IMG/VR virus record: IMGVR_UViG_3300032331_002637
Location: 1-64,000 of that record
Reading direction: 5' to 3' (one strand)
Origin: a virus
Length of the DNA: 64,000 nt
Part shown: positions 1-64,000 of the stretch, piece by piece
Position numbering within the stretch: position 1 is the stretch's first letter
Layout of the letters: each line of letters begins with the position of its first letter
The notes under the pieces: model-generated
Database searches by the model: none
What the model saw: only the letters and a program-made list of their open reading frames with translations
Told to the model about the DNA's origin: nothing
Translations under genes and position numbers: made by a program

Positions 1-230
1 GTCTTCGTCAGATTCTTCTTCGTCAGATTCCTCTTCGTCTTCGTCAGATTCTTCTTCGTCCTCTTCTGATTCTTCTTCGTCAGATTCTTCTTCGTCTTCG
101 TCAGATTCTTCTTCGTCTTCGTCAGATTCTTCTTCGTCAGATTCTTCTTCCTCCTCTTCAGATTCTTCTTCGTCAGATTCTTCTTCGTCCTCTTCAGATT
201 CTTCTTCGTCAGATTCTAAGTCTTCAGTGT
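1..230. repeat. In-frame simple repeat encoding Ser/Asp/Glu tract
   Basis: Imperfect tandem units built on TCTTCGTCAGATTCT and TCTTCTTCG fill this stretch. On the minus strand they read as SDEEE, SDEDEE and SEEDEEE blocks of the acidic protein. Unit length varies between 12 and 30 bases in multiples of three, so the frame is kept. This is a coding microsatellite, not a CRISPR array: there are no unique spacers. Confidence 0.8.
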
Positions 231-366
231 CTTCGCCCTCTTCTTCTTCATCTGTTTCTTCTTCCTCTTCTTCCTCTATTTCAGAGTCTTGCCAAAAATC
301 ATTTTTTGGCATTTCAGAAGGTTTTCTTGAGTTAAACTCTTCGAATGATAATATTTTTTTATCCAT
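1..366 (-). CDS. Highly acidic Ser-Asp/Glu-repeat protein, C-terminus outside window; possible prohead core protein
   Basis: The frame is open from ATG at 366 to the window edge (122 codons). The N-terminus reads MDKKILSFEEFNSRKPSEMP, after which the protein becomes almost pure Glu/Asp/Ser with repeated SDEEES and SDEDEE units. The N-terminal F-x-x-F-N element resembles the capsid-targeting motif in other genes of this window. T4 gp67, a prohead core protein, is likewise small and very acidic, so a scaffold or core role that compacts basic partners is plausible but inferred. It lies 12 bases after the 83-aa gene on the same strand and probably shares a transcript with the genes up to 1354. 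The low-complexity tract could vary in length between relatives. It could also be an unrelated acidic DNA mimic. Confidence 0.6.
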   Translation of the reverse strand, partial: MDKKILSFEEFNSRKPSEMPKNDFWQDSEIEEEEEEETDEEEEGEDTEDLESDEEESEEDEEESDEEESEEEEEESDEEESDEDEEESDEDEEESDEEESEEDEEESDEDEEESDEEESDED

Positions 367-378
367 TTTTTTTGTTTT

Positions 379-630
379 TTATTCAGTTACACCTATAGAA
401 GCTCCGCTTCCTGATTCTGTTGCTCCGTAACCAGGATAATCTATTTTAGAAAATCCATTAAAGATTGCGTCTTTATAACCAACATAATCATAAGCAGATT
501 CTGGTTTTATTTTATGTAATCCAGTTCTGTCTTCTTTACTAAGATTCTCCGGGTTCCAAGGATCATTAGCCACTTTCATAAAGTCTTTATAGCTAAGTAC
601 TTCTCTTTTTTTTACGTTCTTCTGATTCAT
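379..630 (-). CDS. Small hypothetical protein (83 aa)
   Basis: No family was recognised. The 83-aa product begins with a basic stretch (MNQKNVKKREVLSYKDFMKV) and ends in a Gly/Ser-rich tail. The LSYKDFMK segment weakly resembles the Y-x-x-F core of the capsid-targeting motif in neighbouring proteins, but a clear L-x-E cleavage site is missing. It lies between the 240-aa gene (one base away) and the acidic gene (12 bases away), all on the minus strand, so it is probably co-transcribed with them. A virion-internal or assembly role is a guess from context only. Confidence 0.55.
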   Translation of the reverse strand: MNQKNVKKREVLSYKDFMKVANDPWNPENLSKEDRTGLHKIKPESAYDYVGYKDAIFNGFSKIDYPGYGATESGSGASIGVTE

Positions 631-631
631 A

Positions 632-1354
632 TTAATTAGCGAAATTTAAAATACTTGTTAATCCAGTTTTAGCAGCTTTAGCGAATATATTAGGATCTTT
701 ATTTTCTGCACCTTGTATTTCTGATGCTATTTTTTGTTTATCTGCATCTGTAACATTTTTACCGCCTATAACATCGCCTAAGTTAAATCCACAGATTTTA
801 TCACCTATCATAGTTTCAATATTGTTCATGAATGCTGTGTTGTTAGCTGCATTAGTTAAAGCCTCTCTTAGTCCTGCTGCTATAGTTGCTCCCATTCCAC
901 TTTGCATATCCATTTTTAAACCTAATCTAGGTAATAAATATTCTATACCTCTTTCTTGTAATGTTTCAGAAAGGCCTTCTACAATAGCTGTTGCCCAGAA
1001 TTTACAAGATCCTTTTCCAAAATAACTTCCAAGATCTGTAAAATGAACCTGCTCAATAACGTTTCGTATTACTTGATAAAAGAATGTTGGTTGACCCATT
1101 TCATCAAATGGTTCAATACCAAATTTTTCTGCTGCCCAGTCAATAACATAATCTTTAAAAGTGTCAGTAAAACCACCTCCTAATGATCCCAAGAACGAAG
1201 TAAAAATATTTTCATTTATTTGTTCTTCATTTAATCCCTCGGACTTAAGTTTAAGGTATTCATTTTCTAAAAGTGACATTTCATTACTGTATGATACATT
1301 TAATGAAGCATTTTTAGATTCTGCCAGAAATTGTGAATATTTACGAATAGTCAT
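632..1354 (-). CDS. Putative capsid-targeted internal protein (240 aa)
   Basis: The N-terminus MTIRKYSQFLAESKNASL closely resembles the T4 capsid-targeting sequence (MKTYQEFIAEA type). L10-A11-E12 followed by Ser fits the L/I-x-E cleavage rule of the T4 gp21 prohead protease. After this the protein is mixed alpha-helical, with a Gly-rich stretch near residues 55-60 (GSLGGGF) and a second Gly-rich, amphipathic part around residues 150-165. I recognise no enzymatic motif. It heads a minus-strand unit with the 83-aa and acidic genes and is divergent from the gene at 1415; a GATATATA element sits 18 bases upstream of its start. Likely role: an internal head protein packaged and cleaved during maturation (inferred). 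Confidence 0.6.
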   Translation of the reverse strand: MTIRKYSQFLAESKNASLNVSYSNEMSLLENEYLKLKSEGLNEEQINENIFTSFLGSLGGGFTDTFKDYVIDWAAEKFGIEPFDEMGQPTFFYQVIRNVIEQVHFTDLGSYFGKGSCKFWATAIVEGLSETLQERGIEYLLPRLGLKMDMQSGMGATIAAGLREALTNAANNTAFMNNIETMIGDKICGFNLGDVIGGKNVTDADKQKIASEIQGAENKDPNIFAKAAKTGLTSILNFAN

Positions 1355-1372
1355 TTTAATCTACTTTTAATG

Positions 1373-1380
1373 TATATATC
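1373..1380 (-). promoter_or_regulatory. GATATATA element, possible promoter for the minus-strand unit
   Basis: On the minus strand the sequence reads GATATATACA, 18 bases upstream of the ATG at 1354. A matching GATATATA lies on the opposite strand at 1400-1407 in the same 60-base divergent spacer. Similar elements precede other first genes in the window. The promoter role is inferred from recurrence and position. Confidence 0.35.
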
Positions 1381-1399
1381 ATTTTACCTGTGGGAATCT

Positions 1400-1407
1400 G
1401 ATATATA
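1400..1407 (+). promoter_or_regulatory. GATATATA element, possible promoter for the plus-strand pair
   Basis: TGATATATATG lies 7 bases upstream of the ATG at 1415. It mirrors the minus-strand element at 1373-1380. The closeness to the start codon suggests a very short leader if this is a -10 or late-promoter-like box; this is an inference. Confidence 0.35.
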
Positions 1408-1414
1408 TGTAGTA

Positions 1415-1825
1415 ATGGCAAGAATTTTAAAGATAGACAATTTTACAGATGCTTTTCCCAGCTTTTATGGATTAGAAGGAGATGGTGCTTGTTATAGTGT
1501 TACTAATCCATTTTCAGTGGATATTTTAATATCCTATGATGTTAAAGGTAAAATAGGTGATATAGATTACTTGGAGCCAACTTGGACACAATACCAATGT
1601 CAAGAAGGAGATCTTATAACATGTAACAAAAACGGATGTTATATAGAACCAAAGGCTTCTGAATATTTTGTTGAATGTATGCCTAACGATAAAACCAAAC
1701 CAGGAGAGCCAAACTTTGATAAATTCCCAGTGGAATCTTTAAAAAAAATAGGCATCGATTTAATAAATTCACAATCTATGGGATTTGAAGAAAGAAAGAA
1801 AATAACACTTACATCGGGATTATGA
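1415..1825 (+). CDS. Hypothetical protein (136 aa)
   Basis: I place the start at ATG 1415 (MARILKIDNFTDAFPSFYG). The frame is open further upstream to 1370, but those codons run through the divergent promoter region and look non-coding. The product is a soluble mixed alpha/beta protein with several cysteines (ACYS, YQCQEG, TCNKNGCY, VECMP) around residues 25-95. I recognise no family. Its stop overlaps the ATG of the next gene by four bases (ATGA), so it is translationally coupled to a capsid-targeted protein. It may therefore be a small virion or assembly protein, but nothing in the sequence proves this. Confidence 0.6.
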   Translation: MARILKIDNFTDAFPSFYGLEGDGACYSVTNPFSVDILISYDVKGKIGDIDYLEPTWTQYQCQEGDLITCNKNGCYIEPKASEYFVECMPNDKTKPGEPNFDKFPVESLKKIGIDLINSQSMGFEERKKITLTSGL

Positions 1826-2385
1826 AAAGGATCTTTACATTTAACCAATTTAATCTAGACGAAAGTTCTGCTGCAGGAAATATGGGACAGACATATTCAA
1901 TACCGTTTGCTTATACATCTAACGATCCAAAAGATGGTTATAGTAGTAAAAGTTTTTGCGACGATTTAGAAGCTGTTTTTATAGAAAAACCAAATCTAAG
2001 AAAAGAAATTATTGAATTTTTATCATCCAACTTAGGGATATCAAAAATTGAAGAATTAGCAATAATGCCATTTATAAAAGTAGCTAAAGTCATACCTGAG
2101 ATAGAAAGAATAATAGAAGCAGGTGAATATGAGCCAGAGACCACAATGCCTGGAGGCGGATTACTATTTATAAGAAATAAGATTTTTGCTAATGGCGGAG
2201 GAGCAGATTTCTATATAAATAGAAAAGGCACTAAGGTGGAAGTTGTTACAGAGGACGAAATGGGTAACGAGAAGGTTCGAATATTTGATATAGAAAAATT
2301 CCCTTTCGATCGTTTTGAATTTACAGAAGAGGATAAAGAAGAACTTAATGCTTTAAAAAAAGCTAAAGGGGGATTCAGCTTTTAA
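1822..2385 (+). CDS. Putative capsid-targeted internal protein (187 aa)
   Basis: The N-terminus MKRIFTFNQFNLDESSAAG carries the F-x-x-F core followed by L12-D13-E14 and Ser, which fits a T4-like prohead protease cleavage site. The rest contains a helical part (residues about 45-100), a Gly-rich loop (PGGGLLF near residue 113 and NGGGADFY near 130) and an acidic C-terminal third. No catalytic motif was recognised. The start overlaps the upstream gene by four bases. Its 3' end overlaps the convergent gene at 2375-3088 by 11 bases. A head-internal protein delivered with the DNA is the most likely role, by analogy with T4 internal proteins. Confidence 0.6.
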   Translation: MKRIFTFNQFNLDESSAAGNMGQTYSIPFAYTSNDPKDGYSSKSFCDDLEAVFIEKPNLRKEIIEFLSSNLGISKIEELAIMPFIKVAKVIPEIERIIEAGEYEPETTMPGGGLLFIRNKIFANGGGADFYINRKGTKVEVVTEDEMGNEKVRIFDIEKFPFDRFEFTEEDKEELNALKKAKGGFSF

Positions 2386-3088
2386 ACTTATTCATAATAA
2401 GATCTATAGATTTTTCTTTCCCTAGCTCTGTTCCTATCTCTAAATCAATATCCTTAGATACATCAGCGACTAACACACAATCATATTGAGTGGAAAAGTC
2501 TTTTATGTTTTCTTTTAGAAATTTTTTTATCTTAGCAATATCTTTTGTTGTGTTACATTGAGGATCTAATAATTCGGTCATTAATAAAGCTATATTCTCC
2601 TTACCCGCAACTTTAACTATGGAAAAGAACCAACTAAATATTCTCATGTGTTCTTCACCTTTTTTTCGCACAACTAAAAATCCTTGATCCCAAAGATTAT
2701 ATTTAGCACAATAGCTTTCGACATCAACTAATGAATTATATCTTTCATAAAATTCTCTGTTATCATTAAGAAACTCATTGATTACTTTGATTGAATTTTT
2801 TACAATATTTTCTATCTCTTCTATATCATCAAGATTTTTATCAAGAATATCATACATGTGGCTTCTTTCATCATCTGTCATTTTAGATAATGTCTTTTGT
2901 GTTAGCTCTGTGTTTTTATCAAAGCTCTCTAAATCTTTTTTTATTGTAATTAGATTCTTAAAATACTTCTCAAATCCTTGTGTTTTAAAGCTCTCTTTGA
3001 CTCTCATTAAATAAGCCATAAGAATATAATATCTATATTCTGTATCTATTGGGGATTCTATAAACCAATAAGGCTTTAATTCTTTCAT
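2375..3088 (-). CDS. Hypothetical helical protein (237 aa)
   Basis: I recognise no family. The protein is rich in Lys, Glu, Asp and Ile and is predicted by eye to be mostly helical, with a long charged helical stretch around residues 40-115 (for example KTLSKMTDDERSHMYDIL). The C-terminal part (CVLVADVSKDIDLEIGTELG) looks like a small beta/alpha segment. No signal peptide or membrane segment is visible. It is a single minus-strand gene whose end overlaps the capsid-targeted gene tail-to-tail. It is divergent from the glycosyltransferase cluster that begins at 3244. Confidence 0.6.
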   Translation of the reverse strand: MKELKPYWFIESPIDTEYRYYILMAYLMRVKESFKTQGFEKYFKNLITIKKDLESFDKNTELTQKTLSKMTDDERSHMYDILDKNLDDIEEIENIVKNSIKVINEFLNDNREFYERYNSLVDVESYCAKYNLWDQGFLVVRKKGEEHMRIFSWFFSIVKVAGKENIALLMTELLDPQCNTTKDIAKIKKFLKENIKDFSTQYDCVLVADVSKDIDLEIGTELGKEKSIDLIMNKFKS

Positions 3089-3243
3089 GTAATCTTGTTA
3101 ATACATTATATTATATATTAAATCAGGGAAAATTATTCATGAATTGAAAATATATCTGAAATATTGAAACTATTCTGTGGAACCCGTCTAAAATTTTTAT
3201 CTTTAAAATCCCAGGCTATGAATACTTTATATATGATAATCTT
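3089..3243. other. Divergent intergenic region at the left edge of the glycan cluster
   Basis: This 155-base, very AT-rich spacer separates the minus-strand 237-aa gene from the plus-strand sugar cluster. It holds AT-rich boxes facing each way: a TTTAATATATAATATAATG stretch toward the minus gene and TTTATATATGATAATC just before the ATG at 3244. No ORF, tRNA or strong hairpin is visible. It is the natural place for the promoter of the 11-kb forward run of sugar genes. Confidence 0.4.
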
Positions 3244-3864
3244 ATGAGTCCCCAATTTTTAGTAATAGCTTATTATACTGAGAGCACACAATATGAAGTC
3301 CTAGCTGGTAATCTCGAGAAGACTTTACAAAACTTTAGTATTCCTTTTTATATAGAAGATATAGAGGATTTAGGTTCTTGGGAAAAGAATACACATTACA
3401 AAGCACATTTTATTAAGAAATGTTTAAATGACAGAAATCAAGATCTTTTATATGTAGATGTTGATGCACTCTTTAAACAATACCCAAGTCTTATACCAGA
3501 TCTCACATGTGATATAGCATATAGAACGCAAGACTTCAGATGGAGAGCAGACGAAGCCCTATCAGGAACTATCTTTCTAAAGAATAATGACAAGGTTAAG
3601 AGATTTGTTGATCGATGGATCCAACTAAATGAAGCCACACCCGCAGAAAGAATGAAACCTGAAACATGGGAGCAAAAAAATATGCAAAGAGCTCATCGAG
3701 AAATGACCGAGATCGATTATTTCAATCTACCACCAGAATACACATTCATATTTGATCACATGAAAACAATGTATCCTGGAGTACAGCCTGTGATAGAGCA
3801 TTATCAAGAATCAAGGAATGTGCATAGAAATACGAATCAAAATCGTAATTTCAGGATAAGATAA
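3244..3864 (+). CDS. Nucleotide-diphospho-sugar transferase-like glycosyltransferase (206 aa)
   Basis: A GT-A-type fold is suggested by LLYVDVDALF (DxD at D72/D74), which would bind a metal and the nucleotide sugar. A following GTIFLKNNDKVKRFVDRW segment is typical of the acceptor side in nucleotide-diphospho-sugar transferase families. At 206 aa it is short and appears to be a single catalytic domain without a membrane anchor. It is the first gene of the sugar cluster, two bases from the next glycosyltransferase, and presumably acts in the cytoplasm. Donor and acceptor cannot be told from the sequence. The assignment rests on motif and context. Confidence 0.6.
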   Translation: MSPQFLVIAYYTESTQYEVLAGNLEKTLQNFSIPFYIEDIEDLGSWEKNTHYKAHFIKKCLNDRNQDLLYVDVDALFKQYPSLIPDLTCDIAYRTQDFRWRADEALSGTIFLKNNDKVKRFVDRWIQLNEATPAERMKPETWEQKNMQRAHREMTEIDYFNLPPEYTFIFDHMKTMYPGVQPVIEHYQESRNVHRNTNQNRNFRIR

Positions 3865-3866
3865 TT

Positions 3867-4601
3867 ATGAAATTAAAATATGCTGTAGTCAGCTCCGATT
3901 CAAATCCTGAATATCTTGATTTTTGGCCTTACGTAGCTAAAGCATGGAAAAGAATAGGTATAGAACCAGTACTACTTTATATTGATAAACAAACTCCACC
4001 AGAGAGCGTACATGAACATGGAAAGGTAATATATCTTGAATCAATATCTGAATGGAGTATAGCTCAACAAGCACAATGTATAAGATTTTGGGCAGCTAAG
4101 CTATTAGATGCTCCTTTTATAATATCAGATATTGATATGCTTCCTATTTCTGAAGAATATTATAAAAATGGTGTGGCTTCCATTGGAGATAAAGGTATAG
4201 TTTCTTACAGCTCTGATATTATTAAATATAGATGGTATGTAACTAATCCACAATACCCTATGTGTTATCTTGCAGGAGACACACAAAGCTTTATTGATCT
4301 ATTAGAAATGAATGATAATTCTCATCAGAATTTTTTAAGAAGATTAATGAAAATGAATATAAGATTTGGTACAGATCAGAAGTTCTTTTATAATCAATCT
4401 GTTAAAAATAAACACATATCTATTAAGCATTTAGAAAGAGGATGGATAGAAGAGAAATATGCTAGAGGAAGATTGGATAAAGTGATCTGGCCAAAAACAG
4501 ACTATAATGCAGATGAATATATAGATTGTCATTTACCAAGACCGTTATCCTCAAATATTGGGATTTGTAAAGAATTATTTAATAAAATTAGAATATATTA
4601 A
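3867..4601 (+). CDS. Putative GT-A glycosyltransferase (244 aa)
   Basis: The segment FIISDIDMLPIS (D88/D90) is a DxD-like metal and sugar-nucleotide motif preceded by a hydrophobic strand. The N-terminal KYAVVSSDSNPEYLDFWPYV and the flanking RFWAAKLL helix fit the layout of small phage and bacterial DxD transferases. A C-terminal CHLPRP segment may belong to the acceptor site. I cannot assign a CAZy family. It lies two bases after the upstream transferase and directly abuts the GT2 gene, consistent with one operon. Substrate is unknown. Confidence 0.55.
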   Translation: MKLKYAVVSSDSNPEYLDFWPYVAKAWKRIGIEPVLLYIDKQTPPESVHEHGKVIYLESISEWSIAQQAQCIRFWAAKLLDAPFIISDIDMLPISEEYYKNGVASIGDKGIVSYSSDIIKYRWYVTNPQYPMCYLAGDTQSFIDLLEMNDNSHQNFLRRLMKMNIRFGTDQKFFYNQSVKNKHISIKHLERGWIEEKYARGRLDKVIWPKTDYNADEYIDCHLPRPLSSNIGICKELFNKIRIY

Positions 4602-5411
4602 ATGAAATTATCAATAATACTTCCCACAGGTGGAAATGACCATCTAAGAAATAGAAATTTTAACGAGTGTCTTACTTGTATTAAAAATCAGACTTTTGTT
4701 GATTATGAAGTTATTGTGGTGGAGCAATCATTAGATAATAATTTTTACAAACAAAGTAATCCAATTATTTCTTATAAACACATAGGAATTAAAGATCCAC
4801 ATGATAGAGGATTTAATCTTAGCTGGTGTAGAAATGTAGGAGCAAGAGAAGCACAAGGTGATATTATAGTCCTGATGGATTCTGATTTTGTTTTTGAAAA
4901 TAATTATTTCACTATCATTAGTGAATTTAATGGAGAATTTGCTGCTGGAGCGGAAACATATTATTGGTGTAATACTGAAGATCCCACTACCGATTGGATA
5001 AGAACAAAAGACTTTAATGTTTTTAAAAAAAGAGGTGGTGGCCCTAGAGACCCTGTATTTCAATTTAGATCTATGTCTAGAGGATGTGGGTACGGAGCTA
5101 TACTAGTTTATAATAAAGAATGGTTCTGGAATACTATGGGAGGATACAACGAAAACTTCTTTAGATATGGCTGGGAAGATAAAGCAACAACGGAAATGAT
5201 TAAATCATTGCTTGATAGGGATGATGAGAGTATGTTAAGAATTCCTTCAGAAGCAGCACATCTTAATCATAGATCTAAAGATGTTAGGAATATGAATATA
5301 AATGAAGCACTTTTTAATAAATTTACTAGAATGGATCAATTAGAGCTTTCAAAAACAATAAAAGAATCATTTGTTGGCAAAAGATCAGAGCCTACTTTAT
5401 TAAATATTTAA
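4602..5411 (+). CDS. Family 2 glycosyltransferase (269 aa)
   Basis: This is a typical GT2 (GT-A fold) enzyme: the N-terminal strand MKLSIILPTGG, then VLMDSDFVF with the DxD pair at D93/D95, then YGWEDKATTE near residue 190, which serves as the ED catalytic-base region. The RGFNLSWCRNVGAREAQGD stretch is the usual helix before the DxD. It has no membrane segment, so it is probably soluble or peripheral. It transfers one sugar from a nucleotide donor to a growing glycan; which sugar is unknown. It follows the previous gene without a gap and precedes another transferase by three bases. Confidence 0.8.
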   Translation: MKLSIILPTGGNDHLRNRNFNECLTCIKNQTFVDYEVIVVEQSLDNNFYKQSNPIISYKHIGIKDPHDRGFNLSWCRNVGAREAQGDIIVLMDSDFVFENNYFTIISEFNGEFAAGAETYYWCNTEDPTTDWIRTKDFNVFKKRGGGPRDPVFQFRSMSRGCGYGAILVYNKEWFWNTMGGYNENFFRYGWEDKATTEMIKSLLDRDDESMLRIPSEAAHLNHRSKDVRNMNINEALFNKFTRMDQLELSKTIKESFVGKRSEPTLLNI

Positions 5412-5414
5412 TTC

Positions 5415-6575
5415 ATGAAAAAACCAGAAAGAGATATATCTGAGGAAAGAAGAGGAAGAAGAATATTAAACAGATTCATTCACGGAAATAAAAATAATAT
5501 CACCTTTAATAAAGAAGTAGAAGATGTTATAACAAATAAGAATCCTATAATAGAATTATACGAAAAAAATAAGTTAGATTATATAATGGAAAAAAATAAT
5601 ACTGATATAGCTAAATATTGGGAACATCTTAGTATAATAAACGAAAATAATATTGATAATTCTCTTCCCTTTTTTATTAATATTTCCACAATTAATTATA
5701 ATGATTTAAGCAATTTAGCGGAAGAAAAAAATAAAGAGCTTTTTAAATGCTTTGATGGATTAACTGTAGATAAGTGTATTGGTGAGTATGATTTGGTTAC
5801 TATAATTCCTTACAGAGGAAGATACATGCATTTAGAAAAAACATTAGAAACATTATTAGCTTCTTCTAATAATTCTTCAAAGAGAATAGGTTTTATTATT
5901 ATAGAAAACTCTAATGAATCTATATTTAATCCTGATAAATTTAATAATCCAGATATACATCACCGATGGATTAATTCAGCTGGTAATATATTTAATAAAT
6001 GTTTTTGTCATAATATAGGATCATTAATAAGTAATACTGAATATTTACATTTTCATGACTGTGATTTATTAGTACCTAATAATTTCTATGCGGAGGTTTT
6101 TAATAAAATAGAATTGAATGATGTAGTACAGTGTTTTTATAATAGAAGAGTTAATTATCTGAATGAAATTCCAACAATTGATTATTTTAACGGTGAAGAT
6201 ATAGAATCTATAATTGTTAATAAACAAACATATAAGGAAGGTGGATATGGAGCACCGGGAGGATCTATTGCAATATCAAAGGATCTTTTTGAAAAATGTG
6301 GAGGATTTGATCCTCATTTTTTCTGGGGATATTCTATAGAAGATGCTTTTTTCTGGAAGAAAGTTGAAAGATTTAAAACCATAATAACATTAGATGATCC
6401 TAAGATAGAATTATACCATTTATGGCATCCTCCTGCATGGGGAAAAAATCCTATGCAAGGTGTAGAGAAGAGAATACACGATTCATTTGTAAACAATAAT
6501 CATAATTGGTTAGATTATGTAAATAAATCGAAAGAACTTTATATTAGAATTAAAAATACTTTTATAAATGAATAA
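5415..6575 (+). CDS. Galactosyltransferase-type GT-A enzyme with N-terminal extension (386 aa)
   Basis: Residues 1-120 form a Lys/Asn/Glu-rich extension with no recognised domain. From residue 125 (YDLVTIIPYRGR) a GT-A domain begins, with FHDCDLLVP (D215/D217) as the DxD. GGFDPHFFWGYSIEDAFF (about 296-313) resembles the GWGxED acceptor and catalytic region of beta-4-galactosyltransferase and chondroitin-polymerase families. A late HLWHPP could supply the metal-binding histidine. It probably adds Gal or HexNAc, but the substrate is inferred only from the family. The 3' end overlaps the Fcl-like gene by eight bases, so the two are coupled. Confidence 0.7.
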   Translation: MKKPERDISEERRGRRILNRFIHGNKNNITFNKEVEDVITNKNPIIELYEKNKLDYIMEKNNTDIAKYWEHLSIINENNIDNSLPFFINISTINYNDLSNLAEEKNKELFKCFDGLTVDKCIGEYDLVTIIPYRGRYMHLEKTLETLLASSNNSSKRIGFIIIENSNESIFNPDKFNNPDIHHRWINSAGNIFNKCFCHNIGSLISNTEYLHFHDCDLLVPNNFYAEVFNKIELNDVVQCFYNRRVNYLNEIPTIDYFNGEDIESIIVNKQTYKEGGYGAPGGSIAISKDLFEKCGGFDPHFFWGYSIEDAFFWKKVERFKTIITLDDPKIELYHLWHPPAWGKNPMQGVEKRIHDSFVNNNHNWLDYVNKSKELYIRIKNTFINE

Positions 6576-7485
6576 AAAAATATTAATAACAGGAGGTACA
6601 TCACATTTAGCTGAAAGTCTAAAAAAATATTTACCTAATGCTTCTTATATAGAAGGAAGATCTGAATTAGATCTAACTGATTATCAATCAACATTAGAAT
6701 ACTTTAAAAATGAATCTCCGTATTGGGTTTTACATTTAGCAGCTAAAGTTGGTGGTATTAAAAGTAACATGGAAAATCCTTTTGAGTATTTCTATGACAA
6801 TCTATTAATTAATACTAATGTTTTTAGAGCATGTAAAGAATTAGAAATAGAAAGATTAACCTCTATATTATCAACATGTGTATATCCAGCAGATAATGTT
6901 GAATATCCAATAACTGAAGATAATATTATTTTAGGTGATCCAGAAAAAACAAATAGAGGTTATGCTCAATCTAAAAGAATATTAGCAGAACTCACTGATC
7001 TTTATAATCATAAATACGGAAAAAATTATAATTATATTATTCCTTGTAATCTTTTTGGTATGGAAGAATCATATGATCCTAATAAAACACATTTTCTTAC
7101 ATCATTGATTTATAAATCTGCTAAAGCATTATCCAATGGGAATAAAGAACTTGAAATGTTTGGTAGCGGTAAAGTTCTAAGACAATTTGTAACGTATGAC
7201 GATTTTGCAAGAATGTTAGCTTATTGTGTTGACAACGAAGTCACTGAATCTTTTAACTTTTCTCCTGATTATAATTTATCATTAATTGAATATGGAAGTA
7301 TTATAGAGAATATCACTGATAAAAAAATTAAGGTTACATTCAACGGTAATGGACCTGACGGGGTATACAGAAAAGATGCAGATAATTCAAGAATGAAAAA
7401 AATAGCACCTGATTTTGAATTTAGTGTACTAAGAGAAAGTATAAAAGAAGTATTAGATTTTTATTTAGCAAATGATAGCATTTAG
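6568..7485 (+). CDS. fcl: GDP-L-fucose synthase-like / GDP-colitose synthase-like epimerase-reductase
   Basis: This is an extended short-chain dehydrogenase. ILITGGTSHLAES marks the nucleotide-binding loop, in which the third Gly of the usual GxxGxxG is Ala. HLAAKVGGI follows, then STCVYP (S102-C104) and GYAQSKR (Y132/K136), the Fcl catalytic set including the epimerising Cys. Length (305 aa) fits Fcl. The family converts GDP-4-keto-6-deoxy-D-mannose to GDP-L-fucose with NADPH. The homologue ColC does the same on the 3-deoxy intermediate to give GDP-L-colitose, and a ColD-like gene lies at 17749, so either product is possible. It overlaps the fucosyltransferase gene downstream by 14 bases, which supports a fucose-type donor. 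Confidence 0.85.
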   Translation: MNKKILITGGTSHLAESLKKYLPNASYIEGRSELDLTDYQSTLEYFKNESPYWVLHLAAKVGGIKSNMENPFEYFYDNLLINTNVFRACKELEIERLTSILSTCVYPADNVEYPITEDNIILGDPEKTNRGYAQSKRILAELTDLYNHKYGKNYNYIIPCNLFGMEESYDPNKTHFLTSLIYKSAKALSNGNKELEMFGSGKVLRQFVTYDDFARMLAYCVDNEVTESFNFSPDYNLSLIEYGSIIENITDKKIKVTFNGNGPDGVYRKDADNSRMKKIAPDFEFSVLRESIKEVLDFYLANDSI

Positions 7486-8212
7486 TCACTTAGGAAAATA
7501 TGGTAAATTGGGCAATCAGCTTTTTCAAATTGCTGTTGTTTATTCACATTGTACTAGAAATGGCAAAGAATTTATTTTCCCTGAGTGGAAATATAATTCC
7601 TATTTAAAAACACCAATTAGAACAGGATCAATACCACCAGGACTAATTTTACACAGAGAAAAAGATCCTTTTTCTTTCACACCTATTCCTAATATAGATA
7701 ACATTGATCTCATTGGATATTTTCAGAATGAGAATTATTTTAATGGAGAAGAGGACACGATAAGGGATCTTTTAGAACCAGCAGATTTTGTAAAATCTAA
7801 AATAGAAGAAATAAATTTAGAAGGAATAACTGCTATACATGTAAGAAGAGGAGATTATCTAAACTTCCCTTTACATCATCCTATACCTCCTATGGATTAT
7901 TATAATAGATCAATAGAAAATTTAAAAGATAAGACTAATAACTTTATGATTTTCTCTGATGATATCGGATGGTGTAAAGAAAACTTTCCCTCCGATTTTT
8001 TATTTTCCGAGGAGAAAGATGAGTTTATAGACCTTTATAAAATGTCTAGATGTGCTAATTTTATAATCGCGAATTCAAGTTTTTCTTGGTGGGCATCATT
8101 CTTAAGCAGATCCGAAAATAAAATAATATATGCTCCTGAAAATTGGGTAGGAAGAGGATACTCAGGTACTAGCTGGAGACAAGTTTACAGAAAAGAAATG
8201 AAAATAATATAG
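7472..8212 (+). CDS. GT11 alpha-1,2-fucosyltransferase-like enzyme
   Basis: GT11 signatures are clear: GKLGNQLFQIA near the N-terminus, HVRRGDY (residues 123-129), the GDP-fucose-binding motif, and NSSFSWWASF (201-210). Length (246 aa) is a little short of typical bacterial members (about 280-300). The enzyme would transfer L-fucose, or the related 3,6-dideoxy sugar colitose, from its GDP donor to a hexose. The start lies inside the end of the Fcl-like gene, which places donor synthesis and transfer in one coupled unit. No membrane segment is seen. The family assignment is strong; acceptor and exact donor are unknown. Confidence 0.88.
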   Translation: MIAFSHLGKYGKLGNQLFQIAVVYSHCTRNGKEFIFPEWKYNSYLKTPIRTGSIPPGLILHREKDPFSFTPIPNIDNIDLIGYFQNENYFNGEEDTIRDLLEPADFVKSKIEEINLEGITAIHVRRGDYLNFPLHHPIPPMDYYNRSIENLKDKTNNFMIFSDDIGWCKENFPSDFLFSEEKDEFIDLYKMSRCANFIIANSSFSWWASFLSRSENKIIYAPENWVGRGYSGTSWRQVYRKEMKII

Positions 8213-8216
8213 TATA

Positions 8217-9080
8217 ATGGGAAAAGAAACAATAGGTATTATAGGACAAGGATTTGTCGGATCTGCTGTTAGGGAAGGAATGGAAAAATATTTTGATGTT
8301 ATATGTTTTGATAAGGATCCTAATAAATTTAGCAATTCGGTATCTGTATTTAATGTTGTAGAGAATAGTGTATTATGCTTTTTATGTGTCCCAACTCCTA
8401 TGAAAAAATCGGGGGAATGCGATTTAAGTATAGTTAATAAAGCCCTTAATGAAATTTATGAATGTACTACATCTTTAAATAAAAACCAATATATAGTAGT
8501 GATAAAATCCACTATACCACCAGGAACTACTAGTAAATTAAATTTAGAATTCCCAAATATTTCCATTGTTTTTAATCCAGAATTTTTAACGGAGGCTAAT
8601 TCTGTTAATGATTACTTAGAACAAAACCGAATAATTATAGGTGGAGACAGACCAGCATCATCGAAAGTTAAGATGATTTTTTCTAAAGCATTTCCCCGTA
8701 TACCTATAATTAAAACTAGCTCCACTATTGCAGAGACTATTAAGTATGTAACTAATACATTTTTAGCAATGAAGGTTTCGTATGCTAATGAAGTTTATCA
8801 GATATGTCAGGAATTAAATATAGATTATGATAAAGTTATAGAATACTCAAGATATGATGATAGACTTGGAAATTCACATTGGTCGGTTCCTGGACCTGAT
8901 GGAGATTTTGGCTTTGGTGGACATTGCTTCCCTAAAGACTTAGCTGCTTTTGAATTTATTGCAAAAGAAATGGGTATAGATACAATAATGTTAACTGCTG
9001 CATTAGATAAAAATAAAAAAGTAAGAAAAAACCTAGATTGGGTTAAACAAGTAGGAAGAGCAGTATCGTTAGAAGAATAA
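8217..9080 (+). CDS. Short UDP-glucose/GDP-mannose dehydrogenase-family protein (287 aa)
   Basis: The N-terminal Rossmann motif GIIGQGFVGSAV, the NPEFLTEA segment, the catalytic Lys in TFLAMKVSYANE (K186) and the catalytic Cys in GFGGHCFPKD (C237) are all present. The family oxidises a nucleotide sugar twice at C6 to a uronic acid using NAD. Normal members have about 390-450 residues with a third, nucleotide-sugar-binding domain; this one stops after the central domain, about 45 residues past the catalytic Cys. It may therefore act on another substrate or need a partner. Four bases separate it from the fucosyltransferase gene and one from the GT25 gene. Confidence 0.82.
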   Translation: MGKETIGIIGQGFVGSAVREGMEKYFDVICFDKDPNKFSNSVSVFNVVENSVLCFLCVPTPMKKSGECDLSIVNKALNEIYECTTSLNKNQYIVVIKSTIPPGTTSKLNLEFPNISIVFNPEFLTEANSVNDYLEQNRIIIGGDRPASSKVKMIFSKAFPRIPIIKTSSTIAETIKYVTNTFLAMKVSYANEVYQICQELNIDYDKVIEYSRYDDRLGNSHWSVPGPDGDFGFGGHCFPKDLAAFEFIAKEMGIDTIMLTAALDKNKKVRKNLDWVKQVGRAVSLEE

Positions 9081-9081
9081 T

Positions 9082-9699
9082 ATGAAAATACCAGGAATAG
9101 ATAATATTTATTGCATAAATCTAGAAAGGAGACCCGATAGAAGGAATGAAGCTACGGAAGAATTTAAAAGATTTGACCTTGATTTTGAATTTTTTAACGG
9201 CGTCGATGGACATGAATTAAAAGTAAACTCTAGAATAAAACCTGGACACGTAGGATGTGTTATGTCACATCTTAATCTTTATAGATATCTTAAAGAACAA
9301 AAGGGAGATATCTTTATGATAACAGAGGATGATGTTGTCTTCGATGAAAATTTCATATCTAGTTATTTAGATGTAGTAAGACATGTTCCTTCTGATTGGC
9401 ATCTTTTATATTTAGGTGGTAACCATAACGGAATGCCATTAAACATAATAGCACCAAATATACACAGGTTGCAAAAAACATATACTACTCATTGTTATTT
9501 AGTTAAAAAGACACATCTAGATATTTTGATCAAACAATTTGATACTCCTCATATTTTCTATAACGAGGTTGATGTACATTTAGCCCATTTACAATCAAAA
9601 GTACCTTGCTATGGATTTACTCCGTCAATAGCTTGGCAAAGAGATGGATTCTCTGATATAGAAATGAAAAACGTTGAATATAATTTTTTAAAAAAATAA
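9082..9699 (+). CDS. GT25 (LPS-type) glycosyltransferase
   Basis: The protein shows the GT25 pattern: YCINLERRPDR near the start, GHVGCVMSHLNLYR (residues 56-68) and ITEDDVVF (E82-D84), the acidic donor-binding motif. At 205 aa it covers the core of the domain. GT25 enzymes include lipooligosaccharide galactosyl- and glucosyltransferases such as those of Neisseria and Haemophilus. It most likely adds a hexose to a lipid-linked or surface glycan; the sugar is not determinable here. It is packed between the dehydrogenase-like gene and a DxD transferase with one-base gaps. Confidence 0.82.
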   Translation: MKIPGIDNIYCINLERRPDRRNEATEEFKRFDLDFEFFNGVDGHELKVNSRIKPGHVGCVMSHLNLYRYLKEQKGDIFMITEDDVVFDENFISSYLDVVRHVPSDWHLLYLGGNHNGMPLNIIAPNIHRLQKTYTTHCYLVKKTHLDILIKQFDTPHIFYNEVDVHLAHLQSKVPCYGFTPSIAWQRDGFSDIEMKNVEYNFLKK

Positions 9700-9700
9700 A

Positions 9701-10639
9701 ATGGAAAATACATTTATCTTTACTGAAGCTTTTAATTGTGGAAAGATACTAGCGATTTGCCTAGAATCTTTTCATAGACACCACGATTTAAAAGTACATA
9801 TAATTGGTACATCTAGAGATTTCGAAGAAGCAGGTGATATCATAAATCATCCTAATAATGTTTTAATTAATTGGGATTCTAATGCAGCTGCAAAAGAAAA
9901 ATGGTCCACAGGTCACCAAGGAACTGCACTTGCTTTTGCAACTGCTATGAAAGGAAATATACATTCTGATAAATTTGTAATACATCTTGACTCTGATTGT
10001 TATTTTAAAGGCGAGTGTATATCCGATATAACTTCTATGCTAAATAACGGATATGATATAGTAGGTTCTCCTAGGCCTTATAAGAATAATCTAAGTGGGG
10101 TAAAGGGATTAGATAACACACCCGATTGTGTTTCTACATATTTAATGGGTGTAAATACACATAAGATACCTAATTATGATTTTGATATGTTTACAAGAAT
10201 GTGTGGAGGATGGGCTTCTCCTACTGGACATAGAGTTCTAGATTTCTTTGATCCTGTTACCCATGCAATAATAACAAACGGAGGAAGAATAGGATTTCTA
10301 GACACATACAAATATGGTGGTATAGATTTAAATGGATCTAAGAATAATGGATTTGAATCGAATCTTAATTTTGACTGTGGATCACATATTGCTCATTTTG
10401 GGGGGGTAGGATCAGGTAAAGCAGTTGCTGATAATTTATCTGAGCCACCAAAAGGATATGCTGATTGGGCTTATTACAGATGGAATTTTTTCTCGCATAT
10501 ATTCTTTAACACTGAAGCTTTAGAAAGCCCAGTAGCAGTATATTCATCACCCTCAGATCATCAAGGTAAAAGATGGTGTAACGGTGCAGCAGATTCTTCT
10601 ATAATAAATAACGCAAAAAAAGAACTTAATTTAAACTAA
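9701..10639 (+). CDS. Putative DxD glycosyltransferase (312 aa)
   Basis: FVIHLDSDCYF (D97/D99) after a beta strand is a GT-A metal and donor motif. The protein is soluble, with a long C-terminal part rich in Gly, Asn, His and aromatic residues (GGIDLNG, HIAHFGGVGSGK). I recognise no CAZy family with certainty. It lies one base from both neighbours, a GT25 enzyme and a GT10-like enzyme, so it belongs to the same glycan assembly line. Confidence is moderate that it is a transferase and low for anything more specific. Confidence 0.55.
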   Translation: MENTFIFTEAFNCGKILAICLESFHRHHDLKVHIIGTSRDFEEAGDIINHPNNVLINWDSNAAAKEKWSTGHQGTALAFATAMKGNIHSDKFVIHLDSDCYFKGECISDITSMLNNGYDIVGSPRPYKNNLSGVKGLDNTPDCVSTYLMGVNTHKIPNYDFDMFTRMCGGWASPTGHRVLDFFDPVTHAIITNGGRIGFLDTYKYGGIDLNGSKNNGFESNLNFDCGSHIAHFGGVGSGKAVADNLSEPPKGYADWAYYRWNFFSHIFFNTEALESPVAVYSSPSDHQGKRWCNGAADSSIINNAKKELNLN

Positions 10640-10640
10640 A

Positions 10641-11444
10641 ATGATAAAGCCAATAGTACAGGATCTAATATTAAAAGGATGGGGTGTGGATCCTGATACA
10701 TATTTTGGAGAATATAATAAAAGAGTAGCTATAGAAATAGATCCTTTTCGTGATCCACATTGGATAAATGATGAGTCTTTATTTAAAGTAGTAGTTCAAG
10801 TTGAACCTCCGTCTGTAACTAATAAAGCAGTAGAACAGTATCTTGATGAGGAGGGAAATAAATTCGATCTTATTCTTACATATTATTCTTCTATTCTTAA
10901 ATCGAACAAGAAAGCTAAACTTTTTTATTTCGGTGACTCTTGGATAAAGAAGAAAAGCGAATCTATAGATAAAACAAGAAACGTTTCATTTGTAACATCT
11001 AACAAGAATTTTACTCCTGGGCATGCTGTAAGAATGAAGGTAGTTGATTCTCTTCACTTAGGATTAGCTAGATTTGATTTATATGGTAGGGGATTTAATC
11101 CTATAGAAAAAAAAGAAGAGGGACTTAATGACTATAAATTCTCTATAGTAATTGAGAATGAGTTTATGGAAAATTGGTTTACTGAAAAAATAGTCGATTG
11201 CTTTAGAACTAAAACAATCCCGATCTATAAAGGATGTCCTAATATTAAAGATTTCTATAATGAGAAAGGAATAATAAAATTTGATACTATGGAAGAACTT
11301 TACTCGATATTAAATGACATAAATTATAACGGGGATTCAATTTATGATTCGATGAGAGATTCAATGGAAAATAATTATAATAAATCATGGGCAGATCCTA
11401 CATTTAATGAAAGGGTAGAGATAGAGATAAAAAAATATTTATAG
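10641..11444 (+). CDS. GT10 fucosyltransferase-like enzyme
   Basis: The C-terminal half carries the GT10 hallmark: YKFSIVIENEFMENWFTEKI followed by a T-I-P-I-Y-K-G stretch, matching the family pattern F-x-x-x-x-E-N, Y/F-x-T-E-K and V-P-V-x-x-G. The upstream SWIKKKSES...RNVSFVTSNK region fits the earlier GT-B core. GT10 enzymes are alpha-1,3/1,4-fucosyltransferases using GDP-L-fucose. With a GT11-type enzyme, Gmd and an Fcl-like enzyme in the same cluster, the donor pathway is present. The 267-aa length is short for GT10 (usually 300-430), mainly in the N-terminal acceptor domain. Confidence 0.75.
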   Translation: MIKPIVQDLILKGWGVDPDTYFGEYNKRVAIEIDPFRDPHWINDESLFKVVVQVEPPSVTNKAVEQYLDEEGNKFDLILTYYSSILKSNKKAKLFYFGDSWIKKKSESIDKTRNVSFVTSNKNFTPGHAVRMKVVDSLHLGLARFDLYGRGFNPIEKKEEGLNDYKFSIVIENEFMENWFTEKIVDCFRTKTIPIYKGCPNIKDFYNEKGIIKFDTMEELYSILNDINYNGDSIYDSMRDSMENNYNKSWADPTFNERVEIEIKKYL

Positions 11445-11456
11445 TGCGTTAATATC

Positions 11457-11993
11457 ATGAATAAGATTATAATTACAGATTTCGATGGAATTTTTACATC
11501 TCCGGGTTTTATTTACACAAAAGATGGAAAGATAGGTAAATTATTTTCACCTAATGACGGAGGAATTTATCATTTATTATTAGATAATTTAGAATATTTT
11601 GGATTATCGGATGTAATTATATTAACAGGTGAGGATAAATATGAGGGACTTGAAGTCACTGAAAAAAGACTAAGTGATCTTGGTCTTTTAAATAAGCTTA
11701 ATTTTTCCCCTGGTAAAGAAAAATATAATTGGATAAAATCTAGATATAAAATGAATGATGTAATATATTTTGGAGACGACCTTTATGATATAAATATTTT
11801 TAGCGAGTGCTTTTATTCTTGTACTCCTTTGCATTCACCGCTTATATTAAAACGAAATTCTTCTTATTCTTCTGGCTATAAAGGAGGAGAAGATGCTTTC
11901 ACTGACATGATCACACATGTTACAGAAGAAATTCTAAATAAGAGCATCACAGAAATAATAAATAAACAAAAAAAATATGATACTAAATCTTGA
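11457..11993 (+). CDS. KdsC-like HAD phosphatase (Kdo-8-phosphate phosphatase type)
   Basis: HAD motif I is present as ITDFDGIFT (D8 nucleophile, D10 acid/base). A later YFGDDLYDINIF is the Mg-binding motif, and SGYKGGEDAFTDM matches the Gly-rich C-terminal signature of KdsC, which shapes the active site in the tetramer. Length (178 aa) fits KdsC (170-190). KdsC removes phosphate from Kdo-8-phosphate to release Kdo. KdsD- and KdsA-type genes lie further on in the cluster, which supports this role. Related HADs act on ulosonate or heptose phosphates, so the exact substrate is inferred. Its end overlaps the next gene by 17 bases. Confidence 0.78.
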   Translation: MNKIIITDFDGIFTSPGFIYTKDGKIGKLFSPNDGGIYHLLLDNLEYFGLSDVIILTGEDKYEGLEVTEKRLSDLGLLNKLNFSPGKEKYNWIKSRYKMNDVIYFGDDLYDINIFSECFYSCTPLHSPLILKRNSSYSSGYKGGEDAFTDMITHVTEEILNKSITEIINKQKKYDTKS

Positions 11994-12585
11994 AAACATA
12001 GAAAGTAAATTTAATAATTTACTAAAATCTCCGGAATATAAAGAATTTATTAAGCAGATAAAAGAAGCAAAGAACATATACCTTGTTGGCAATGGAGGTC
12101 TTTGGTCAACAGCAAACCATGCTGCAGATGATTGCAATAGATTACTTACTAAAGCAGGAATTAATAAGATGTTTATTTCTATGGACAGTCAATGTCTAAT
12201 TACATCCGTAGCAAATGATTATGGGTACAACAATATATTTGTTAGATGGCTAGAACTTTTGAAAAAAAATAACACTAAATCATCAGAAACTATGGTTATA
12301 GGTTTATCCTGTTCTGGTACATCAAAAAATGTCATATCAGCTTTGCATTGGGGTAAAGAGAATGGATATAAGACATGTTTAATTTCTGGTCAGAAATCTG
12401 CAGTTATACCCGAAGATATGTTAGAGGTTTGTTTTGATACTGAATTTTTTCACACAACAGAAGTTTTATCTCTTATATTATTTTACCAAATAATCATTGA
12501 ATGTGGAGCTTCCTGTCCATCAATAAAAGAAGAAATTATAAGAAAAGGTGCTTCACAGCCATTAACAAGGCCTACAGACGAATAA
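11977..12585 (+). CDS. GmhA-like SIS-domain isomerase (phosphoheptose isomerase type)
   Basis: A SIS (sugar isomerase) domain is shown by IYLVGNGGLWSTANHAADD, which parallels GNGGSAADAQHxAAE in GmhA, and by VIGLSCSGTSKNVISAL, the second phosphate-binding loop. Length (202 aa) fits GmhA (about 190-200). GmhA converts sedoheptulose-7-phosphate to D-glycero-D-manno-heptose-7-phosphate, the first step toward nucleotide-activated heptose. An HldE/TagD-like nucleotidyltransferase lies at 20528, but no heptose kinase (HldA) is visible, so a heptose pathway would need host enzymes. The start overlaps the HAD gene, and the stop TAA shares a base with the next ATG. Confidence 0.78.
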   Translation: MILNLENIESKFNNLLKSPEYKEFIKQIKEAKNIYLVGNGGLWSTANHAADDCNRLLTKAGINKMFISMDSQCLITSVANDYGYNNIFVRWLELLKKNNTKSSETMVIGLSCSGTSKNVISALHWGKENGYKTCLISGQKSAVIPEDMLEVCFDTEFFHTTEVLSLILFYQIIIECGASCPSIKEEIIRKGASQPLTRPTDE

Positions 12586-13421
12586 TGTCATCTAAACAAT
12601 TTTCTGATATAATAGATAAAGAGAAAGGTAAGATTGGGCTAGTAATGGGATTAGGTCCTAGCTTAAAATTTGCTATACCCTATATAAAAAAACTTAAGAA
12701 TAAAAAAATTTCTAAAATATCATGCAACAATATAGATGTAATGTGTGATATTAAAATTAATTACTGGATACTTGCCCAGCCGACTGATTATCAGAATCCT
12801 TTACATATACCACTAGCTAAAGAAAGATATAATAAAATGGGTGCTACATTTCTTTATACTGATTGTCTCGATTTAACACCAAGAGATGAGGTTAAAGAAA
12901 TGTTAAATTCTATAGATTATATAGGATATGATCAAAGGCATATTAATTCCGAAAAATGTGGATGGTTAGATGTTCACGGAAGACCACCTTCCTGTTGTAA
13001 TGGTATTATAGATGGAAGACTTTGTATACAAGAAGAATTTCAAAAATATACTGGAAGTGATTATAAATACGGTGCTGGTGATACTGTTGGTGTTCATATG
13101 GTTGCTTTAGCTGTTATGTTAGGATTAAATCCTATCTACATATCAGGTATAGATTTAGATTATACTAATGGATATTTTAATAATGACTTTGAAGGTGAAG
13201 ATGGAACCAAAAAATTAGGAATGAGAATAGGTGAAAGAATAAAAATGGGAATGGATAGTATAAATAACTCTCCAGACATGGTAGACAGAATAATAATAGA
13301 CCTAACAATAATTAATGAATCTGCTAAAAAAATTGGTATTAAAATATATAATACAAGCAAAGAATCAAGACTCAGCGAGGTCTTTGATTATTTTGATATA
13401 AGTAAACTTTTAATAAAATAA
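12585..13421 (+). CDS. DUF115/GT42-like putative glycosyltransferase (278 aa)
   Basis: I choose the ATG at 12585, which overlaps the preceding stop (TAATG); the frame is open further upstream but only inside the previous gene. GLVMGLGPSLKFAI (about 16-29) and LNPIYISGIDLDYTNGYF correspond to the nucleotide-binding loop and a central motif. These are shared by Campylobacter CstII-type sialyltransferases (GT42: NGPSLK, YLSGIDFY) and by DUF115/Maf proteins that transfer nonulosonic acids to flagellin. Such enzymes use CMP-activated ulosonates; a NeuA-type CMP-sugar synthetase lies at 15929-17047. The family call is by motif only and could also be a distant hydroxymethylpterin pyrophosphokinase relative. 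Confidence 0.55.
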   Translation: MSSKQFSDIIDKEKGKIGLVMGLGPSLKFAIPYIKKLKNKKISKISCNNIDVMCDIKINYWILAQPTDYQNPLHIPLAKERYNKMGATFLYTDCLDLTPRDEVKEMLNSIDYIGYDQRHINSEKCGWLDVHGRPPSCCNGIIDGRLCIQEEFQKYTGSDYKYGAGDTVGVHMVALAVMLGLNPIYISGIDLDYTNGYFNNDFEGEDGTKKLGMRIGERIKMGMDSINNSPDMVDRIIIDLTIINESAKKIGIKIYNTSKESRLSEVFDYFDISKLLIK

Positions 13422-13425
13422 GGGT

Positions 13426-14202
13426 ATGAGTAATTATCCTGAATGGGATTCATCCGCAGTAAATCCTGATATTTATATAGAAAAATATACCGATTACGTA
13501 AAAACTTCTGAGCTCCGAGAAATATTAGACGGAAAAACAGTAGCTATAGTTGGACCTTCATCTCATATATATGGACAAAATCTTGGTAATTATATAGACT
13601 CATTCGATGTTGTAGTGAGAGTGGGATTTTTAGAAGAACCTACAGAAATAGCTATGAAAGACTACGGTAGTAGAACCGATATAATAATACATTCATTTAA
13701 CTCATTTGAAATACCAGTTGCTTCCAGAAATATAGGTTACCTTTCTAAGTGTAAGCACATTATATGTGGAATGGTTTCTAGTGATTTTATAGATGACCAT
13801 AAATCTTTTTTTGATTCTTTAAGAGCAATAGGTATTAAAGTACAAAATGTAGACGATAGCTATTTATACGGATTTTTTAGAAGTGTTGGAACAATATGTA
13901 ATCTAGGAACAGTAGGAATAGAAATTATTCTTAAGTATGAAATTAAATCTCTTTTTGTTACTGGTATAAACTTCTATAACATGGGAAAATACGGTAAGGT
14001 ATACAACGAGGAATATTTCAATGTTGTTTCATCTAAAATGGGAGTTTACAAGAATGAACTTAATGGAATAGTTACTGGTATTTCAGCAAGATCTGATTTG
14101 CATTCGCAGAAACCTCAGATAGAGCATTTTAAATCAGTAGCTAGATCTGATGATAGAGTATTGTTGGATAAATATTTAGAAAATAATTTATTCGTTTCTT
14201 GA
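13426..14202 (+). CDS. GT29-like (sialyltransferase-type) protein (258 aa)
   Basis: Residues 36-68 (KTVAIVGPSSHIYGQNLGNY followed by IDSFDVVVRVGF) match the layout of the sialyl-L motif of GT29 enzymes: a V-G-N/P-S loop, then I-D-S/x-D, then V-x-R. Residues 150-185 (SVGTICNLGTVGIEIILK, then LFVTGINFY) resemble the sialyl-S motif, and EHFKS near 233 could supply the conserved His. GT29 enzymes transfer sialic acid from CMP-sialic acid; bacterial and phage members may use other CMP-ulosonates such as Kdo. It ends in a 15-base tail-to-tail overlap with the minus-strand methyltransferase. The assignment is a motif-level inference. Confidence 0.6.
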   Translation: MSNYPEWDSSAVNPDIYIEKYTDYVKTSELREILDGKTVAIVGPSSHIYGQNLGNYIDSFDVVVRVGFLEEPTEIAMKDYGSRTDIIIHSFNSFEIPVASRNIGYLSKCKHIICGMVSSDFIDDHKSFFDSLRAIGIKVQNVDDSYLYGFFRSVGTICNLGTVGIEIILKYEIKSLFVTGINFYNMGKYGKVYNEEYFNVVSSKMGVYKNELNGIVTGISARSDLHSQKPQIEHFKSVARSDDRVLLDKYLENNLFVS

Positions 14203-14787
14203 TCCTCCCCACCATACTAATTCATAATGAAATTTTGTATTGAATCCTAATTTATTTAGATCCTTTATAATTCTGTACATATATCCTTTTTTAATCCCCT
14301 TGTTTCTGTGGAATTGTATTTGTATATTTTGTACAAGGTCTAGACATTTATTTTCTATAAGATAAGGTACTAGGTCATATTCGTATCCTTCAATATTGAT
14401 CATTAGTACTGCTATTCTTTGATCTTTTATAAAATCTTTTGCGTCTTTGATTAATATTACTTCTTCACCTTCATTTGATATTGATGATCCATCTTCATCT
14501 AGATTTATTTTATTCTCTTTATTCTCTAGTCCTAATGCAAAATTGTGCACCTTAATTTTTTCTGGAAATACCACATACTCTATGAAGCTTTTTATTGGCT
14601 CGAATCCTATTCCATTACATCCATATTTATTGTACATATCAATAAGCCATTGACCTTTGTATGCACCAATATCTACTATTAGATCATCTGGACCTAAATT
14701 GTAATTCCTTAAATGATTCTGATCTCCCGAATCTCCGAACCATCTCTCAATGGTGCTTCTAAATTCGTTATCCTGTTTTGTACTCAT
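14188..14787 (-). CDS. FkbM-family methyltransferase
   Basis: LIVDIGAYKGQWLIDMYNKY is SAM-binding motif I of an FkbM-type class I methyltransferase. IGFEPIKSF carries the acidic residue that contacts the SAM ribose, and VLMINIEGYEYDLVPYL is the characteristic D/N-x-E-G-x-E segment of the family. Length (199 aa) is usual for the domain. FkbM enzymes O-methylate sugars and polyketides, so methylation of a glycan hydroxyl is likely here. It is the last gene of a three-gene minus-strand island and overlaps the aminotransferase gene upstream by four bases. Confidence 0.8.
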   Translation of the reverse strand: MSTKQDNEFRSTIERWFGDSGDQNHLRNYNLGPDDLIVDIGAYKGQWLIDMYNKYGCNGIGFEPIKSFIEYVVFPEKIKVHNFALGLENKENKINLDEDGSSISNEGEEVILIKDAKDFIKDQRIAVLMINIEGYEYDLVPYLIENKCLDLVQNIQIQFHRNKGIKKGYMYRIIKDLNKLGFNTKFHYELVWWGGSRNE

Positions 14788-15932
14788 AGAATAGATTTTT
14801 TTATAATTTCTAAAGCTTCTTTAACCTCTTCGTCTTTTACTGCTAAATTTGGCCTAATTCTAATTGATGTATCGCCTGCAGAATTAACAAGTAATCCATT
14901 GTTTTTAGATCTAATGATAAAAGAATTTCTTTGTTCTTGATTTTTAAAATCGAAAGCTACCAACAGCCCACAAGATCTAACATTCATTAGACCAATTTCT
15001 TCTAGTCCTGTGTGTAATTTATATCCTTGTTTTATAGCATTACCTTTAAGATCTTTTTCTTTAATTGCTTTAATTATGTATGTGGACCTAATCATATCAA
15101 TAATATCACCATCCCATGTTACACAATATCTTGAAGGGTCTATAACTTTATCTGATATCTTTTGTATAGCCATTGCGCCAGATACCTGTGATTTTTTACC
15201 AAATATTAAAATATCTGGTTTATATCCATTATTTTCAAAGTACCACGTTTTACCCGAAGTACAAAATCCTGTTTGTATCTCATCATAAATAAGAGGTATA
15301 TCATATTTGTCTGCTATTTCTCTTAGTCCTTTAAAAAAACTCAAAGAATAATAAATGTCACCGTTTGTACATTGTATAGGCTCGAATAATATAGCAGATA
15401 TAGAAGGGTCTTTTTTAATTGAGTATTCTAAATCAACAAGGTCATTAAACTTTGGCCATACATTATCTCCTGGAAATCCGTTAAGTCTTTCGTAAACTCC
15501 TCCTTCTCTACCAGTTACTATATTTCCGTACGATGTTATTCCGTGAAAGCTTTTATTGTGGGATATTACCTTTGGGTTTTTTTTATCTGAATATTCAAAT
15601 GCCATCTTTACCGCATGTTCAACTGCAAGTGATCCAGTGCAAGTAAAATGCGGATTTTTAAAAATACTAAATGAAGAAAATTCCATAAAATCTTTTTCAA
15701 AAATTTCCCTTTCATCCGATGTATGCTCACAATTTGTTACTCTAATACCTGCCCATTTATTTACTGATTCTAAAAATTCTGGCCTCTTAAATACTTCATG
15801 ATTATATCCTAAAGCAAGTGAAGAATACATTGACATAAAATCTAAATAATTCTTTCCATCTAACTGATTATGTAAATAGCTATCCTGTGATTTTTTAGGA
15901 TCTATTTTTAAGTTGTATATGCTGTTTATCAT
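14784..15932 (-). CDS. Class III PLP-dependent aminotransferase
   Basis: The fold-type I class III signatures are present: TCTGSLAVEHAVKMA (about 97-111), NKSFHG (126-131), then LIYDEIQTGFCTSGKTW with D217 and Q220, and PDILIFGKK (K246 as the expected PLP lysine, family PDIL/V-x-x-GK). Length (382 aa) is slightly short for the class (about 400-450). Members transfer amino groups from the omega position of amino acids such as lysine, ornithine or GABA, and some act on sugars or glutamate semialdehyde. In this context it may make an amino-sugar or an amino-acid substituent of the glycan; that is inferred. It overlaps both neighbours by four bases (ATGA). Confidence 0.8.
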   Translation of the reverse strand: MINSIYNLKIDPKKSQDSYLHNQLDGKNYLDFMSMYSSLALGYNHEVFKRPEFLESVNKWAGIRVTNCEHTSDEREIFEKDFMEFSSFSIFKNPHFTCTGSLAVEHAVKMAFEYSDKKNPKVISHNKSFHGITSYGNIVTGREGGVYERLNGFPGDNVWPKFNDLVDLEYSIKKDPSISAILFEPIQCTNGDIYYSLSFFKGLREIADKYDIPLIYDEIQTGFCTSGKTWYFENNGYKPDILIFGKKSQVSGAMAIQKISDKVIDPSRYCVTWDGDIIDMIRSTYIIKAIKEKDLKGNAIKQGYKLHTGLEEIGLMNVRSCGLLVAFDFKNQEQRNSFIIRSKNNGLLVNSAGDTSIRIRPNLAVKDEEVKEALEIIKKSIL

Positions 15933-17047
15933 ATTTTTGTAATATCACCCGTGTATATGTGATCAACATCTTCTCTAGAAACTGCTAATCTGATAGCTGG
16001 CACATTCCCTGTAGCCTCTATTCTATGAATTCTATTTTTTTCTATAAAAACTATATCGCCTTCTTTAACATGTTTATTTACCCCCTCTATTTCAAATATC
16101 CATTCGCCTTTAATAATTAGCCACCATTCGTTCCAATCTGCATGATAATGTCTTCTATTACCTTCTCCTGGATTTTGACATATTAGACAAGCGCTGTTGC
16201 TTTCAGTATTTACTAATCTTTTACTCCATGATTTTTGGTCCATTGAATTTATAACATCATATATGTTTAAAATCTCTTTATTCGAATCATTTAAATCGTT
16301 ATATTCTACACCATCTTTAGCCAATATACTAGGAACGTCATTTTCTTTATGAAAATCTATAGAATCTTTTTCTTTCCTTTGTATATGTTCTGCTATTATT
16401 TCTGCAATATTAAAATCTTCTTCGTTGTCAATGTCGACTGTTGAAAATCCTTTTAATTCAAAAGTGTCCTTTGGATAATCTCCCCCGTGATATGCAGCTC
16501 CATACATTTTCATGTTTTTCTTGTATTCTTCTGTGGTCCATGCCATTAATGAACATGCATAAGCTTTTATGGGTTCTAAATCTTGTGAAGGTGGTGTTAT
16601 CTTAGTGGGATCAAAGTTAATAGGATTATCTTTATAAATAGATTCTATTTGTACATTTTTAACTGATATTAATGTATTAACATCTCCTTTTTTAATTCTT
16701 TCGACAAATGCTATTATTTCTTCCGGGGTAATAAAAGGTGAAGTTGGTAATATTTGAACTAAAATATCACAATCTACTTTATAAATAAACTCTTGAGCAA
16801 AATGATCATTTGTAGCATCATCGCTTGAGAGATGCTCTGGCCTTTTATGAAATTTTATACCGCTTTTTTCTGCAATTTCTTTGAATATATCAGACTCTGA
16901 ATTTATGTATATTTCATCAAAAACACCGGATGCTTTAACTGCATCAATTGGATATTGAATTAGTTTTTTGCCTAATATCTTTCTAAGATTTTTTTTAGGA
17001 ACTCTTTTGCTACCCATTCTTGCGGGAATCATTGCTACTATTTTCAT
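15929..17047 (-). CDS. NeuA-type CMP-ulosonate synthetase fused to a C-terminal cupin
   Basis: Residues 1-225 match NeuA-type cytidylyltransferases: MIPARMGSKRVPKKN (6-20, CTP-binding loop), RP at 69-70, and STVDIDNEEDFNIAE (202-216) with metal-binding Asp residues. The IPAR-x-GSK-x-x-x-KN form is nearer NeuA/PseF/LegF than KdsB. Residues about 265-372 form a cupin with H300-x-H302, E307 and H341 as a likely metal site. The first domain activates an ulosonic acid (sialic-acid-like or Kdo) with CTP; the cupin may isomerise, sense or modify the sugar. Fusion of these two is unusual. It heads the minus-strand island, with its promoter presumably in 17048-17098. Confidence 0.78.
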   Translation of the reverse strand: MKIVAMIPARMGSKRVPKKNLRKILGKKLIQYPIDAVKASGVFDEIYINSESDIFKEIAEKSGIKFHKRPEHLSSDDATNDHFAQEFIYKVDCDILVQILPTSPFITPEEIIAFVERIKKGDVNTLISVKNVQIESIYKDNPINFDPTKITPPSQDLEPIKAYACSLMAWTTEEYKKNMKMYGAAYHGGDYPKDTFELKGFSTVDIDNEEDFNIAEIIAEHIQRKEKDSIDFHKENDVPSILAKDGVEYNDLNDSNKEILNIYDVINSMDQKSWSKRLVNTESNSACLICQNPGEGNRRHYHADWNEWWLIIKGEWIFEIEGVNKHVKEGDIVFIEKNRIHRIEATGNVPAIRLAVSREDVDHIYTGDITKI

Positions 17048-17098
17048 ATGTAAGTAATTTAGTTTATATATTTTACTCGAAACCTATATGATTATTTC

Positions 17099-17752
17099 AT
17101 GTATAATAATAAAAAAAATAATATGAACTTAAATAAACAAGAAGATGAGTACAACTGGAAAAATTACACTCCGGAATATTCCGATCAATTAATAGGAATG
17201 GTTAAAAACGAGGGTTTTGATTTTTTTGTAAAAAACTACGAAATAATTAACGACAGCCCAGTTTTTCATGATAATTTAGTTAGTAACTGGAAAGAAATAT
17301 ACTCTCTTATTTATAAAATAAATCCTAAGAGTATTTTTGAATTCGGGTGTGGTGCTTGTTATCATTTAAGAAATATTATGACATTATGCCCTGATATTAA
17401 AGTTTCTGGAGCGGATTATCTAGGAACACAGATAGAATTCGGTAAAGAATTTATTCCAGAGGGTATGGAATTTCCTAAAAATGTATCTGTTAGAGATTTA
17501 ACAGAAGATGTATCAGATATACCTAAAGCAGAATTAGTCTATTCACAAGCAGTAGTTATGCACTTAAACTCAGAGAAGGCTGTAAAAATGATGCAGAACA
17601 TGGGTGAGGTAGCAGAAAAATATATAATAATGGTTGAGGGCGTAAGGAATCACGAGAATTGGTATGAGCTTGTTAATTATGCTTTACCAGATTGGAAAAT
17701 GACTTTAACTAATAATTACATTGATTACGGTATAATATTAGAAAGAAAATGA
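17099..17752 (+). CDS. Class I SAM-dependent methyltransferase (217 aa)
   Basis: SIFEFGCGACYHLRNI is SAM-binding motif I, and VSGADYLGTQ supplies the acidic ribose contact. ELVYSQAVVMHL is motif IV, typical of small-molecule methyltransferases of the Methyltransf_11/23 group. The ATG at 17099 gives 217 aa; a second in-frame ATG at 17123 (MNLNKQEDEYNW) follows a run of A/T much like other leaders in this genome and may be the true start. It opens the second forward run of the sugar cluster, divergent from the NeuA-cupin gene, and overlaps ColD-like by four bases. Substrate is unknown, likely a sugar. Confidence 0.72.
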   Translation: MYNNKKNNMNLNKQEDEYNWKNYTPEYSDQLIGMVKNEGFDFFVKNYEIINDSPVFHDNLVSNWKEIYSLIYKINPKSIFEFGCGACYHLRNIMTLCPDIKVSGADYLGTQIEFGKEFIPEGMEFPKNVSVRDLTEDVSDIPKAELVYSQAVVMHLNSEKAVKMMQNMGEVAEKYIIMVEGVRNHENWYELVNYALPDWKMTLTNNYIDYGIILERK

Positions 17753-18918
17753 AAAATGTAAAATTGGTATCAGACACAATATCAAAAAATGATATAGAAA
17801 AACTAGTGACGTGGATGTCACAAGATGATATACCACAATTAACAAAAGGTCCTTTAACAATAAAATTTCAGAATGACTTCTCTAATTTTTTAGGTGAAGA
17901 TTTAAGAAGCTGTTTTATTAATTCGGGATCATCTGCTATTCTTTTATCTCTTCTTGCTCTTAAGATAAAGAACAATATAAAAAAAGTTGTTGTACCTTCA
18001 GTTTCTTGGGCAACGGATTTAAGCAGTCCTATGGTTCTTGGATTAGAAACTATATTGTGTGATTGTAACTTACAAGATCTATCATTAGATCTGGACAAAT
18101 TAGAAAAAATCTTTCAGGAAGAAAGTCCAGAGGTTTGTATATTAGTTTCTGTATTAGGATTAGTGCCTGATATGGAGCGTATAATGAGTCTTTGTAAGAA
18201 ATATAGCGTTATTCTTTTGGAAGATGTTTGCGAGAGCTTAGGATCAAAATATAAAGGTGATTACCTTGGAACTTTTGGTCTTATGTCATTCTTTTCTTTC
18301 TATTATGGTCATCATATAAGTACCATAGAGGGAGGAATGATTACAACAGAAGATAAAAACATGCATGATATTTTAGTTTCTATACGTAATCATGGATGGG
18401 ATAGAGATTGGAGTGAGGATCTAAAAAAAGAATATCGAGAGAAATACGGAATTGATTCTTTTTCTAGCATGTATGCTTTCTATTTTCCTGGACTAAATCT
18501 CAGATCTACTGATCTTCAAGCATTCCTAGGAATAAATCAGATAGAAAAAATAGAACCTTTTTCCTCAGTTAGAAATAGAAACTTTCTTAAATATTCGGAA
18601 CTTATAAAAGAAAACTATTTGAACGTTAATCAGAGAGATGGCGATTTCGTTTCTAATTTCGCTTATCCTGTAGTACACTCAGAAAGAGCTTCAATCATTG
18701 CTAAGATTAAAGAGCATAATATAGAAGTTAGACCTCTTATTGCAGGATCTATGGCTAAGCAACCATTTGCAACAGGGGTTAATAAAAAATATGGAACTGG
18801 TAATTCTGATATAATTCACGAGAAAGGATTTTATTTACCTAATCACCAGGATTTATCTTTAGAGCAGGTTGAGTTCATTGCATCTTTGGTTAATTCAGAA
18901 AAAAATAATTTAAAATGA
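17749..18918 (+). CDS. colD: ColD-like GDP-4-keto-6-deoxymannose 3-dehydratase (DegT/DnrJ/EryC1 fold)
   Basis: The protein has the DegT aminotransferase fold: [15 protein letters not shown] (57-71), [15 protein letters not shown] (156-170, PLP ring contact) and [17 protein letters not shown] (181-197). In ordinary members a Lys stands six residues before the EGG glutamate and forms the PLP aldimine; here that position is His188. The same Lys-to-His change defines ColD (His188 in the E. coli enzyme) and RfbH, which remove the C3 hydroxyl instead of transaminating. With gmd immediately downstream, the expected product is GDP-4-keto-3,6-dideoxy-D-mannose, the precursor of colitose. Four-base overlaps on both sides indicate coupling. 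An unusual sugar aminotransferase is less likely. Confidence 0.78.
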
Positions 18919-19922
18919 AAAAAGCTATAATAACAGGAGTTAACGGGCAAGACGGAAGTTATCTTGCTGAACTCCTTCTCGATAAAGGATATGAAGTACA
19001 CGGTACTATTAGAAGATCCTCATCTTTTAATACATGGAGAATAGATCATATTAGATCTCATGAAAATTTTCATTGGCACTATGCTGATGTTACAGATCCT
19101 GTATCTATTAGTAACCTTATATCTAGAATAAAGCCAGAAGAATTTTATAATTTAGCTGCTCAAAGCCATGTTAAAATTTCTTTTGAAATTCCTTACTATA
19201 CAGGACAAGTTGATGCTATAGGAACACTTAATGTACTTGAAGCAATAAGAACGCATTCGCCAATTACTAAGCTTTATCAAGCATCAACATCAGAACTTTA
19301 TGGAAAAGTTCAAGAAATACCACAGAATGAAAATACACCTTTTTATCCAAGAAGCCCTTATGGAGTTGCTAAGCTTTATGGATTTTGGATAATAAAAAAC
19401 TACAGAGAAGCATACGACATATTTGCATGCAACGGAATTCTTTTTAATCACACATCGCCAAGAAGAGGAGAAAACTTTATGGAGAAAAAGATTGTAGATT
19501 CTCTTGTAGCTATTCACAAAGGGGGTAAAGAAATTCTTAAGCTTGGGAATCTTGATGCTAAAAGGGATATTGGTCATGCTAAAGAATATGTTGAAGGCAT
19601 GTGGAGAATGCTTCAACAAGAAACCCCCGAAGATTTTGTTCTTGCTACTGGTATGTGTTTTTCTGTAAGAGAAATAGTTGAAACCGTTTATCAAATTTTA
19701 GGTAATAAAATAAGATGGGAAGGGGAAGGACTAGAAGAAAAAGGTTTAGATGTGGAAACTGGAAAAATCGTAGTTTCTATAGACCCTAAATATTTTAGAC
19801 CTTCGGAGGTTGATCTACTAATTGGTAATCCTAAAAAAGCTAAAGATATTCTTGGGTGGGAAAGTAATAGCACAATTGGGGGAATTTTAGAAGAGATGGT
19901 TAACGAGCAAATCAAAAAATAA
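18915..19922 (+). CDS. gmd: GDP-mannose 4,6-dehydratase
   Basis: This is a textbook Gmd: [16 protein letters not shown] (NADP-binding loop), [27 protein letters not shown] (T125/S126/E127), [12 protein letters not shown] (Y149/K153) and [11 protein letters not shown]. Length (335 aa) is close to other short Gmd proteins. It converts GDP-D-mannose to GDP-4-keto-6-deoxy-D-mannose, the shared precursor of GDP-L-fucose, GDP-colitose and GDP-perosamine. It overlaps the ColD-like gene by four bases and shares one base of its stop with the KdsD-like start. It feeds both the Fcl/ColC-like enzyme at 6568 and ColD. Confidence 0.95.
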
Positions 19923-20509
19923 TGGACTATAAAGGTTTAATTGAAAAAGAAATAGAGTATTTAAGAAAGATACCAACCGAAAGAATTGGCGATATAGTAA
20001 GAATAATAAATTCAAATCTAAAAAGCGGAAGAATAATAACTTCCGGTATGGGAAAGGCAGGACAAGTTGCTAATACCTTTGCAACTACACTCTGCTCTAC
20101 AGGAACCCCTTCTTTTTTTCTACATCCTGCAGAAGCTCAACATGGAGATCTTGGTATGATAATGCCAGGAGATATAATTATAGTTTTTAGTAACTCAGGA
20201 AAAACTAGAGAAGTTATAGAGCTTATAGAACTTGTACATTCTTTAGAATATAATAATATTATATTTGGTGTTATAGGAAAAAGAAATGCTCAATTAGATC
20301 TAATATTTGCAGATTATATTGAATTTGGTGAGGTGGAAGAAATATGTCCTCTTGGATTAACACCAACCACTTCAACAACTTGTATGTCAGTTATTTGTGA
20401 TCTTATGGTAGTTGGAATAATGGCTAATAAAGAATTTACCAAAGAAGAATACGCAAAATTCCATCATGGCGGATATTTGAATTTAAAGGCTAAAGGAATT
20501 TCTAATTAA
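19922..20509 (+). CDS. kdsD: D-arabinose-5-phosphate isomerase, SIS domain only (KdsD/KpsF type)
   Basis: The SIS domain carries TSGMGKAGQVANTFATTLCS, PSFFLHPAEAQHGDLGMI and VFSNSGKTREVIEL, all diagnostic of KdsD/KpsF/GutQ. ICPLGLTPTTSTT and KFHHGGYLN near the end are also family-specific. Length is 195 aa, lacking the two C-terminal CBS domains of the E. coli enzyme (328 aa); SIS-only A5P isomerases are known from Bacteroides. The enzyme interconverts ribulose-5-phosphate and arabinose-5-phosphate, the first committed step to Kdo. KdsA- and KdsC-like genes are in the same cluster. Confidence 0.88.
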   Translation: MDYKGLIEKEIEYLRKIPTERIGDIVRIINSNLKSGRIITSGMGKAGQVANTFATTLCSTGTPSFFLHPAEAQHGDLGMIMPGDIIIVFSNSGKTREVIELIELVHSLEYNNIIFGVIGKRNAQLDLIFADYIEFGEVEEICPLGLTPTTSTTCMSVICDLMVVGIMANKEFTKEEYAKFHHGGYLNLKAKGISN

Positions 20510-20527
20510 GATAATTTAATAATAGAA

Positions 20528-20986
20528 ATGAATAAAACGATAGGAATTACTTGCTCTACTTTTGATCTTTTACATACTGGACATATAATTATGCTAGAGG
20601 AGTGTAAAAAATACTGCGATTATTTAATATGCGCAATACAAGTTGATCCCTCATTAGATAGAATTGGAAAAAATAAACCAGTGCAGTCTTTAATTGAAAG
20701 GTACATACAATTAGATGCTGTTAAGTATGTTGATAAGATTATACCATACACTAATGAGAAAGAGCTTGAATTAATATTTATGTCATTAGATTTAGACGTT
20801 AGAATTATAGGTGAAGAATATAAGGATATAGATTTTACAGGTAAGAATATTTGTATAAAAAGAAATATTAAATTAATATACAATAAAAGGGAGCATAATT
20901 TTTCTACAACTAATTTAAGAAAATCAATATACTTAAATGAATTAAATAAAGAATTAGAAAAAAATAATAAGCCGGATGGAAATTAA
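20528..20986 (+). CDS. Cytidylyltransferase-like nucleotidyltransferase (TagD/HldE-C type)
   Basis: GITCSTFDLLHTGHIIMLEE contains the T-x-G-H (HxGH-type) nucleotide-binding motif of small nucleotidyltransferases such as glycerol-3-phosphate cytidylyltransferase (TagD) and the C-terminal domain of HldE. ICAIQVDPS and a C-terminal STTNLRKS (the family I-S-T-T-x-I/L region) agree with this. Length (152 aa) fits. Family members activate polyol or heptose phosphates with CTP or ATP. Together with the GmhA-like gene at 11977 it could serve a heptose branch, but a glycerol- or other polyol-phosphate donor is equally possible. It overlaps the KdsA gene by 11 bases. Confidence 0.78.
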   Translation: MNKTIGITCSTFDLLHTGHIIMLEECKKYCDYLICAIQVDPSLDRIGKNKPVQSLIERYIQLDAVKYVDKIIPYTNEKELELIFMSLDLDVRIIGEEYKDIDFTGKNICIKRNIKLIYNKREHNFSTTNLRKSIYLNELNKELEKNNKPDGN

Positions 20987-21764
20987 ATATAATAAGATTC
21001 TTATAGCAGGTCCTTGCGTAATTCAAAGTTGGGACACTTGTTATGAGATAGCTATTGAAATTAAAAGATGTGCACTTCTGTATAATTTTACACCTATCTT
21101 CAAAGCAAGTTTTGATAAAGCTAATAGAACTTCGTCTAATGGATTTAGAGGCGTTGGTATAGATAAAGGATTAGATATACTATCTAAGATCAAACAGAGG
21201 CTAGATATACCTGTTATAACGGATGTACACGAAACTGAACAAGTTGAGCAAGTAGCATCAGTTGTGGATTACTTACAAGTTCCTGCTTTTTTGTCTAGAC
21301 AGACAGATCTTATTGAAGCATGTGCTAAAACAGGATTACCTGTGTTAGTTAAAAAAGGACAATTTCTTTCTCCTGAAAGTTGTAAATTCATTGAGGATAA
21401 ATTTTACAAAGCTGGGGGTACACAATTACTAATAGGTGAAAGGGGTAACAGCTTTGGGTATAATGATTTGATAGTTGATGTCACATCAATTTCTAGATTA
21501 AAAAAATCCTGCGAAAATTCAAAGATTATAATGGATTGCACACACAGTCTGCAAAGACCCAATGGAATTTACGGAAAGACAGAAGGGAGAGGTGATATGA
21601 TCGAAGAGATGGTAAAATATGCTTCAGTAATGAATGCTGATGGAATATTTATAGAAACACATCCATACCCAGAACTCTCCCCGTCGGATTCTGAAAATAT
21701 GTTAGAACTTAGTAAATTTGAAAATATAATAAAAAAATCAAGATCGATATATGATACCCACTAA
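20976..21764 (+). CDS. kdsA: 3-deoxy-D-manno-octulosonate-8-phosphate synthase
   Basis: KdsA motifs run in order: ILIAGPCVIQS, FKASFDKANRTSSNGFRGVG, VITDVHETEQVEQVASVVD, LQVPAFLSRQTDLIEA, VKKGQFLSPE, GERGNSFGYNDLIVDV, MDCTHSLQRPNG and GIFIETHPYP. Length (262 aa) is normal for KdsA (about 270-285). It condenses arabinose-5-phosphate with phosphoenolpyruvate to Kdo-8-phosphate. CTHS has Cys before the THS triad, where many KdsA have DATHS; this hints at, but does not prove, which metal class it belongs to. It sits after KdsD and the nucleotidyltransferase, and its end overlaps the next GT2 gene by 14 bases. Confidence 0.93.
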   Translation: MEIKYNKILIAGPCVIQSWDTCYEIAIEIKRCALLYNFTPIFKASFDKANRTSSNGFRGVGIDKGLDILSKIKQRLDIPVITDVHETEQVEQVASVVDYLQVPAFLSRQTDLIEACAKTGLPVLVKKGQFLSPESCKFIEDKFYKAGGTQLLIGERGNSFGYNDLIVDVTSISRLKKSCENSKIIMDCTHSLQRPNGIYGKTEGRGDMIEEMVKYASVMNADGIFIETHPYPELSPSDSENMLELSKFENIIKKSRSIYDTH

Positions 21765-22467
21765 ATTAATGGATATAGTGATTGTTAGCTATGCTAAAGA
21801 TGACTACTGTAAGGGTTTAACTGAAAATTGTATAAAGTCAATTCTAGAGTCAGAAAATTATTCTGAGAAGCTATTTAATATAATTGTTGTTGAATCTGAA
21901 CCTGGTGTAAAATGGGAACATCTATCCGATATAGTTCACACATTTGAAGCTCCTTTACCTTATGGTTATCACAAATTTCTTAACTTTGGTAGAAAGCAGG
22001 GAAATTCACAATTCGTTGCTCTCTGTAATAATGATTTAGAATTTAAAGAAAAATGGTTTACTAATATAATGAAAGCATCTGTTATGGAATCTGATGTCAT
22101 ATCATTTTCTCCTATATGTCCGATGACTCAGACAATTTACGAGATATACGAGCACTCAGGAAATATTGAAGGATACGAAATAAGAAAACATATATCTGGA
22201 TGGTGTATAATACACAAGAGGGAAATTTATAATATAATTGGGGATCTTGATGAAAGATTTCATCATTGGTTCTGTGATAATGATTATTCAATGGAGCTTC
22301 AATATCATGGACTTAAACACATGCTTGTCACTGATTCAATTGTGATACATCACGATAAAAATATAGGAAAAACCACAGAAAGAGTTATAACTGATAGAAA
22401 TCAGATGTATGATATGACTAGTGGTTCTTTGCCTATCTTTCAAGAAAAATGGAGAAATAAAATATAA
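21751..22467 (+). CDS. Family 2 glycosyltransferase (238 aa)
   Basis: MDIVIVSYAKDDY (from the in-frame ATG at 21769) is the first strand of a GT2 domain. NIIVVES follows, then FVALCNNDLEF (a DxD-equivalent NND), then HISGWCIIHKREIYNIIG and FHHWFCDNDYSMEL, the acceptor and catalytic-base region of rhamnosyltransferase-like GT2 enzymes. The first ATG at 21751 lies inside kdsA; the one at 21769 is also plausible. It would add a sugar to the surface glycan; donor unknown. It has no membrane helix. Confidence 0.75.
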   Translation: MIPTKLMDIVIVSYAKDDYCKGLTENCIKSILESENYSEKLFNIIVVESEPGVKWEHLSDIVHTFEAPLPYGYHKFLNFGRKQGNSQFVALCNNDLEFKEKWFTNIMKASVMESDVISFSPICPMTQTIYEIYEHSGNIEGYEIRKHISGWCIIHKREIYNIIGDLDERFHHWFCDNDYSMELQYHGLKHMLVTDSIVIHHDKNIGKTTERVITDRNQMYDMTSGSLPIFQEKWRNKI

Positions 22468-22477
22468 AATATAAAAT

Positions 22478-23101
22478 ATGAAAAGATATGAAATGATCAA
22501 CCGTGTTATCGAATCAAAAGGATACACGAATTATTTAGAAATAGGAGTGAGAGACGGTGAATGCTTCAAAGAGATTTGCTGTAAGAATAAAACCGGGGTG
22601 GATCCTAATCCCACTAGTGATCATACAACACATATAATGACTTCTGACGATTTCTTTTATGAATTAGACGAGAATTCTATGTTTGATGTGATATTCATTG
22701 ATGGGTTACACTTAGATCATCAAGTAAATAAAGATATTGAAAATTCATTAAAGCATTTAAAAGAAGGTGGAACTATACTTCTTCATGATTGTAATCCACC
22801 AACTAAATATCATGCTGCAGAATCCCCTGTTTATTCTGCACCTGCTAACGGTGATTGGAATGGTACTGTGTATCTTTCCTTGATTAATTTAAGATTATAC
22901 AGAAATAATTTGAGATTAAGAACGGTGGATTCTGATTGGGGAGTTGGCTTATTAACAAAAGAGACGAGCGAGACTTTAAATGCTTTTCCTAATGATGCTA
23001 TGTCATGGGAATTCTTTTACGAAAACCGACAAGAAATACTCGATTTAGTTACAGTTGATGAATTTATTAATCTTTATCCTGTCAATCTTCTAGTTGACTA
23101 A
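22478..23101 (+). CDS. Class I SAM methyltransferase, Methyltransf_24-like (207 aa)
   Basis: NYLEIGVRDGECFKEI is SAM motif I, KTGVDPNPTSD holds the ribose-binding acidic residue, and FDVIFIDGLHLDHQVNKDIE and GGTILLHDCNPP match the motif IV and V region of Methyltransf_24/TylF-like proteins. HDCNPP could provide a metal-binding site as in metal-dependent O-methyltransferases. It closes the sugar cluster, 10 bases after a glycosyltransferase. The C-terminal third (SPVYSAPANGDWNGTVYLSL) is often seen in uncharacterised phage and bacterial glycan methyltransferases. The substrate is presumably a sugar residue. Confidence 0.72.
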   Translation: MKRYEMINRVIESKGYTNYLEIGVRDGECFKEICCKNKTGVDPNPTSDHTTHIMTSDDFFYELDENSMFDVIFIDGLHLDHQVNKDIENSLKHLKEGGTILLHDCNPPTKYHAAESPVYSAPANGDWNGTVYLSLINLRLYRNNLRLRTVDSDWGVGLLTKETSETLNAFPNDAMSWEFFYENRQEILDLVTVDEFINLYPVNLLVD

Positions 23102-23138
23102 TGAAATTATTCCAATTTATTAGAGTATAAAATTTATT

Positions 23139-23399
23139 ATGAAAATAGAAAATGGTTATAAACTATGTTTGACTAAAGAAAAAGGCAAGACTAAAATAGA
23201 GATAACTAGGCATAAAAATCCAGTAATGGATAATATTTTAATAATAAACAGCATAGGAAGTACAAGATACGAAGACACATGGATAATAGAGAAAGATTTA
23301 GATGGATGGTTATCCAGTTTAAAAAATGAAGGTTTTACTGAAATAAATATAAACGAGGATGTGGAATCTCCTAAAGAAAATAATAAGAAAAAAAAATAA
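23139..23399 (+). CDS. Small hypothetical protein (86 aa)
   Basis: I do not recognise this 86-aa protein. It is beta-rich by eye at the N-terminus (MKIENGYKLCLTKEKGKTKI), then has a short helix (DLDGWLSSLKNEG) and a strongly charged tail ending KKKK. It follows the sugar cluster after 37 bases and precedes another unknown gene by one base. Position suggests it belongs to the small-gene group leading into the tail module. No function is proposed. Confidence 0.55.
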   Translation: MKIENGYKLCLTKEKGKTKIEITRHKNPVMDNILIINSIGSTRYEDTWIIEKDLDGWLSSLKNEGFTEININEDVESPKENNKKKK

Positions 23400-23400
23400 G

Positions 23401-23979
23401 ATGGAAAACATAGAAGAAATCGATATTGAGTACCTTGATAAAGAACTAAGCCCTTTTGTTTATAAATGGACCAAAGGAGATAACGATGGGGAAATATGTG
23501 AATATGAAAACTTATTTAAAGATCCAACTACTGGAATTATTTGGATAAACTTTAGAGGTGGTAGTAGAATTAATTATTTATTATTAAATGATTTTATGCT
23601 ACAGATAGAACCTTCAGCGGTTAAGGAAGAAGCTATAGAGCAATTAGCAAATCTTCCAATGAGAAATGTTATGCTTTCTGATAATAAATCTAAAGTTACA
23701 CTTCCTGATAATCCTATTGTTTCTTTATTACAGAAACAAAAGCCAAACTGGGTCGAGGTTGGTATTAATCTTAAATTGAATCTACCTACTAAGAATCTTT
23801 ATAATGTATTAACTAGCTCTTTTGAAGATGCGGAAGAAGAAATTATAGAATTTGTAGTGAGGGATCTTGATATAGAATTAATTAAAGACAGTTTGAGGAT
23901 AAATATAAAAGATATATATAATAAAAGTAATGGAACTTTACGAAAAAGCGGATCCCAAGATAATACAAAAGACGGGTAA
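23401..23979 (+). CDS. Hypothetical acidic protein (192 aa)
   Basis: I place the start at ATG 23401 (MENIEEIDIEYLDKELSPFV), one base after the previous stop; the frame extends upstream but only through the end of the previous gene. The protein is acidic, with a helix-rich C-terminal half (SSFEDAEEEIIEFVVRDLD). Its last 50 bases overlap the Nudix gene in another frame. No family was recognised. Position just ahead of the baseplate genes is compatible with a tail-assembly accessory role, but this is only context. Confidence 0.55.
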   Translation: MENIEEIDIEYLDKELSPFVYKWTKGDNDGEICEYENLFKDPTTGIIWINFRGGSRINYLLLNDFMLQIEPSAVKEEAIEQLANLPMRNVMLSDNKSKVTLPDNPIVSLLQKQKPNWVEVGINLKLNLPTKNLYNVLTSSFEDAEEEIIEFVVRDLDIELIKDSLRINIKDIYNKSNGTLRKSGSQDNTKDG

Positions 23980-24493
23980 TATAGAGGTTATTGATATAGA
24001 TGACCATTTATTTATACGACAAATAAATCCAGGGGTTATTATAATGCCTTACACTTCCGATGAGTCAGGATTCCCTGTTAAAATAGGTGTTATTTCTGAG
24101 GTATTAGATCAAAGACCTGGTGGAATGTCTATGACACTTATTACGGGATCGACAGAAGATGATGATAAAAATATTTATCAAACAGCAGTTAGGGAGTTAA
24201 GGGAGGAATCAGGATTTGAAATTAAAGATTTAAAAAGATGGAAATTCTTAGGAAGTCTATACACATCTAAAATGGTTATGAACTCCAATCCTTGTTTTGC
24301 TGTTGATATTACAGGGACTGTAGCTGAGGAGAAAGAAACTGACGGATCACAATCAGAGAAAGATTCAAAATTTGAATTAATTAGTGTGGACAATGCTTTG
24401 GATCTAGAAGATTCATTAGTTAGCACTTTATTTATAAAAACATTTAAAAACCTTTTTAATAAAAATGAACAAGATACAGAATCTCCCGAATAG
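23930..24493 (+). CDS. Nudix hydrolase
   Basis: A Nudix box is visible around residues 70-96: Gly in ITGSTEDDD, then VRELREESGF, which matches the R-E-x-x-E-E-x-G-U core that binds the divalent metal. The first Glu of the box (G-x5-E) appears as Asp in an acidic DDD run, with one extra residue, so the box is slightly degenerate. Length is 187 aa, like ADP-ribose or nucleoside-diphosphate-sugar pyrophosphatases. T4-type phages often encode Nudix enzymes (for example NudE.1) that hydrolyse ADP-ribose, Ap4A or related compounds. Here it could also trim nucleotide sugars made by the upstream cluster. The 5' end overlaps the previous gene by 50 bases. Confidence 0.75.
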   Translation: MELYEKADPKIIQKTGNIEVIDIDDHLFIRQINPGVIIMPYTSDESGFPVKIGVISEVLDQRPGGMSMTLITGSTEDDDKNIYQTAVRELREESGFEIKDLKRWKFLGSLYTSKMVMNSNPCFAVDITGTVAEEKETDGSQSEKDSKFELISVDNALDLEDSLVSTLFIKTFKNLFNKNEQDTESPE

Positions 24494-24653
24494 AAAGGAT
24501 AGAAGAAAAATGGCCAAAGACCTTGGTCTTTTTGGTAAGAAAAAAGATAAAGCAGAAACGGCTGAATCTAAAGAAAGAACTAAAGCTGTAGGAAATCTTA
24601 TTAGACTTAGGAATCTTACGGAGCAAAGAAATAATAACAAAACTAAAGACTAA
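24465..24653 (+). CDS. Small basic protein (62 aa)
   Basis: The product is very basic: MNKIQNLPNRKDRRKMAKD is followed by LFGKKKDKAE and an Arg/Asn-rich tail. The segment NRKDRRKMAK is a repeated type in small phage proteins and could bind nucleic acid, but I know no function. It overlaps the Nudix gene by 29 bases in a different frame and ends three bases before the next start. A shorter version from an internal ATG is possible. Confidence 0.5.
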   Translation: MNKIQNLPNRKDRRKMAKDLGLFGKKKDKAETAESKERTKAVGNLIRLRNLTEQRNNNKTKD

Positions 24654-24656
24654 AAG

Positions 24657-24986
24657 TTGGAGTGTTTTAAATCATTTATAGTATCAAAATCTGATAAGGT
24701 TAAAACAATAGATGCAGATTCTATTGGTCCTTATCATGTTATAGATGTAAATATGTGGTTTAAAACAAACAGTTTAACCCCTTCAAATATGAACGAAATT
24801 CGCCAATACATATTTGAAGAATGGCTACATAAAAAAATAGTTACTTCTAAAACAAAAGTTGTTTCTGGTAGTAACTTAGTGGTAGTTTATGATAGTCCTA
24901 CCGATCCTTTTATTGATTTATTAAAAAATAAAATTTCCGAAATTCTTGAATTTGAATTTTGTGATATTATTTTAATAGATGAATAG
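24657..24986 (+). CDS. Hypothetical protein with TTG start (109 aa)
   Basis: An in-frame TAA lies just upstream (24651) and the first internal ATG would remove over 30 residues, so TTG at 24657 is the likely start. It reads as Met-ECFKSFIVSKSDKVKTID. The protein is mixed alpha/beta with a hydrophobic C-terminus (FEFCDIILIDE). Its position right before the first large baseplate gene, with 19 bases between them, suggests a small tail or baseplate component or chaperone. No family was recognised. TTG initiation may limit its expression. Confidence 0.5.
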   Translation: MECFKSFIVSKSDKVKTIDADSIGPYHVIDVNMWFKTNSLTPSNMNEIRQYIFEEWLHKKIVTSKTKVVSGSNLVVVYDSPTDPFIDLLKNKISEILEFEFCDIILIDE

Positions 24987-25005
24987 AAAGTAAGGTATAT
25001 AATAC

Positions 25006-26829
25006 ATGGCAGCACCTTTCTCATTTTCATCAGATGTACAAGATTTTGAAAGATCTGGTAAGAATATATTTAAGTTCGATAGCGACAAAGTATTTGCTAC
25101 ATACGAACTATCCGATCTAGCAACTCTTCCTAAAAGTTTATTTTATGATGCTGCAACAGCAGATGGTGCGGGATATGCTGGTCTTTTTGCTTATTATGTT
25201 TTAGGTAGGGGTGCTGGAGGACAAAATGTTAAATATCATTTATCTGAGACAACTAATGAATTAAAAAACGTAACATCACAAGAATCAAGAAATCCCACAG
25301 CAGCTCAAATAATATCAATAACTTCAGGAAAAACTAGTGAAAACTCTGTGCCTGCTTATTTAGATCCTAAAAGTCCTTATAGAGGACAACTTTATAATGT
25401 TAAGGATTTTATATTTTGTAAATATTATGGTATTATTCCTAATAATAGGATGATAACTTTGAGAAGATTTCCGCATCCTACATTAGATTCACTAAGAACT
25501 ATTCCAGATGGAGGTGTTGGAGATTTTGGATTTTCTCAGAAAGATAAAAAGAAAATAACTTTTGAAGCTAGAGGAGTTCCTGAACTAGGTAAATTACATG
25601 ATAAAACTGGGGAACTTAACACATCCCTTCCTGTTGCACAAGCGGTTACATTTTTTGGTGGTGACACAGGTAACTCACTATCCACTGTATTAGGAATAAA
25701 CACGGGTTTAAATTTTGGCGCACAGACACAGGAAGCTGTAAAAAATGAACAAACAGGGGATCCTGGGTTAATGAATTCTCCATATGGAGATTTAATAAAA
25801 TCTTTAATAACTGGGACTGGAATAGATTTTGATCCAGAGGTAGCGGATAATTTAGCTGGTACATTATTAACTCCGGAGAAAAACAGAAACAGATTACAAA
25901 GAATGTTATTAGATCAGGCAGTAAGTGAAGACGGGCCGTTATCTAAAAAAATATTTGTCAATGTAAATACTGTTAATCAGATGATGATCAGATCGCAAGG
26001 TTTTAATGGGGGATTTGATTCCTTTAGCTTGGATTTTCATTATAATTTAACATCAGTTGGTAGAATTAATTCTAAGATTCTATTTCTTGATCTTATGACT
26101 AATCTTTTATCTATAGGATCAGATTATGGCCAATTTTTATCACCAGAGCTTAGATTATCTCAAACTAGTGTGGGATTAGGATTTCCTGGTGGACCCGCAG
26201 GATATGCAAAATCTATAGTTGATCCCATAGGTTATATTAGAGATACTGTTTCAAAAATGCTTTCAAAAGATAATGTTGATAGGCAATTAGAAAACGAAAA
26301 AGGATTAGCTGACCGGGTGTCACAGATAGCAGCAGAGGTTAAAGCTTTTGCTAATGATCCATCAAAAGGTTTAGGACCAGATTCAACACTAATGAAATCT
26401 ATATCTGTAATGTTAAGTGATGCTTTTCTTAAGAAGGTTTATTTTTCTCCTATTATGCTTAGTGGATATCCGACCGGAGATTGGCATATGGTAGTTGGTA
26501 ACCCTTTAAATCCTATTGCTATGATAGGAAATTTAGTTTGTACAAATGTTAAAATCACCTTCGGTGATGATCTAGGACCTGATGATTTTCCTACTGAATT
26601 AAAAGCTACATATACTTTACAACCAGGAAGACAAAGACATAGAGGCGATTTTGACTCAATGTTTAATAGAGGTAGTGGTAGACTATATCTTGGTCAATTA
26701 GTATCTTCTGGAGAATCTACTAAAGCATTTATTAATACCAGAGGAATATTCACTAATGAAATAAAAAATATAGACCAGACAGTAATACAAGGATCTAGTA
26801 CAACTACAGGATCGGAAAAAGTAAATTAG
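25006..26829 (+). CDS. Tail/baseplate structural protein (607 aa)
   Basis: No named family was recognised with certainty. The C-terminal region (GDWHMVVGNPLNPIAMIGN, then DDFPTELKATYTLQPGRQRH) reads like the conserved end of tail-tube-associated or baseplate proteins of contractile phages. These are rich in beta strands with Gly turns. An N-terminal part (SSDVQDFERSGKNIFKFDS) and a central LYNVKDFIFCKYYGIIPNN stretch are also beta-rich. It is the first gene of a run that continues with gp53-, gp27- and gp5-like genes, so a tube-to-baseplate junction role (T4 gp48/gp54 position) is plausible. An AGGTATATAATA box lies 8-19 bases before the ATG. Confidence 0.55.
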   Translation: MAAPFSFSSDVQDFERSGKNIFKFDSDKVFATYELSDLATLPKSLFYDAATADGAGYAGLFAYYVLGRGAGGQNVKYHLSETTNELKNVTSQESRNPTAAQIISITSGKTSENSVPAYLDPKSPYRGQLYNVKDFIFCKYYGIIPNNRMITLRRFPHPTLDSLRTIPDGGVGDFGFSQKDKKKITFEARGVPELGKLHDKTGELNTSLPVAQAVTFFGGDTGNSLSTVLGINTGLNFGAQTQEAVKNEQTGDPGLMNSPYGDLIKSLITGTGIDFDPEVADNLAGTLLTPEKNRNRLQRMLLDQAVSEDGPLSKKIFVNVNTVNQMMIRSQGFNGGFDSFSLDFHYNLTSVGRINSKILFLDLMTNLLSIGSDYGQFLSPELRLSQTSVGLGFPGGPAGYAKSIVDPIGYIRDTVSKMLSKDNVDRQLENEKGLADRVSQIAAEVKAFANDPSKGLGPDSTLMKSISVMLSDAFLKKVYFSPIMLSGYPTGDWHMVVGNPLNPIAMIGNLVCTNVKITFGDDLGPDDFPTELKATYTLQPGRQRHRGDFDSMFNRGSGRLYLGQLVSSGESTKAFINTRGIFTNEIKNIDQTVIQGSSTTTGSEKVN

Positions 26830-26846
26830 AAAAATAATAATAATAG

Positions 26847-27452
26847 ATGTTAATTATTGATATAATAGAAGCAAAACCTTATAGGACAGATCCCAATACT
26901 AAAATATCTTTATTGGATCTTGTTAGTCCATCTTGGGATCCAAAATCTATTGGTTATGAATTAAAAAGTATTGCCATAGTAACTGACGAAACTGAAATGA
27001 GACCTGATTTAATTGCTCTTTCATATATGAGTGAAGCTAGTCATTTAGGTACATTATTAAAAATAAATAATATATCTAATCCTCTTAGCTTACTAAGAGG
27101 TGAGGTTTTATTAGTACCATCGGATAAGATGATGAAAAATTTATTCGCTAGCGGACAAGCTGTAAATAACCAGAAACAGAAAGCTAAATCTTTCAGAAAA
27201 GAATTACAGGAAAAAATATCACAGGTCAGTCAGGAAAGACTTGAGTATTTGAATTCTAAAAATATATCAAATCTAACAGAAACTCCTCTTCCACCAAATA
27301 TGTTAAAAGAAGGAGAACAACAAATATTAGTTGAAGGTGGGAGATTAATATTTGGACCTGATATAGGAACTTGTAGAGCTAAGACAAAAAAGAATGTTTC
27401 TATTACTGATATAAAGTCTAAGCTTGCACAGAAGAACATTTTTAAAAGATAA
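26847..27452 (+). CDS. gp53-like baseplate wedge protein / LysM-like (201 aa)
   Basis: Residues 45-95 contain MRPDLIALSYMSEASHLGTL, then KINNISNP and a hydrophobic LLVPS. This follows the gp53 family pattern (R-P-D-L-I-x-x-x-x-Y, then N-N-I, then V/I-P), which is related to LysM domains. In T4, gp53 joins six wedges into the baseplate and contacts gp25, gp27 and gp48. The rest is a coiled, charged helix (FRKELQEKISQVSQERL) and a C-terminal domain without known motifs. It lies between the 607-aa structural gene and the hub-like gene, as expected for the baseplate module. Confidence 0.6.
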   Translation: MLIIDIIEAKPYRTDPNTKISLLDLVSPSWDPKSIGYELKSIAIVTDETEMRPDLIALSYMSEASHLGTLLKINNISNPLSLLRGEVLLVPSDKMMKNLFASGQAVNNQKQKAKSFRKELQEKISQVSQERLEYLNSKNISNLTETPLPPNMLKEGEQQILVEGGRLIFGPDIGTCRAKTKKNVSITDIKSKLAQKNIFKR

Positions 27453-27455
27453 TAA

Positions 27456-29069
27456 ATGGCTGTAGATTTTAATTTAAGAAAAGCTATATTACAATATAGA
27501 GATCCCACTATATTACTGGATGAATTAGGAATAGTTGACACGTCCTCACAGGAAGGGGATATAACAGCAAATGACCAAAGATCTGGAAATATACAAAAAA
27601 AATATACAGGGCTAGCTGAGCCTTTAGTAAGGATTAATAATGCTACTATTACAGGTATTAAATATTTTAATCTGGATCTGACTGGATTTAAACCCACACT
27701 TTTATTTAGATTTGAAACAATAGATGAGAGATTTCTTTTCACGTCATATCCTAAAGACGGTGATATAGTTTCTTTGTATATAAGGCCTTTTGGTGAATTA
27801 TTTAAACCTATCAGGATGGATTTTATTATAAACGAGGTGATATCTCCTTTTAATAATGGACCATATAACACAAATGAACCATCAACTGGTAAATTCCTTT
27901 CCTTTACTGTAATGTGTGAAGTGAGAATACCAAAACTATATAAACATATATGTAAGAATATTAGAGGAACAAGTACAGAAGCATTAATAAAAATAGCGGA
28001 AGATCTTGGTCTAGGATATGCTTCTAACGAAGTAAAGATGAACGATCCAATGAATTGGCTTTCACCTAATCTTGATTACGAATCTTTTATAAAAAATATA
28101 GTTAATGGTGCTTGGTTAGGAGAGGATGATTATTTTGATTGTTGGATAGATCAATATTATAATATAAATCTAGTAAATCTTAAAAAACAATTTGACGAGC
28201 AGAATTCTAAAATTGACACAATGAGAATGGCTTACGGTGTTGATTCATTCGGTGATTTAAGTGGAGGTGCAGAACCTGCTGAAGTTGAATTCCCTATTGT
28301 TCTTACAAATTCAACGCAATTTGAGAAGTCTCCCCTTTTTATTAAAGATCTTGCTTTGGAACAAAACTCTGGGTCTATTAATAAAGATCTAGGATATTTT
28401 CAAAAGATTCAATTCTACGATGATAAATTAAAATCAGATAAGCCTAAAAATAAGTTCGTTGAATATTCTATAGAATCAGTAACTAATAAGGATTTAAGTT
28501 CTAGGGACACTTTAAATAAAGGAAGATTAGGAGAGGATGTATATAAGGACGAGGAAAAGAAAACTTATATAGGTACGATGTACTTTGATAATGTTCATGA
28601 AAATTTTCAACAGGCATCTATACAAAATATACTTAATAGAAATGATAGTTATAAGACTATATTAAAAGTGAAAAATAGAGCATGGACTCCTTTTTTATAT
28701 AGAGGACAAACATTCCCTGTAATTATTATGAGCGAAGGGAGTACTACAGCTTCTTCAGATTCTGCAATGGGTCCAGGAGGAAAAAAAGCTTCTTTAGCAC
28801 CAGACGGAGATAAAAGAGTACCTAATGTATTTCTCTCTGGTAATTATGTTGTTCTTGGTTTTAATTTAGAGTTTAATCCTAATGATGGGATATATCAAAG
28901 TATGATTCTTGGTAAAAAACAATGGACTTTAAATCCTGGGATTATTTCAGATCCTAAGACATTAGATCCTAAAGTTGATGATGCACAATTTAATGATTTA
29001 GTTAAAAATTCATCTACTATATTACAACAAGAAGTTGGCAAAATAAAAAGCAGCATATTTGCTGGATAA
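27456..29069 (+). CDS. Baseplate hub protein, gp27/gpD-like (537 aa)
   Basis: Residues about 55-130 show a beta-barrel-like pattern (LLFRFETIDERFLFTSYPKD, then VSLYIRPFG), and about 170-230 read ALIKIAEDLGLGYASNEV followed by SFIKNIVNGAWLGEDDYFDC. This resembles the middle domain of hub proteins (T4 gp27, Mu gp44, P2 gpD), in which a helix-rich domain sits between two tube-like barrels. The location three genes from the gp5-like spike fits, because gp27 forms the trimeric cup onto which gp5 docks. The family call rests on layout rather than a diagnostic motif. Confidence 0.6.
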   Translation: MAVDFNLRKAILQYRDPTILLDELGIVDTSSQEGDITANDQRSGNIQKKYTGLAEPLVRINNATITGIKYFNLDLTGFKPTLLFRFETIDERFLFTSYPKDGDIVSLYIRPFGELFKPIRMDFIINEVISPFNNGPYNTNEPSTGKFLSFTVMCEVRIPKLYKHICKNIRGTSTEALIKIAEDLGLGYASNEVKMNDPMNWLSPNLDYESFIKNIVNGAWLGEDDYFDCWIDQYYNINLVNLKKQFDEQNSKIDTMRMAYGVDSFGDLSGGAEPAEVEFPIVLTNSTQFEKSPLFIKDLALEQNSGSINKDLGYFQKIQFYDDKLKSDKPKNKFVEYSIESVTNKDLSSRDTLNKGRLGEDVYKDEEKKTYIGTMYFDNVHENFQQASIQNILNRNDSYKTILKVKNRAWTPFLYRGQTFPVIIMSEGSTTASSDSAMGPGGKKASLAPDGDKRVPNVFLSGNYVVLGFNLEFNPNDGIYQSMILGKKQWTLNPGIISDPKTLDPKVDDAQFNDLVKNSSTILQQEVGKIKSSIFAG

Positions 29070-29083
29070 ATAATTTTTAAAAA

Positions 29084-31459
29084 ATGGCAGATTTTTTTGG
29101 TGATTTTGGTGACGAGGCCAAAAAATCTTTAAATAGAAAGATAGATTATCAAAGGGAAAAATTTCTAAAAGGGATTTCCACCTCTAAGCACGGAAAAAAA
29201 GAAGATCCTACATATTTACATTTTAGATTTATCTTTGATGAGGGTATTTCTGATCAGATAGATCCTGAGACATTTTTAGCACCATCTCCATTATTTAGCC
29301 CTTATAAAAATCCAGCTAAAGCTACAGGTGTTGAAGGTGCAACAGGAAATGCTGAGCAACCAACCCCGCCTTCTTTTGTAACAGGTGGTTCTAATTTCTT
29401 TTATCAATCTAAATTTCGAATTGATGGAATGGAAGGTTTTGGTGCTATTGACCCACAAGATGGATATGCTTATATGGGTGCTCAAGAATATTTATTTCAA
29501 AGATCTACACAAAGAAGAGATATGCTTAACGCATTCAGAAATGGATTTCTTTATATAAACAAAAATAGTCCATATTATTTTCAGAGCATATCTGGACTAG
29601 ATCAATTATTAAAATCTGATATAAAAAACATACACAAAGGAGCAAGTAAACCACAAAGAATGGGTACTTTATCAATAGATTGTTTAGAATCTATTGATAT
29701 GAGAATGTTTGCTCTTTCCGAACTTTACAGAAAAGCTATTTATGATTATAAATATCAAAGATCAATGCTTCCTGAGAATCTTAGAAAGTTTAGAATGTGG
29801 CTGGTTATAACGGAGATTAGAAATATACAATTAAGTTATGGAATTGGTGATGTGCTAAACCCTTTCTCTATACCTTCGGTTGCAAAAGCTGCTAATGCTT
29901 TAGATAGTTTTAATTCACAGACGGGATTTTTGGATAAAATATCCGGACTTAATCAAAAAAGTACAAACACAGAAAAAGCTCCTCCAGAAAATAATGCCTT
30001 AGGAACCGACGAGTTAGGGCCATATGCTTTTATTTATCAATTTGATCAATGTGAATTTGATTTTGATGATAGCTATCCATCATATTCCTCTATAGATAAT
30101 AAAGGAGGTTCAGCAGTGACTAGTAAATTTAAAATACATGTCGGCAGGGTTAAGGATTATAAAATACAATTCAATCAATTAGCCGATATTATCGGGAAAA
30201 ACGATAATGTAAAACAAATGGTTATTAATGACACCTGGGGATCTTTAGGTAGTAGTTATAGAGATTATGATTATGTAGGAACTCAAGGGATATCAGATCT
30301 TGTTATGGACGAAAATGATCCTGCTGGGTTTTTTAAAGAGATGGCTTCCAATTTTATAACTAATACTGTTGCAGATCTTAAGAATATAGGTGTTTCTAAA
30401 TTAGAAAATGCTTTACTAGGTAACATTTACGGATTAGGTGGATTAAATATAGCGTCAGCAGGAAGGAGTGCTTTTTCTGTAGCTAACACATTTAATGATC
30501 TTAAGAATAATGGAATACCTGATCCCAGAAAAGATAATTCACCTCAAGGACAAGGTCTAGGAGGACCAGGACAAAGACAATATCCCACTATCAACGAAGA
30601 TGCTTATACCGGAACTTCATCACAAAATAACGAAAATTTAGGAAATGTTTTAGGTGGTAGTACTAATCCTCCTGGTACATTATCTGGTGATGTTTATCCG
30701 AATGTTCCTGGTACAGATTTAGGTGGACCGGATAGGCAATATCCTTCAAATGATTCGGATGAGTATAATAATGTACCTGGGGCAGATTCGGGTGTACCCG
30801 GAAGAGTTTACCCGGTTCCTTCTGGAGATACATACCCCACTGTTCCTGGTACAGATTTAGGAGTACCTGATAGGCAATACACAACAAATGATTCGGATGA
30901 GTATAATAATGTACCAGGCACAGATTCGGGTGTTCCTGAAAGGGTTTACCCAATTCCTTCTGGAGATACCTATCCCACTGTTCCTGGTGCAGATTTAGGA
31001 GTACCTGATAGACAATATTCACAAGCAGGAGGAGATGAGTATACTAATGTCCCTGGCAGCGATTTGGGTGTGATAGGTAGGGTTTATGATGAACCAGTAG
31101 GCGATGTCTATTCTAATGTGCCCGGATCGGATTTAGGAGCACCTGATAGACAATATTCGCAAGCAGGAGGTAACGAATACCCAGAGGCTGAAATAGGAGT
31201 TGCCCCTAATTTTACTAAAGTATACCCAGATGCTGATAATAAATACCCTAAAGTAAATGACAGGGAATATAAAGATTCCATTAAAGAATTTAATGATAGT
31301 ATGGGTGATGTTTATAAAAATGTACCAGGACCAGATTTAGGGGGCAAAGGAAGAAACTACGAATCTATTAGGACGGATGAATATAAAGATATTCCCCCGC
31401 AGCCTCAAATTAATTTAGGAAGGACTTATACTAAATCTAATAATTCCGAAAACTCCTAA
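29084..31459 (+). CDS. Virion protein with C-terminal 23-residue tandem repeats (791 aa)
   Basis: The N-terminal ~450 residues form a soluble domain (TYLHFRFIFDEGISDQIDPE, SELYRKAIYDYKYQRSMLPE) of unknown family. From about residue 500 to 780 the protein consists of degenerate 23-residue repeats with the core VPGxDxGxPxRxY followed by a short acidic linker with a second Tyr. Two subtypes alternate, giving a 46-residue period. The repeats are rich in Tyr, Pro, Asp and Gly with no hydrophobic core, suggesting an extended, perhaps fibrous or adhesive, tail. It lies between the hub-like and spike-like genes, so it is probably attached to the baseplate centre. Confidence 0.6.
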   Translation: MADFFGDFGDEAKKSLNRKIDYQREKFLKGISTSKHGKKEDPTYLHFRFIFDEGISDQIDPETFLAPSPLFSPYKNPAKATGVEGATGNAEQPTPPSFVTGGSNFFYQSKFRIDGMEGFGAIDPQDGYAYMGAQEYLFQRSTQRRDMLNAFRNGFLYINKNSPYYFQSISGLDQLLKSDIKNIHKGASKPQRMGTLSIDCLESIDMRMFALSELYRKAIYDYKYQRSMLPENLRKFRMWLVITEIRNIQLSYGIGDVLNPFSIPSVAKAANALDSFNSQTGFLDKISGLNQKSTNTEKAPPENNALGTDELGPYAFIYQFDQCEFDFDDSYPSYSSIDNKGGSAVTSKFKIHVGRVKDYKIQFNQLADIIGKNDNVKQMVINDTWGSLGSSYRDYDYVGTQGISDLVMDENDPAGFFKEMASNFITNTVADLKNIGVSKLENALLGNIYGLGGLNIASAGRSAFSVANTFNDLKNNGIPDPRKDNSPQGQGLGGPGQRQYPTINEDAYTGTSSQNNENLGNVLGGSTNPPGTLSGDVYPNVPGTDLGGPDRQYPSNDSDEYNNVPGADSGVPGRVYPVPSGDTYPTVPGTDLGVPDRQYTTNDSDEYNNVPGTDSGVPERVYPIPSGDTYPTVPGADLGVPDRQYSQAGGDEYTNVPGSDLGVIGRVYDEPVGDVYSNVPGSDLGAPDRQYSQAGGNEYPEAEIGVAPNFTKVYPDADNKYPKVNDREYKDSIKEFNDSMGDVYKNVPGPDLGGKGRNYESIRTDEYKDIPPQPQINLGRTYTKSNNSENS
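30690..31165 (+). repeat. In-frame 69/138-base tandem repeats within the 791-aa gene
   Basis: Equivalent positions of the repeat (GTnCCnGG of the V-P-G codons) occur at 30773, 30911 and 31049, exactly 138 bases apart, and again at 31118, a further 69 bases. The units code for alternating D-S-G-V-P and D-L-G-V-P types. Synonymous changes outnumber amino-acid changes between the two best copies. The period is a multiple of three, so unit gain or loss keeps the frame. Confidence 0.8.
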
Positions 31460-31481
31460 TCAAAATTAACTATAATTTTAT

Positions 31482-32420
31482 ATGAGCTTAGTTAATAGAG
31501 AAAAATTAGAAAGACCAAATACGGAGATAACTCATTATTTAGGTGTTGTGGTCGATAATAAAGATCCAGAATTTAGAGGAAGAGCAAAGATACGTGTTTT
31601 TGGACTATTTGATCAAATAGAAGATGTGGATCTACCTTGGTCACATCAAAGATTTGAGATGAGCTACGGATTAGGCGGGGGATCTGGTAGAATATCTGTT
31701 CCTAAGTTAGGTTCAGTAGTTCATGTGCAATTTAATAATGGTAACTATTATAGTCCAGAATATAAAGCAGTACAGGAATTATCACCAGATTTAATAGATG
31801 AGATAAGAGTTAGTTATGATGGTGCTCATTCTCTTATATACGATGGTATAGAAAGATTAAAAATGTACTATACTGTAGAGAAAGGTCTTGTAATAGATTT
31901 GAAAGATTCTAAAATTATAATAAGGAATGATAATTCTATACTAATAACTCACGCAGATGATACAGCTTCAATAGAATTAAAAGGAGGTAAAATAACTAAA
32001 TATGCAGATCAAGAGATAGAGAATACTGCGGTTACTAGAATTAAACATTCTTCTGAAGAGGTTTGGATGGATGGTAAAACAACTAATCTTGGACACTCTC
32101 CTGTTTTTTCTGCTGTATGTGCAGAACCTCTTTGGGACTTCTTAAAAAAATTAGCTATATCAGTAGACAGTAAAATGCCAGCTACACCTGGTGTTAATTC
32201 AACACTAGCATCTAGCTTTGAACAATTAGCAACAAGCCAAACAGTAAGGGTTACTAGAGAAAATACACCAGATCTTCCTACTACGCCAGCACAGAATAAT
32301 ACTCCTGTATCATTACCTAATACTGGACCTACTGGAATATTAGGAATTACTGGATTAACTGGACCTAATGGAATAACTGGACCAAATGGAATAAACACTA
32401 CAGGAGCTACGGGAGGATAA
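31482..32420 (+). CDS. Central spike protein, gp5/gpV-like OB fold with collagen-like tail (312 aa)
   Basis: Residues 16-95 (HYLGVVVDNKDPEFRGRAKI, then LPWSHQ, GSGRISVPKLGSVVHVQF, GNYYSPEY) match the OB-fold domain of gp5/gpV/VgrG spikes, including the P-x-x-G-x-x-V-x-V-x-F pattern. Residues 105-190 form a short beta-helix (DLKDSKIIIRNDNSILI, IELKGGKITKYA). There is no lysozyme domain as found in T4 gp5. The C-terminus (283-312) is a Gly-x-y run such as GPTGILGITG, like a collagen-type trimeric stem. The spike trimer docks under the hub and pierces the outer membrane. It follows the repeat protein by 22 bases. Confidence 0.82.
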   Translation: MSLVNREKLERPNTEITHYLGVVVDNKDPEFRGRAKIRVFGLFDQIEDVDLPWSHQRFEMSYGLGGGSGRISVPKLGSVVHVQFNNGNYYSPEYKAVQELSPDLIDEIRVSYDGAHSLIYDGIERLKMYYTVEKGLVIDLKDSKIIIRNDNSILITHADDTASIELKGGKITKYADQEIENTAVTRIKHSSEEVWMDGKTTNLGHSPVFSAVCAEPLWDFLKKLAISVDSKMPATPGVNSTLASSFEQLATSQTVRVTRENTPDLPTTPAQNNTPVSLPNTGPTGILGITGLTGPNGITGPNGINTTGATGG

Positions 32421-32421
32421 T

Positions 32422-35400
32422 ATGGCGAGTATAGAAAAAAGAATAGATAAGCTCCTTAGTAAGGATTTTACAACAGTTAGCTCTGATGAAATAATCAATA
32501 TAATAACTGACGGGAAAGTATCAAATTTACCTTATGATGATTTACAATCAGAAGAGGGATTTAATAAGGAACTTGAAAAAAATCAGAAAGAGGTAGAGAA
32601 TATATTAGCAAGCTTAGAACCACAGAAGCCTCCTATTTCTATGAAAATGATAGAGAAATTGGCTTGTAATTATGAAGGTGATGATTTGTACAGTGTTATA
32701 TTACTCGAATCTTTAAAAAAAGAAAAACCAAAATTATATAAAGAATTAATATCTTCTGACGAATTTAAAAATAATTCTGCAATAACAGAGAAAGATCTTG
32801 GAGTAACTGTAACTAATACTAAATCTTTTAAATACCAATACAAAATACCTTCTTCGGGTATTATTAAATTTCTTGAGGCAAAAAATCCCGATTTTTTAGA
32901 AATTGCTAATGAGAAAATTTTTGATAATATGGATCCTTTATTGTTAGGTAAACCTTCTAATTCGGGAGCCAGAAAGAAAAGAGAAATGAATGTGCTTGGA
33001 TTTAAAATTCCTTTGGAATTTATAATGTCTGGTAAAAAAGTAGTACATGTTAAAATAGGAAGTGAAAAACAAACTAAAAAAGAAGCTTTAGATAAGATCA
33101 ATAGCGTACTAGATAAACAATATAAGAATTCAAAGCCTTGTGATTTTGAAGGTCTTGGTGAAAATATTAGATCAGAAAGATCAGAAAGATTAGATGACTA
33201 TGATTCAAATTTCTTTCCTGATGGTGATGACCCTATATTAGATGATGATTGTTTACCCGGTGTTCCTGAAGATCCTATTACAGGAGATCCTATAGTAACA
33301 GCGGATACATTTAACAACTTAACTGAAGATTTTTGTGATCCTCCCGAATACGATTTTACAGATGCTAATGGAGATGAATTAGATCCAGTAGGTAATCAAG
33401 TTGATGTGGATGCAATAGATGCTTGTATAGATTCGGCATTAAAAAAATCCAAAAAGATTGAAGACGATAGCAAACTATTAGCTAGATGGAATCTTATTGA
33501 AAGAAGTTTAGAAGAAATATTTTATCACTACGAAATAATATATGAGTATCAAAAGACATTATCAGAAAACTGGAGAAATAGAATTCCTGTGAATCCAGGA
33601 GGTGGTCCTAGTAATCTTGATCTTGCAATTAGTATATTAACATATAATGATACCATAAAAGAAATTGATAAAGATATTGCTGATCAGAAACAAAAAAATG
33701 ATGCGGACAAGAAAAATTTTATTCAAGAGAACGACATATTTACTGAGGATATTTTTCTTTTAAGTGGACTTGACACTGAATTAAATACGATAGAATTAAC
33801 TAATCTATTTAACTATCAAATACAGGCTAATAAATCACCTATACGTTATGATTCAACAACACAATCATGGCCAGTTTCTGAAGGTGTTAGTGATTTTCAA
33901 AAAAATGTAGAGTCAATAAGAGTTATATTAATAGAGAAAGGATTTATATCTAATTTAATAAATGATAGAGATCAGAAGGTTTCTTTAAGAGATGCTGACC
34001 TTGTCACTTTAAAAAATAGACTAGGCAGAAATGTAACATATAATGATCTTGAGAGTGGATTCACGTCTGGCAGTTCAGTAGCTACAGAAACATCAGGTTC
34101 TAGTGGATCATCAGGCTCAAGTGGTACTTCAGGTTCTTCAGGAACTAGTGGTAGCTCAGGTTCAAGTGGAACAGACAATACAGCTGAAAGGGTTTTTAAA
34201 AGTGCTTTGGTTAATGGAACATCTGCTAATACTTATGATTCTTATGGATATGAATTTTTAGAAAAATTAAAAGAATTCTCTGTAAGATTTAAAAAAGTAG
34301 AATTTAATAACAGCTTAGGAGAATTACAATTTGAGCTTTCTTTTATGACAGATTATGGGCGTCCGCTTCCGTATGAGATAGTAGAAAAACCAGCACCCAT
34401 ATCTTTTAAAAATAAAGTGACTAAGCCTATGAGCAAAGTTTCTGAGCCTGATATAAAGAAAATAAAGATTGGTAACGAATATGCAGGTAATGGTGGATTA
34501 TTAGCTAATACATCTCCTTCTTATTTAAAAAGCTATAAATTCATAAAAATAAATAACATTAAAACAGTAGAACCCGATATTGCTAATTTTTATGATTTCA
34601 TTGAGACTATCATAAAAAAAGATGATAGCAAATCAGCAATAATTAAAAAAATAGTTGATGATAGAGGTATTTTATACGGGCAACTTATAGAAAAATCTGC
34701 TTCTCCTTGGTTATTTTTTACAGCTGAAGAAAGAGGAGATAACGATTCTAGAGATCCTGCAAAAACTAGACCTTCCAGTTTTACTAAAGACGGTGACCCA
34801 AATAAAACTTTTACTGATTTTTGGGGAAAATTTAAAGATAAATGGGACAGTAAATATAAGGAGAATAAAACAAGATATATTGATCCTGCAATGGTAGCAT
34901 TAAAAAATGAAGCTAGAAAAGCAGGGGAAGGCTTGGGTAAGACATTGCCGACTAGTGATGCTATAGGAGTTAGAATATTCGAAAACTATTTCGATGTTAA
35001 ACAAAAATACGAGCAAATTCAGTACATTATATTATATGTAGCACAAAAAAGAGCTGAGATAGAAGGATCTTTAAGTCCTGAGAATTTGAGTAAATCTTTC
35101 TCTGATGTTAAATGCTCAGGAGGAGATGGACAAGGAAATGGGGATGATCCAGAAAACTGCCCACCTAAATGTTGTGGACCTGCTGGTACGGATTTTAATT
35201 CTGAAAATTATTTAACTTCTGCAGGACCAAGTTCAGATTGCCCTACGATGTATCAAAAATGCTGGTGGAAGCAATTCTGTAAAGATTTAACAAAAGTCGG
35301 CTTGCTTCCTTATCCTAACGGATTACCTCCTATTGAAGATCCTAAGTATTTCTTGGCAGCTGGTCCTAGTGTTAGATTGGGATTGAAATATTGGCCTGTA

Positions 35401-37593
35401 GGATATTTACCTCCTGCATTTATTCCTATACCTTTTGCTAATCCAGTAGACGGACTTCCTTATATAAGAATTCCGTTACCTATGATATGGACAACTATAC
35501 CACCTATACTTATTCCTTTGCCATTTAATTTAGGTATAATTGTTATATTCATTCCCCTAATAGGCGGATTTATGCCTACACCTCTAGTTTATATAAAGGA
35601 ATTTATTTTTGGTAACTCTTTATTTCTTACTGGAATAAGAGGACCTAGATTTATACCAAGAAAATCTGATCCACAAATAAAAGATTCATTAGAAAAAATT
35701 AAACAAGCTCTTAGCTTTGGTATTCCTGACAAGTTAATTCCTTTACCTGGATTTGGATTAGATAATCTGGATTCAGCTACTAGGGTTTTAGGAGATATAC
35801 AAGGAAATTTAACTAAGATTTTTGATAGTGTTCCTCCTCCTGGTAATATACAGGCTTTAAGAGATTTACAAGGAATGGAGAGGGGTTTAAAAGAAGCAAT
35901 TAGGGAAAAAAAGAGAGATTATGATAAAAAATATGCTCTTATAGATCTTCCTGCTCCTAATTTTGAAGAAGACAATGAAAAATTAAAAGAATTAATTAGG
36001 GAGAGAAAGAATGTACTTAAAAAAGTAATTAATGAATATATTGATAAAGGTATACCTAATCCTAAATCTATTTATTTTCCTAAGGACAAGGATAAATTAA
36101 AGATAGACATTCCAGGTATTATTAAGTCTTTAAGAATACTAAAGGAGATGCGAGCAAGCTTTATACCTACTCATTGCTCAGATTATATAAATTTTAAAGA
36201 TGAAATGAGGGAGATCTTAAAGTTAATGAAGATAATTTGTCCCCCAAAATATTTCTTAGAAAATCAAGAAGTTTCCAATGTTAATAAGATATTTCTTAGA
36301 ATAGAGAAAGACCCTAGATTAATGAATGAGGATGAGTTTTCTGAGCTAGTTAAAGAAATAAAAGGTGTCTCATTAATTATTACTAATATAATATTAAGAG
36401 GTAATAAATTTTCAGTGATTAAAAAAATGAGAAAAGGTGCTTTCTCTATAATAGATGACTGCGGTTATCAGGGAAATTTTTTATTCCCTCCTATAAAAAT
36501 AACAAATTCTGCACCTAAGGCATTAAAGTTCATAAATGTAAAAAACCCAATAATAGAAGCTATTTATCTTAGACTGATGGCAGGAATGTCAAAGGCTCAA
36601 TATAAACCTGAGGACTTTGCAAAATATGTAAGGTATAATGGAGAAACCCCTTTATTAGTTATAAGGGTTAAGGATCTTAAAAAACTAGTAGCTAAAAAGC
36701 TAGGATTAAGTAAAAGAGGACCTTTTGATTCAGAAAGACCCTTAGATAAAGAAGAACCCCTAATTTCTAAATTCCCACACCCGGAAGGACCTTTATGTTG
36801 TTTGGAATCTTTAAATGGTGGATTCGGTAATGCTGTTGCTGCATTTGAACTTCCCACAGTATTCCCCCTTAAACAAGATCAGATTTCACAGACTCCTGGA
36901 TTAGGGGGAATGATTCAGGTAACCATACCGGGTAAGGTGATTAAGTCATTTATAAAAGAATCAATAATTAAATTAATAGATAATGGTCTATTGGAAAAAA
37001 TGATACCTGAAATAAATGATCCTCTATCTCCTAAATTTATAAATATGGATCCTTCGGATATTCAGAAGATAACTAGGAATATAGTTAGAGATTTATTTAA
37101 CCCAGATTCTCCCGACATACCTAAATTTTTAAATATTATTAAAGCACCGCCATTTCCTTTGGCAAGACCTACTGACATGGTAGAACAAGCGTTAATAGGT
37201 TTGGGTGCACCTCCTGCTGCTAGAATAGTTTTTAATAATTTTTGGAAGTATTACAAATCTTTGCCTAAGACTCCTTTGGGTGATATAATAACGCTTCCTG
37301 CAATAGAGTTATCTGCTAGTATATTAAATAAAATTCCTTGGCCTTTAACAGTACTTATTGGAAGAAGTGTAGTGAATTTACTAAATCCAATAGCTATGTC
37401 TGACGATCATCCAGTATGGAGAAGAATGAGTCTTAAAAATGTTTATTATGTTATTTACTTGGATGAATTTTTAAGAAGCGCTGCTGATGTATCTGGGCTA
37501 TTTAAGTTCTTTTTAGGATCAGCGGATCCAGTATACCCTATACCAGAATTTCCATCAGAGCTTAAAAAAGCATTAAACATAAAAAAATATTAA
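32422..37593 (+). CDS. Giant baseplate or tail protein (1723 aa), family unknown
   Basis: No family was recognised. In order: a Lys/Glu-rich helical N-terminus (1-550); a Gly/Ser/Thr linker at about 555-583 made of SSG and TSG units; a mixed domain (600-880); a Cys-rich knot at about 895-960 (CPPKCCGPAG, CPTMYQKCWWKQFC); and a striking hydrophobic Pro-rich stretch at about 990-1075 (LPPAFIPIPFANPVDGLPYI, IPPILIPLPFNLGIIVIFIP). After that come charged coiled helices (1090-1300) and a C-terminal domain. Placement between the spike and gp25-like genes argues for a baseplate role; the length would also suit a tape-measure-like protein. The hydrophobic segment could insert into the host membrane. 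Confidence 0.55.
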   Translation: MASIEKRIDKLLSKDFTTVSSDEIINIITDGKVSNLPYDDLQSEEGFNKELEKNQKEVENILASLEPQKPPISMKMIEKLACNYEGDDLYSVILLESLKKEKPKLYKELISSDEFKNNSAITEKDLGVTVTNTKSFKYQYKIPSSGIIKFLEAKNPDFLEIANEKIFDNMDPLLLGKPSNSGARKKREMNVLGFKIPLEFIMSGKKVVHVKIGSEKQTKKEALDKINSVLDKQYKNSKPCDFEGLGENIRSERSERLDDYDSNFFPDGDDPILDDDCLPGVPEDPITGDPIVTADTFNNLTEDFCDPPEYDFTDANGDELDPVGNQVDVDAIDACIDSALKKSKKIEDDSKLLARWNLIERSLEEIFYHYEIIYEYQKTLSENWRNRIPVNPGGGPSNLDLAISILTYNDTIKEIDKDIADQKQKNDADKKNFIQENDIFTEDIFLLSGLDTELNTIELTNLFNYQIQANKSPIRYDSTTQSWPVSEGVSDFQKNVESIRVILIEKGFISNLINDRDQKVSLRDADLVTLKNRLGRNVTYNDLESGFTSGSSVATETSGSSGSSGSSGTSGSSGTSGSSGSSGTDNTAERVFKSALVNGTSANTYDSYGYEFLEKLKEFSVRFKKVEFNNSLGELQFELSFMTDYGRPLPYEIVEKPAPISFKNKVTKPMSKVSEPDIKKIKIGNEYAGNGGLLANTSPSYLKSYKFIKINNIKTVEPDIANFYDFIETIIKKDDSKSAIIKKIVDDRGILYGQLIEKSASPWLFFTAEERGDNDSRDPAKTRPSSFTKDGDPNKTFTDFWGKFKDKWDSKYKENKTRYIDPAMVALKNEARKAGEGLGKTLPTSDAIGVRIFENYFDVKQKYEQIQYIILYVAQKRAEIEGSLSPENLSKSFSDVKCSGGDGQGNGDDPENCPPKCCGPAGTDFNSENYLTSAGPSSDCPTMYQKCWWKQFCKDLTKVGLLPYPNGLPPIEDPKYFLAAGPSVRLGLKYWPVGYLPPAFIPIPFANPVDGLPYIRIPLPMIWTTIPPILIPLPFNLGIIVIFIPLIGGFMPTPLVYIKEFIFGNSLFLTGIRGPRFIPRKSDPQIKDSLEKIKQALSFGIPDKLIPLPGFGLDNLDSATRVLGDIQGNLTKIFDSVPPPGNIQALRDLQGMERGLKEAIREKKRDYDKKYALIDLPAPNFEEDNEKLKELIRERKNVLKKVINEYIDKGIPNPKSIYFPKDKDKLKIDIPGIIKSLRILKEMRASFIPTHCSDYINFKDEMREILKLMKIICPPKYFLENQEVSNVNKIFLRIEKDPRLMNEDEFSELVKEIKGVSLIITNIILRGNKFSVIKKMRKGAFSIIDDCGYQGNFLFPPIKITNSAPKALKFINVKNPIIEAIYLRLMAGMSKAQYKPEDFAKYVRYNGETPLLVIRVKDLKKLVAKKLGLSKRGPFDSERPLDKEEPLISKFPHPEGPLCCLESLNGGFGNAVAAFELPTVFPLKQDQISQTPGLGGMIQVTIPGKVIKSFIKESIIKLIDNGLLEKMIPEINDPLSPKFINMDPSDIQKITRNIVRDLFNPDSPDIPKFLNIIKAPPFPLARPTDMVEQALIGLGAPPAARIVFNNFWKYYKSLPKTPLGDIITLPAIELSASILNKIPWPLTVLIGRSVVNLLNPIAMSDDHPVWRRMSLKNVYYVIYLDEFLRSAADVSGLFKFFLGSADPVYPIPEFPSELKKALNIKKY

Positions 37594-37649
37594 AAACTTG
37601 GAAATTTTATCTACTCTTAATACTAAAATAAATACAAACTCTAAATAAA

Positions 37650-38759
37650 ATGAAAAATAAAAATTTTAGCTGCTTTGAATATGAAGCAAATGAAAGAGAA
37701 AGATTGAAAAATCTTTATTCTGAAACTTTCCCTGAGACAGACACAAAGATGTCAGGTAAAGATTTACAAGAGAATAGCTCAGAAAGAATTGTAGTTACTG
37801 GATATGATAGCGAAAAAGGAGTAGCATTAGGCGAAACTGCATTCGGACAAACAATTATAATCGATACAAAGAAGGAAGAAAAGCATATGAGAAAGCTTGG
37901 GTATCCTGCTATAGAAATTATACCAGGACAGGTTCTTGATGTTGTTATTCACAAAGATGCCTCGGGATCATTCAACGGATCTGTTTCAGCAGGATATGAG
38001 AAAGCTTTAAAAATAGAATTGCATAGATCTATTAGAGAAGAAGACTGCGCATTTAAAGTGAAGGTTAAAAATGTTTGTAATGGAGGATTTATAGTTGATC
38101 TTTCAGGTATTGAATGCTTCTTACCTGGTAGTTTAGCTGCTGCTAATAGAATCATGAACTTTGCTGATTATGTTGGAAAAGATCTCACTGTTATGATAGA
38201 GATATACGATCAAAAGAGAGATATTTTTGTTGTATCGTTTAAAAAATATCTTAAAAAGATTATTAATTCTGAAGTGAAAAATCTTTCATTCTCTAAAAAA
38301 TATGAAGGTAAAGTTACAGGAGCTTCTGGAAATAATATTTTTGTTGAATGGGAAGAAATCTATACAGGTATTATTTCAATTGACGAAAACAACAGAACAA
38401 AATTAGAAGCTTTACAAACAGGGGATTTAGTTGAATTTTATGTTGTAGATATTAAAAATCCGCAAAGAATAGGTCTTTCTATTTTAGAACCTAATGATAA
38501 GTTAAAGAATATTCAAAATTTAAAAGATACCTCATCTCAAGTTTTAGGCGAAAATACTGAATTAAAAACTTACAAAGCAGAGATTACTAAATTAAAGACA
38601 TTTGGTGTGTTCGTTAAAATCGAGAATGGTCTATCCGGACTTATCGAAAAAGAAAAATTGGTAAAAGATATTAAAGACTACGAAGTTGGTCAATCTGTTA
38701 ATTGTTCAATATCGAGTGTAGATACAGCTACTCTTAAAATACAATTGACCGAGGTTTAA
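37650..38759 (+). CDS. S1-domain RNA-binding protein, four repeats (369 aa)
   Basis: Four S1/OB repeats can be read: about 47-115, 130-200 (FKVKVKNVCNGGFIVDLSGI, ECFLPGS), 215-285 (KKYEGKVTGASGNNIFVEWE, TGIISIDE) and 305-369 (YKAEITKLKTFGVFVKIENG, LSGLIEKEKL). The last is the most canonical. Ribosomal protein bS1 has six such repeats and helps unstructured or A/U-rich leaders reach the ribosome. A phage-made S1-like protein could redirect ribosomes to phage mRNAs, most of which here lack a clear Shine-Dalgarno site. It lies 56 bases after the giant tail gene and is followed by a strong terminator. A role in transcription or RNA processing is also possible. Confidence 0.82.
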   Translation: MKNKNFSCFEYEANERERLKNLYSETFPETDTKMSGKDLQENSSERIVVTGYDSEKGVALGETAFGQTIIIDTKKEEKHMRKLGYPAIEIIPGQVLDVVIHKDASGSFNGSVSAGYEKALKIELHRSIREEDCAFKVKVKNVCNGGFIVDLSGIECFLPGSLAAANRIMNFADYVGKDLTVMIEIYDQKRDIFVVSFKKYLKKIINSEVKNLSFSKKYEGKVTGASGNNIFVEWEEIYTGIISIDENNRTKLEALQTGDLVEFYVVDIKNPQRIGLSILEPNDKLKNIQNLKDTSSQVLGENTELKTYKAEITKLKTFGVFVKIENGLSGLIEKEKLVKDIKDYEVGQSVNCSISSVDTATLKIQLTEV

Positions 38760-38787
38760 TATTAATATTTAATAATATTTTTGAATT

Positions 38788-38820
38788 AGAGTTTTACTTA
38801 TAAGTAAAACTCTTTTTTTT
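38788..38820 (+). terminator. Rho-independent terminator after the S1-domain gene
   Basis: AGAGTTTTACTTA (38788-38800) is followed directly by its perfect reverse complement (38801-38813), which runs into a tract of eight or nine T (38812-38820). The stem can close to about 11 base pairs with a four-base loop. It lies 28 bases after the stop at 38759. It is the only strong terminator I found in the window. Confidence 0.85.
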
Positions 38821-38916
38821 GTGATTATCTAGAGGTAATTTATTATCGTTTTTAATTGATAATACAAATAAGAAATAAAGATATAAAAAGCTAAAAGGGT
38901 TTATCTTTTCTTTTAC

Positions 38917-38926
38917 GAATATATAG
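38917..38926 (+). promoter_or_regulatory. GAATATATAG element upstream of the amidoligase-like gene
   Basis: GAATATATAG ends four bases before the ATG at 38930 and recurs exactly at 41658-41667 upstream of the gp25-like gene. It lies downstream of the terminator at 38788-38820, so a new transcript must start in this 110-base spacer. A late-promoter-like role is inferred. Confidence 0.4.
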
Positions 38927-38929
38927 TAT

Positions 38930-40357
38930 ATGGATATTAGCACAAGAGATTTTTTATACTCTGCCCAATGTGGTTTTGAATTTGAGTTTTTTAGTAACTT
39001 AAATAGAAACGAGATAGCAGATTCGCTAGGGAAAACTTTAGGTAAAAAAATTCTTCTATTTAGTAAGTATCATTCAGGTTTTAAACCCACTAAGGATATT
39101 TTTAAATTAGAACCAGATTACTCAGGAGGATCTAAGATGACCGAATTAATAACTGGGCCTTTACCTTATTTTGAAGCGATAGTGATTCTTATAAAGACTC
39201 TTAAGTGGATTGATATGTATGGATATACAGATAAGAAATGTGCATTCCAATTTGGAATAAGCATCGATACATCTATATTCCCTGAGGTTCCTCCGGTATC
39301 TCAAATAAACCCTCTTAAATTTATTTTAGGATTCGATGAGAATATTATCTATAAAAGATTCCCAGAAAGAGCTGGATCTTTGTATGCTAAATCTATAAAA
39401 AGAATATTACCTGCTAATAAATTTGTAGATCCTTCAAATATTTCATTTATAGATAAGAATCTTTTCGAAATACCAGTAGAAAAAAATATGGGTATAAATT
39501 TTACTAAATTATCGGATGGATATTTTGAAGTGAGATATTTAGGAGGTAAAGATTACCAGAGGAAGTACTCAAGTATAAAAGAAATATTAGATTATATAAT
39601 AACATATACTATACAGACTCTTAAGTTTAATAATTCATTCACAGATAATGATTTAAAAGTTCTTAAAATGTTCTTAGCAGAGATCTATAAGAGTTCTTCG
39701 ACATTTATAGATCCTGAATCTTTTCAAAAGAATTACCCACATTTAAATATAATGGTAGATCTTAGATCGGATCCACAAATAGTTAGAACATTTTTCCTGA
39801 CTATTAGAGAAATTCTTTATGATATTATTGTAGATAATGGTATTAAAGAAGGTGTTATTAATTATGATAGTTCATTAGGTAAATTTCAATTGAAGGACGT
39901 AAAAACTACAAGAGCTTATTTACTTAAAGATTATGATATTCTTAATAGTGAAATTTCAGGAAATATATTGAATTGTAGGTTGTTTTCGTGTGATCTTAAC
40001 GACTGTGCTGTTGAAGATTGTGATCTAGTTACTAATAATGAAGTTAAGCGATCTAAGATCATGTATTCGGATATTATGTTTAGTAATGTAGTACACGAAA
40101 CTTATATTGATAACAAAGAGAAGGAAATAAACTGTGAAGTATTTGGTGGAATAATTAGATCCGGGTATATTGGAAAACTTGCTACAATTTCACCAGAGAC
40201 TGAAATAGTTAAAGATGCTGAAGACGATAAAAAAATGAAGGGAAGTTCTAAAAAGAAAGGATTTCCTGATAGAAATGACGGGGAAGCATTATCTAAACCT
40301 GTTAGATTTAGTAACAATAATAGTAAGCCCTCAGGAATTCCTGGGACTAGCTTCTAA
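38930..40357 (+). CDS. Amidoligase-like protein with C-terminal pentapeptide-like region (475 aa)
   Basis: The N-terminal part resembles the amidoligase / glutamine-synthetase-like ATP-grasp-free COOH-NH2 ligases: CGFEFEFF (E17/E19), LEPDYSGG (D63) and MTELITGPLPYFEAI (E72), then CAFQFGISID where the family usually has CGLHVH. Loss of that His pair may mean altered or lost activity. Residues about 310-385 (LNSEISGNILNCRLFSCDLN, DCAVEDCDLV) have five-residue periodicity like a small right-handed beta-helix. A Lys/Ser-rich tail ends the protein. Location among baseplate genes suggests a virion-associated enzyme or a repurposed fold that modifies peptides or proteins. Family call by motif only. 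Confidence 0.55.
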   Translation: MDISTRDFLYSAQCGFEFEFFSNLNRNEIADSLGKTLGKKILLFSKYHSGFKPTKDIFKLEPDYSGGSKMTELITGPLPYFEAIVILIKTLKWIDMYGYTDKKCAFQFGISIDTSIFPEVPPVSQINPLKFILGFDENIIYKRFPERAGSLYAKSIKRILPANKFVDPSNISFIDKNLFEIPVEKNMGINFTKLSDGYFEVRYLGGKDYQRKYSSIKEILDYIITYTIQTLKFNNSFTDNDLKVLKMFLAEIYKSSSTFIDPESFQKNYPHLNIMVDLRSDPQIVRTFFLTIREILYDIIVDNGIKEGVINYDSSLGKFQLKDVKTTRAYLLKDYDILNSEISGNILNCRLFSCDLNDCAVEDCDLVTNNEVKRSKIMYSDIMFSNVVHETYIDNKEKEINCEVFGGIIRSGYIGKLATISPETEIVKDAEDDKKMKGSSKKKGFPDRNDGEALSKPVRFSNNNSKPSGIPGTSF

Positions 40358-40374
40358 TTAAATAACCAATTAAA

Positions 40375-41154
40375 ATGACTGAAGCAGACTTAATTCAGGA
40401 AATTAGAGATGATATATCTCATTCTTGTGCATTGCCCTATAACTTAAATGACCAAGAAATAAAAAGAATTATAAAAAGAGCTAGGGCTTATTTTTATGAT
40501 AATTACCAGTATGCAGTAGAAGATAGAATATTTGTACTAGGTAAAGATCTATTTTCTAATCCCTCTTTTAGAGCTACCAGACAAATACAATTGCCATCTT
40601 GTGTGGTATCTGTATATGATGTTAGAGAAGTTAATGGCTCGGGTCTTACCGGTACACCGGATAAAGATTTTGGAGATTCTAAATTATTAGGGTCTGAGCT
40701 TATGTTATCGCCATTTGCAGGAGATAACTTGGTTTATCGTACTGTTCTCTATTCATTCTTTGATTTAGCTAAAGCCTATTTACTAGAGAGTTATGCTTAT
40801 AATTACAATAAGAACACCAAGAAATTAACAATACTTGGTAGAGATCCTAATAGGACTAGTGTAACTGATTCTGGAAGTTCTTCCACATTATTTTCTGGTA
40901 CTGATGTGGGTGTTAAAGCTTGTATAGCTATACCAGAAGAGAGTCTTTATGATGATGAATTATTCGTAAGATTCTGTCTTGCTGAAGCTAAAATTAACAT
41001 TGGTAGGTTATTAGGTACATTCGAATATAACCTCCCAGGTGGTGTTAGAGTTAACTACAGTAATATTCAAACAGCAGGAACAACAGAAAAAGCTGAGATT
41101 ATTCAGATGATCAAAGACGAAAACACACCTAGTTATTTTTTGCAGTGGAATTGA
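40375..41154 (+). CDS. Putative neck or connector structural protein (259 aa)
   Basis: The N-terminal MTEADLIQEIRDDISHSCAL is helical and leads into LNDQEIKRIIKRARAYFYDN, the layout of small head-tail connector proteins. The C-terminal part has YNKNTKKLTILGRDP, CIAIPEESLYDDELFV and LGTFEYNLPGGVRVNYSNIQ, which I recall as a recurrent pattern in large myophage structural proteins without a firm name. It lies 17 bases after the amidoligase-like gene. A neck, connector or baseplate-accessory role is inferred from position. Confidence 0.5.
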   Translation: MTEADLIQEIRDDISHSCALPYNLNDQEIKRIIKRARAYFYDNYQYAVEDRIFVLGKDLFSNPSFRATRQIQLPSCVVSVYDVREVNGSGLTGTPDKDFGDSKLLGSELMLSPFAGDNLVYRTVLYSFFDLAKAYLLESYAYNYNKNTKKLTILGRDPNRTSVTDSGSSSTLFSGTDVGVKACIAIPEESLYDDELFVRFCLAEAKINIGRLLGTFEYNLPGGVRVNYSNIQTAGTTEKAEIIQMIKDENTPSYFLQWN

Positions 41155-41213
41155 AAAATATACATTATATTTGGATATATGACAAGAATGGGAAAAGAAC
41201 AATAAAATAGTAT

Positions 41214-41567
41214 ATGAAAAATTTAATAGAATATAATAGCTTCTTATTAGAATCTAAATCGATTAATGATTCTAGATCCTTTGAGGATAGAGTTAAGTTT
41301 CTTAGGGGTGTATCTGACAATAATAAAAAAATTGCAATAGATTTACAAAAAGAATATTCTAGAGCAAATAAAGGTGTAATAACAGAATTAAATTTACATC
41401 CGGATTTAATTAAGAAGATTAAGGAAAAAAAATACCCAGATGGATTCAGCATGGGTATTGATAAAAATGGATTCTTTGTACATACTCATAGGGCTAGATC
41501 TAAATCACACGAAACTCCTTCTGGTATAACAGCAAAAGAAATGAAATTCATAGATTCTACTGGCTAA
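41214..41567 (+). CDS. Small capsid-targeted protein with THRARSKS motif (117 aa)
   Basis: The N-terminus MKNLIEYNSFLLESKS shows Y-x-x-F followed by L11-L12-E13 and Ser, a good match to a prohead-protease cleavage site. The C-terminal half (GFSMGIDKNGFFVHTHRARS, then FIDSTG) is a compact module I associate with small T4-like marine phage proteins; its function is unknown. The charged middle (RVKFLRGVSDNNKKIAIDLQ) is helical. A GGATATATGAC element lies 31 bases upstream. It is isolated between structural genes and followed by a 107-base spacer. It is probably cleaved and packaged in the head. Confidence 0.65.
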   Translation: MKNLIEYNSFLLESKSINDSRSFEDRVKFLRGVSDNNKKIAIDLQKEYSRANKGVITELNLHPDLIKKIKEKKYPDGFSMGIDKNGFFVHTHRARSKSHETPSGITAKEMKFIDSTG

Positions 41568-41657
41568 TTATTTAAAACTAATAGCGGATTTATTTTAATT
41601 TACCTATCTATAATTATATAAGAAATTGTCATAAAAATATTGCAGATATATTTCTTT

Positions 41658-41667
41658 GAATATATAG
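41658..41667 (+). promoter_or_regulatory. GAATATATAG element upstream of the gp25-like gene
   Basis: Identical decamer to 38917-38926, here seven bases before the ATG at 41675, in a 107-base spacer without other features. The preceding TTTCTTT is also similar to the TTTCTTTT before the other copy. Probable promoter of the gp25-gp6-gp7 run (inferred). Confidence 0.4.
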
Positions 41668-41674
41668 AACTAAG

Positions 41675-42046
41675 ATGGCAAGATTCTCAGAAATTTATCC
41701 TAGAACACCGGATGATCCTAGATACAAAGAAGGATTATTACATACTGACGATGAAGTAGAAATACTAATCGGTATGATTAAGCAGTGTATGTTAACTACA
41801 CCAGGTGAAGTTCTTGGAGATCCTTATTTTGGTATAGATCTAGAAGGCTTATTATTCAATTTTAATGTGGATCAAGTCACTTTAGAAAGAGCAATAAGAC
41901 TACATTTAATAACATATGTGCCTTTAGCATCAAGTAAATTTAATGTGAATTTTACTGTGGGATTCTTTAAAGGAGAAACTAGAGATTCATGTGTTATTGA
42001 TTTTGCTATAAAAGGTAACCCTATATTGGGAATTAAAATAATATAA
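41675..42046 (+). CDS. gp25-like baseplate wedge protein
   Basis: This 123-aa protein matches the gp25/W family. It has an N-terminal region ahead of HTDDEVEILIGMIKQCMLTT, then PGEVLGDPYFGIDLEGLLF, which aligns with the family's P-G-E-R/E-x-x-x-P-x-F-G-x-x-L segment, followed by the amphipathic helix and closing strands. In the T4-type baseplate gp25 bridges gp6 and gp53 and helps start the sheath. It is followed one base later by the gp6-like gene, the usual partner. The typical EPR triad is GDP here. Confidence 0.85.
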   Translation: MARFSEIYPRTPDDPRYKEGLLHTDDEVEILIGMIKQCMLTTPGEVLGDPYFGIDLEGLLFNFNVDQVTLERAIRLHLITYVPLASSKFNVNFTVGFFKGETRDSCVIDFAIKGNPILGIKII

Positions 42047-42047
42047 T

Positions 42048-43745
42048 ATGGATTTATTAGATAAGAACAAAGCAAAAATATCAGATCTATTATCACAGAC
42101 TTTTGATTTAATACAGGCAAGATATGGCATGTCTGAGCAACTATTTACTGTTGCTTCTGTTTGGGGACAAATAATATTTGTATTAGATAATCTATCCCAA
42201 TTTATTTTATTCTTTATTGAAGATTCAATAACAGAGCTTAATATAAATACAGCAACACGAGAATCATCTATATACGGATTAGCAACATTAGCTGGACACA
42301 ACCCAACAAGATCAATAGCAGCAAAGGGTGAGATTATAGTAAAATGGAACGGTAAAGGTCTAGAAAATATTGGGGGTGGAGCTATTCTTATACCCAATAA
42401 TGCACAGGTAAAATGTGTAAACAATGGTAGAACCTATCTTCTTAAATTAGGACAAGAATATGTTAGGATAAATCTTGATAACACAGCAACTTTATCTGCT
42501 TCAATAATAGAAGGAACATTAAATACTAATCAATATACAGGAACAGGAAGAAAATTAGAAAGCTTTAATATATCGGCTAGAGGTACATCAGGAATAGAAA
42601 ATTTTGAAGTTGCTGTTAGAGTAAACGGTAACACATGGAAGAAATATGATTCTTTATATGATATACCAAGAAATGCAAGAGGCTATATCGTAAAAAGTTC
42701 TTTAATATCAGGTATAGATATTTTCTTCGGTACAGTAGATTTTGGGTTTCCCCCACCAGCTGGTTCTATAATAGAAGTTGATTATTTAGAGTGTGCTGGA
42801 GCGGGTGGTAATTTATTAGTAGATGATTCATCTCAAGCTCTTTTTAAATTTGATTCAGACGGAACTGATATATTTGGTAGAAATGTAACACTGAGTGAAG
42901 TTCTACAAGTTGCCTGTACAATAGCTCCACAATTGGGAGCTAGTCAAGAGCCTATAGATTTAACAAGACTTCTTGCACCTAAAACATCTAGAAGTTTTGT
43001 TTTAGCAAACCCTACAAATTATATAACATTCTTCGAAAAATTTGGACAGTTTTCAATCATAGAAGCATTTACTACTTTTGATGATCAATACTTAGATGAC
43101 GATAATATTATCTATTTAATTCTTGTACCCGATATTCAATTAACACTAAAAACTAATGAAACATATTTTGATATTTCTCTTTCTAGATTCAAATTAACTA
43201 ATGCTCAAAGAGATAGGATTTATCAGTTGTTAGATGAGAGTGGACAAAAAATAGTTACTACTGTGGTAAAAATATTAGATCCCGTACTTATTAAATATGT
43301 AGTAAATATTGCTTTAACTATATTTGAAGGTAATGATCCTTCCACAATAAAAAACCAAATAACTAGTATTTTAAGCGATTATTTTCTTAATATAAGAAGA
43401 AGAGATAAGATACCTAGATCTGATTTAATTGCAGCAATAGAGTCTATTTCTGGTGTGGATTCAGTTTCTCTTTACTTTGTAGGTGAGGCTAATGAATCGG
43501 CCAAATTACAGAGTCCAAATTCTCCGGATATTGGATTTGATGAATTTGGTGATATTGTTATGGGTAAAGACGAAATTGTTGTTATATCCGGAGGATGGGA
43601 AGATAGAAATGGTATTTATTATGACTATGGAGCTGGTATGGACACTTTATCTTCTGTGAATATAGATGTTAGATCTATTGTACCAGTAACTTATAACACT
43701 AAGGTAAATAATATATTAAAAAGCTCACTAAATACAGGAAACTAA
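42048..43745 (+). CDS. gp6/J-like baseplate wedge protein (565 aa)
   Basis: The layout is that of the gpJ/gp6 family: helical N-terminus (FVLDNLSQFILFFIEDSITE), then YGLATLAGHNPTRSIAAKGE, then a beta domain (IIVKWNGKGLENIGGGAILI), a central part, and a C-terminal half with RDKIPRSDLIAAIESISGVD, the conserved dimerisation segment. In contractile tails gp6 dimers form the inner ring of the wedge together with gp25 and gp7. Neighbours gp25-like and gp7-like support the call. Length is close to T4 gp6 (660 aa). Confidence 0.82.
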   Translation: MDLLDKNKAKISDLLSQTFDLIQARYGMSEQLFTVASVWGQIIFVLDNLSQFILFFIEDSITELNINTATRESSIYGLATLAGHNPTRSIAAKGEIIVKWNGKGLENIGGGAILIPNNAQVKCVNNGRTYLLKLGQEYVRINLDNTATLSASIIEGTLNTNQYTGTGRKLESFNISARGTSGIENFEVAVRVNGNTWKKYDSLYDIPRNARGYIVKSSLISGIDIFFGTVDFGFPPPAGSIIEVDYLECAGAGGNLLVDDSSQALFKFDSDGTDIFGRNVTLSEVLQVACTIAPQLGASQEPIDLTRLLAPKTSRSFVLANPTNYITFFEKFGQFSIIEAFTTFDDQYLDDDNIIYLILVPDIQLTLKTNETYFDISLSRFKLTNAQRDRIYQLLDESGQKIVTTVVKILDPVLIKYVVNIALTIFEGNDPSTIKNQITSILSDYFLNIRRRDKIPRSDLIAAIESISGVDSVSLYFVGEANESAKLQSPNSPDIGFDEFGDIVMGKDEIVVISGGWEDRNGIYYDYGAGMDTLSSVNIDVRSIVPVTYNTKVNNILKSSLNTGN

Positions 43746-43746
43746 T

Positions 43747-43992
43747 ATGGACAAGCAGAGTTGGTACGAATTTATAGAATCACAAAATGATGATAGATCT
43801 AATAAAGGATTTGATTATGAAGGAAAGATCTTTGAAAAGACACTTTCTAACCAAATAATAAATGGTGATAATAATAGAGTAGATATATTAGCAAGTATAG
43901 AGAAAGTTGTTTATAAATTATTTGAAACCACTAAATACATAAAGAACTATATTAATTATACAGTTCCTAAAAATAATAAGTACGTAAGATAG
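43747..43992 (+). CDS. Small hypothetical protein (81 aa)
   Basis: An unrecognised 81-aa protein with helical character (VDILASIEKVVYKLFETTKY) and a polar N-terminus (MDKQSWYEFIESQNDDRSNK). It is squeezed one base from both the gp6-like and gp7-like genes. A small baseplate component or chaperone is likely by position only. Confidence 0.6.
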   Translation: MDKQSWYEFIESQNDDRSNKGFDYEGKIFEKTLSNQIINGDNNRVDILASIEKVVYKLFETTKYIKNYINYTVPKNNKYVR

Positions 43993-43993
43993 G

Positions 43994-46900
43994 ATGACAA
44001 CTCAAAATCTTTTATTTTTTAATAAAAAAGGGGATCAATATAATTTTCAATGGAATGGAAATTATTGGGAAGGTGCAGTTCTTTTTCCTATTGTTTCAGA
44101 AAAACTTTTTGAAGTAGATAACATATTTATAATAGAAAAATTTTTAGATCTTTCTTCTGATATAAAATACGGATATCCTCATGCAGAATTAACAAGTCCA
44201 GGATCTCCTGTATGGAGAACAAGATGGGAATCTGACTATGACGGAACAACAGATGTATCTTCCACAATTTACACTTACGAACTTGGTGTAGATTCTGTTT
44301 TAGATGCTCCTGTATTAGTTAAAGCTAATAGTGTAGAGTTTTATCCGGAATTAGTACCAGGAGACACTATATCATCTCCTGAAGGTATAGTTGTAACATC
44401 AGATATCACTTCATCTTCAATGCAAATTAATATTGCGCTTAATTCTGATAGTGAAGGAATATACGATCGCACATTAATATTTGAGGATTATACAGATCCT
44501 AATAATCCTGCTACTATTTTAAGAGTTAGTTTTCATGGTGAGGTTGAAGGAGAAGATAGTAGATTGGCTGTTATGCTCGGAAACTTTGGTAGAGAATTTA
44601 CCAAATCCGACGCATTCATAGTTAGAGATGGTGATATTAAAGAACCGTTACCTGACTATGAAATAATCAATAAGAAAAGGAAGGAGCTATTATTAGAAGG
44701 AGAGAGTATATTTCCTTACTTAGGATCTTATAAATCGCTTTTTAATGCGATTAAATTCTTTGGCTATTATGATTTAAGGGTTAAAGAATATTGGCTTAAT
44801 ATAAAGACTGATACAGCTGATACATTAACTCCTTTACAACAGAATAATAATATATTAAACCAACTTGCTAAACCTAATATGCAAGGAGAAAGCTCTTTGG
44901 AACTTATAAGTAGTTTATTAAAAGACGAAAATCAAGGTAAATTTAAACAGGTAGAGGTTTACGGAAAAAGAAAAGATGGTACTTTCGGATTAAAAAAACA
45001 ATTTGAAGAAATATTCCCAACTAAATCTTACAAGAAGACTTCTCTCTTTGGACTTTTTTACGATATTAATCGTGTAGCAGAAGGGCAAGACGAGGATCAA
45101 TATGGATACCCTATTGTTGAGGATTCTTTTGTTTTTAGTCCGGAGGAGGTTTTAATTAAATTATTCGGATTAAAAGAAAGATTAAAGAGAGATTATTTGC
45201 CACTTAATGCTAGAATTGTTGATATAACTGGTGAGGGTGTATATTTCAATATCTATAAAACAAGAGGATGGACAGACGTACTAGATGTTTCTGAAGTAAA
45301 GACAGGTATACAAGTAGACTTTAGTGTATTTCCTAAGGAAGGTTATATTGAGGATTTAAGAGTATTTTATACTAAACCCAATCAATCTGGTATATTATAC
45401 CCTGCTGTAAATGGAACAGAGCTAGGAATAAGTTATTATGGTAATACCGTGGATCCTTATTCTTATTTTCAAGAATATCCTATATCGGCTATTCCTTTAT
45501 TAAAGACTGCAATTGATAATTACTATCAAGATATAGATAATGGAGAAATGCCTAAATTTTTAGGCGATGGCGATTACAATCCTCCGGGATATAAGTTATT
45601 CTCTGATGGATCTGATTATGTTCTTCCTGCAGGATGTCCTGTAATAATAAAAAATAATACATTCAATCTTTCTTGGGATGAAACAGGGGTAAGCTGGAGA
45701 TCTTTAGATACCACCATTACTACAACACCTTTAGAAGTTGCAGACTATAATTCAACTACCGCTAATAATCCAGGGGGTCAATTACAGATTGCTAACAGTA
45801 CAACTTCTTTAATACTAGATCCTTTATTACCTAATGGTATAAATATAAATATAGGTACAGGTAAAGATTGGTTTGATACCACATTACCTGAGACATTATT
45901 TGTGAGAATTGAATCTATAGATTCTCCTGGAAATTTATACTTAGGATATGTTAGTGCTGGAGATTATAATACAGTTACTGGTAATCTATTTGTACAGGTA
46001 GTTTATACTAGAGGCACAGGAACTTATGCTAATTGGAATGTCACTCCTACAAATATAGGATTTAGTGCATACACTTTTGAATACTATGAGAATTTTGTAC
46101 AATCTGGGGGATTCTATTCTTGGGATAGATTACCTTATTTAGATTTCTATGAAATAGAATGGACAATATACAAAGAAGATAGTAGGCCTTATTACTTTCA
46201 AATTAGAGGAAAATTACCAGAATTAGAAACACTAGTACATTTCTTACCTTATGATGGTAATTACAATGTTAAATGTAGGGTTTGGGACACTTTAAATTCA
46301 ATTTCTTTAGGAATAAAAAGAAGTGTAATAAAAGTCAATAAGAGACAAATAGAACTTAATACACTTACAAGATTTAGAGAATCGGAAGTTTATGATTGGA
46401 ATAATGTTCCTTTGAAATGGGAAAGTTATCCTTCACAATGGATATTCCCTGTAGAGAATACGAATAAGATATTAGATATTTCAGATTTTATACAAAAATA
46501 TCCTGAGTATTCTAATAATTTTAGTGAGGGACAAACATGTGAAATATTAACTAAATTACCGGAAGTAAAAGCCACATCAACTTTTGATATTTCGATAATT
46601 AAAATCAATATAACAAATATAGTTAGTCCTTATAATTCGGGATACAGTTTAGCTGTAGTTACTACTACAACTCCTCATGGATATACAACAGGAGATACTG
46701 TATGGATTTACGATTCTGTTGGAGCTCCTTATGGACAATTTCCTATAATAGTAACAGGGACAAACACATACGAAATCCCACAAATAATAACTACCTCTAT
46801 TACTGGTGGTTATTCTTATGGCGCTGGTAGTATAAAAGTGATAGTTGATTCAATAGTTATTGCAGATTGTAATTTCATGGGGGATTTAAACTCCACTTGT

Positions 46901-49900
46901 AGTTTAATATATTCATCAATAAACCTTTCATTGGTAACTCCAAAATGTAAGGTGATAAATTTAATAGATTCTAATATTTCTGGTTATAAGACTTTCACTA
47001 TACAGGCTCCTAATGATTCGGGCGATATATTTAATGGCAAATCTTTAATTTTACAAACAACGGGGTCAATAATAGCAACACCAACAGTGACTTCTTTCTC
47101 TGGAGGATTAAACCAGAGAGAAGAATATCTTTCATATGATTTTAATACAATTCCAAATTCCATAATTAAATATTGGGGTACTAAAAGATTATCATGGGAT
47201 ACATTTGAAGATTTTGAATTCCAAAAAGCATATGCTCACACTTGGGATATGTATGATTACCATAATGATTGGTTAGGTGGATTTGATTTATACTCTTTAC
47301 AGTATGGTGACAGAGTGAAAGTTACTGATGATTCTACGGGTATTGTATTTGGAGAAACAGATTCACCTATTAATAGTTATTTAGATCTTTCCGAAGCTGC
47401 AGATCAACTTAATGATTCAATCGATGATAATATAAAAAGATTTGATTATATAGTTAGAGGATTTTCTGAATTACCAAATAGGTTTTACCCTAATGGCGAT
47501 CCTATATCTCCAGATTTAAGTACTAATCCTGGACCTCAAAATATTAGATCTACATTTTATAAAATCCCTGAATACTCACCTGTAGCATTTTTACCTACAG
47601 GAATTGCTTGGGATGGTGATGGGGATATATGGATAACAGGAGAAGACGTAGTAAAATTTGATGGTGCTAATTATGTTACATATAATTCTGCTAACAGTGT
47701 TTTACCAGGGATTGGCCTATCTACTAATTGTATAAAAATAGACAGAAACGATGTTAAATGGATTGGTTTAGAAAATAGCCTTAATCCGCTTGTTAAAATA
47801 GATGATAAGGATCCCACAAATAGCATTGCATATTCTGTTAGTGATTTTGTTGATAATGGTGGTAATCCAGTTTCTCCAGTAATAGCTTCGAGTATACATG
47901 CAATTGAAATAAATCCGCAGTCGGGAGATATATTTGCTGCATTTGTTTGTAATGCTTCACCTTCCTATGATGGACTTTTATTCTACGATTCATATGCTAA
48001 ATCATGGAATCTTTATACGGTATTAAATTCTAATATTCCTTCTGATAATATAAGAGATATTAGATTGGAATATTACGGAATAAATAAATGGTATCTTTGG
48101 ATTGCTACTGATACAGGTCTTTCTAAATTTAATGGTGTAGATTTTAAAAATTACGACACAACAAATTCTGGTATTCCTTCCAATTCAATTTATTCTATAG
48201 AGCTTGATTCATTGAATCATAAATGGTTAGGCACAGCAGATGGATTAGTTTATTGGGATAATATAAGATGGGCAGTATGGAATAATGCTACTAATCCTGA
48301 ACTATCTTTAGGTACATTCGGTAATATAGTGGAAACTGGAAATGCTAATATATGGTTTACTATAGATCCTTCAACTTCTCCTGGAGACACAGAATTATAT
48401 TTCTTTGACGGATACTTTTTCACTAAAGTACTATATAGAAATGACGGAACAACATTAATAAATCCTTGCAATATATTTCATGGAAAAACTCTTCTTTCTG
48501 CTCCTTGGAAAACTATTAAAAATGGTGAAACCACTTACCCTAAAAATTTACTACTTGTTACAGATCTTGGAGAACTTGCTAAGATTGATTATGTGATACC
48601 ACATATACATGCCACTTCAAAATTTCCGGGCACACAAGGATGGGATTTCGTTTATCATGATACTTCTACACCTTTACCTGCGGTTCAATACATTTATAAT
48701 GGAGGCATTGGATTCTCTCAATTAGGATTTAACTTTATTATAGGTAACGGAGGAGACAATCTCACACTAAACTCTGATTACACTAGACCTGTCATGCCTA
48801 ACGTAGATAAATACTCTTGGTATAAGCCTATTTGGCAGCGTTATAACATACATAAACTGAAAGACCAGTTTCCATCTTTAAACCTTAACGATGTCTTCTT
48901 ATACGCTCCGCTACGAGATATTATAGAGGGAAAAGCAACCAAAGAAAGTTACTGGAGAAATTCACAAATAGAAAGAATAGCACAGAAGAAGTCTAGAAAT
49001 CTTTTTGAGAATTTTGAATGGATAATCACATTGGGGAATAGCCAACCAGATCAAGGTGTTAAAGTCACCGTTGATAAAGAAGGCGATGTGATTGCAATAG
49101 GAGACTTTCAAGGAACAATATTCATGGGAGAGGTTAATAACATAGGTACACAGGACGTTTATTTAACTAGTGCAGATTCTGGTGTTTATATTAGTAAATA
49201 TAACAAAGGTGGTGTTTTACAATGGGCAAGATCAATCTCAACAACTTCACCACAGGGACCAATATATGCTAGATCAGTTATAACGGATGCGAATTCTAAT
49301 GTCTATGTTGCTAGTGATAATAATCTTACTGGATTTATAGAAATCGATAAGTATAATAGTTCAGGTCTTCTTTTAAACACTGTTAATATACCAATATCTC
49401 CAGATCAATTCTTAGGAGATATTAAAGTCGATAAGTATGAGAATATTTATATTTGCGGAGGATTCCAGGGCACATTAAATCTAGGCATTCACACTTTGAC
49501 GTCGTCACAGGATGTAGGATTTATTGCTAAAATGGATTCAACCCTAAATTTTGTATGGGCAAAAGAGTTAGACTCAACTACATATTCAAGAGCTTATGAG
49601 TTAACTATTATGAATGAGTCTGATATTTATATTACTGGATTATTCCAAAATGATATAGATCTAGGAGCTATTTCTTTAACTGGAGTTGGTATACCTGATA
49701 TGTTTGTAGGTAAATTTTACTCGGGAGATGGTGCTTGTATATGGGCAGAATCATTTGCTTATGATGCTTCAACATCTTTTGTATCACCTTCAATTTGTTT
49801 AGATCCTAAAGGTCATATATTAATTACAGGATCTTTCCAAGGAACTATGTCAATACAGAATAGCAAAATCACATCATTCCCTGGATATGATGATATATTT

Positions 49901-50758
49901 GTTGTTAAAATTCTTTCCACTGGTAAGCTGATATGGCTTAAAATGTGCGGAGGAGCATCAGGAGACACTTCTCATGATATAGAAAGTGATTCGGAAGAGA
50001 ATGTTTATATAACAGGATCTTATACATCTGGTTCTTATTTTTCTCCAGAGGAGATTGATTCAAGAGGTGGTACAGACATATACTTAACTAAATTTAATAA
50101 AGACGGAACTTTAGTAGATATAGTTACTGCTGGTGGAATTAATAATGATTCAGGTGCAGATCTTGTACTTGATGCAGAGGAGAATATTTATATAACCGGT
50201 TACTTTGAAGGCGAAGCGGAATTTTCACCTTATGTTGTTATGTCACCTCCCGGAGGTAGTCTTGATGCTTTCTTAGGTAAAATACCAAAGCAAAGATTTA
50301 ATCCTGGATATAAAATAGGAGCGGTTCAATCTTGGCTAGGATCTCATTCATGGTCTTGGAAAGAAGAAAAATTCTTCCAAGACGAATTTGAAATACCTTT
50401 AGCTACCACTATATTTATAAATCCTATTGATTCTTTAGTACCTGGTAAGAAAGATCATATATGGACTTTAACTGATACTGAAACGGGAGAAGTGATAGCT
50501 AAGATTAGAAAGACACCATATTTTATATGGACATTTGTAAATCCAGGATTCTATACAATCTCTTGTGAGTTACAGGATGCTAATGGTAATCTTTATCAAA
50601 CTGAACATAAAGGTAAGATTAGAGTTATAGATCATAAGGAACCAGCTGCTGGAGATTTAATTCCCGAGATAGTTAATACTGAAGATTATCTTCTGAGATC
50701 AATATATTATGATAGAAAAGAAATGGGGTTTCCGCCTTTGTCTAAATTTGAAATTTAA
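43994..50758 (+). CDS. Giant gp7-like baseplate wedge protein with beta-propeller repeats (2254 aa)
   Basis: The N-terminal ~700 residues lie where gp7 is expected and contain beta-sandwich-like segments (VSSTIYTYELGVDSVLDAPV) and LGSYKSLFNAIKFFGYYDLR, a pattern seen in large wedge proteins. Residues about 1195-1535 form a first propeller of the two-component-regulator type (GIAWDGDGDIWITGEDVVKF, CIKIDRNDVKWIG, HKWLGTADGLVYWD). Residues about 1672-2098 form a second with at least six blades ending in I-x-G-x-F/Y (AIGDFQGTIF, ICGGFQGTLN, ITGLFQNDID, ITGSFQGTMS). The last ~120 residues look like a PKD/Ig domain. The propellers may bind host surface glycans. It ends the forward baseplate run. 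Confidence 0.65.
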   Translation: MTTQNLLFFNKKGDQYNFQWNGNYWEGAVLFPIVSEKLFEVDNIFIIEKFLDLSSDIKYGYPHAELTSPGSPVWRTRWESDYDGTTDVSSTIYTYELGVDSVLDAPVLVKANSVEFYPELVPGDTISSPEGIVVTSDITSSSMQINIALNSDSEGIYDRTLIFEDYTDPNNPATILRVSFHGEVEGEDSRLAVMLGNFGREFTKSDAFIVRDGDIKEPLPDYEIINKKRKELLLEGESIFPYLGSYKSLFNAIKFFGYYDLRVKEYWLNIKTDTADTLTPLQQNNNILNQLAKPNMQGESSLELISSLLKDENQGKFKQVEVYGKRKDGTFGLKKQFEEIFPTKSYKKTSLFGLFYDINRVAEGQDEDQYGYPIVEDSFVFSPEEVLIKLFGLKERLKRDYLPLNARIVDITGEGVYFNIYKTRGWTDVLDVSEVKTGIQVDFSVFPKEGYIEDLRVFYTKPNQSGILYPAVNGTELGISYYGNTVDPYSYFQEYPISAIPLLKTAIDNYYQDIDNGEMPKFLGDGDYNPPGYKLFSDGSDYVLPAGCPVIIKNNTFNLSWDETGVSWRSLDTTITTTPLEVADYNSTTANNPGGQLQIANSTTSLILDPLLPNGININIGTGKDWFDTTLPETLFVRIESIDSPGNLYLGYVSAGDYNTVTGNLFVQVVYTRGTGTYANWNVTPTNIGFSAYTFEYYENFVQSGGFYSWDRLPYLDFYEIEWTIYKEDSRPYYFQIRGKLPELETLVHFLPYDGNYNVKCRVWDTLNSISLGIKRSVIKVNKRQIELNTLTRFRESEVYDWNNVPLKWESYPSQWIFPVENTNKILDISDFIQKYPEYSNNFSEGQTCEILTKLPEVKATSTFDISIIKINITNIVSPYNSGYSLAVVTTTTPHGYTTGDTVWIYDSVGAPYGQFPIIVTGTNTYEIPQIITTSITGGYSYGAGSIKVIVDSIVIADCNFMGDLNSTCSLIYSSINLSLVTPKCKVINLIDSNISGYKTFTIQAPNDSGDIFNGKSLILQTTGSIIATPTVTSFSGGLNQREEYLSYDFNTIPNSIIKYWGTKRLSWDTFEDFEFQKAYAHTWDMYDYHNDWLGGFDLYSLQYGDRVKVTDDSTGIVFGETDSPINSYLDLSEAADQLNDSIDDNIKRFDYIVRGFSELPNRFYPNGDPISPDLSTNPGPQNIRSTFYKIPEYSPVAFLPTGIAWDGDGDIWITGEDVVKFDGANYVTYNSANSVLPGIGLSTNCIKIDRNDVKWIGLENSLNPLVKIDDKDPTNSIAYSVSDFVDNGGNPVSPVIASSIHAIEINPQSGDIFAAFVCNASPSYDGLLFYDSYAKSWNLYTVLNSNIPSDNIRDIRLEYYGINKWYLWIATDTGLSKFNGVDFKNYDTTNSGIPSNSIYSIELDSLNHKWLGTADGLVYWDNIRWAVWNNATNPELSLGTFGNIVETGNANIWFTIDPSTSPGDTELYFFDGYFFTKVLYRNDGTTLINPCNIFHGKTLLSAPWKTIKNGETTYPKNLLLVTDLGELAKIDYVIPHIHATSKFPGTQGWDFVYHDTSTPLPAVQYIYNGGIGFSQLGFNFIIGNGGDNLTLNSDYTRPVMPNVDKYSWYKPIWQRYNIHKLKDQFPSLNLNDVFLYAPLRDIIEGKATKESYWRNSQIERIAQKKSRNLFENFEWIITLGNSQPDQGVKVTVDKEGDVIAIGDFQGTIFMGEVNNIGTQDVYLTSADSGVYISKYNKGGVLQWARSISTTSPQGPIYARSVITDANSNVYVASDNNLTGFIEIDKYNSSGLLLNTVNIPISPDQFLGDIKVDKYENIYICGGFQGTLNLGIHTLTSSQDVGFIAKMDSTLNFVWAKELDSTTYSRAYELTIMNESDIYITGLFQNDIDLGAISLTGVGIPDMFVGKFYSGDGACIWAESFAYDASTSFVSPSICLDPKGHILITGSFQGTMSIQNSKITSFPGYDDIFVVKILSTGKLIWLKMCGGASGDTSHDIESDSEENVYITGSYTSGSYFSPEEIDSRGGTDIYLTKFNKDGTLVDIVTAGGINNDSGADLVLDAEENIYITGYFEGEAEFSPYVVMSPPGGSLDAFLGKIPKQRFNPGYKIGAVQSWLGSHSWSWKEEKFFQDEFEIPLATTIFINPIDSLVPGKKDHIWTLTDTETGEVIAKIRKTPYFIWTFVNPGFYTISCELQDANGNLYQTEHKGKIRVIDHKEPAAGDLIPEIVNTEDYLLRSIYYDRKEMGFPPLSKFEI

Positions 50759-50766
50759 TAATTATT

Positions 50767-51039
50767 TCAATAACATTCATCTATTAATTTAGCCAATTTT
50801 ATATCTTTTTCTGTTATTATATCTCCCGCATCATGGGTTGATAACTTGAGAGATATTTTATTATAAACCCAATTAATTTCCGGATGATGGTTTTCCGCTT
50901 CGCATATTATTGAAATATCATTTATAAATTTTAAAGCCTGTTTAAAATCAGAAAAATTAAAATTTCTTTCCAGTTTATTATAAACTTCTTTCCAATCGGA
51001 ATTTGGTTGGAATTTTTTATATTTTTTTATGTGTATCAT
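50767..51039 (-). CDS. Pterin-4a-carbinolamine dehydratase family protein (90 aa)
   Basis: The family signature is intact: EAENHHPEINWVY (H51, H52, P53) with the second His at H69 in LKLSTHDAGDIITEKDIKLA, and the W-x-x-x-x-x-x-L-x-R-x-F-x-F start (W16, F27, F29). Length (90 aa) matches the family (about 90-110). These enzymes dehydrate 4a-hydroxytetrahydropterin to recycle the cofactor of aromatic amino acid hydroxylases; eukaryotic members also act as dimerisation cofactors (DCoH). Reasons for a phage copy are unknown. It is the last gene of the minus-strand unit, 43 bases after the 690-aa gene, and has its own TATAAATA box. Confidence 0.85.
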   Translation of the reverse strand: MIHIKKYKKFQPNSDWKEVYNKLERNFNFSDFKQALKFINDISIICEAENHHPEINWVYNKISLKLSTHDAGDIITEKDIKLAKLIDECY

Positions 51040-51054
51040 TATTTTAAAAATAGT

Positions 51055-51062
51055 TATTTATA
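51055..51062 (-). promoter_or_regulatory. TATAAATA box upstream of the pterin dehydratase gene
   Basis: On the minus strand TATAAATA, the exact T4 late-promoter consensus, lies 15 bases before the ATG at 51039. In this AT-rich genome a chance match is easy, so the role is only suggested. It could let the small gene be expressed separately from the genes upstream. Confidence 0.35.
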
Positions 51063-51082
51063 CTATGTAATAGATTTATTCT

Positions 51083-53155
51083 CTAGTAATTTCTTGAATA
51101 CAGGAAAATAATATAATCTAATAGTGTTGGAAACTTTATTATATCCGAATTTCTCGCAGAAATAGAACCGCACTTTTCCACCAAATCATCTACTTTTTGA
51201 TCATCTGGAGCTTCTGCTAATGATTTTCCTGAATCTTTTCTACTAAATTTTGAATTCATTATAGATTTTTTTATCTCATCTAAATCAGTTAATTCAGTAA
51301 ATGATTCCAATTTTGATAAGATACCCGGACTTGATGATTCTAATTCCCAAACCATATTTCTCATCCTTGAATAATAATTCTTTAATTCTTCGTAAGTTTT
51401 ATTAATATTGCCTAATCTTTCATATTCTGATATTAACTCTTTAAAAGGAACTATTCTAATATCACACACAGATCTATCAAATACAACTACTTCACTTCGT
51501 AAAGCACTTTCAATATATTCTTCTTTTGTTAAAGCAACTTCCCTCGAAACCATTGGTAAATTGACAGGAACTTCCCCATCAGGAGTATTCATATACCATT
51601 TATTAGCCATACCTTTTATACCATAAGGTGTGTATAATCTATTCTCATCTTTTAAACCACCTTGACTTCCACTATCAGATCCACCTGGATTATCATCAAC
51701 CATTTTTACTCCTGGTTTAATTGATAGTTCATATACTCTTTTTGTTATTCTTATAGATATTAATCCGCCTTCTCTTGTACCAAGAATAGTGGGCCAGTTG
51801 TTTGCCCCGGTCATTAATTTAGCAGCATACATACCACCTTGTTCTCTGAAAAGAAAGTCTAAGTCAGTAGGTGATATTTTACCACCATGATATACTTTAC
51901 CACATCCTTCTTCAAGTTTATATACTTCAGAGCCTCCAACATAATCTTCTGATGTAGTAAATCTTTCAGAATAATATTTATCGACATTAGAGTTATAGAA
52001 GTCAAAGAATTCTTTAATAGTCATATCTCCATAGATATTAAGAATATAGTTAATTAGATTAAGAAGACTTTCATTCATACTTGTTTGTAGTTCTTCACCT
52101 TTTGATCTTATCTTTGAAAGTTCTGATTCACTATAATAATACTTAAATATATCTTTAAGAGTATTTAGTTTATCTATAAATTTTTGAGAACTTTGTCTTT
52201 CTGAATTAATCTGATTAGACCAACTAACTACCCTTTCTAATTCTGATTTAAGTAATTTAAGATTTTCTAACTCTGATATTCTTTTACTAAAGTCTATTTT
52301 TTGGATGTAATCTTTACCAAGAGTATCTTCAAATGATTTTGGGTTTTCTTTCCCATAGTCATTTGGCTTATAAGGCTTACCTTGGAAAGCTATAAATGAT
52401 TTCATTAACTTAGCTATATTATTAGATGAAGGACCAACTGAACCCCTTTCATCTATATTAAACTCCGTCACCGGTTTACTATCTCTACCAATTTTCATAT
52501 ATGAAAAAATATCATCATAATACTTTAATAAATTAGTATCTGGTTCTTTAATTTCTTTATCTTCTTCTTTGAATGTGGCTTTTTGAAACTCTTCTTTGTT
52601 TACTACTTTAGATAGTGCTTTTAATAATGTACTTTTGGCTATATTACCTTTTGATGATTCAATTCTAGATTTAATATCTCTTATATCACTTTCATCAAAT
52701 TTCATATAAGCATTAAACTCACTATCTGTGATATCTTCTACTTTGGAAAAGTCAGGATTTCCTTTTATGTAATCCATTAACATTTGAATAAGATCACCTC
52801 TTGATTGTGATTTACTCTTTTTAATATACTCAAGTGAATCTGCCAATTCTTTTTTCCATTCACCAGTCTCTATAATTTTAGTAAAGTTATCTATGACTTC
52901 TTTTACTAATTCATCATCACTTTCTTCTAAGGTGTATGGAAGATCTGTTATTTTTGGAGGTGTGATGGAGTCTTTGAATAATTCAATTTGTCTTGTAACT
53001 GATTCTATTCTATCTTTGGTCTTACCAGTAACGTTTCTCAAGAACTTGTCAAAGAACCCCTCTTTAATATGTCTTAATTCTCTAAACTGATTACCAAAAA
53101 TTCCTTCGCTAACATTACTATTAATAAAATCATTAAAACTTTTTATTCTTCTCAT
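51083..53155 (-). CDS. Capsid-targeted protein with possible ADP-ribosyltransferase fold (690 aa)
   Basis: The N-terminus MRRIKSFNDFINSNVSEGIF has F-x-x-F and V15-S16-E17 followed by Gly, similar to a prohead-protease site, so the protein is probably packaged in the head. Residues 20-400 are helical and charged. Around 420-560, VYHGG (H423), GGMYAA (Y443) and LRSEVVVFD (E555) occur in the order and context of an H-Y-E ADP-ribosyltransferase fold. T4 Alt, a head-packaged ADP-ribosyltransferase injected to modify host RNA polymerase, is the precedent; the motif class differs. It lies ten bases after PhoH on the same strand. The enzymatic call is tentative; the targeting motif is more secure. 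Confidence 0.6.
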   Translation of the reverse strand: MRRIKSFNDFINSNVSEGIFGNQFRELRHIKEGFFDKFLRNVTGKTKDRIESVTRQIELFKDSITPPKITDLPYTLEESDDELVKEVIDNFTKIIETGEWKKELADSLEYIKKSKSQSRGDLIQMLMDYIKGNPDFSKVEDITDSEFNAYMKFDESDIRDIKSRIESSKGNIAKSTLLKALSKVVNKEEFQKATFKEEDKEIKEPDTNLLKYYDDIFSYMKIGRDSKPVTEFNIDERGSVGPSSNNIAKLMKSFIAFQGKPYKPNDYGKENPKSFEDTLGKDYIQKIDFSKRISELENLKLLKSELERVVSWSNQINSERQSSQKFIDKLNTLKDIFKYYYSESELSKIRSKGEELQTSMNESLLNLINYILNIYGDMTIKEFFDFYNSNVDKYYSERFTTSEDYVGGSEVYKLEEGCGKVYHGGKISPTDLDFLFREQGGMYAAKLMTGANNWPTILGTREGGLISIRITKRVYELSIKPGVKMVDDNPGGSDSGSQGGLKDENRLYTPYGIKGMANKWYMNTPDGEVPVNLPMVSREVALTKEEYIESALRSEVVVFDRSVCDIRIVPFKELISEYERLGNINKTYEELKNYYSRMRNMVWELESSSPGILSKLESFTELTDLDEIKKSIMNSKFSRKDSGKSLAEAPDDQKVDDLVEKCGSISARNSDIIKFPTLLDYIIFLYSRNY

Positions 53156-53164
53156 CTAAAATAA

Positions 53165-53866
53165 TTATAAAGTGTATTCCCTATAAACCTCTAGCATTGC
53201 AGGAACAATAGGGTGTCTATGGTTTTTCTTGAGAGTTATTACATTAACTCCTTCAACTCTTGCAGCAAGGGTATTCATAAAGTCAAGCCCTGAGTCTTTT
53301 TTATTTTTTAAATCTATTTGTGATGTGTCTCCACATATTATCATTTTAGAGCCAATACCAAGTCTTCCTAGTACCATTTCCATTTGACTCATTGTTACGT
53401 TTTGTGCTTCATCTACTATTACACAAGCATTAACTAGAGTTCTACCTCTCATAAAAGGAAATGGTAGGATTTCAATAATTCCTTCACTAAGTAATTTTTC
53501 AATTTTTGTCTTGTCGTAGACCATTTCTAAATTGGCGTAGATAGGAGCTAACCAAGGATCCATTTTTTCTTTTAAATCTCCCGGAAGAAATCCTATATCT
53601 TCTTTTGCTACTGTGGGTCTAGTAATAACTAGCTTTTCAATCTCCCTATTAAATAGCATATCTAAAGCTATTTGCACTGCTAGAAGTGTTTTACCTGATC
53701 CTGCTGCTCCCTTAAGAACACTAACTGGATTCTCAAGTATAATAGCTTTAGCTTCTTTTTGCTCTTCGTTTAGATTAATTTTAAATTTAATAGGATTTTT
53801 AGGTTTCCTTTTTTGAGTCCAATTGCTTCCTGTAGTCATAGATTTTTTATTTTTTTTAAGAAACAT
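53165..53866 (-). CDS. phoH: PhoH-family ATPase
   Basis: Walker A is GAAGSGKT (53-60) and Walker B is VIVDEAQN (149-156), with VITRPTVAKEDIGFLPGDLK, RGRTLVNA, ICGDTSQIDL and LKKNHRHPIVPAML, all diagnostic of PhoH. Length (233 aa from 53866) fits the phage form, which lacks extra domains. The second in-frame ATG at 53839 (MTTGSNWTQKRKP) follows a very A-rich leader and may be the true start. PhoH proteins are predicted RNA-helicase-like ATPases; they are common in T4-like and marine phages, but their role in infection is unclear. It is divergent from the structural run at 53951. Confidence 0.92.
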   Translation of the reverse strand: MFLKKNKKSMTTGSNWTQKRKPKNPIKFKINLNEEQKEAKAIILENPVSVLKGAAGSGKTLLAVQIALDMLFNREIEKLVITRPTVAKEDIGFLPGDLKEKMDPWLAPIYANLEMVYDKTKIEKLLSEGIIEILPFPFMRGRTLVNACVIVDEAQNVTMSQMEMVLGRLGIGSKMIICGDTSQIDLKNKKDSGLDFMNTLAARVEGVNVITLKKNHRHPIVPAMLEVYREYTL

Positions 53867-53923
53867 ATTCTATGTTTCTTTCTTTAATGATTGTCCTGTC
53901 TTTTTCTATTGTAAGTAATACAG

Positions 53924-53933
53924 GATATATATC
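53924..53933. promoter_or_regulatory. Palindromic GATATATATC between phoH and the structural run
   Basis: GATATATATC is a perfect palindrome 17 bases before the ATG at 53951 and 57 bases before the phoH ATG at 53866. It shares the GATATATA core of other candidate promoters and could serve both directions. Inferred from recurrence and position. Confidence 0.4.
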
Positions 53934-53950
53934 AAAAAAAGGAAAATCAA

Positions 53951-54874
53951 ATGGCAATCACAATTACTGAAATTCTTGGAACCGATTCAATTTCAGGTTC
54001 TAGATTAACTATCAATGCTAACTTTTTGTTGCTTGAGAATGCTTATAACGATTTAGAAAACACATTTAATATAAACGTGTTGACTGGATCACTTGACGTA
54101 TCTAGCGCAACAAATGGACAAATTAAAGCAAAATCATTACTGGCTAACAGTTTAGTTATGCCTGCTTCTGGCTCACCTACTATACAATTGTATGGAACGG
54201 GTGCTAGTGGAGGTTACATTATAGCTTCTAGCACAGTTGTAGGAGCTACCGGTATATTCTCTAATGTTCTACAATCAAACACTTTATCTGCTTCGGGAAC
54301 AGCTACATTTGGAGCTACTGCAACATTTAATAGTGTGCTAAATGTGGAAGGAAGAATGAGCATCGGAGCATCCGGTAATTTTGTTAACACTAACAGAAAA
54401 GCCACTGTGGGTTCTTCTACTGCTTTTCCTAATACACCAGGAGCAGGTGTTACTGGAACTTACTCAACCCCTTACCAATTAACTTTAACGGAAAATGTTA
54501 TTTATATACAATCAAATTATGTTTCGAGTGCGCCAGCTGATGCTGGATTTACTACAGGATTTTTCTTTTACGCTACAACAGGCGCTGGAGCAACTGCTTC
54601 TGATATTCCTGCAGGTTATACTGTAACATTAGTCGACACAGCAACTTCCGCAGGAAAAATTGCTACTGGAGTTACTGGGGGTACTTCTCCTTATTATACT
54701 GGATTTTCAACTGGTGGAAGTGAAGGTGATTACACGGATCCTTTTATACAAACATCGGGAAATCCTTATAAAACATCATTAACTATTATGTGGGAGCCAA
54801 GAATAGGTCAATCAGGAGCTTCACAAAAAGGATCTTGGGTGGTTGTTAACTCTACATCTGGATTTACATTCTAA
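53951..54874 (+). CDS. Virion structural protein, Ala/Gly/Thr/Ser-rich, fibre-like (307 aa)
   Basis: The N-terminal part (INANFLLLENAYNDLENTFN) is a short coiled coil. It is followed by regular beta strands with Gly/Ser/Ala/Thr (GTATFGATATFNSVLNVEGR), as in trimeric fibre or whisker proteins. There is no transmembrane segment. Codons and composition are a little richer in G/C than the neighbours, which suggests a highly expressed virion protein. It has its own upstream GATATATATC element and starts the last forward run. It may be a fibre, fibritin or decoration protein; no family can be fixed. Confidence 0.6.
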   Translation: MAITITEILGTDSISGSRLTINANFLLLENAYNDLENTFNINVLTGSLDVSSATNGQIKAKSLLANSLVMPASGSPTIQLYGTGASGGYIIASSTVVGATGIFSNVLQSNTLSASGTATFGATATFNSVLNVEGRMSIGASGNFVNTNRKATVGSSTAFPNTPGAGVTGTYSTPYQLTLTENVIYIQSNYVSSAPADAGFTTGFFFYATTGAGATASDIPAGYTVTLVDTATSAGKIATGVTGGTSPYYTGFSTGGSEGDYTDPFIQTSGNPYKTSLTIMWEPRIGQSGASQKGSWVVVNSTSGFTF

Positions 54875-54890
54875 TTAAGAAAAATAATCA

Positions 54891-57071
54891 ATGGCAAAAA
54901 CACCTTATATAAGACCGATAGCAGTTCAGGGGGGTACATTTTATACCTTCTCTTCTGCTGCAGAAGATCTCACATTAACATTTAATAATTCATTAAAGAA
55001 ATTTAGTTTTTCTAAGTATGCTCTTTTGAAGATTCCTGAAATGGGATCTCCGACATATAAAGAAAACACTTTGCAATTTAATGCCATTGATACAACTTTT
55101 CTTGATGCAGCTTCTGGTAATTTCGTGTTAACAAACCCTAATAATCTTAGTCCTTCTCCTGAAATTTCATTTCAGAATTATTGTTTAAATTTAGAATCTA
55201 CTGTTATCTCGGATCCTAATTACAATGCAGAATTAAAAAGAAACGTTTCTGAAAGAATTTTTTGGAAATGGATAAAAGAATTAGGGGGTATTAGATACAG
55301 ATCAGCAAATACAAATGAGGTAGTAGCTTCTTTAAACCAGACTACAACCACAACGGTTAATGGGTTTCCTTACTCAGATAAAAGATGGGTAGAAGAAGAC
55401 ACATTATTAACTGGCAATGGTACACCAACTCCTAGATATGAAAGAATAGTACAATATATTGGCGATATTGATGTGGTAAACTCTGTACAAAATACGGATA
55501 ATGCTTATTCGGAGGTTTATATTCATGTGCCAACAGGAGACGGAGGAACACCATATGTTCTATTTAAAACTGTTGCTGATGAGAATTATTATCCCGATAG
55601 AACATTTACACATTTACCTCCAGATCCTTTAGACACTGAATATCTTCAAGGAAGAGATTCGGCTTCAGGTTTATATGGCCCTAACGGATTACCTAAATTG
55701 GCTATATTCGATCAAGACGTTTTAGGAGAACCTGGTGTCACTGGAATATCTGCAACTGGTACATTTTTAAGTAATTGGTATTCACCTAGAGATGAGGCTA
55801 ATTCTTATTTTACTGATCCTAGTTTCTTTGACAATAGCAATTATACATTGGAAAAATATGTATCTACTGCACCTGCTGGATATAGTGTAAATTATAAAAG
55901 AAGTAACCTAGATGGAGTACAAATTGATTTTGAACCATCGTCTTATAAAGCCATTCAAAATTATGTAGGGATTTCTACAATAGAAGAATGGAACGGAACT
56001 CCCACTACAACTTCTTTTGAATTTAATGCAGTTCTTGTTTATTATGATGTTTACGATCCTAATAACCCAACAGATTCAGAAACAAATCTTTATGGTATTT
56101 TATTCTTAAATGATCCTGAGCCTGTTTCTATTAATGCAGCTAAATTCCCCAATTTCAAGAAATTTAAGCCGGATCCTATTACTAAATTAAATGGTAATTC
56201 TTACGGATTCAAAATAAATCTTAAGTTTGATACTGATGTGGAAAGCACAGGAGTAGAGCAAGCAATAAACGATTATTCTTCATTCTCGCTTTCTATCTTT
56301 ATGGATGCAGCTACTGTTTTACAGGATGCAGCTAAGAATCTTAATGATAGAACATTAGAGATAATGGGAATGCAGGATCAAATTACTGCATTGACAGATC
56401 TTATTATTAATACAGACGATAGCACAGATATAAAATTAAGATTAGATACAGTTGAAAAATCATTACAAGCAAATCAAGCTCTTTTTGATAACACTCAAGA
56501 TATCTTAAGTTTAATTGAAAGAAATAGCGATACTATACAAAATATATTACAGAATCAGACATCTATAAACATGACTTATAACCTTGACCTTCTAAAAGAT
56601 GGTGATGGTACTTTTGTCGATAGATCAACTCCTAATATATTAAAAGTTGATGTTACACAGCAAGATTATAATATAGGAACTAATTCTTTATTTACTGTTA
56701 ATCCTGTTGCTGGTAACACAGTATCACTTCAACTTTACACTAATTACCTTAAGCATAAAAATAATGGATTATCTATAACAGCAAATAATGATATTGTTAT
56801 TAAGATAGATGATACCACAAACAAATGGCAAAAGGGACAAGTTCTAAGATTAGTAATAGGTGATGATATAGATTTGGGTATTTATTCTTTGGTTATTTTA
56901 ACTGATTCTTTAGGGGAATATCCCAAAGGAACTCCTTCAGGAGTACCTTATTCTAGTGTAGTTGCAGGATTTATAAATATTCAATTTCAAAATGCTTCTT
57001 ACAAACCTATCTTTGATATTGTTTGTGTAGATGATAAAAATCTAATATTTGAAGTAGACCAAATAAAATAA
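54891..57071 (+). CDS. Baseplate/tail structural protein with coiled coil (726 aa)
   Basis: No family was recognised. The first ~450 residues are beta-rich with Tyr, Asn and Pro (KKFSFSKYALLKIPEMGSPT, AFVLTNP-type strands). Residues about 475-560 form a heptad-like coiled coil (DRTLEIMGMQDQITALTDLI, RLDTVEKSLQANQALFDN), and a C-terminal beta domain follows. The coiled coil indicates a trimer, as in T4 gp9 or gp10-type wedge and fibre-socket proteins. It follows the fibre-like gene by 16 bases and precedes another structural gene by six. Confidence 0.55.
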   Translation: MAKTPYIRPIAVQGGTFYTFSSAAEDLTLTFNNSLKKFSFSKYALLKIPEMGSPTYKENTLQFNAIDTTFLDAASGNFVLTNPNNLSPSPEISFQNYCLNLESTVISDPNYNAELKRNVSERIFWKWIKELGGIRYRSANTNEVVASLNQTTTTTVNGFPYSDKRWVEEDTLLTGNGTPTPRYERIVQYIGDIDVVNSVQNTDNAYSEVYIHVPTGDGGTPYVLFKTVADENYYPDRTFTHLPPDPLDTEYLQGRDSASGLYGPNGLPKLAIFDQDVLGEPGVTGISATGTFLSNWYSPRDEANSYFTDPSFFDNSNYTLEKYVSTAPAGYSVNYKRSNLDGVQIDFEPSSYKAIQNYVGISTIEEWNGTPTTTSFEFNAVLVYYDVYDPNNPTDSETNLYGILFLNDPEPVSINAAKFPNFKKFKPDPITKLNGNSYGFKINLKFDTDVESTGVEQAINDYSSFSLSIFMDAATVLQDAAKNLNDRTLEIMGMQDQITALTDLIINTDDSTDIKLRLDTVEKSLQANQALFDNTQDILSLIERNSDTIQNILQNQTSINMTYNLDLLKDGDGTFVDRSTPNILKVDVTQQDYNIGTNSLFTVNPVAGNTVSLQLYTNYLKHKNNGLSITANNDIVIKIDDTTNKWQKGQVLRLVIGDDIDLGIYSLVILTDSLGEYPKGTPSGVPYSSVVAGFINIQFQNASYKPIFDIVCVDDKNLIFEVDQIK

Positions 57072-57077
57072 GATAAA

Positions 57078-60000
57078 ATGTCAAACACAAAAAATTCATT
57101 CTCTTCTTTAATAGCTCAATTTTTAAGGCTTCAAAAGAATTCTTTAGAAATCATAAATAAATTGAATGATGTTGCGACATCATCTAAAGATTCTGTTCAA
57201 ATTGAATTTTTGATGGACGATAACACTTCAGAGAATATTCAAATACCTTCTTATGGATTTTTAAAATCTGAGATTAATAGAATTGATAAAAATGTATTAG
57301 CACTTTCTGGGTTAGAAGACACTACAGCAAATATTAGAAAATCTGATGGCACTGTTTCTAAAATATATCAGGCTAATATATTAAAGGATCCTTTATCACC
57401 AGGAAGTCTTCAAGTACCTGGTACATTTCAAGCTAGAAATAATTGGTTTTTTGAATCATTTTTAAATCCTCTTCTTTATGTTTCTATTGATGTAGAGAAT
57501 CAGATCCCAGTAAATTCTGAAAATGTTTACGTAAAAAGAATTATAGCTAACACTCAAACTGATGTGCAAAAAGCATATTTCGATGCTAATTTAAAAGGAA
57601 GAAATGATATTACTGATTCTGATTTTATTGATTCATTAAAAAGCCAGGGAATTCAATATTTTACTGATGAGCAAATAAATGAATTAGAATTAAGAACAAT
57701 AAGATATATTGGATCTTTTGGAGTACTTAGAATTTATGACGAAGAAACTCAGGTAACAGAAAATGGTATCACATCAACTAATACTGTTAGAAAATATAAG
57801 TTAACCACATTAAGATATACAGATACTTTAGCAACATCAACAGATTCTAGAACCCTAACAAAAGGTGACACTTTAATGACATCTGGAGGAACTAAATATG
57901 AAATAACATCAATTGATACCACTAATCAAACAGTATCTTTAAAAAGATTATTTGGATTTGAAGCAATAAAAATAGGGGATAATTCTCTTACTATTTATTC
58001 TAATGTTTTATCGGATAGAATGGTAGATGTTAATGTGGGATTTGATGAAAGACAAGCTATTTTTATTAAATCTATCGACGGTGATTTTAATGTTGCATCT
58101 AGTAAATATAGTCCTGGTGTTTGTTTCTTATCTAATGAATTACAAATAAACACATCTGATGGGGTTAAGACATTATCTGAATTCTATTCTTCACAAGTTT
58201 CGGATTTTAGTAAGATATTTATTTCTTCTGCTAAGGAGAATGTTATTCCTGCAGTTTACGGACAAACACCTTCTGCTCCTATAGTTTCCCCTGGAAACTT
58301 TAAGGTAGTTAAAGTGAATTCACAGATAACAGATTCTAAAGAAAATGTAGATTTTAAAGATAAAATTAAAATTAAAACCTCTTTAAAAAATGAAATAGGA
58401 TCAATAGATAGAGCAATATCACAGACAAGAAAACAGCTTTCTGAGCTAACTACAACTTCTAAAGGGAAAACACCTACTGCTGAATACAAGAAATTAAACG
58501 ATAAGATCACTTCATTAGGCAAAGATAAACAAATCAGAACAGATTTATTAGCTACTACAATTACCGAAGTTAATAATCTAACTATTGCAGCACCTGAATT
58601 AACGGAGGCTCCTAAATATAGAGTCAGAGGATTTTGGCCTATACCTGAGCCAATTATTGATTCTAAAACGGGAGAACAGAATATTGTTCAATTTAATGTG
58701 AGATACAGATACCTTTCATTAACAGGAAATTCTAATGGTACAACTCAGATTGATTATGTAGACAATAATGGGGTACAAAAGACTGGACAATTTACAAATT
58801 GGACACAGTTTACAAGCGATTTAAGAAAGAAAGTATATGATTCTAATACTGGAACATATGTTTGGCAAATTGAAGATGTTAGTGATGCTAATACGGTAAA
58901 TATAAATCAATTAGATATTGCTATAACCAAAGGAGAAAAGGTTGAAATACAAGTTCAATCTATATCTGAAGCTGGTTGGCCCACTAATCCTTTGACTTCT
59001 GATTGGTCAACTTCTGCTATAGTGGAATTCCCTGCTAATTTGGTTGTGTCAATAGACAACGGTGCTTTTATAGCACAAAATAGTATGGATCAGGCTGTAG
59101 TTAAAGTACAGGAGGATTTACAAGCTAAAGGATTAGACCAACATTTATCTACACAGTTTACATCTGGTGATAAATTTTATGCTCATAATTCATCTGCTAT
59201 TGCATCAGGATTCTTTGATGGAGCAGGAAAAGCATTAGATTTATTTCAGAAGTTAACTCAAATTGACAATGAATTACAATCATTAAGAGCATTAGTAGCT
59301 AAAGCAAAAGGCACTTTAGGTGTTTATATAAGAAGCGGTGGTACCTCTAATAAGATTAATCCTGGTAGTACAGTTAATTTATTTGCTGGATATTATGATC
59401 AATTAATAGATCTTTCAAATCCAGGTAATAAAGGTAAAATAGCAACTGTGATTTATTACCTAGAATTAAGAAACGAAGCTGCTACACCTTTAGAGCTTTC
59501 TTCTTTAATACCAGGAGGACAAGGTGTTAAAGCACCTATCACAATAAGCGGACAGAACGATTATAACAATAACAGAAAATACGGAGAAACGCCAATTCAA
59601 TTATCGGGTATTAACTCTGCTAATGTTGATGTTACTACACCAGGAGCATTTATACAAGCATCAGGATATCAAAGTGGTAATGCCTATTCACAATTTGTTT
59701 ACACTAGGTATAAGAGTGTGGGATTAGGCGAGAATCTTTATTTTATTCCACCTACGGGTTTAATATGGAGTAGTACTCAAGGTACTGCTGATGGCACATC
59801 ACAATTACCTATAAATAATGATGGTATACTTATGCCTTTTGAGCAACCAGGAGCTCCTGGAGGAGCTGGTGCTAATGCTAATATTTGGAGCGGAACTTAT
59901 ACTTCAGCTTTACCTGATGGAAATGGTAGTCTAAATGAATTTTGTGTACATATATCGCATCCTGATATAAATGATGGATCTTCCAATTCTTTTTCTAATT

Positions 60001-60575
60001 TAGAAAGACCATTAGTAACTGGATCTGGAACTATGGCTTATCCTGCATTCAGACATGCTTTAGGATTTGAGACTGACACTAATATAACATCTTCCTTATC
60101 GACAAGTTTACAAACACTTTCTACTCAACAATTAAAATACTATCCAGCTAATTCGGCATCAGCATTTGGTATTGACGATAATGCTTATCCTAATAAATTA
60201 GGATTTATAGATTCTGATGAGTTCTTATGTGGTAAGTACTCTTGTGGATCTTATTTATTTATAGCACCAACCTCACACACTGCAATACAAATAGAAGGAT
60301 CAACACAGTTAGCTAAAAAGACATTAGAGTTTGGACAAGAAAACGCAATAACAGTTCCTTTAATTTTTCAAATGAGAGCTCAAGATAAATTAGGATTTAT
60401 TGGAGGATGGAGAAATGCTGGTAACCTTAAAAATATCACATACAGTAAAAAAATAGGAATAGATATACAAGTAAGAAACGAGGATTTATTTTCTCTTGAC
60501 GTTCTTGTAACCGGAAGCTATACTAAAACTTCGTTAGTTTCTCCAGCTTATTCACAAAGTAATCAAACTATTTAA
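57078..60575 (+). CDS. Large virion structural protein (1165 aa)
   Basis: No family was recognised. The N-terminus is helical (SSLIAQFLRLQKNSLEIINK) and the next 350 residues are mixed. A charged coiled coil spans about 430-500 (SIDRAISQTRKQLSELTTTS), and a beta domain resembling fibronectin type III lies near 515-640 (YRVRGFWPIPEPIIDS, VQFNVRYRYLSLTG). A second helical bundle follows near 670-760, and the rest is a Gly/Asn/Ser-rich beta region. Size and position fit a tail-fibre network or wedge protein. It starts six bases after its neighbour and ends three bases before a GTG start. Confidence 0.55.
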   Translation: MSNTKNSFSSLIAQFLRLQKNSLEIINKLNDVATSSKDSVQIEFLMDDNTSENIQIPSYGFLKSEINRIDKNVLALSGLEDTTANIRKSDGTVSKIYQANILKDPLSPGSLQVPGTFQARNNWFFESFLNPLLYVSIDVENQIPVNSENVYVKRIIANTQTDVQKAYFDANLKGRNDITDSDFIDSLKSQGIQYFTDEQINELELRTIRYIGSFGVLRIYDEETQVTENGITSTNTVRKYKLTTLRYTDTLATSTDSRTLTKGDTLMTSGGTKYEITSIDTTNQTVSLKRLFGFEAIKIGDNSLTIYSNVLSDRMVDVNVGFDERQAIFIKSIDGDFNVASSKYSPGVCFLSNELQINTSDGVKTLSEFYSSQVSDFSKIFISSAKENVIPAVYGQTPSAPIVSPGNFKVVKVNSQITDSKENVDFKDKIKIKTSLKNEIGSIDRAISQTRKQLSELTTTSKGKTPTAEYKKLNDKITSLGKDKQIRTDLLATTITEVNNLTIAAPELTEAPKYRVRGFWPIPEPIIDSKTGEQNIVQFNVRYRYLSLTGNSNGTTQIDYVDNNGVQKTGQFTNWTQFTSDLRKKVYDSNTGTYVWQIEDVSDANTVNINQLDIAITKGEKVEIQVQSISEAGWPTNPLTSDWSTSAIVEFPANLVVSIDNGAFIAQNSMDQAVVKVQEDLQAKGLDQHLSTQFTSGDKFYAHNSSAIASGFFDGAGKALDLFQKLTQIDNELQSLRALVAKAKGTLGVYIRSGGTSNKINPGSTVNLFAGYYDQLIDLSNPGNKGKIATVIYYLELRNEAATPLELSSLIPGGQGVKAPITISGQNDYNNNRKYGETPIQLSGINSANVDVTTPGAFIQASGYQSGNAYSQFVYTRYKSVGLGENLYFIPPTGLIWSSTQGTADGTSQLPINNDGILMPFEQPGAPGGAGANANIWSGTYTSALPDGNGSLNEFCVHISHPDINDGSSNSFSNLERPLVTGSGTMAYPAFRHALGFETDTNITSSLSTSLQTLSTQQLKYYPANSASAFGIDDNAYPNKLGFIDSDEFLCGKYSCGSYLFIAPTSHTAIQIEGSTQLAKKTLEFGQENAITVPLIFQMRAQDKLGFIGGWRNAGNLKNITYSKKIGIDIQVRNEDLFSLDVLVTGSYTKTSLVSPAYSQSNQTI

Positions 60576-60578
60576 TAA

Positions 60579-63500
60579 GTGGCTAGAAAAATAATAAAAC
60601 AGACCTCATCTTTTGGGGTACTTAGAGCAAATCCTAGAATATCTGGTAATGTTAAAATAACAGTGGATTCTAGTAAAGGGATCTGGCTTAATTCGATAGA
60701 TTCTAATTCGGAAATGTCTAATAGTGCTTATAAAGGATTTAGTATATCACCGGATTCATCATTTGATAAGGATTTATATAGATTTTTTGACGAGGGGAAG
60801 ACTCCACCGCAATTTGTTTTTGGACTTATTGGAGAAGAAGAACCTGTACAAAACCAAACGAATGACCTATCTAGCACATATAATTTCTTTTATAGCTCAG
60901 GTGTATCACCTTTAGCTTCTGATAGATATTCGGAAGATTTCACTTATCTTGCACCTTTATGGCTAGGTGAGGATATTCCTGATCATTTTGTTATATTCAA
61001 AGTGAATGATCCTATAGATTATTCTTATAAGATACCGGTTACATCTTTAGTAGTGGGAAAATTATATAAAGTATTACAGGACACAACAGTAGATGCTACT
61101 GCTCCTGGTTACTTACCTTATAAAATATCAAGTAATACTGTTACATATACGGACGGAAATGTTTTTACTGCTGCATCTACATTATTTAATGTTACACAAG
61201 GAAGCGGAACAGTGATATTATTAGATTCTTCTTATAATATAAGCTCCGTAGAGGACACAGAAAACCATTTCTATGATAAGATCTTACCTAAGGCTACAAT
61301 AGTGTCTACGTTCGATCTCACTGAAGATTCTGATATTGGTAAATATTTAAGAAAAATAAAAACAACTCCAGGATATACGGAGAATTTAATAGACGCAAGA
61401 TTTGAAGATAATCAATTAACTACATTTAATGGGGTTAATTATAACGTTGGTATATTTGATAAGAAAGGCGATTATCTTTTCGACTATTATGAAAATGCAG
61501 AAACACAAATAGGATTTGAAGATTTTATAACTAACGGATTTAGAAATAATGGAATTCTTAGTTATAAACTACTAAATATGGAATTCCTATTTAATGATAC
61601 AGACTCAGAAAATTACACCATAAATAGATATTTTGGACTTTATGTTAATGCTCCAGAGTTAGCTAAATTTAAACTTGATGGGGATTCACTATTTAAAAGT
61701 CTTGGATCTTCAGGAAATACACCAATACCAGATAGAAACGATAAGGGATATTATAACCAAGAAAATAGTTATTTCCAATACAACGACAATGGTGTTAGAA
61801 TTTATATAGATCCCAATTATATCACTGGTGTTCTTCCAAATTCTGATGATGTAAACATTTTAGAGCAAACCAAATTATTTTGGATAAAAGATAAGAATGG
61901 AAATTTTCATTCATTAAAGAGAGAAATAGATTATGGAATAACTTCTCCGGCTTCTTCTTATACAACTTATGGATTAGGTCCAACAGAGAATGAATTAGTT
62001 ATACAAGATGTTTCTTTAGATCTTAGTTTACTTACTGGTAAAGATGATTCAACAAAGAAACAATATAAAGCAGTAAGCACGGGGGAAAAAGGAAGAGGAT
62101 ATTCAGTAATAAGAATTGGCGGAACGTTAACAAACAACAATGAAAATTGTTTCTTATTTTATAATCCATTAGGAGCTTATGGAGTTCCTGGTTCTAAATA
62201 TGATATACTTAGAGCTTCTGATATGTCTTCGATTGTAGATGAATGGGGTCCTGGAAGTTTTTATTCTCAGGATAGCACATACTATTATCATGCAGGAGGA
62301 ACAAAAGAAGATATAGCAAAAGCATTATCCGGATTATTAAACAGTTTTAATTATAATTCATTTGAAGCATTTGAATCTGGTGATGAATTAGTAATAAGAA
62401 CTAAAGCAACAGGTACACAGGAAAATAATAAATATTATCTTGACTTCTTTTTAAATCTGTCAACTAATCAAAGAATGCCAGATTCACAAAGAGGTATCGT
62501 TTTTATAAACGAGAAAGATGCCTGTGATATAAACCAAAAGCAATCTTTTGTTGGAGGATCTAATTATTCTAATACTAGAATAAAAGTTAAAATAGAAGAT
62601 GCAAATAAAATAGAAGTTGGTAAAACTTTTATTGACACAGTAAAAAATACATCAACCGATTCTTTTAGCGGATTATCAACATATTCTAATAAGTCTTCAT
62701 CTGTAGTTATAGGTAAGTATAGGTTCATTGATCAATATTCTAAAGATGAAAAGGGTGAGATTATAGGAATTAAAGACTTTGAAACTCATGCAACTTTAGA
62801 GATTAAGAATTTCACAGAAACTGTAGCCATTGGCTCATCTGGAGATATCTCTGCATTTAATACATACGATATACCTTTAGGAGTATTCTCATTCTACGGT
62901 CTAAGAGAGATTGATATGGATTTTTGGTCAAGTCAATATGGCTATACACCCACTGAGGAATATTATAAATACTTAGATGTTCAGCCTTCTGGAGTTACTA
63001 AAATAATTCCAGGTAAAACATATTTTGTATCTAATGGAGCAGAAATAACATACGGGGCTTCATCTATAAATGGTCCTGATTTCTTTGAAGGTATTGCAGG
63101 AGATGAAGAATATACTTTAGTTACTTCTTCTACAGGAGCAGAGTCTAATGTTTTTCCCACATTATCATCAAGAGGTCTTATAACATCGGGAATAACAGGA
63201 AGTAATTTTGATTATACTTTCTATCCCGATTTAGATGCTTTCCCTGGATTTTATGGGATACAATCTCTACAATTTATTAATAATACTAATGGTATTGATA
63301 CTAAATATGATGTATTAAATTTTGGTAAATTAGACTCTGAATATGATTACACTCAAGATAATTATAATCCTGAATTTGCTTTAAAAAGTAGGGTAAGTCC
63401 TTATATAACAAAATGGGTTTATAACGGAGGAACAGATATTAGAGGAAATGGATACAGACTAAATTCAAATATTGCTTTTAGTCCTCTAAATTTCTCACCA

Positions 63501-64000
63501 AGCTTTTTTAAAAGATCGCAAGATCCACAATACTTTACCCACGAATGGTATCATCTACAGAAACCCCCTTATTCTATACCAGAATCAAATCTTCATATTG
63601 ATAAAAATTATTTAGCAGAAGAAATAGATGAGACTTTATTGACTGATACCAATCCTGCTTTAAGAGATTATTTCTTAGATTATTTCTCAATTGAAGGTGA
63701 GGATCTTAATCCTTATTACCCTACAAGTTCAACAATTGATAAAATAGATTTAACGGAAAGATTCTCACTGTTCAATTTCAATTCAGGAAATGGATTTTCT
63801 GAAACATTATATAGAGGAGCTAAGGTAAGGATCAAGAGAACATTTACTGATTATGCACAGGGTGAATCTATAAAATATGTAGATGATGATACATTTTATG
63901 ATGATTACAAATTCTCTTGTGTAATAGTTCCTATAAAAAATATAAGTGACGAGATACAGACACCGGTAAAAGTTAAAATTATTGAAAATAGAACTTTTAA
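60579..64000 (+). CDS. Large virion structural protein with GTG start, C-terminus outside window
   Basis: The frame opened by GTG at 60579 (three bases after the previous stop; GTG GCT AGA AAA reads Met-ARKIIKQTSSFGVLRANPR) stays open to the window end, about 1140 codons. No ATG lies close to the start, so GTG is the likely initiator. The translation is beta-rich with many Asn, Ser, Asp and Tyr residues (RYSEDFTYLAPLWLGEDIPD, YFGLYVNAPELAKF, GYSVIRIGGTLTNN), as in other tail structural proteins here. No family was recognised. It belongs to the same forward run and is probably a baseplate, fibre or adhesin component. Confidence 0.7.
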   Translation, partial: MARKIIKQTSSFGVLRANPRISGNVKITVDSSKGIWLNSIDSNSEMSNSAYKGFSISPDSSFDKDLYRFFDEGKTPPQFVFGLIGEEEPVQNQTNDLSSTYNFFYSSGVSPLASDRYSEDFTYLAPLWLGEDIPDHFVIFKVNDPIDYSYKIPVTSLVVGKLYKVLQDTTVDATAPGYLPYKISSNTVTYTDGNVFTAASTLFNVTQGSGTVILLDSSYNISSVEDTENHFYDKILPKATIVSTFDLTEDSDIGKYLRKIKTTPGYTENLIDARFEDNQLTTFNGVNYNVGIFDKKGDYLFDYYENAETQIGFEDFITNGFRNNGILSYKLLNMEFLFNDTDSENYTINRYFGLYVNAPELAKFKLDGDSLFKSLGSSGNTPIPDRNDKGYYNQENSYFQYNDNGVRIYIDPNYITGVLPNSDDVNILEQTKLFWIKDKNGNFHSLKREIDYGITSPASSYTTYGLGPTENELVIQDVSLDLSLLTGKDDSTKKQYKAVSTGEKGRGYSVIRIGGTLTNNNENCFLFYNPLGAYGVPGSKYDILRASDMSSIVDEWGPGSFYSQDSTYYYHAGGTKEDIAKALSGLLNSFNYNSFEAFESGDELVIRTKATGTQENNKYYLDFFLNLSTNQRMPDSQRGIVFINEKDACDINQKQSFVGGSNYSNTRIKVKIEDANKIEVGKTFIDTVKNTSTDSFSGLSTYSNKSSSVVIGKYRFIDQYSKDEKGEIIGIKDFETHATLEIKNFTETVAIGSSGDISAFNTYDIPLGVFSFYGLREIDMDFWSSQYGYTPTEEYYKYLDVQPSGVTKIIPGKTYFVSNGAEITYGASSINGPDFFEGIAGDEEYTLVTSSTGAESNVFPTLSSRGLITSGITGSNFDYTFYPDLDAFPGFYGIQSLQFINNTNGIDTKYDVLNFGKLDSEYDYTQDNYNPEFALKSRVSPYITKWVYNGGTDIRGNGYRLNSNIAFSPLNFSPSFFKRSQDPQYFTHEWYHLQKPPYSIPESNLHIDKNYLAEEIDETLLTDTNPALRDYFLDYFSIEGEDLNPYYPTSSTIDKIDLTERFSLFNFNSGNGFSETLYRGAKVRIKRTFTDYAQGESIKYVDDDTFYDDYKFSCVIVPIKNISDEIQTPVKVKIIENRTF

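Follow-up and report, generated by a model that had tools for sequence, protein, structure and literature searches.

Two neighbouring genes of a tailed phage encode proteins that recall the sialyltransferase families GT42 and GT29, and the locus raises the question of what these proteins are, which sugars they would transfer and whether they belong together. GT29 is best known for animal sialosides. The genes lie in a stretch of 64,000 nucleotides (the window; positions 1 to 64,000 of IMG/VR virus record IMGVR_UViG_3300032331_002637, 119,756 bp) of a contig with baseplate wedge, hub and tail-sheath-like genes. Both are on the plus strand: the first (12585..13421) encodes a putative GT42/MptE-like CMP-sugar transferase of the Maf/CstII superfamily (278 aa), and the second (13426..14202) a divergent putative CMP-sugar transferase of the GT29 family (258 aa). 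A preliminary description had placed both genes correctly, and the motifs it quoted are present, GLGPSLK and YISGIDLDY in the first and GPSSHIYG, IDSFDVVVR and TGINFY in the second. The ATG start of the first gene overlaps the stop of the preceding SIS isomerase gene (the mechanical open reading frame spans 12501-13421). Because dN/dS against a sister phage (G001) is well under 1, at 0.20-0.26 for the GT29 gene and 0.14 for the GT42-like gene, both are selected coding genes.

Judged from its sequence, the second protein is a GT29 by descent in which two of the four signature motifs are consistently altered. It scores 23.2 bits against Pfam Glyco_transf_29 (PF00777; cut-off 23, E 5e-5), its sister-phage counterpart scores 24.9 bits, and proteins of ten further phages that carry the same gene module exceed the cut-off. 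A profile (A5) built from eleven phage proteins of this clade, found via their genomic partner, a cytidylyltransferase-cupin protein, matched eight PDB sequences with E <0.03 (6.8e-7 to 0.026), all of them solved GT29 sialyltransferases; ST3Gal1 was the best match (6.8e-7), and ST6Gal1, ST8SiaIII and ST6GalNAc2 were also found. Comparison of the window clade with canonical phage GT29s by hhalign gave a probability of 98.5% over a span that includes motifs L and S, and a joint pattern running from motif L to motif VS, taken from the family alignment, was matched by none of 200,000 shuffles of the protein. Together with the motifs, these results bear out the earlier GT29-like assignment. AlphaFold models computed from single sequences, i.e. 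without an alignment, were unusable for both proteins (pLDDT 32 for the GT29-like and 38 for the GT42-like protein).

Sialylmotif L, which is associated with donor binding, is present at G54-R65 plus D79-D85 (GNYIDSFDVVVR...DYGSRTD, aligned to ST3Gal1 and ST6Gal1), as is sialylmotif S at G161-F183 (CNLGTVGI...SLFVTGINFY, aligned to motif S of phage GT29s). Residues invariant in the clade are G54, I57, S59, D61, R65, D79, G81, T84, D85, G161, G180, D224, H226 and Q231. Motif III has the consensus (H/y)-Y-(Y/W/F/h)-(D/E/q/g) (PMC8433944), from which the clade departs with [VIL]-Y-x-[DENP]: the Tyr and the acid are kept in the VYNE of the window protein (192-195), and the His is replaced by V, I or L in 11/11 members. 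In the VS-like motif (H226-x4-Q231) the His is invariant and H-x4-Q replaces H-x4-E, again in all eleven. With no His in motif III and Q for E in motif VS, the activity may therefore differ from that of known GT29s. The motif L Cys, one of the cysteines that form the L-S disulfide of animal enzymes, is absent from the clade alignment; bacterial GT29s likewise lack these cysteines (PMC5811610).

The preliminary description had called GT29 and GT42 unrelated, and a GT29 in a phage unusual since the family is mainly eukaryotic. Neither point agrees with the literature, in which 23 bacterial GT29s and a kinship of GT29 with GT42 were published in 2018 (PMC5811610) and reviews treat the two families as related GT-A variants (PMC5811610, PMC8433944). 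For the proteins studied here this kinship rests on the literature, because comparison of the GT29 and GT42 profiles gave a probability of 1.7%; pairwise BLASTP likewise found no similarity between the two window proteins. Literature searches found no paper on phage GT29s, and searches on phage sialyltransferases gave nothing on point. A scan of genome collections with the GT29 protein yielded no relatives, and searches of plasmids and GenBank phages yielded nothing except LR756508.1 and Stenotrophomonas phage DLP_6. The former, an unannotated GenBank phage of 484 kb, has five GT29 genes (up to 112 bits), four of which cluster around NeuB (L009 5249-10070; about 309-327 kb of the record); one GT29 gene lies ~0.9 kb from a CTP_transf_3 match. 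The latter, a cultured phage, encodes a "hypothetical protein" (AAY80_202; L010 3965-4756) that Pfam assigns to GT29 (31.8 bits) and whose gene is located in a small glycosyltransferase cluster.

The first protein can be placed, on sequence grounds, in the GT42/Maf superfamily, and membership of GT42 proper is not claimed. The Pfam family MptE-like (PF01973) is matched above threshold (37.1 bits, cut-off 34.6), while CST-I (GT42, PF06002) stays under its cut-off of 25 (22.1 bits, E 1.2e-4). A ten-sequence profile (A6) matched the LOS sialyltransferase 9c08, Maf 5mu5 and CstII entries in the PDB weakly (E 0.006-0.02), and the best nine matches all belong to the GT42/Maf superfamily. The catalytic base of GT42, which we take to be His188 in the C-terminal part of CstII, finds no counterpart, as neither the window protein nor its 83%-identical sister has a His after GIDLDY, the window protein having none beyond residue 190. 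Thus the earlier GT42/Maf-like claim stands at the level of the superfamily, and it does not extend to the GT42 Pfam threshold or the catalytic His. Four NeuB-linked relatives (L016, L021, L022, L024) show a conserved GHW in the same C-terminal region. The gene lies in a phage glycan locus and not in the flagellin glycosylation context of Maf.

Lacking the C-terminal His, the first protein may have no activity or rely on a different base. It could thus be an inactive or repurposed MptE/DUF115-fold protein that is no transferase at all, which would suit both the missing His in window and sister and the higher score of MptE-like over CST-I. We consider this rather unlikely in view of the dN/dS of 0.14, the profile matches to CstII, LOS sialyltransferase and Maf, and the NeuB and cytidylyltransferase genes that adjoin its relatives.

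Those relatives also show that the two window genes are a meeting of two independent units and not an obligate pair. GT42-like genes were found in seven further distinct phages, six of which have NeuB adjacent or one gene away plus a PseF-like cytidylyltransferase, so that GT42-like and GT29 relatives keep different neighbours; the GT42 profile had no match in the eleven contigs that carry the cytidylyltransferase-cupin gene. In both sister phages (G001 and G002) two genes, a second GT42-like gene (30% identical to the first by BLASTP) and one other, are inserted between the first GT42-like gene and the GT29 gene. The suggestion that the pair might add alternating acidic sugars thus receives no support. 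In L016, L021, L022 and L024 the genes run DegT, GMD-like, GT42-like, NeuB, PseF-like and class III aminotransferase, and in one cytidylyltransferase-cupin contig (L040) that gene adjoins one for a different MptE-like protein.

What the GT29 gene does accompany is a module centred on a CMP-ulosonate-synthetase-type cytidylyltransferase with a fused C-terminal cupin (CMPT-cupin; 15929..17047, minus strand; CTP_transf_3 3.5e-27, Cupin_2 2.8e-12; PseF 99 bits, under the PseF cut-off). A synthetase of this type had been noted nearby from the outset, and its link to GT29 proved stronger than the sequence of the window could reveal. Apart from the two sisters, an IMG/VR scan with this protein yielded 11 contigs. 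In ten of them a GT29 gene immediately precedes the CMPT-cupin gene on its strand, which amounts to 9/10 distinct phages once the near-identical L044 and L047 are counted as one. A class III aminotransferase and a GmhA-like SIS isomerase occur in all eleven contigs. In the window these are at 14784..15932 (minus strand; Aminotran_3 8.7e-62) and 11977..12585 (plus strand; TIGR00441 gmhA 64 bits, under cut-off), and the block is rearranged, with aminotransferase and cytidylyltransferase on the strand opposite to GT29. Between lies a gene for an FkbM-type methyltransferase (14188..14787, minus strand; Methyltransf_21 1.2e-5) found only in the window and the sister phages. Since sampling began from the cytidylyltransferase, the scan shows that this gene goes with GT29 but does not show the converse; in LR756508.1 and DLP_6, GT29 genes occur where the module is missing.

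An AroB-related cyclase (TIGR04425, a putative cyclizing sugar phosphate phospholyase) is found in 8/11 contigs and both sisters, as a gene of ~350 aa with five of ten matches above cut-off, and an SDR adjoins it wherever this was checked (L003, L037, L040, L041; e.g. L003 3714-5469 and L037 7125-8898). A literature search on TIGR04425 gave nothing on point. While this model matches a module gene of most relatives, it has no match in the window, where a plus-strand HAD phosphatase gene (KDN-9-P phosphatase/KdsC-like, 11457..11993; NF058599 1.6e-14, TIGR01670 1.6e-8) stands in the place of the sisters' SDR and AroB-like cyclase. L044 and L045 have a short ORF of 126-133 aa in which a DFDG motif can be recognized by eye (PHROG 1238, a family named phosphoheptose isomerase). 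As these ORFs and the window HAD show no similarity to each other, it is a suggestion only that an HAD strictly replaces the SDR and the AroB-like cyclase. Upstream, a GT10 fucosyltransferase (10641-11444) also matches an alpha-2,8-polysialyltransferase family (25.6 bits, cut-off 23.3). A cytidylyltransferase-domain relative (39% identity) beside SIS and inositol-monophosphatase-family genes on a Leisingera plasmid (NZ_CP081063.1) is possibly a cellular analogue of the module.

Neither NeuB nor KdsA was found in the eleven CMPT-cupin contigs; most are fragments, so this absence is weak for each contig alone. It bears first on whether both proteins could be true sialyltransferases that take CMP-sialic acid or another CMP-nonulosonic acid from the host. 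Their closest solved relatives are CMP-Neu5Ac enzymes, NeuB adjoins the GT42-like relatives, and the huge phage LR756508.1 has GT29 beside NeuB. We nevertheless regard this as distinctly improbable, as NeuB is missing from the window and from every CMPT-cupin contig, and the GT29 clade tracks another cytidylyltransferase module.

Alternatively, both transferases could share one donor, CMP-Kdo, and attach Kdo to the LPS or capsule of the host. For each of the four steps the window holds a candidate: a KdsD-like arabinose-5-phosphate isomerase with the SIS domain only (19922..20509, plus strand; kpsF family 145 bits, under cut-off), a KdsA-like 3-deoxy-8-phosphooctulonate synthase (20976..21764, plus strand; NF003543 309 bits, cut-off 242), the HAD, which resembles KdsC/KDN-9-P phosphatase, and the CMPT-cupin protein. 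GT42 relatives accompany CMP-ulosonate genes, and the plant GT29 RCKT1 is likely a CMP-Kdo transferase acting on RG-II, an activity inferred from mutants (PMC12168206). The distribution of KdsA points the other way: all eleven other CMPT-cupin contigs lack it and ten of them keep GT29, which is thus not tied to Kdo synthesis. Nor would the aminotransferase, the isomerase and, where present, the AroB-like cyclase have a role in a plain Kdo pathway. A single shared donor is thus possible and, in our judgement, unlikely.

KdsA is 100% identical in two sisters and absent from all other records searched, and a scan of genome collections with the protein yielded no relatives. It forms a cassette (19922-21764) with the KdsD-like gene and a gene for an HldE C-terminal-like nucleotidyltransferase (20528..20986, plus strand; TIGR02199 69 bits, under cut-off); other genes of the locus differ by up to 17% in the sister phages, a contrast with KdsA that points to either a recent exchange or strong constraint. 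In G001, KdsA occurs alongside the AroB-like module, which precludes assigning the donors there by exclusion.

We therefore lean towards a reading in which both proteins are CMP-sugar transferases of a phage glycan locus, the GT29 protein using the module's own non-sialic CMP-sugar and the GT42-like protein a CMP-ulosonate. From homology, motif conservation, gene linkage and purifying selection we infer the enzyme activities, step order, donors, acceptor and effect on the host as follows. The module would act in the order GmhA-like isomerase, HAD phosphatase or SDR plus AroB-like cyclase, class III aminotransferase and cytidylyltransferase-cupin, and the CMP-sugar so formed would be the donor of the GT29 protein, in which H226 may serve as the base of an inverting displacement. 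NeuB is missing from the module in every case and KdsA in nearly every case, so this donor is probably not sialic acid; a self-sufficient module of this kind cannot have sialic acid as its product. The GT42-like protein would most likely transfer a CMP-ulosonate, with Kdo or a similar ulosonate as the likeliest candidate, since the window holds KdsD-, KdsA-, phosphatase- and cytidylyltransferase-like genes together. During infection the host would come to have an altered surface polysaccharide; marine viruses are known to carry genes for surface polysaccharides, kdsA and neuA among them (PMC5332604, PMC10653327).

An amino sugar or aminocyclitol would suit an AroB-like cyclase followed by an aminotransferase. 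Perhaps, then, the phage GT29 subfamily, with no motif III His and with H-x4-Q, transfers a CMP-activated amino sugar or aminocyclitol that is neither sialic acid nor Kdo, a proposal that we make tentatively and believe more likely wrong than right. Its donor would be made from a sugar phosphate via the GmhA-like isomerase, AroB-like cyclase, class III aminotransferase and cytidylyltransferase-cupin, and would, if confirmed, add a class of donor new to GT29. That a conserved clade of phage GT29s has altered catalytic motifs and keeps to a module without sialic acid synthase suggests that the donor range of GT29 is wider than assumed; the locus offers a compact gene set for testing this range, and would widen the set of sugars by which phages can alter host surfaces.

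Compared with known systems, the GT42-like protein shares the GxGPSL N-terminal loop and the GxDxDY block with GT42 CstI/CstII and Maf/PseE (DUF115), in line with its matches to 9c08, 5mu5 and CstII, but differs in the missing C-terminal His, the CST-I score and the absence of the extra domains of Maf (278 vs 600+ aa). The GT29 protein shares the motif L block, the motif S glycines and the motif VS His with ST3Gal1 (2wnb), ST6Gal1 (4js1) and ST8SiaIII (5bo6), whereas its clade differs from animal GT29s in motif III, in H-x4-Q, in a locus without NeuB, and in having Ala at the motif L Cys position, which precludes an L-S disulfide. With the GT29s of LR756508.1 and DLP_6 it has in common the Pfam family, a phage genome, a setting amid sugar genes and the 98.5% hhalign match, at 19-25% identity; the copies in LR756508.1 keep motif III H-Y-[WY] and mostly H-x4-E, in a phage that has NeuB. 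RCKT1, likened here by its published description, offers a precedent within GT29 for a CMP-ulosonate donor that is not sialic (PMC12168206).
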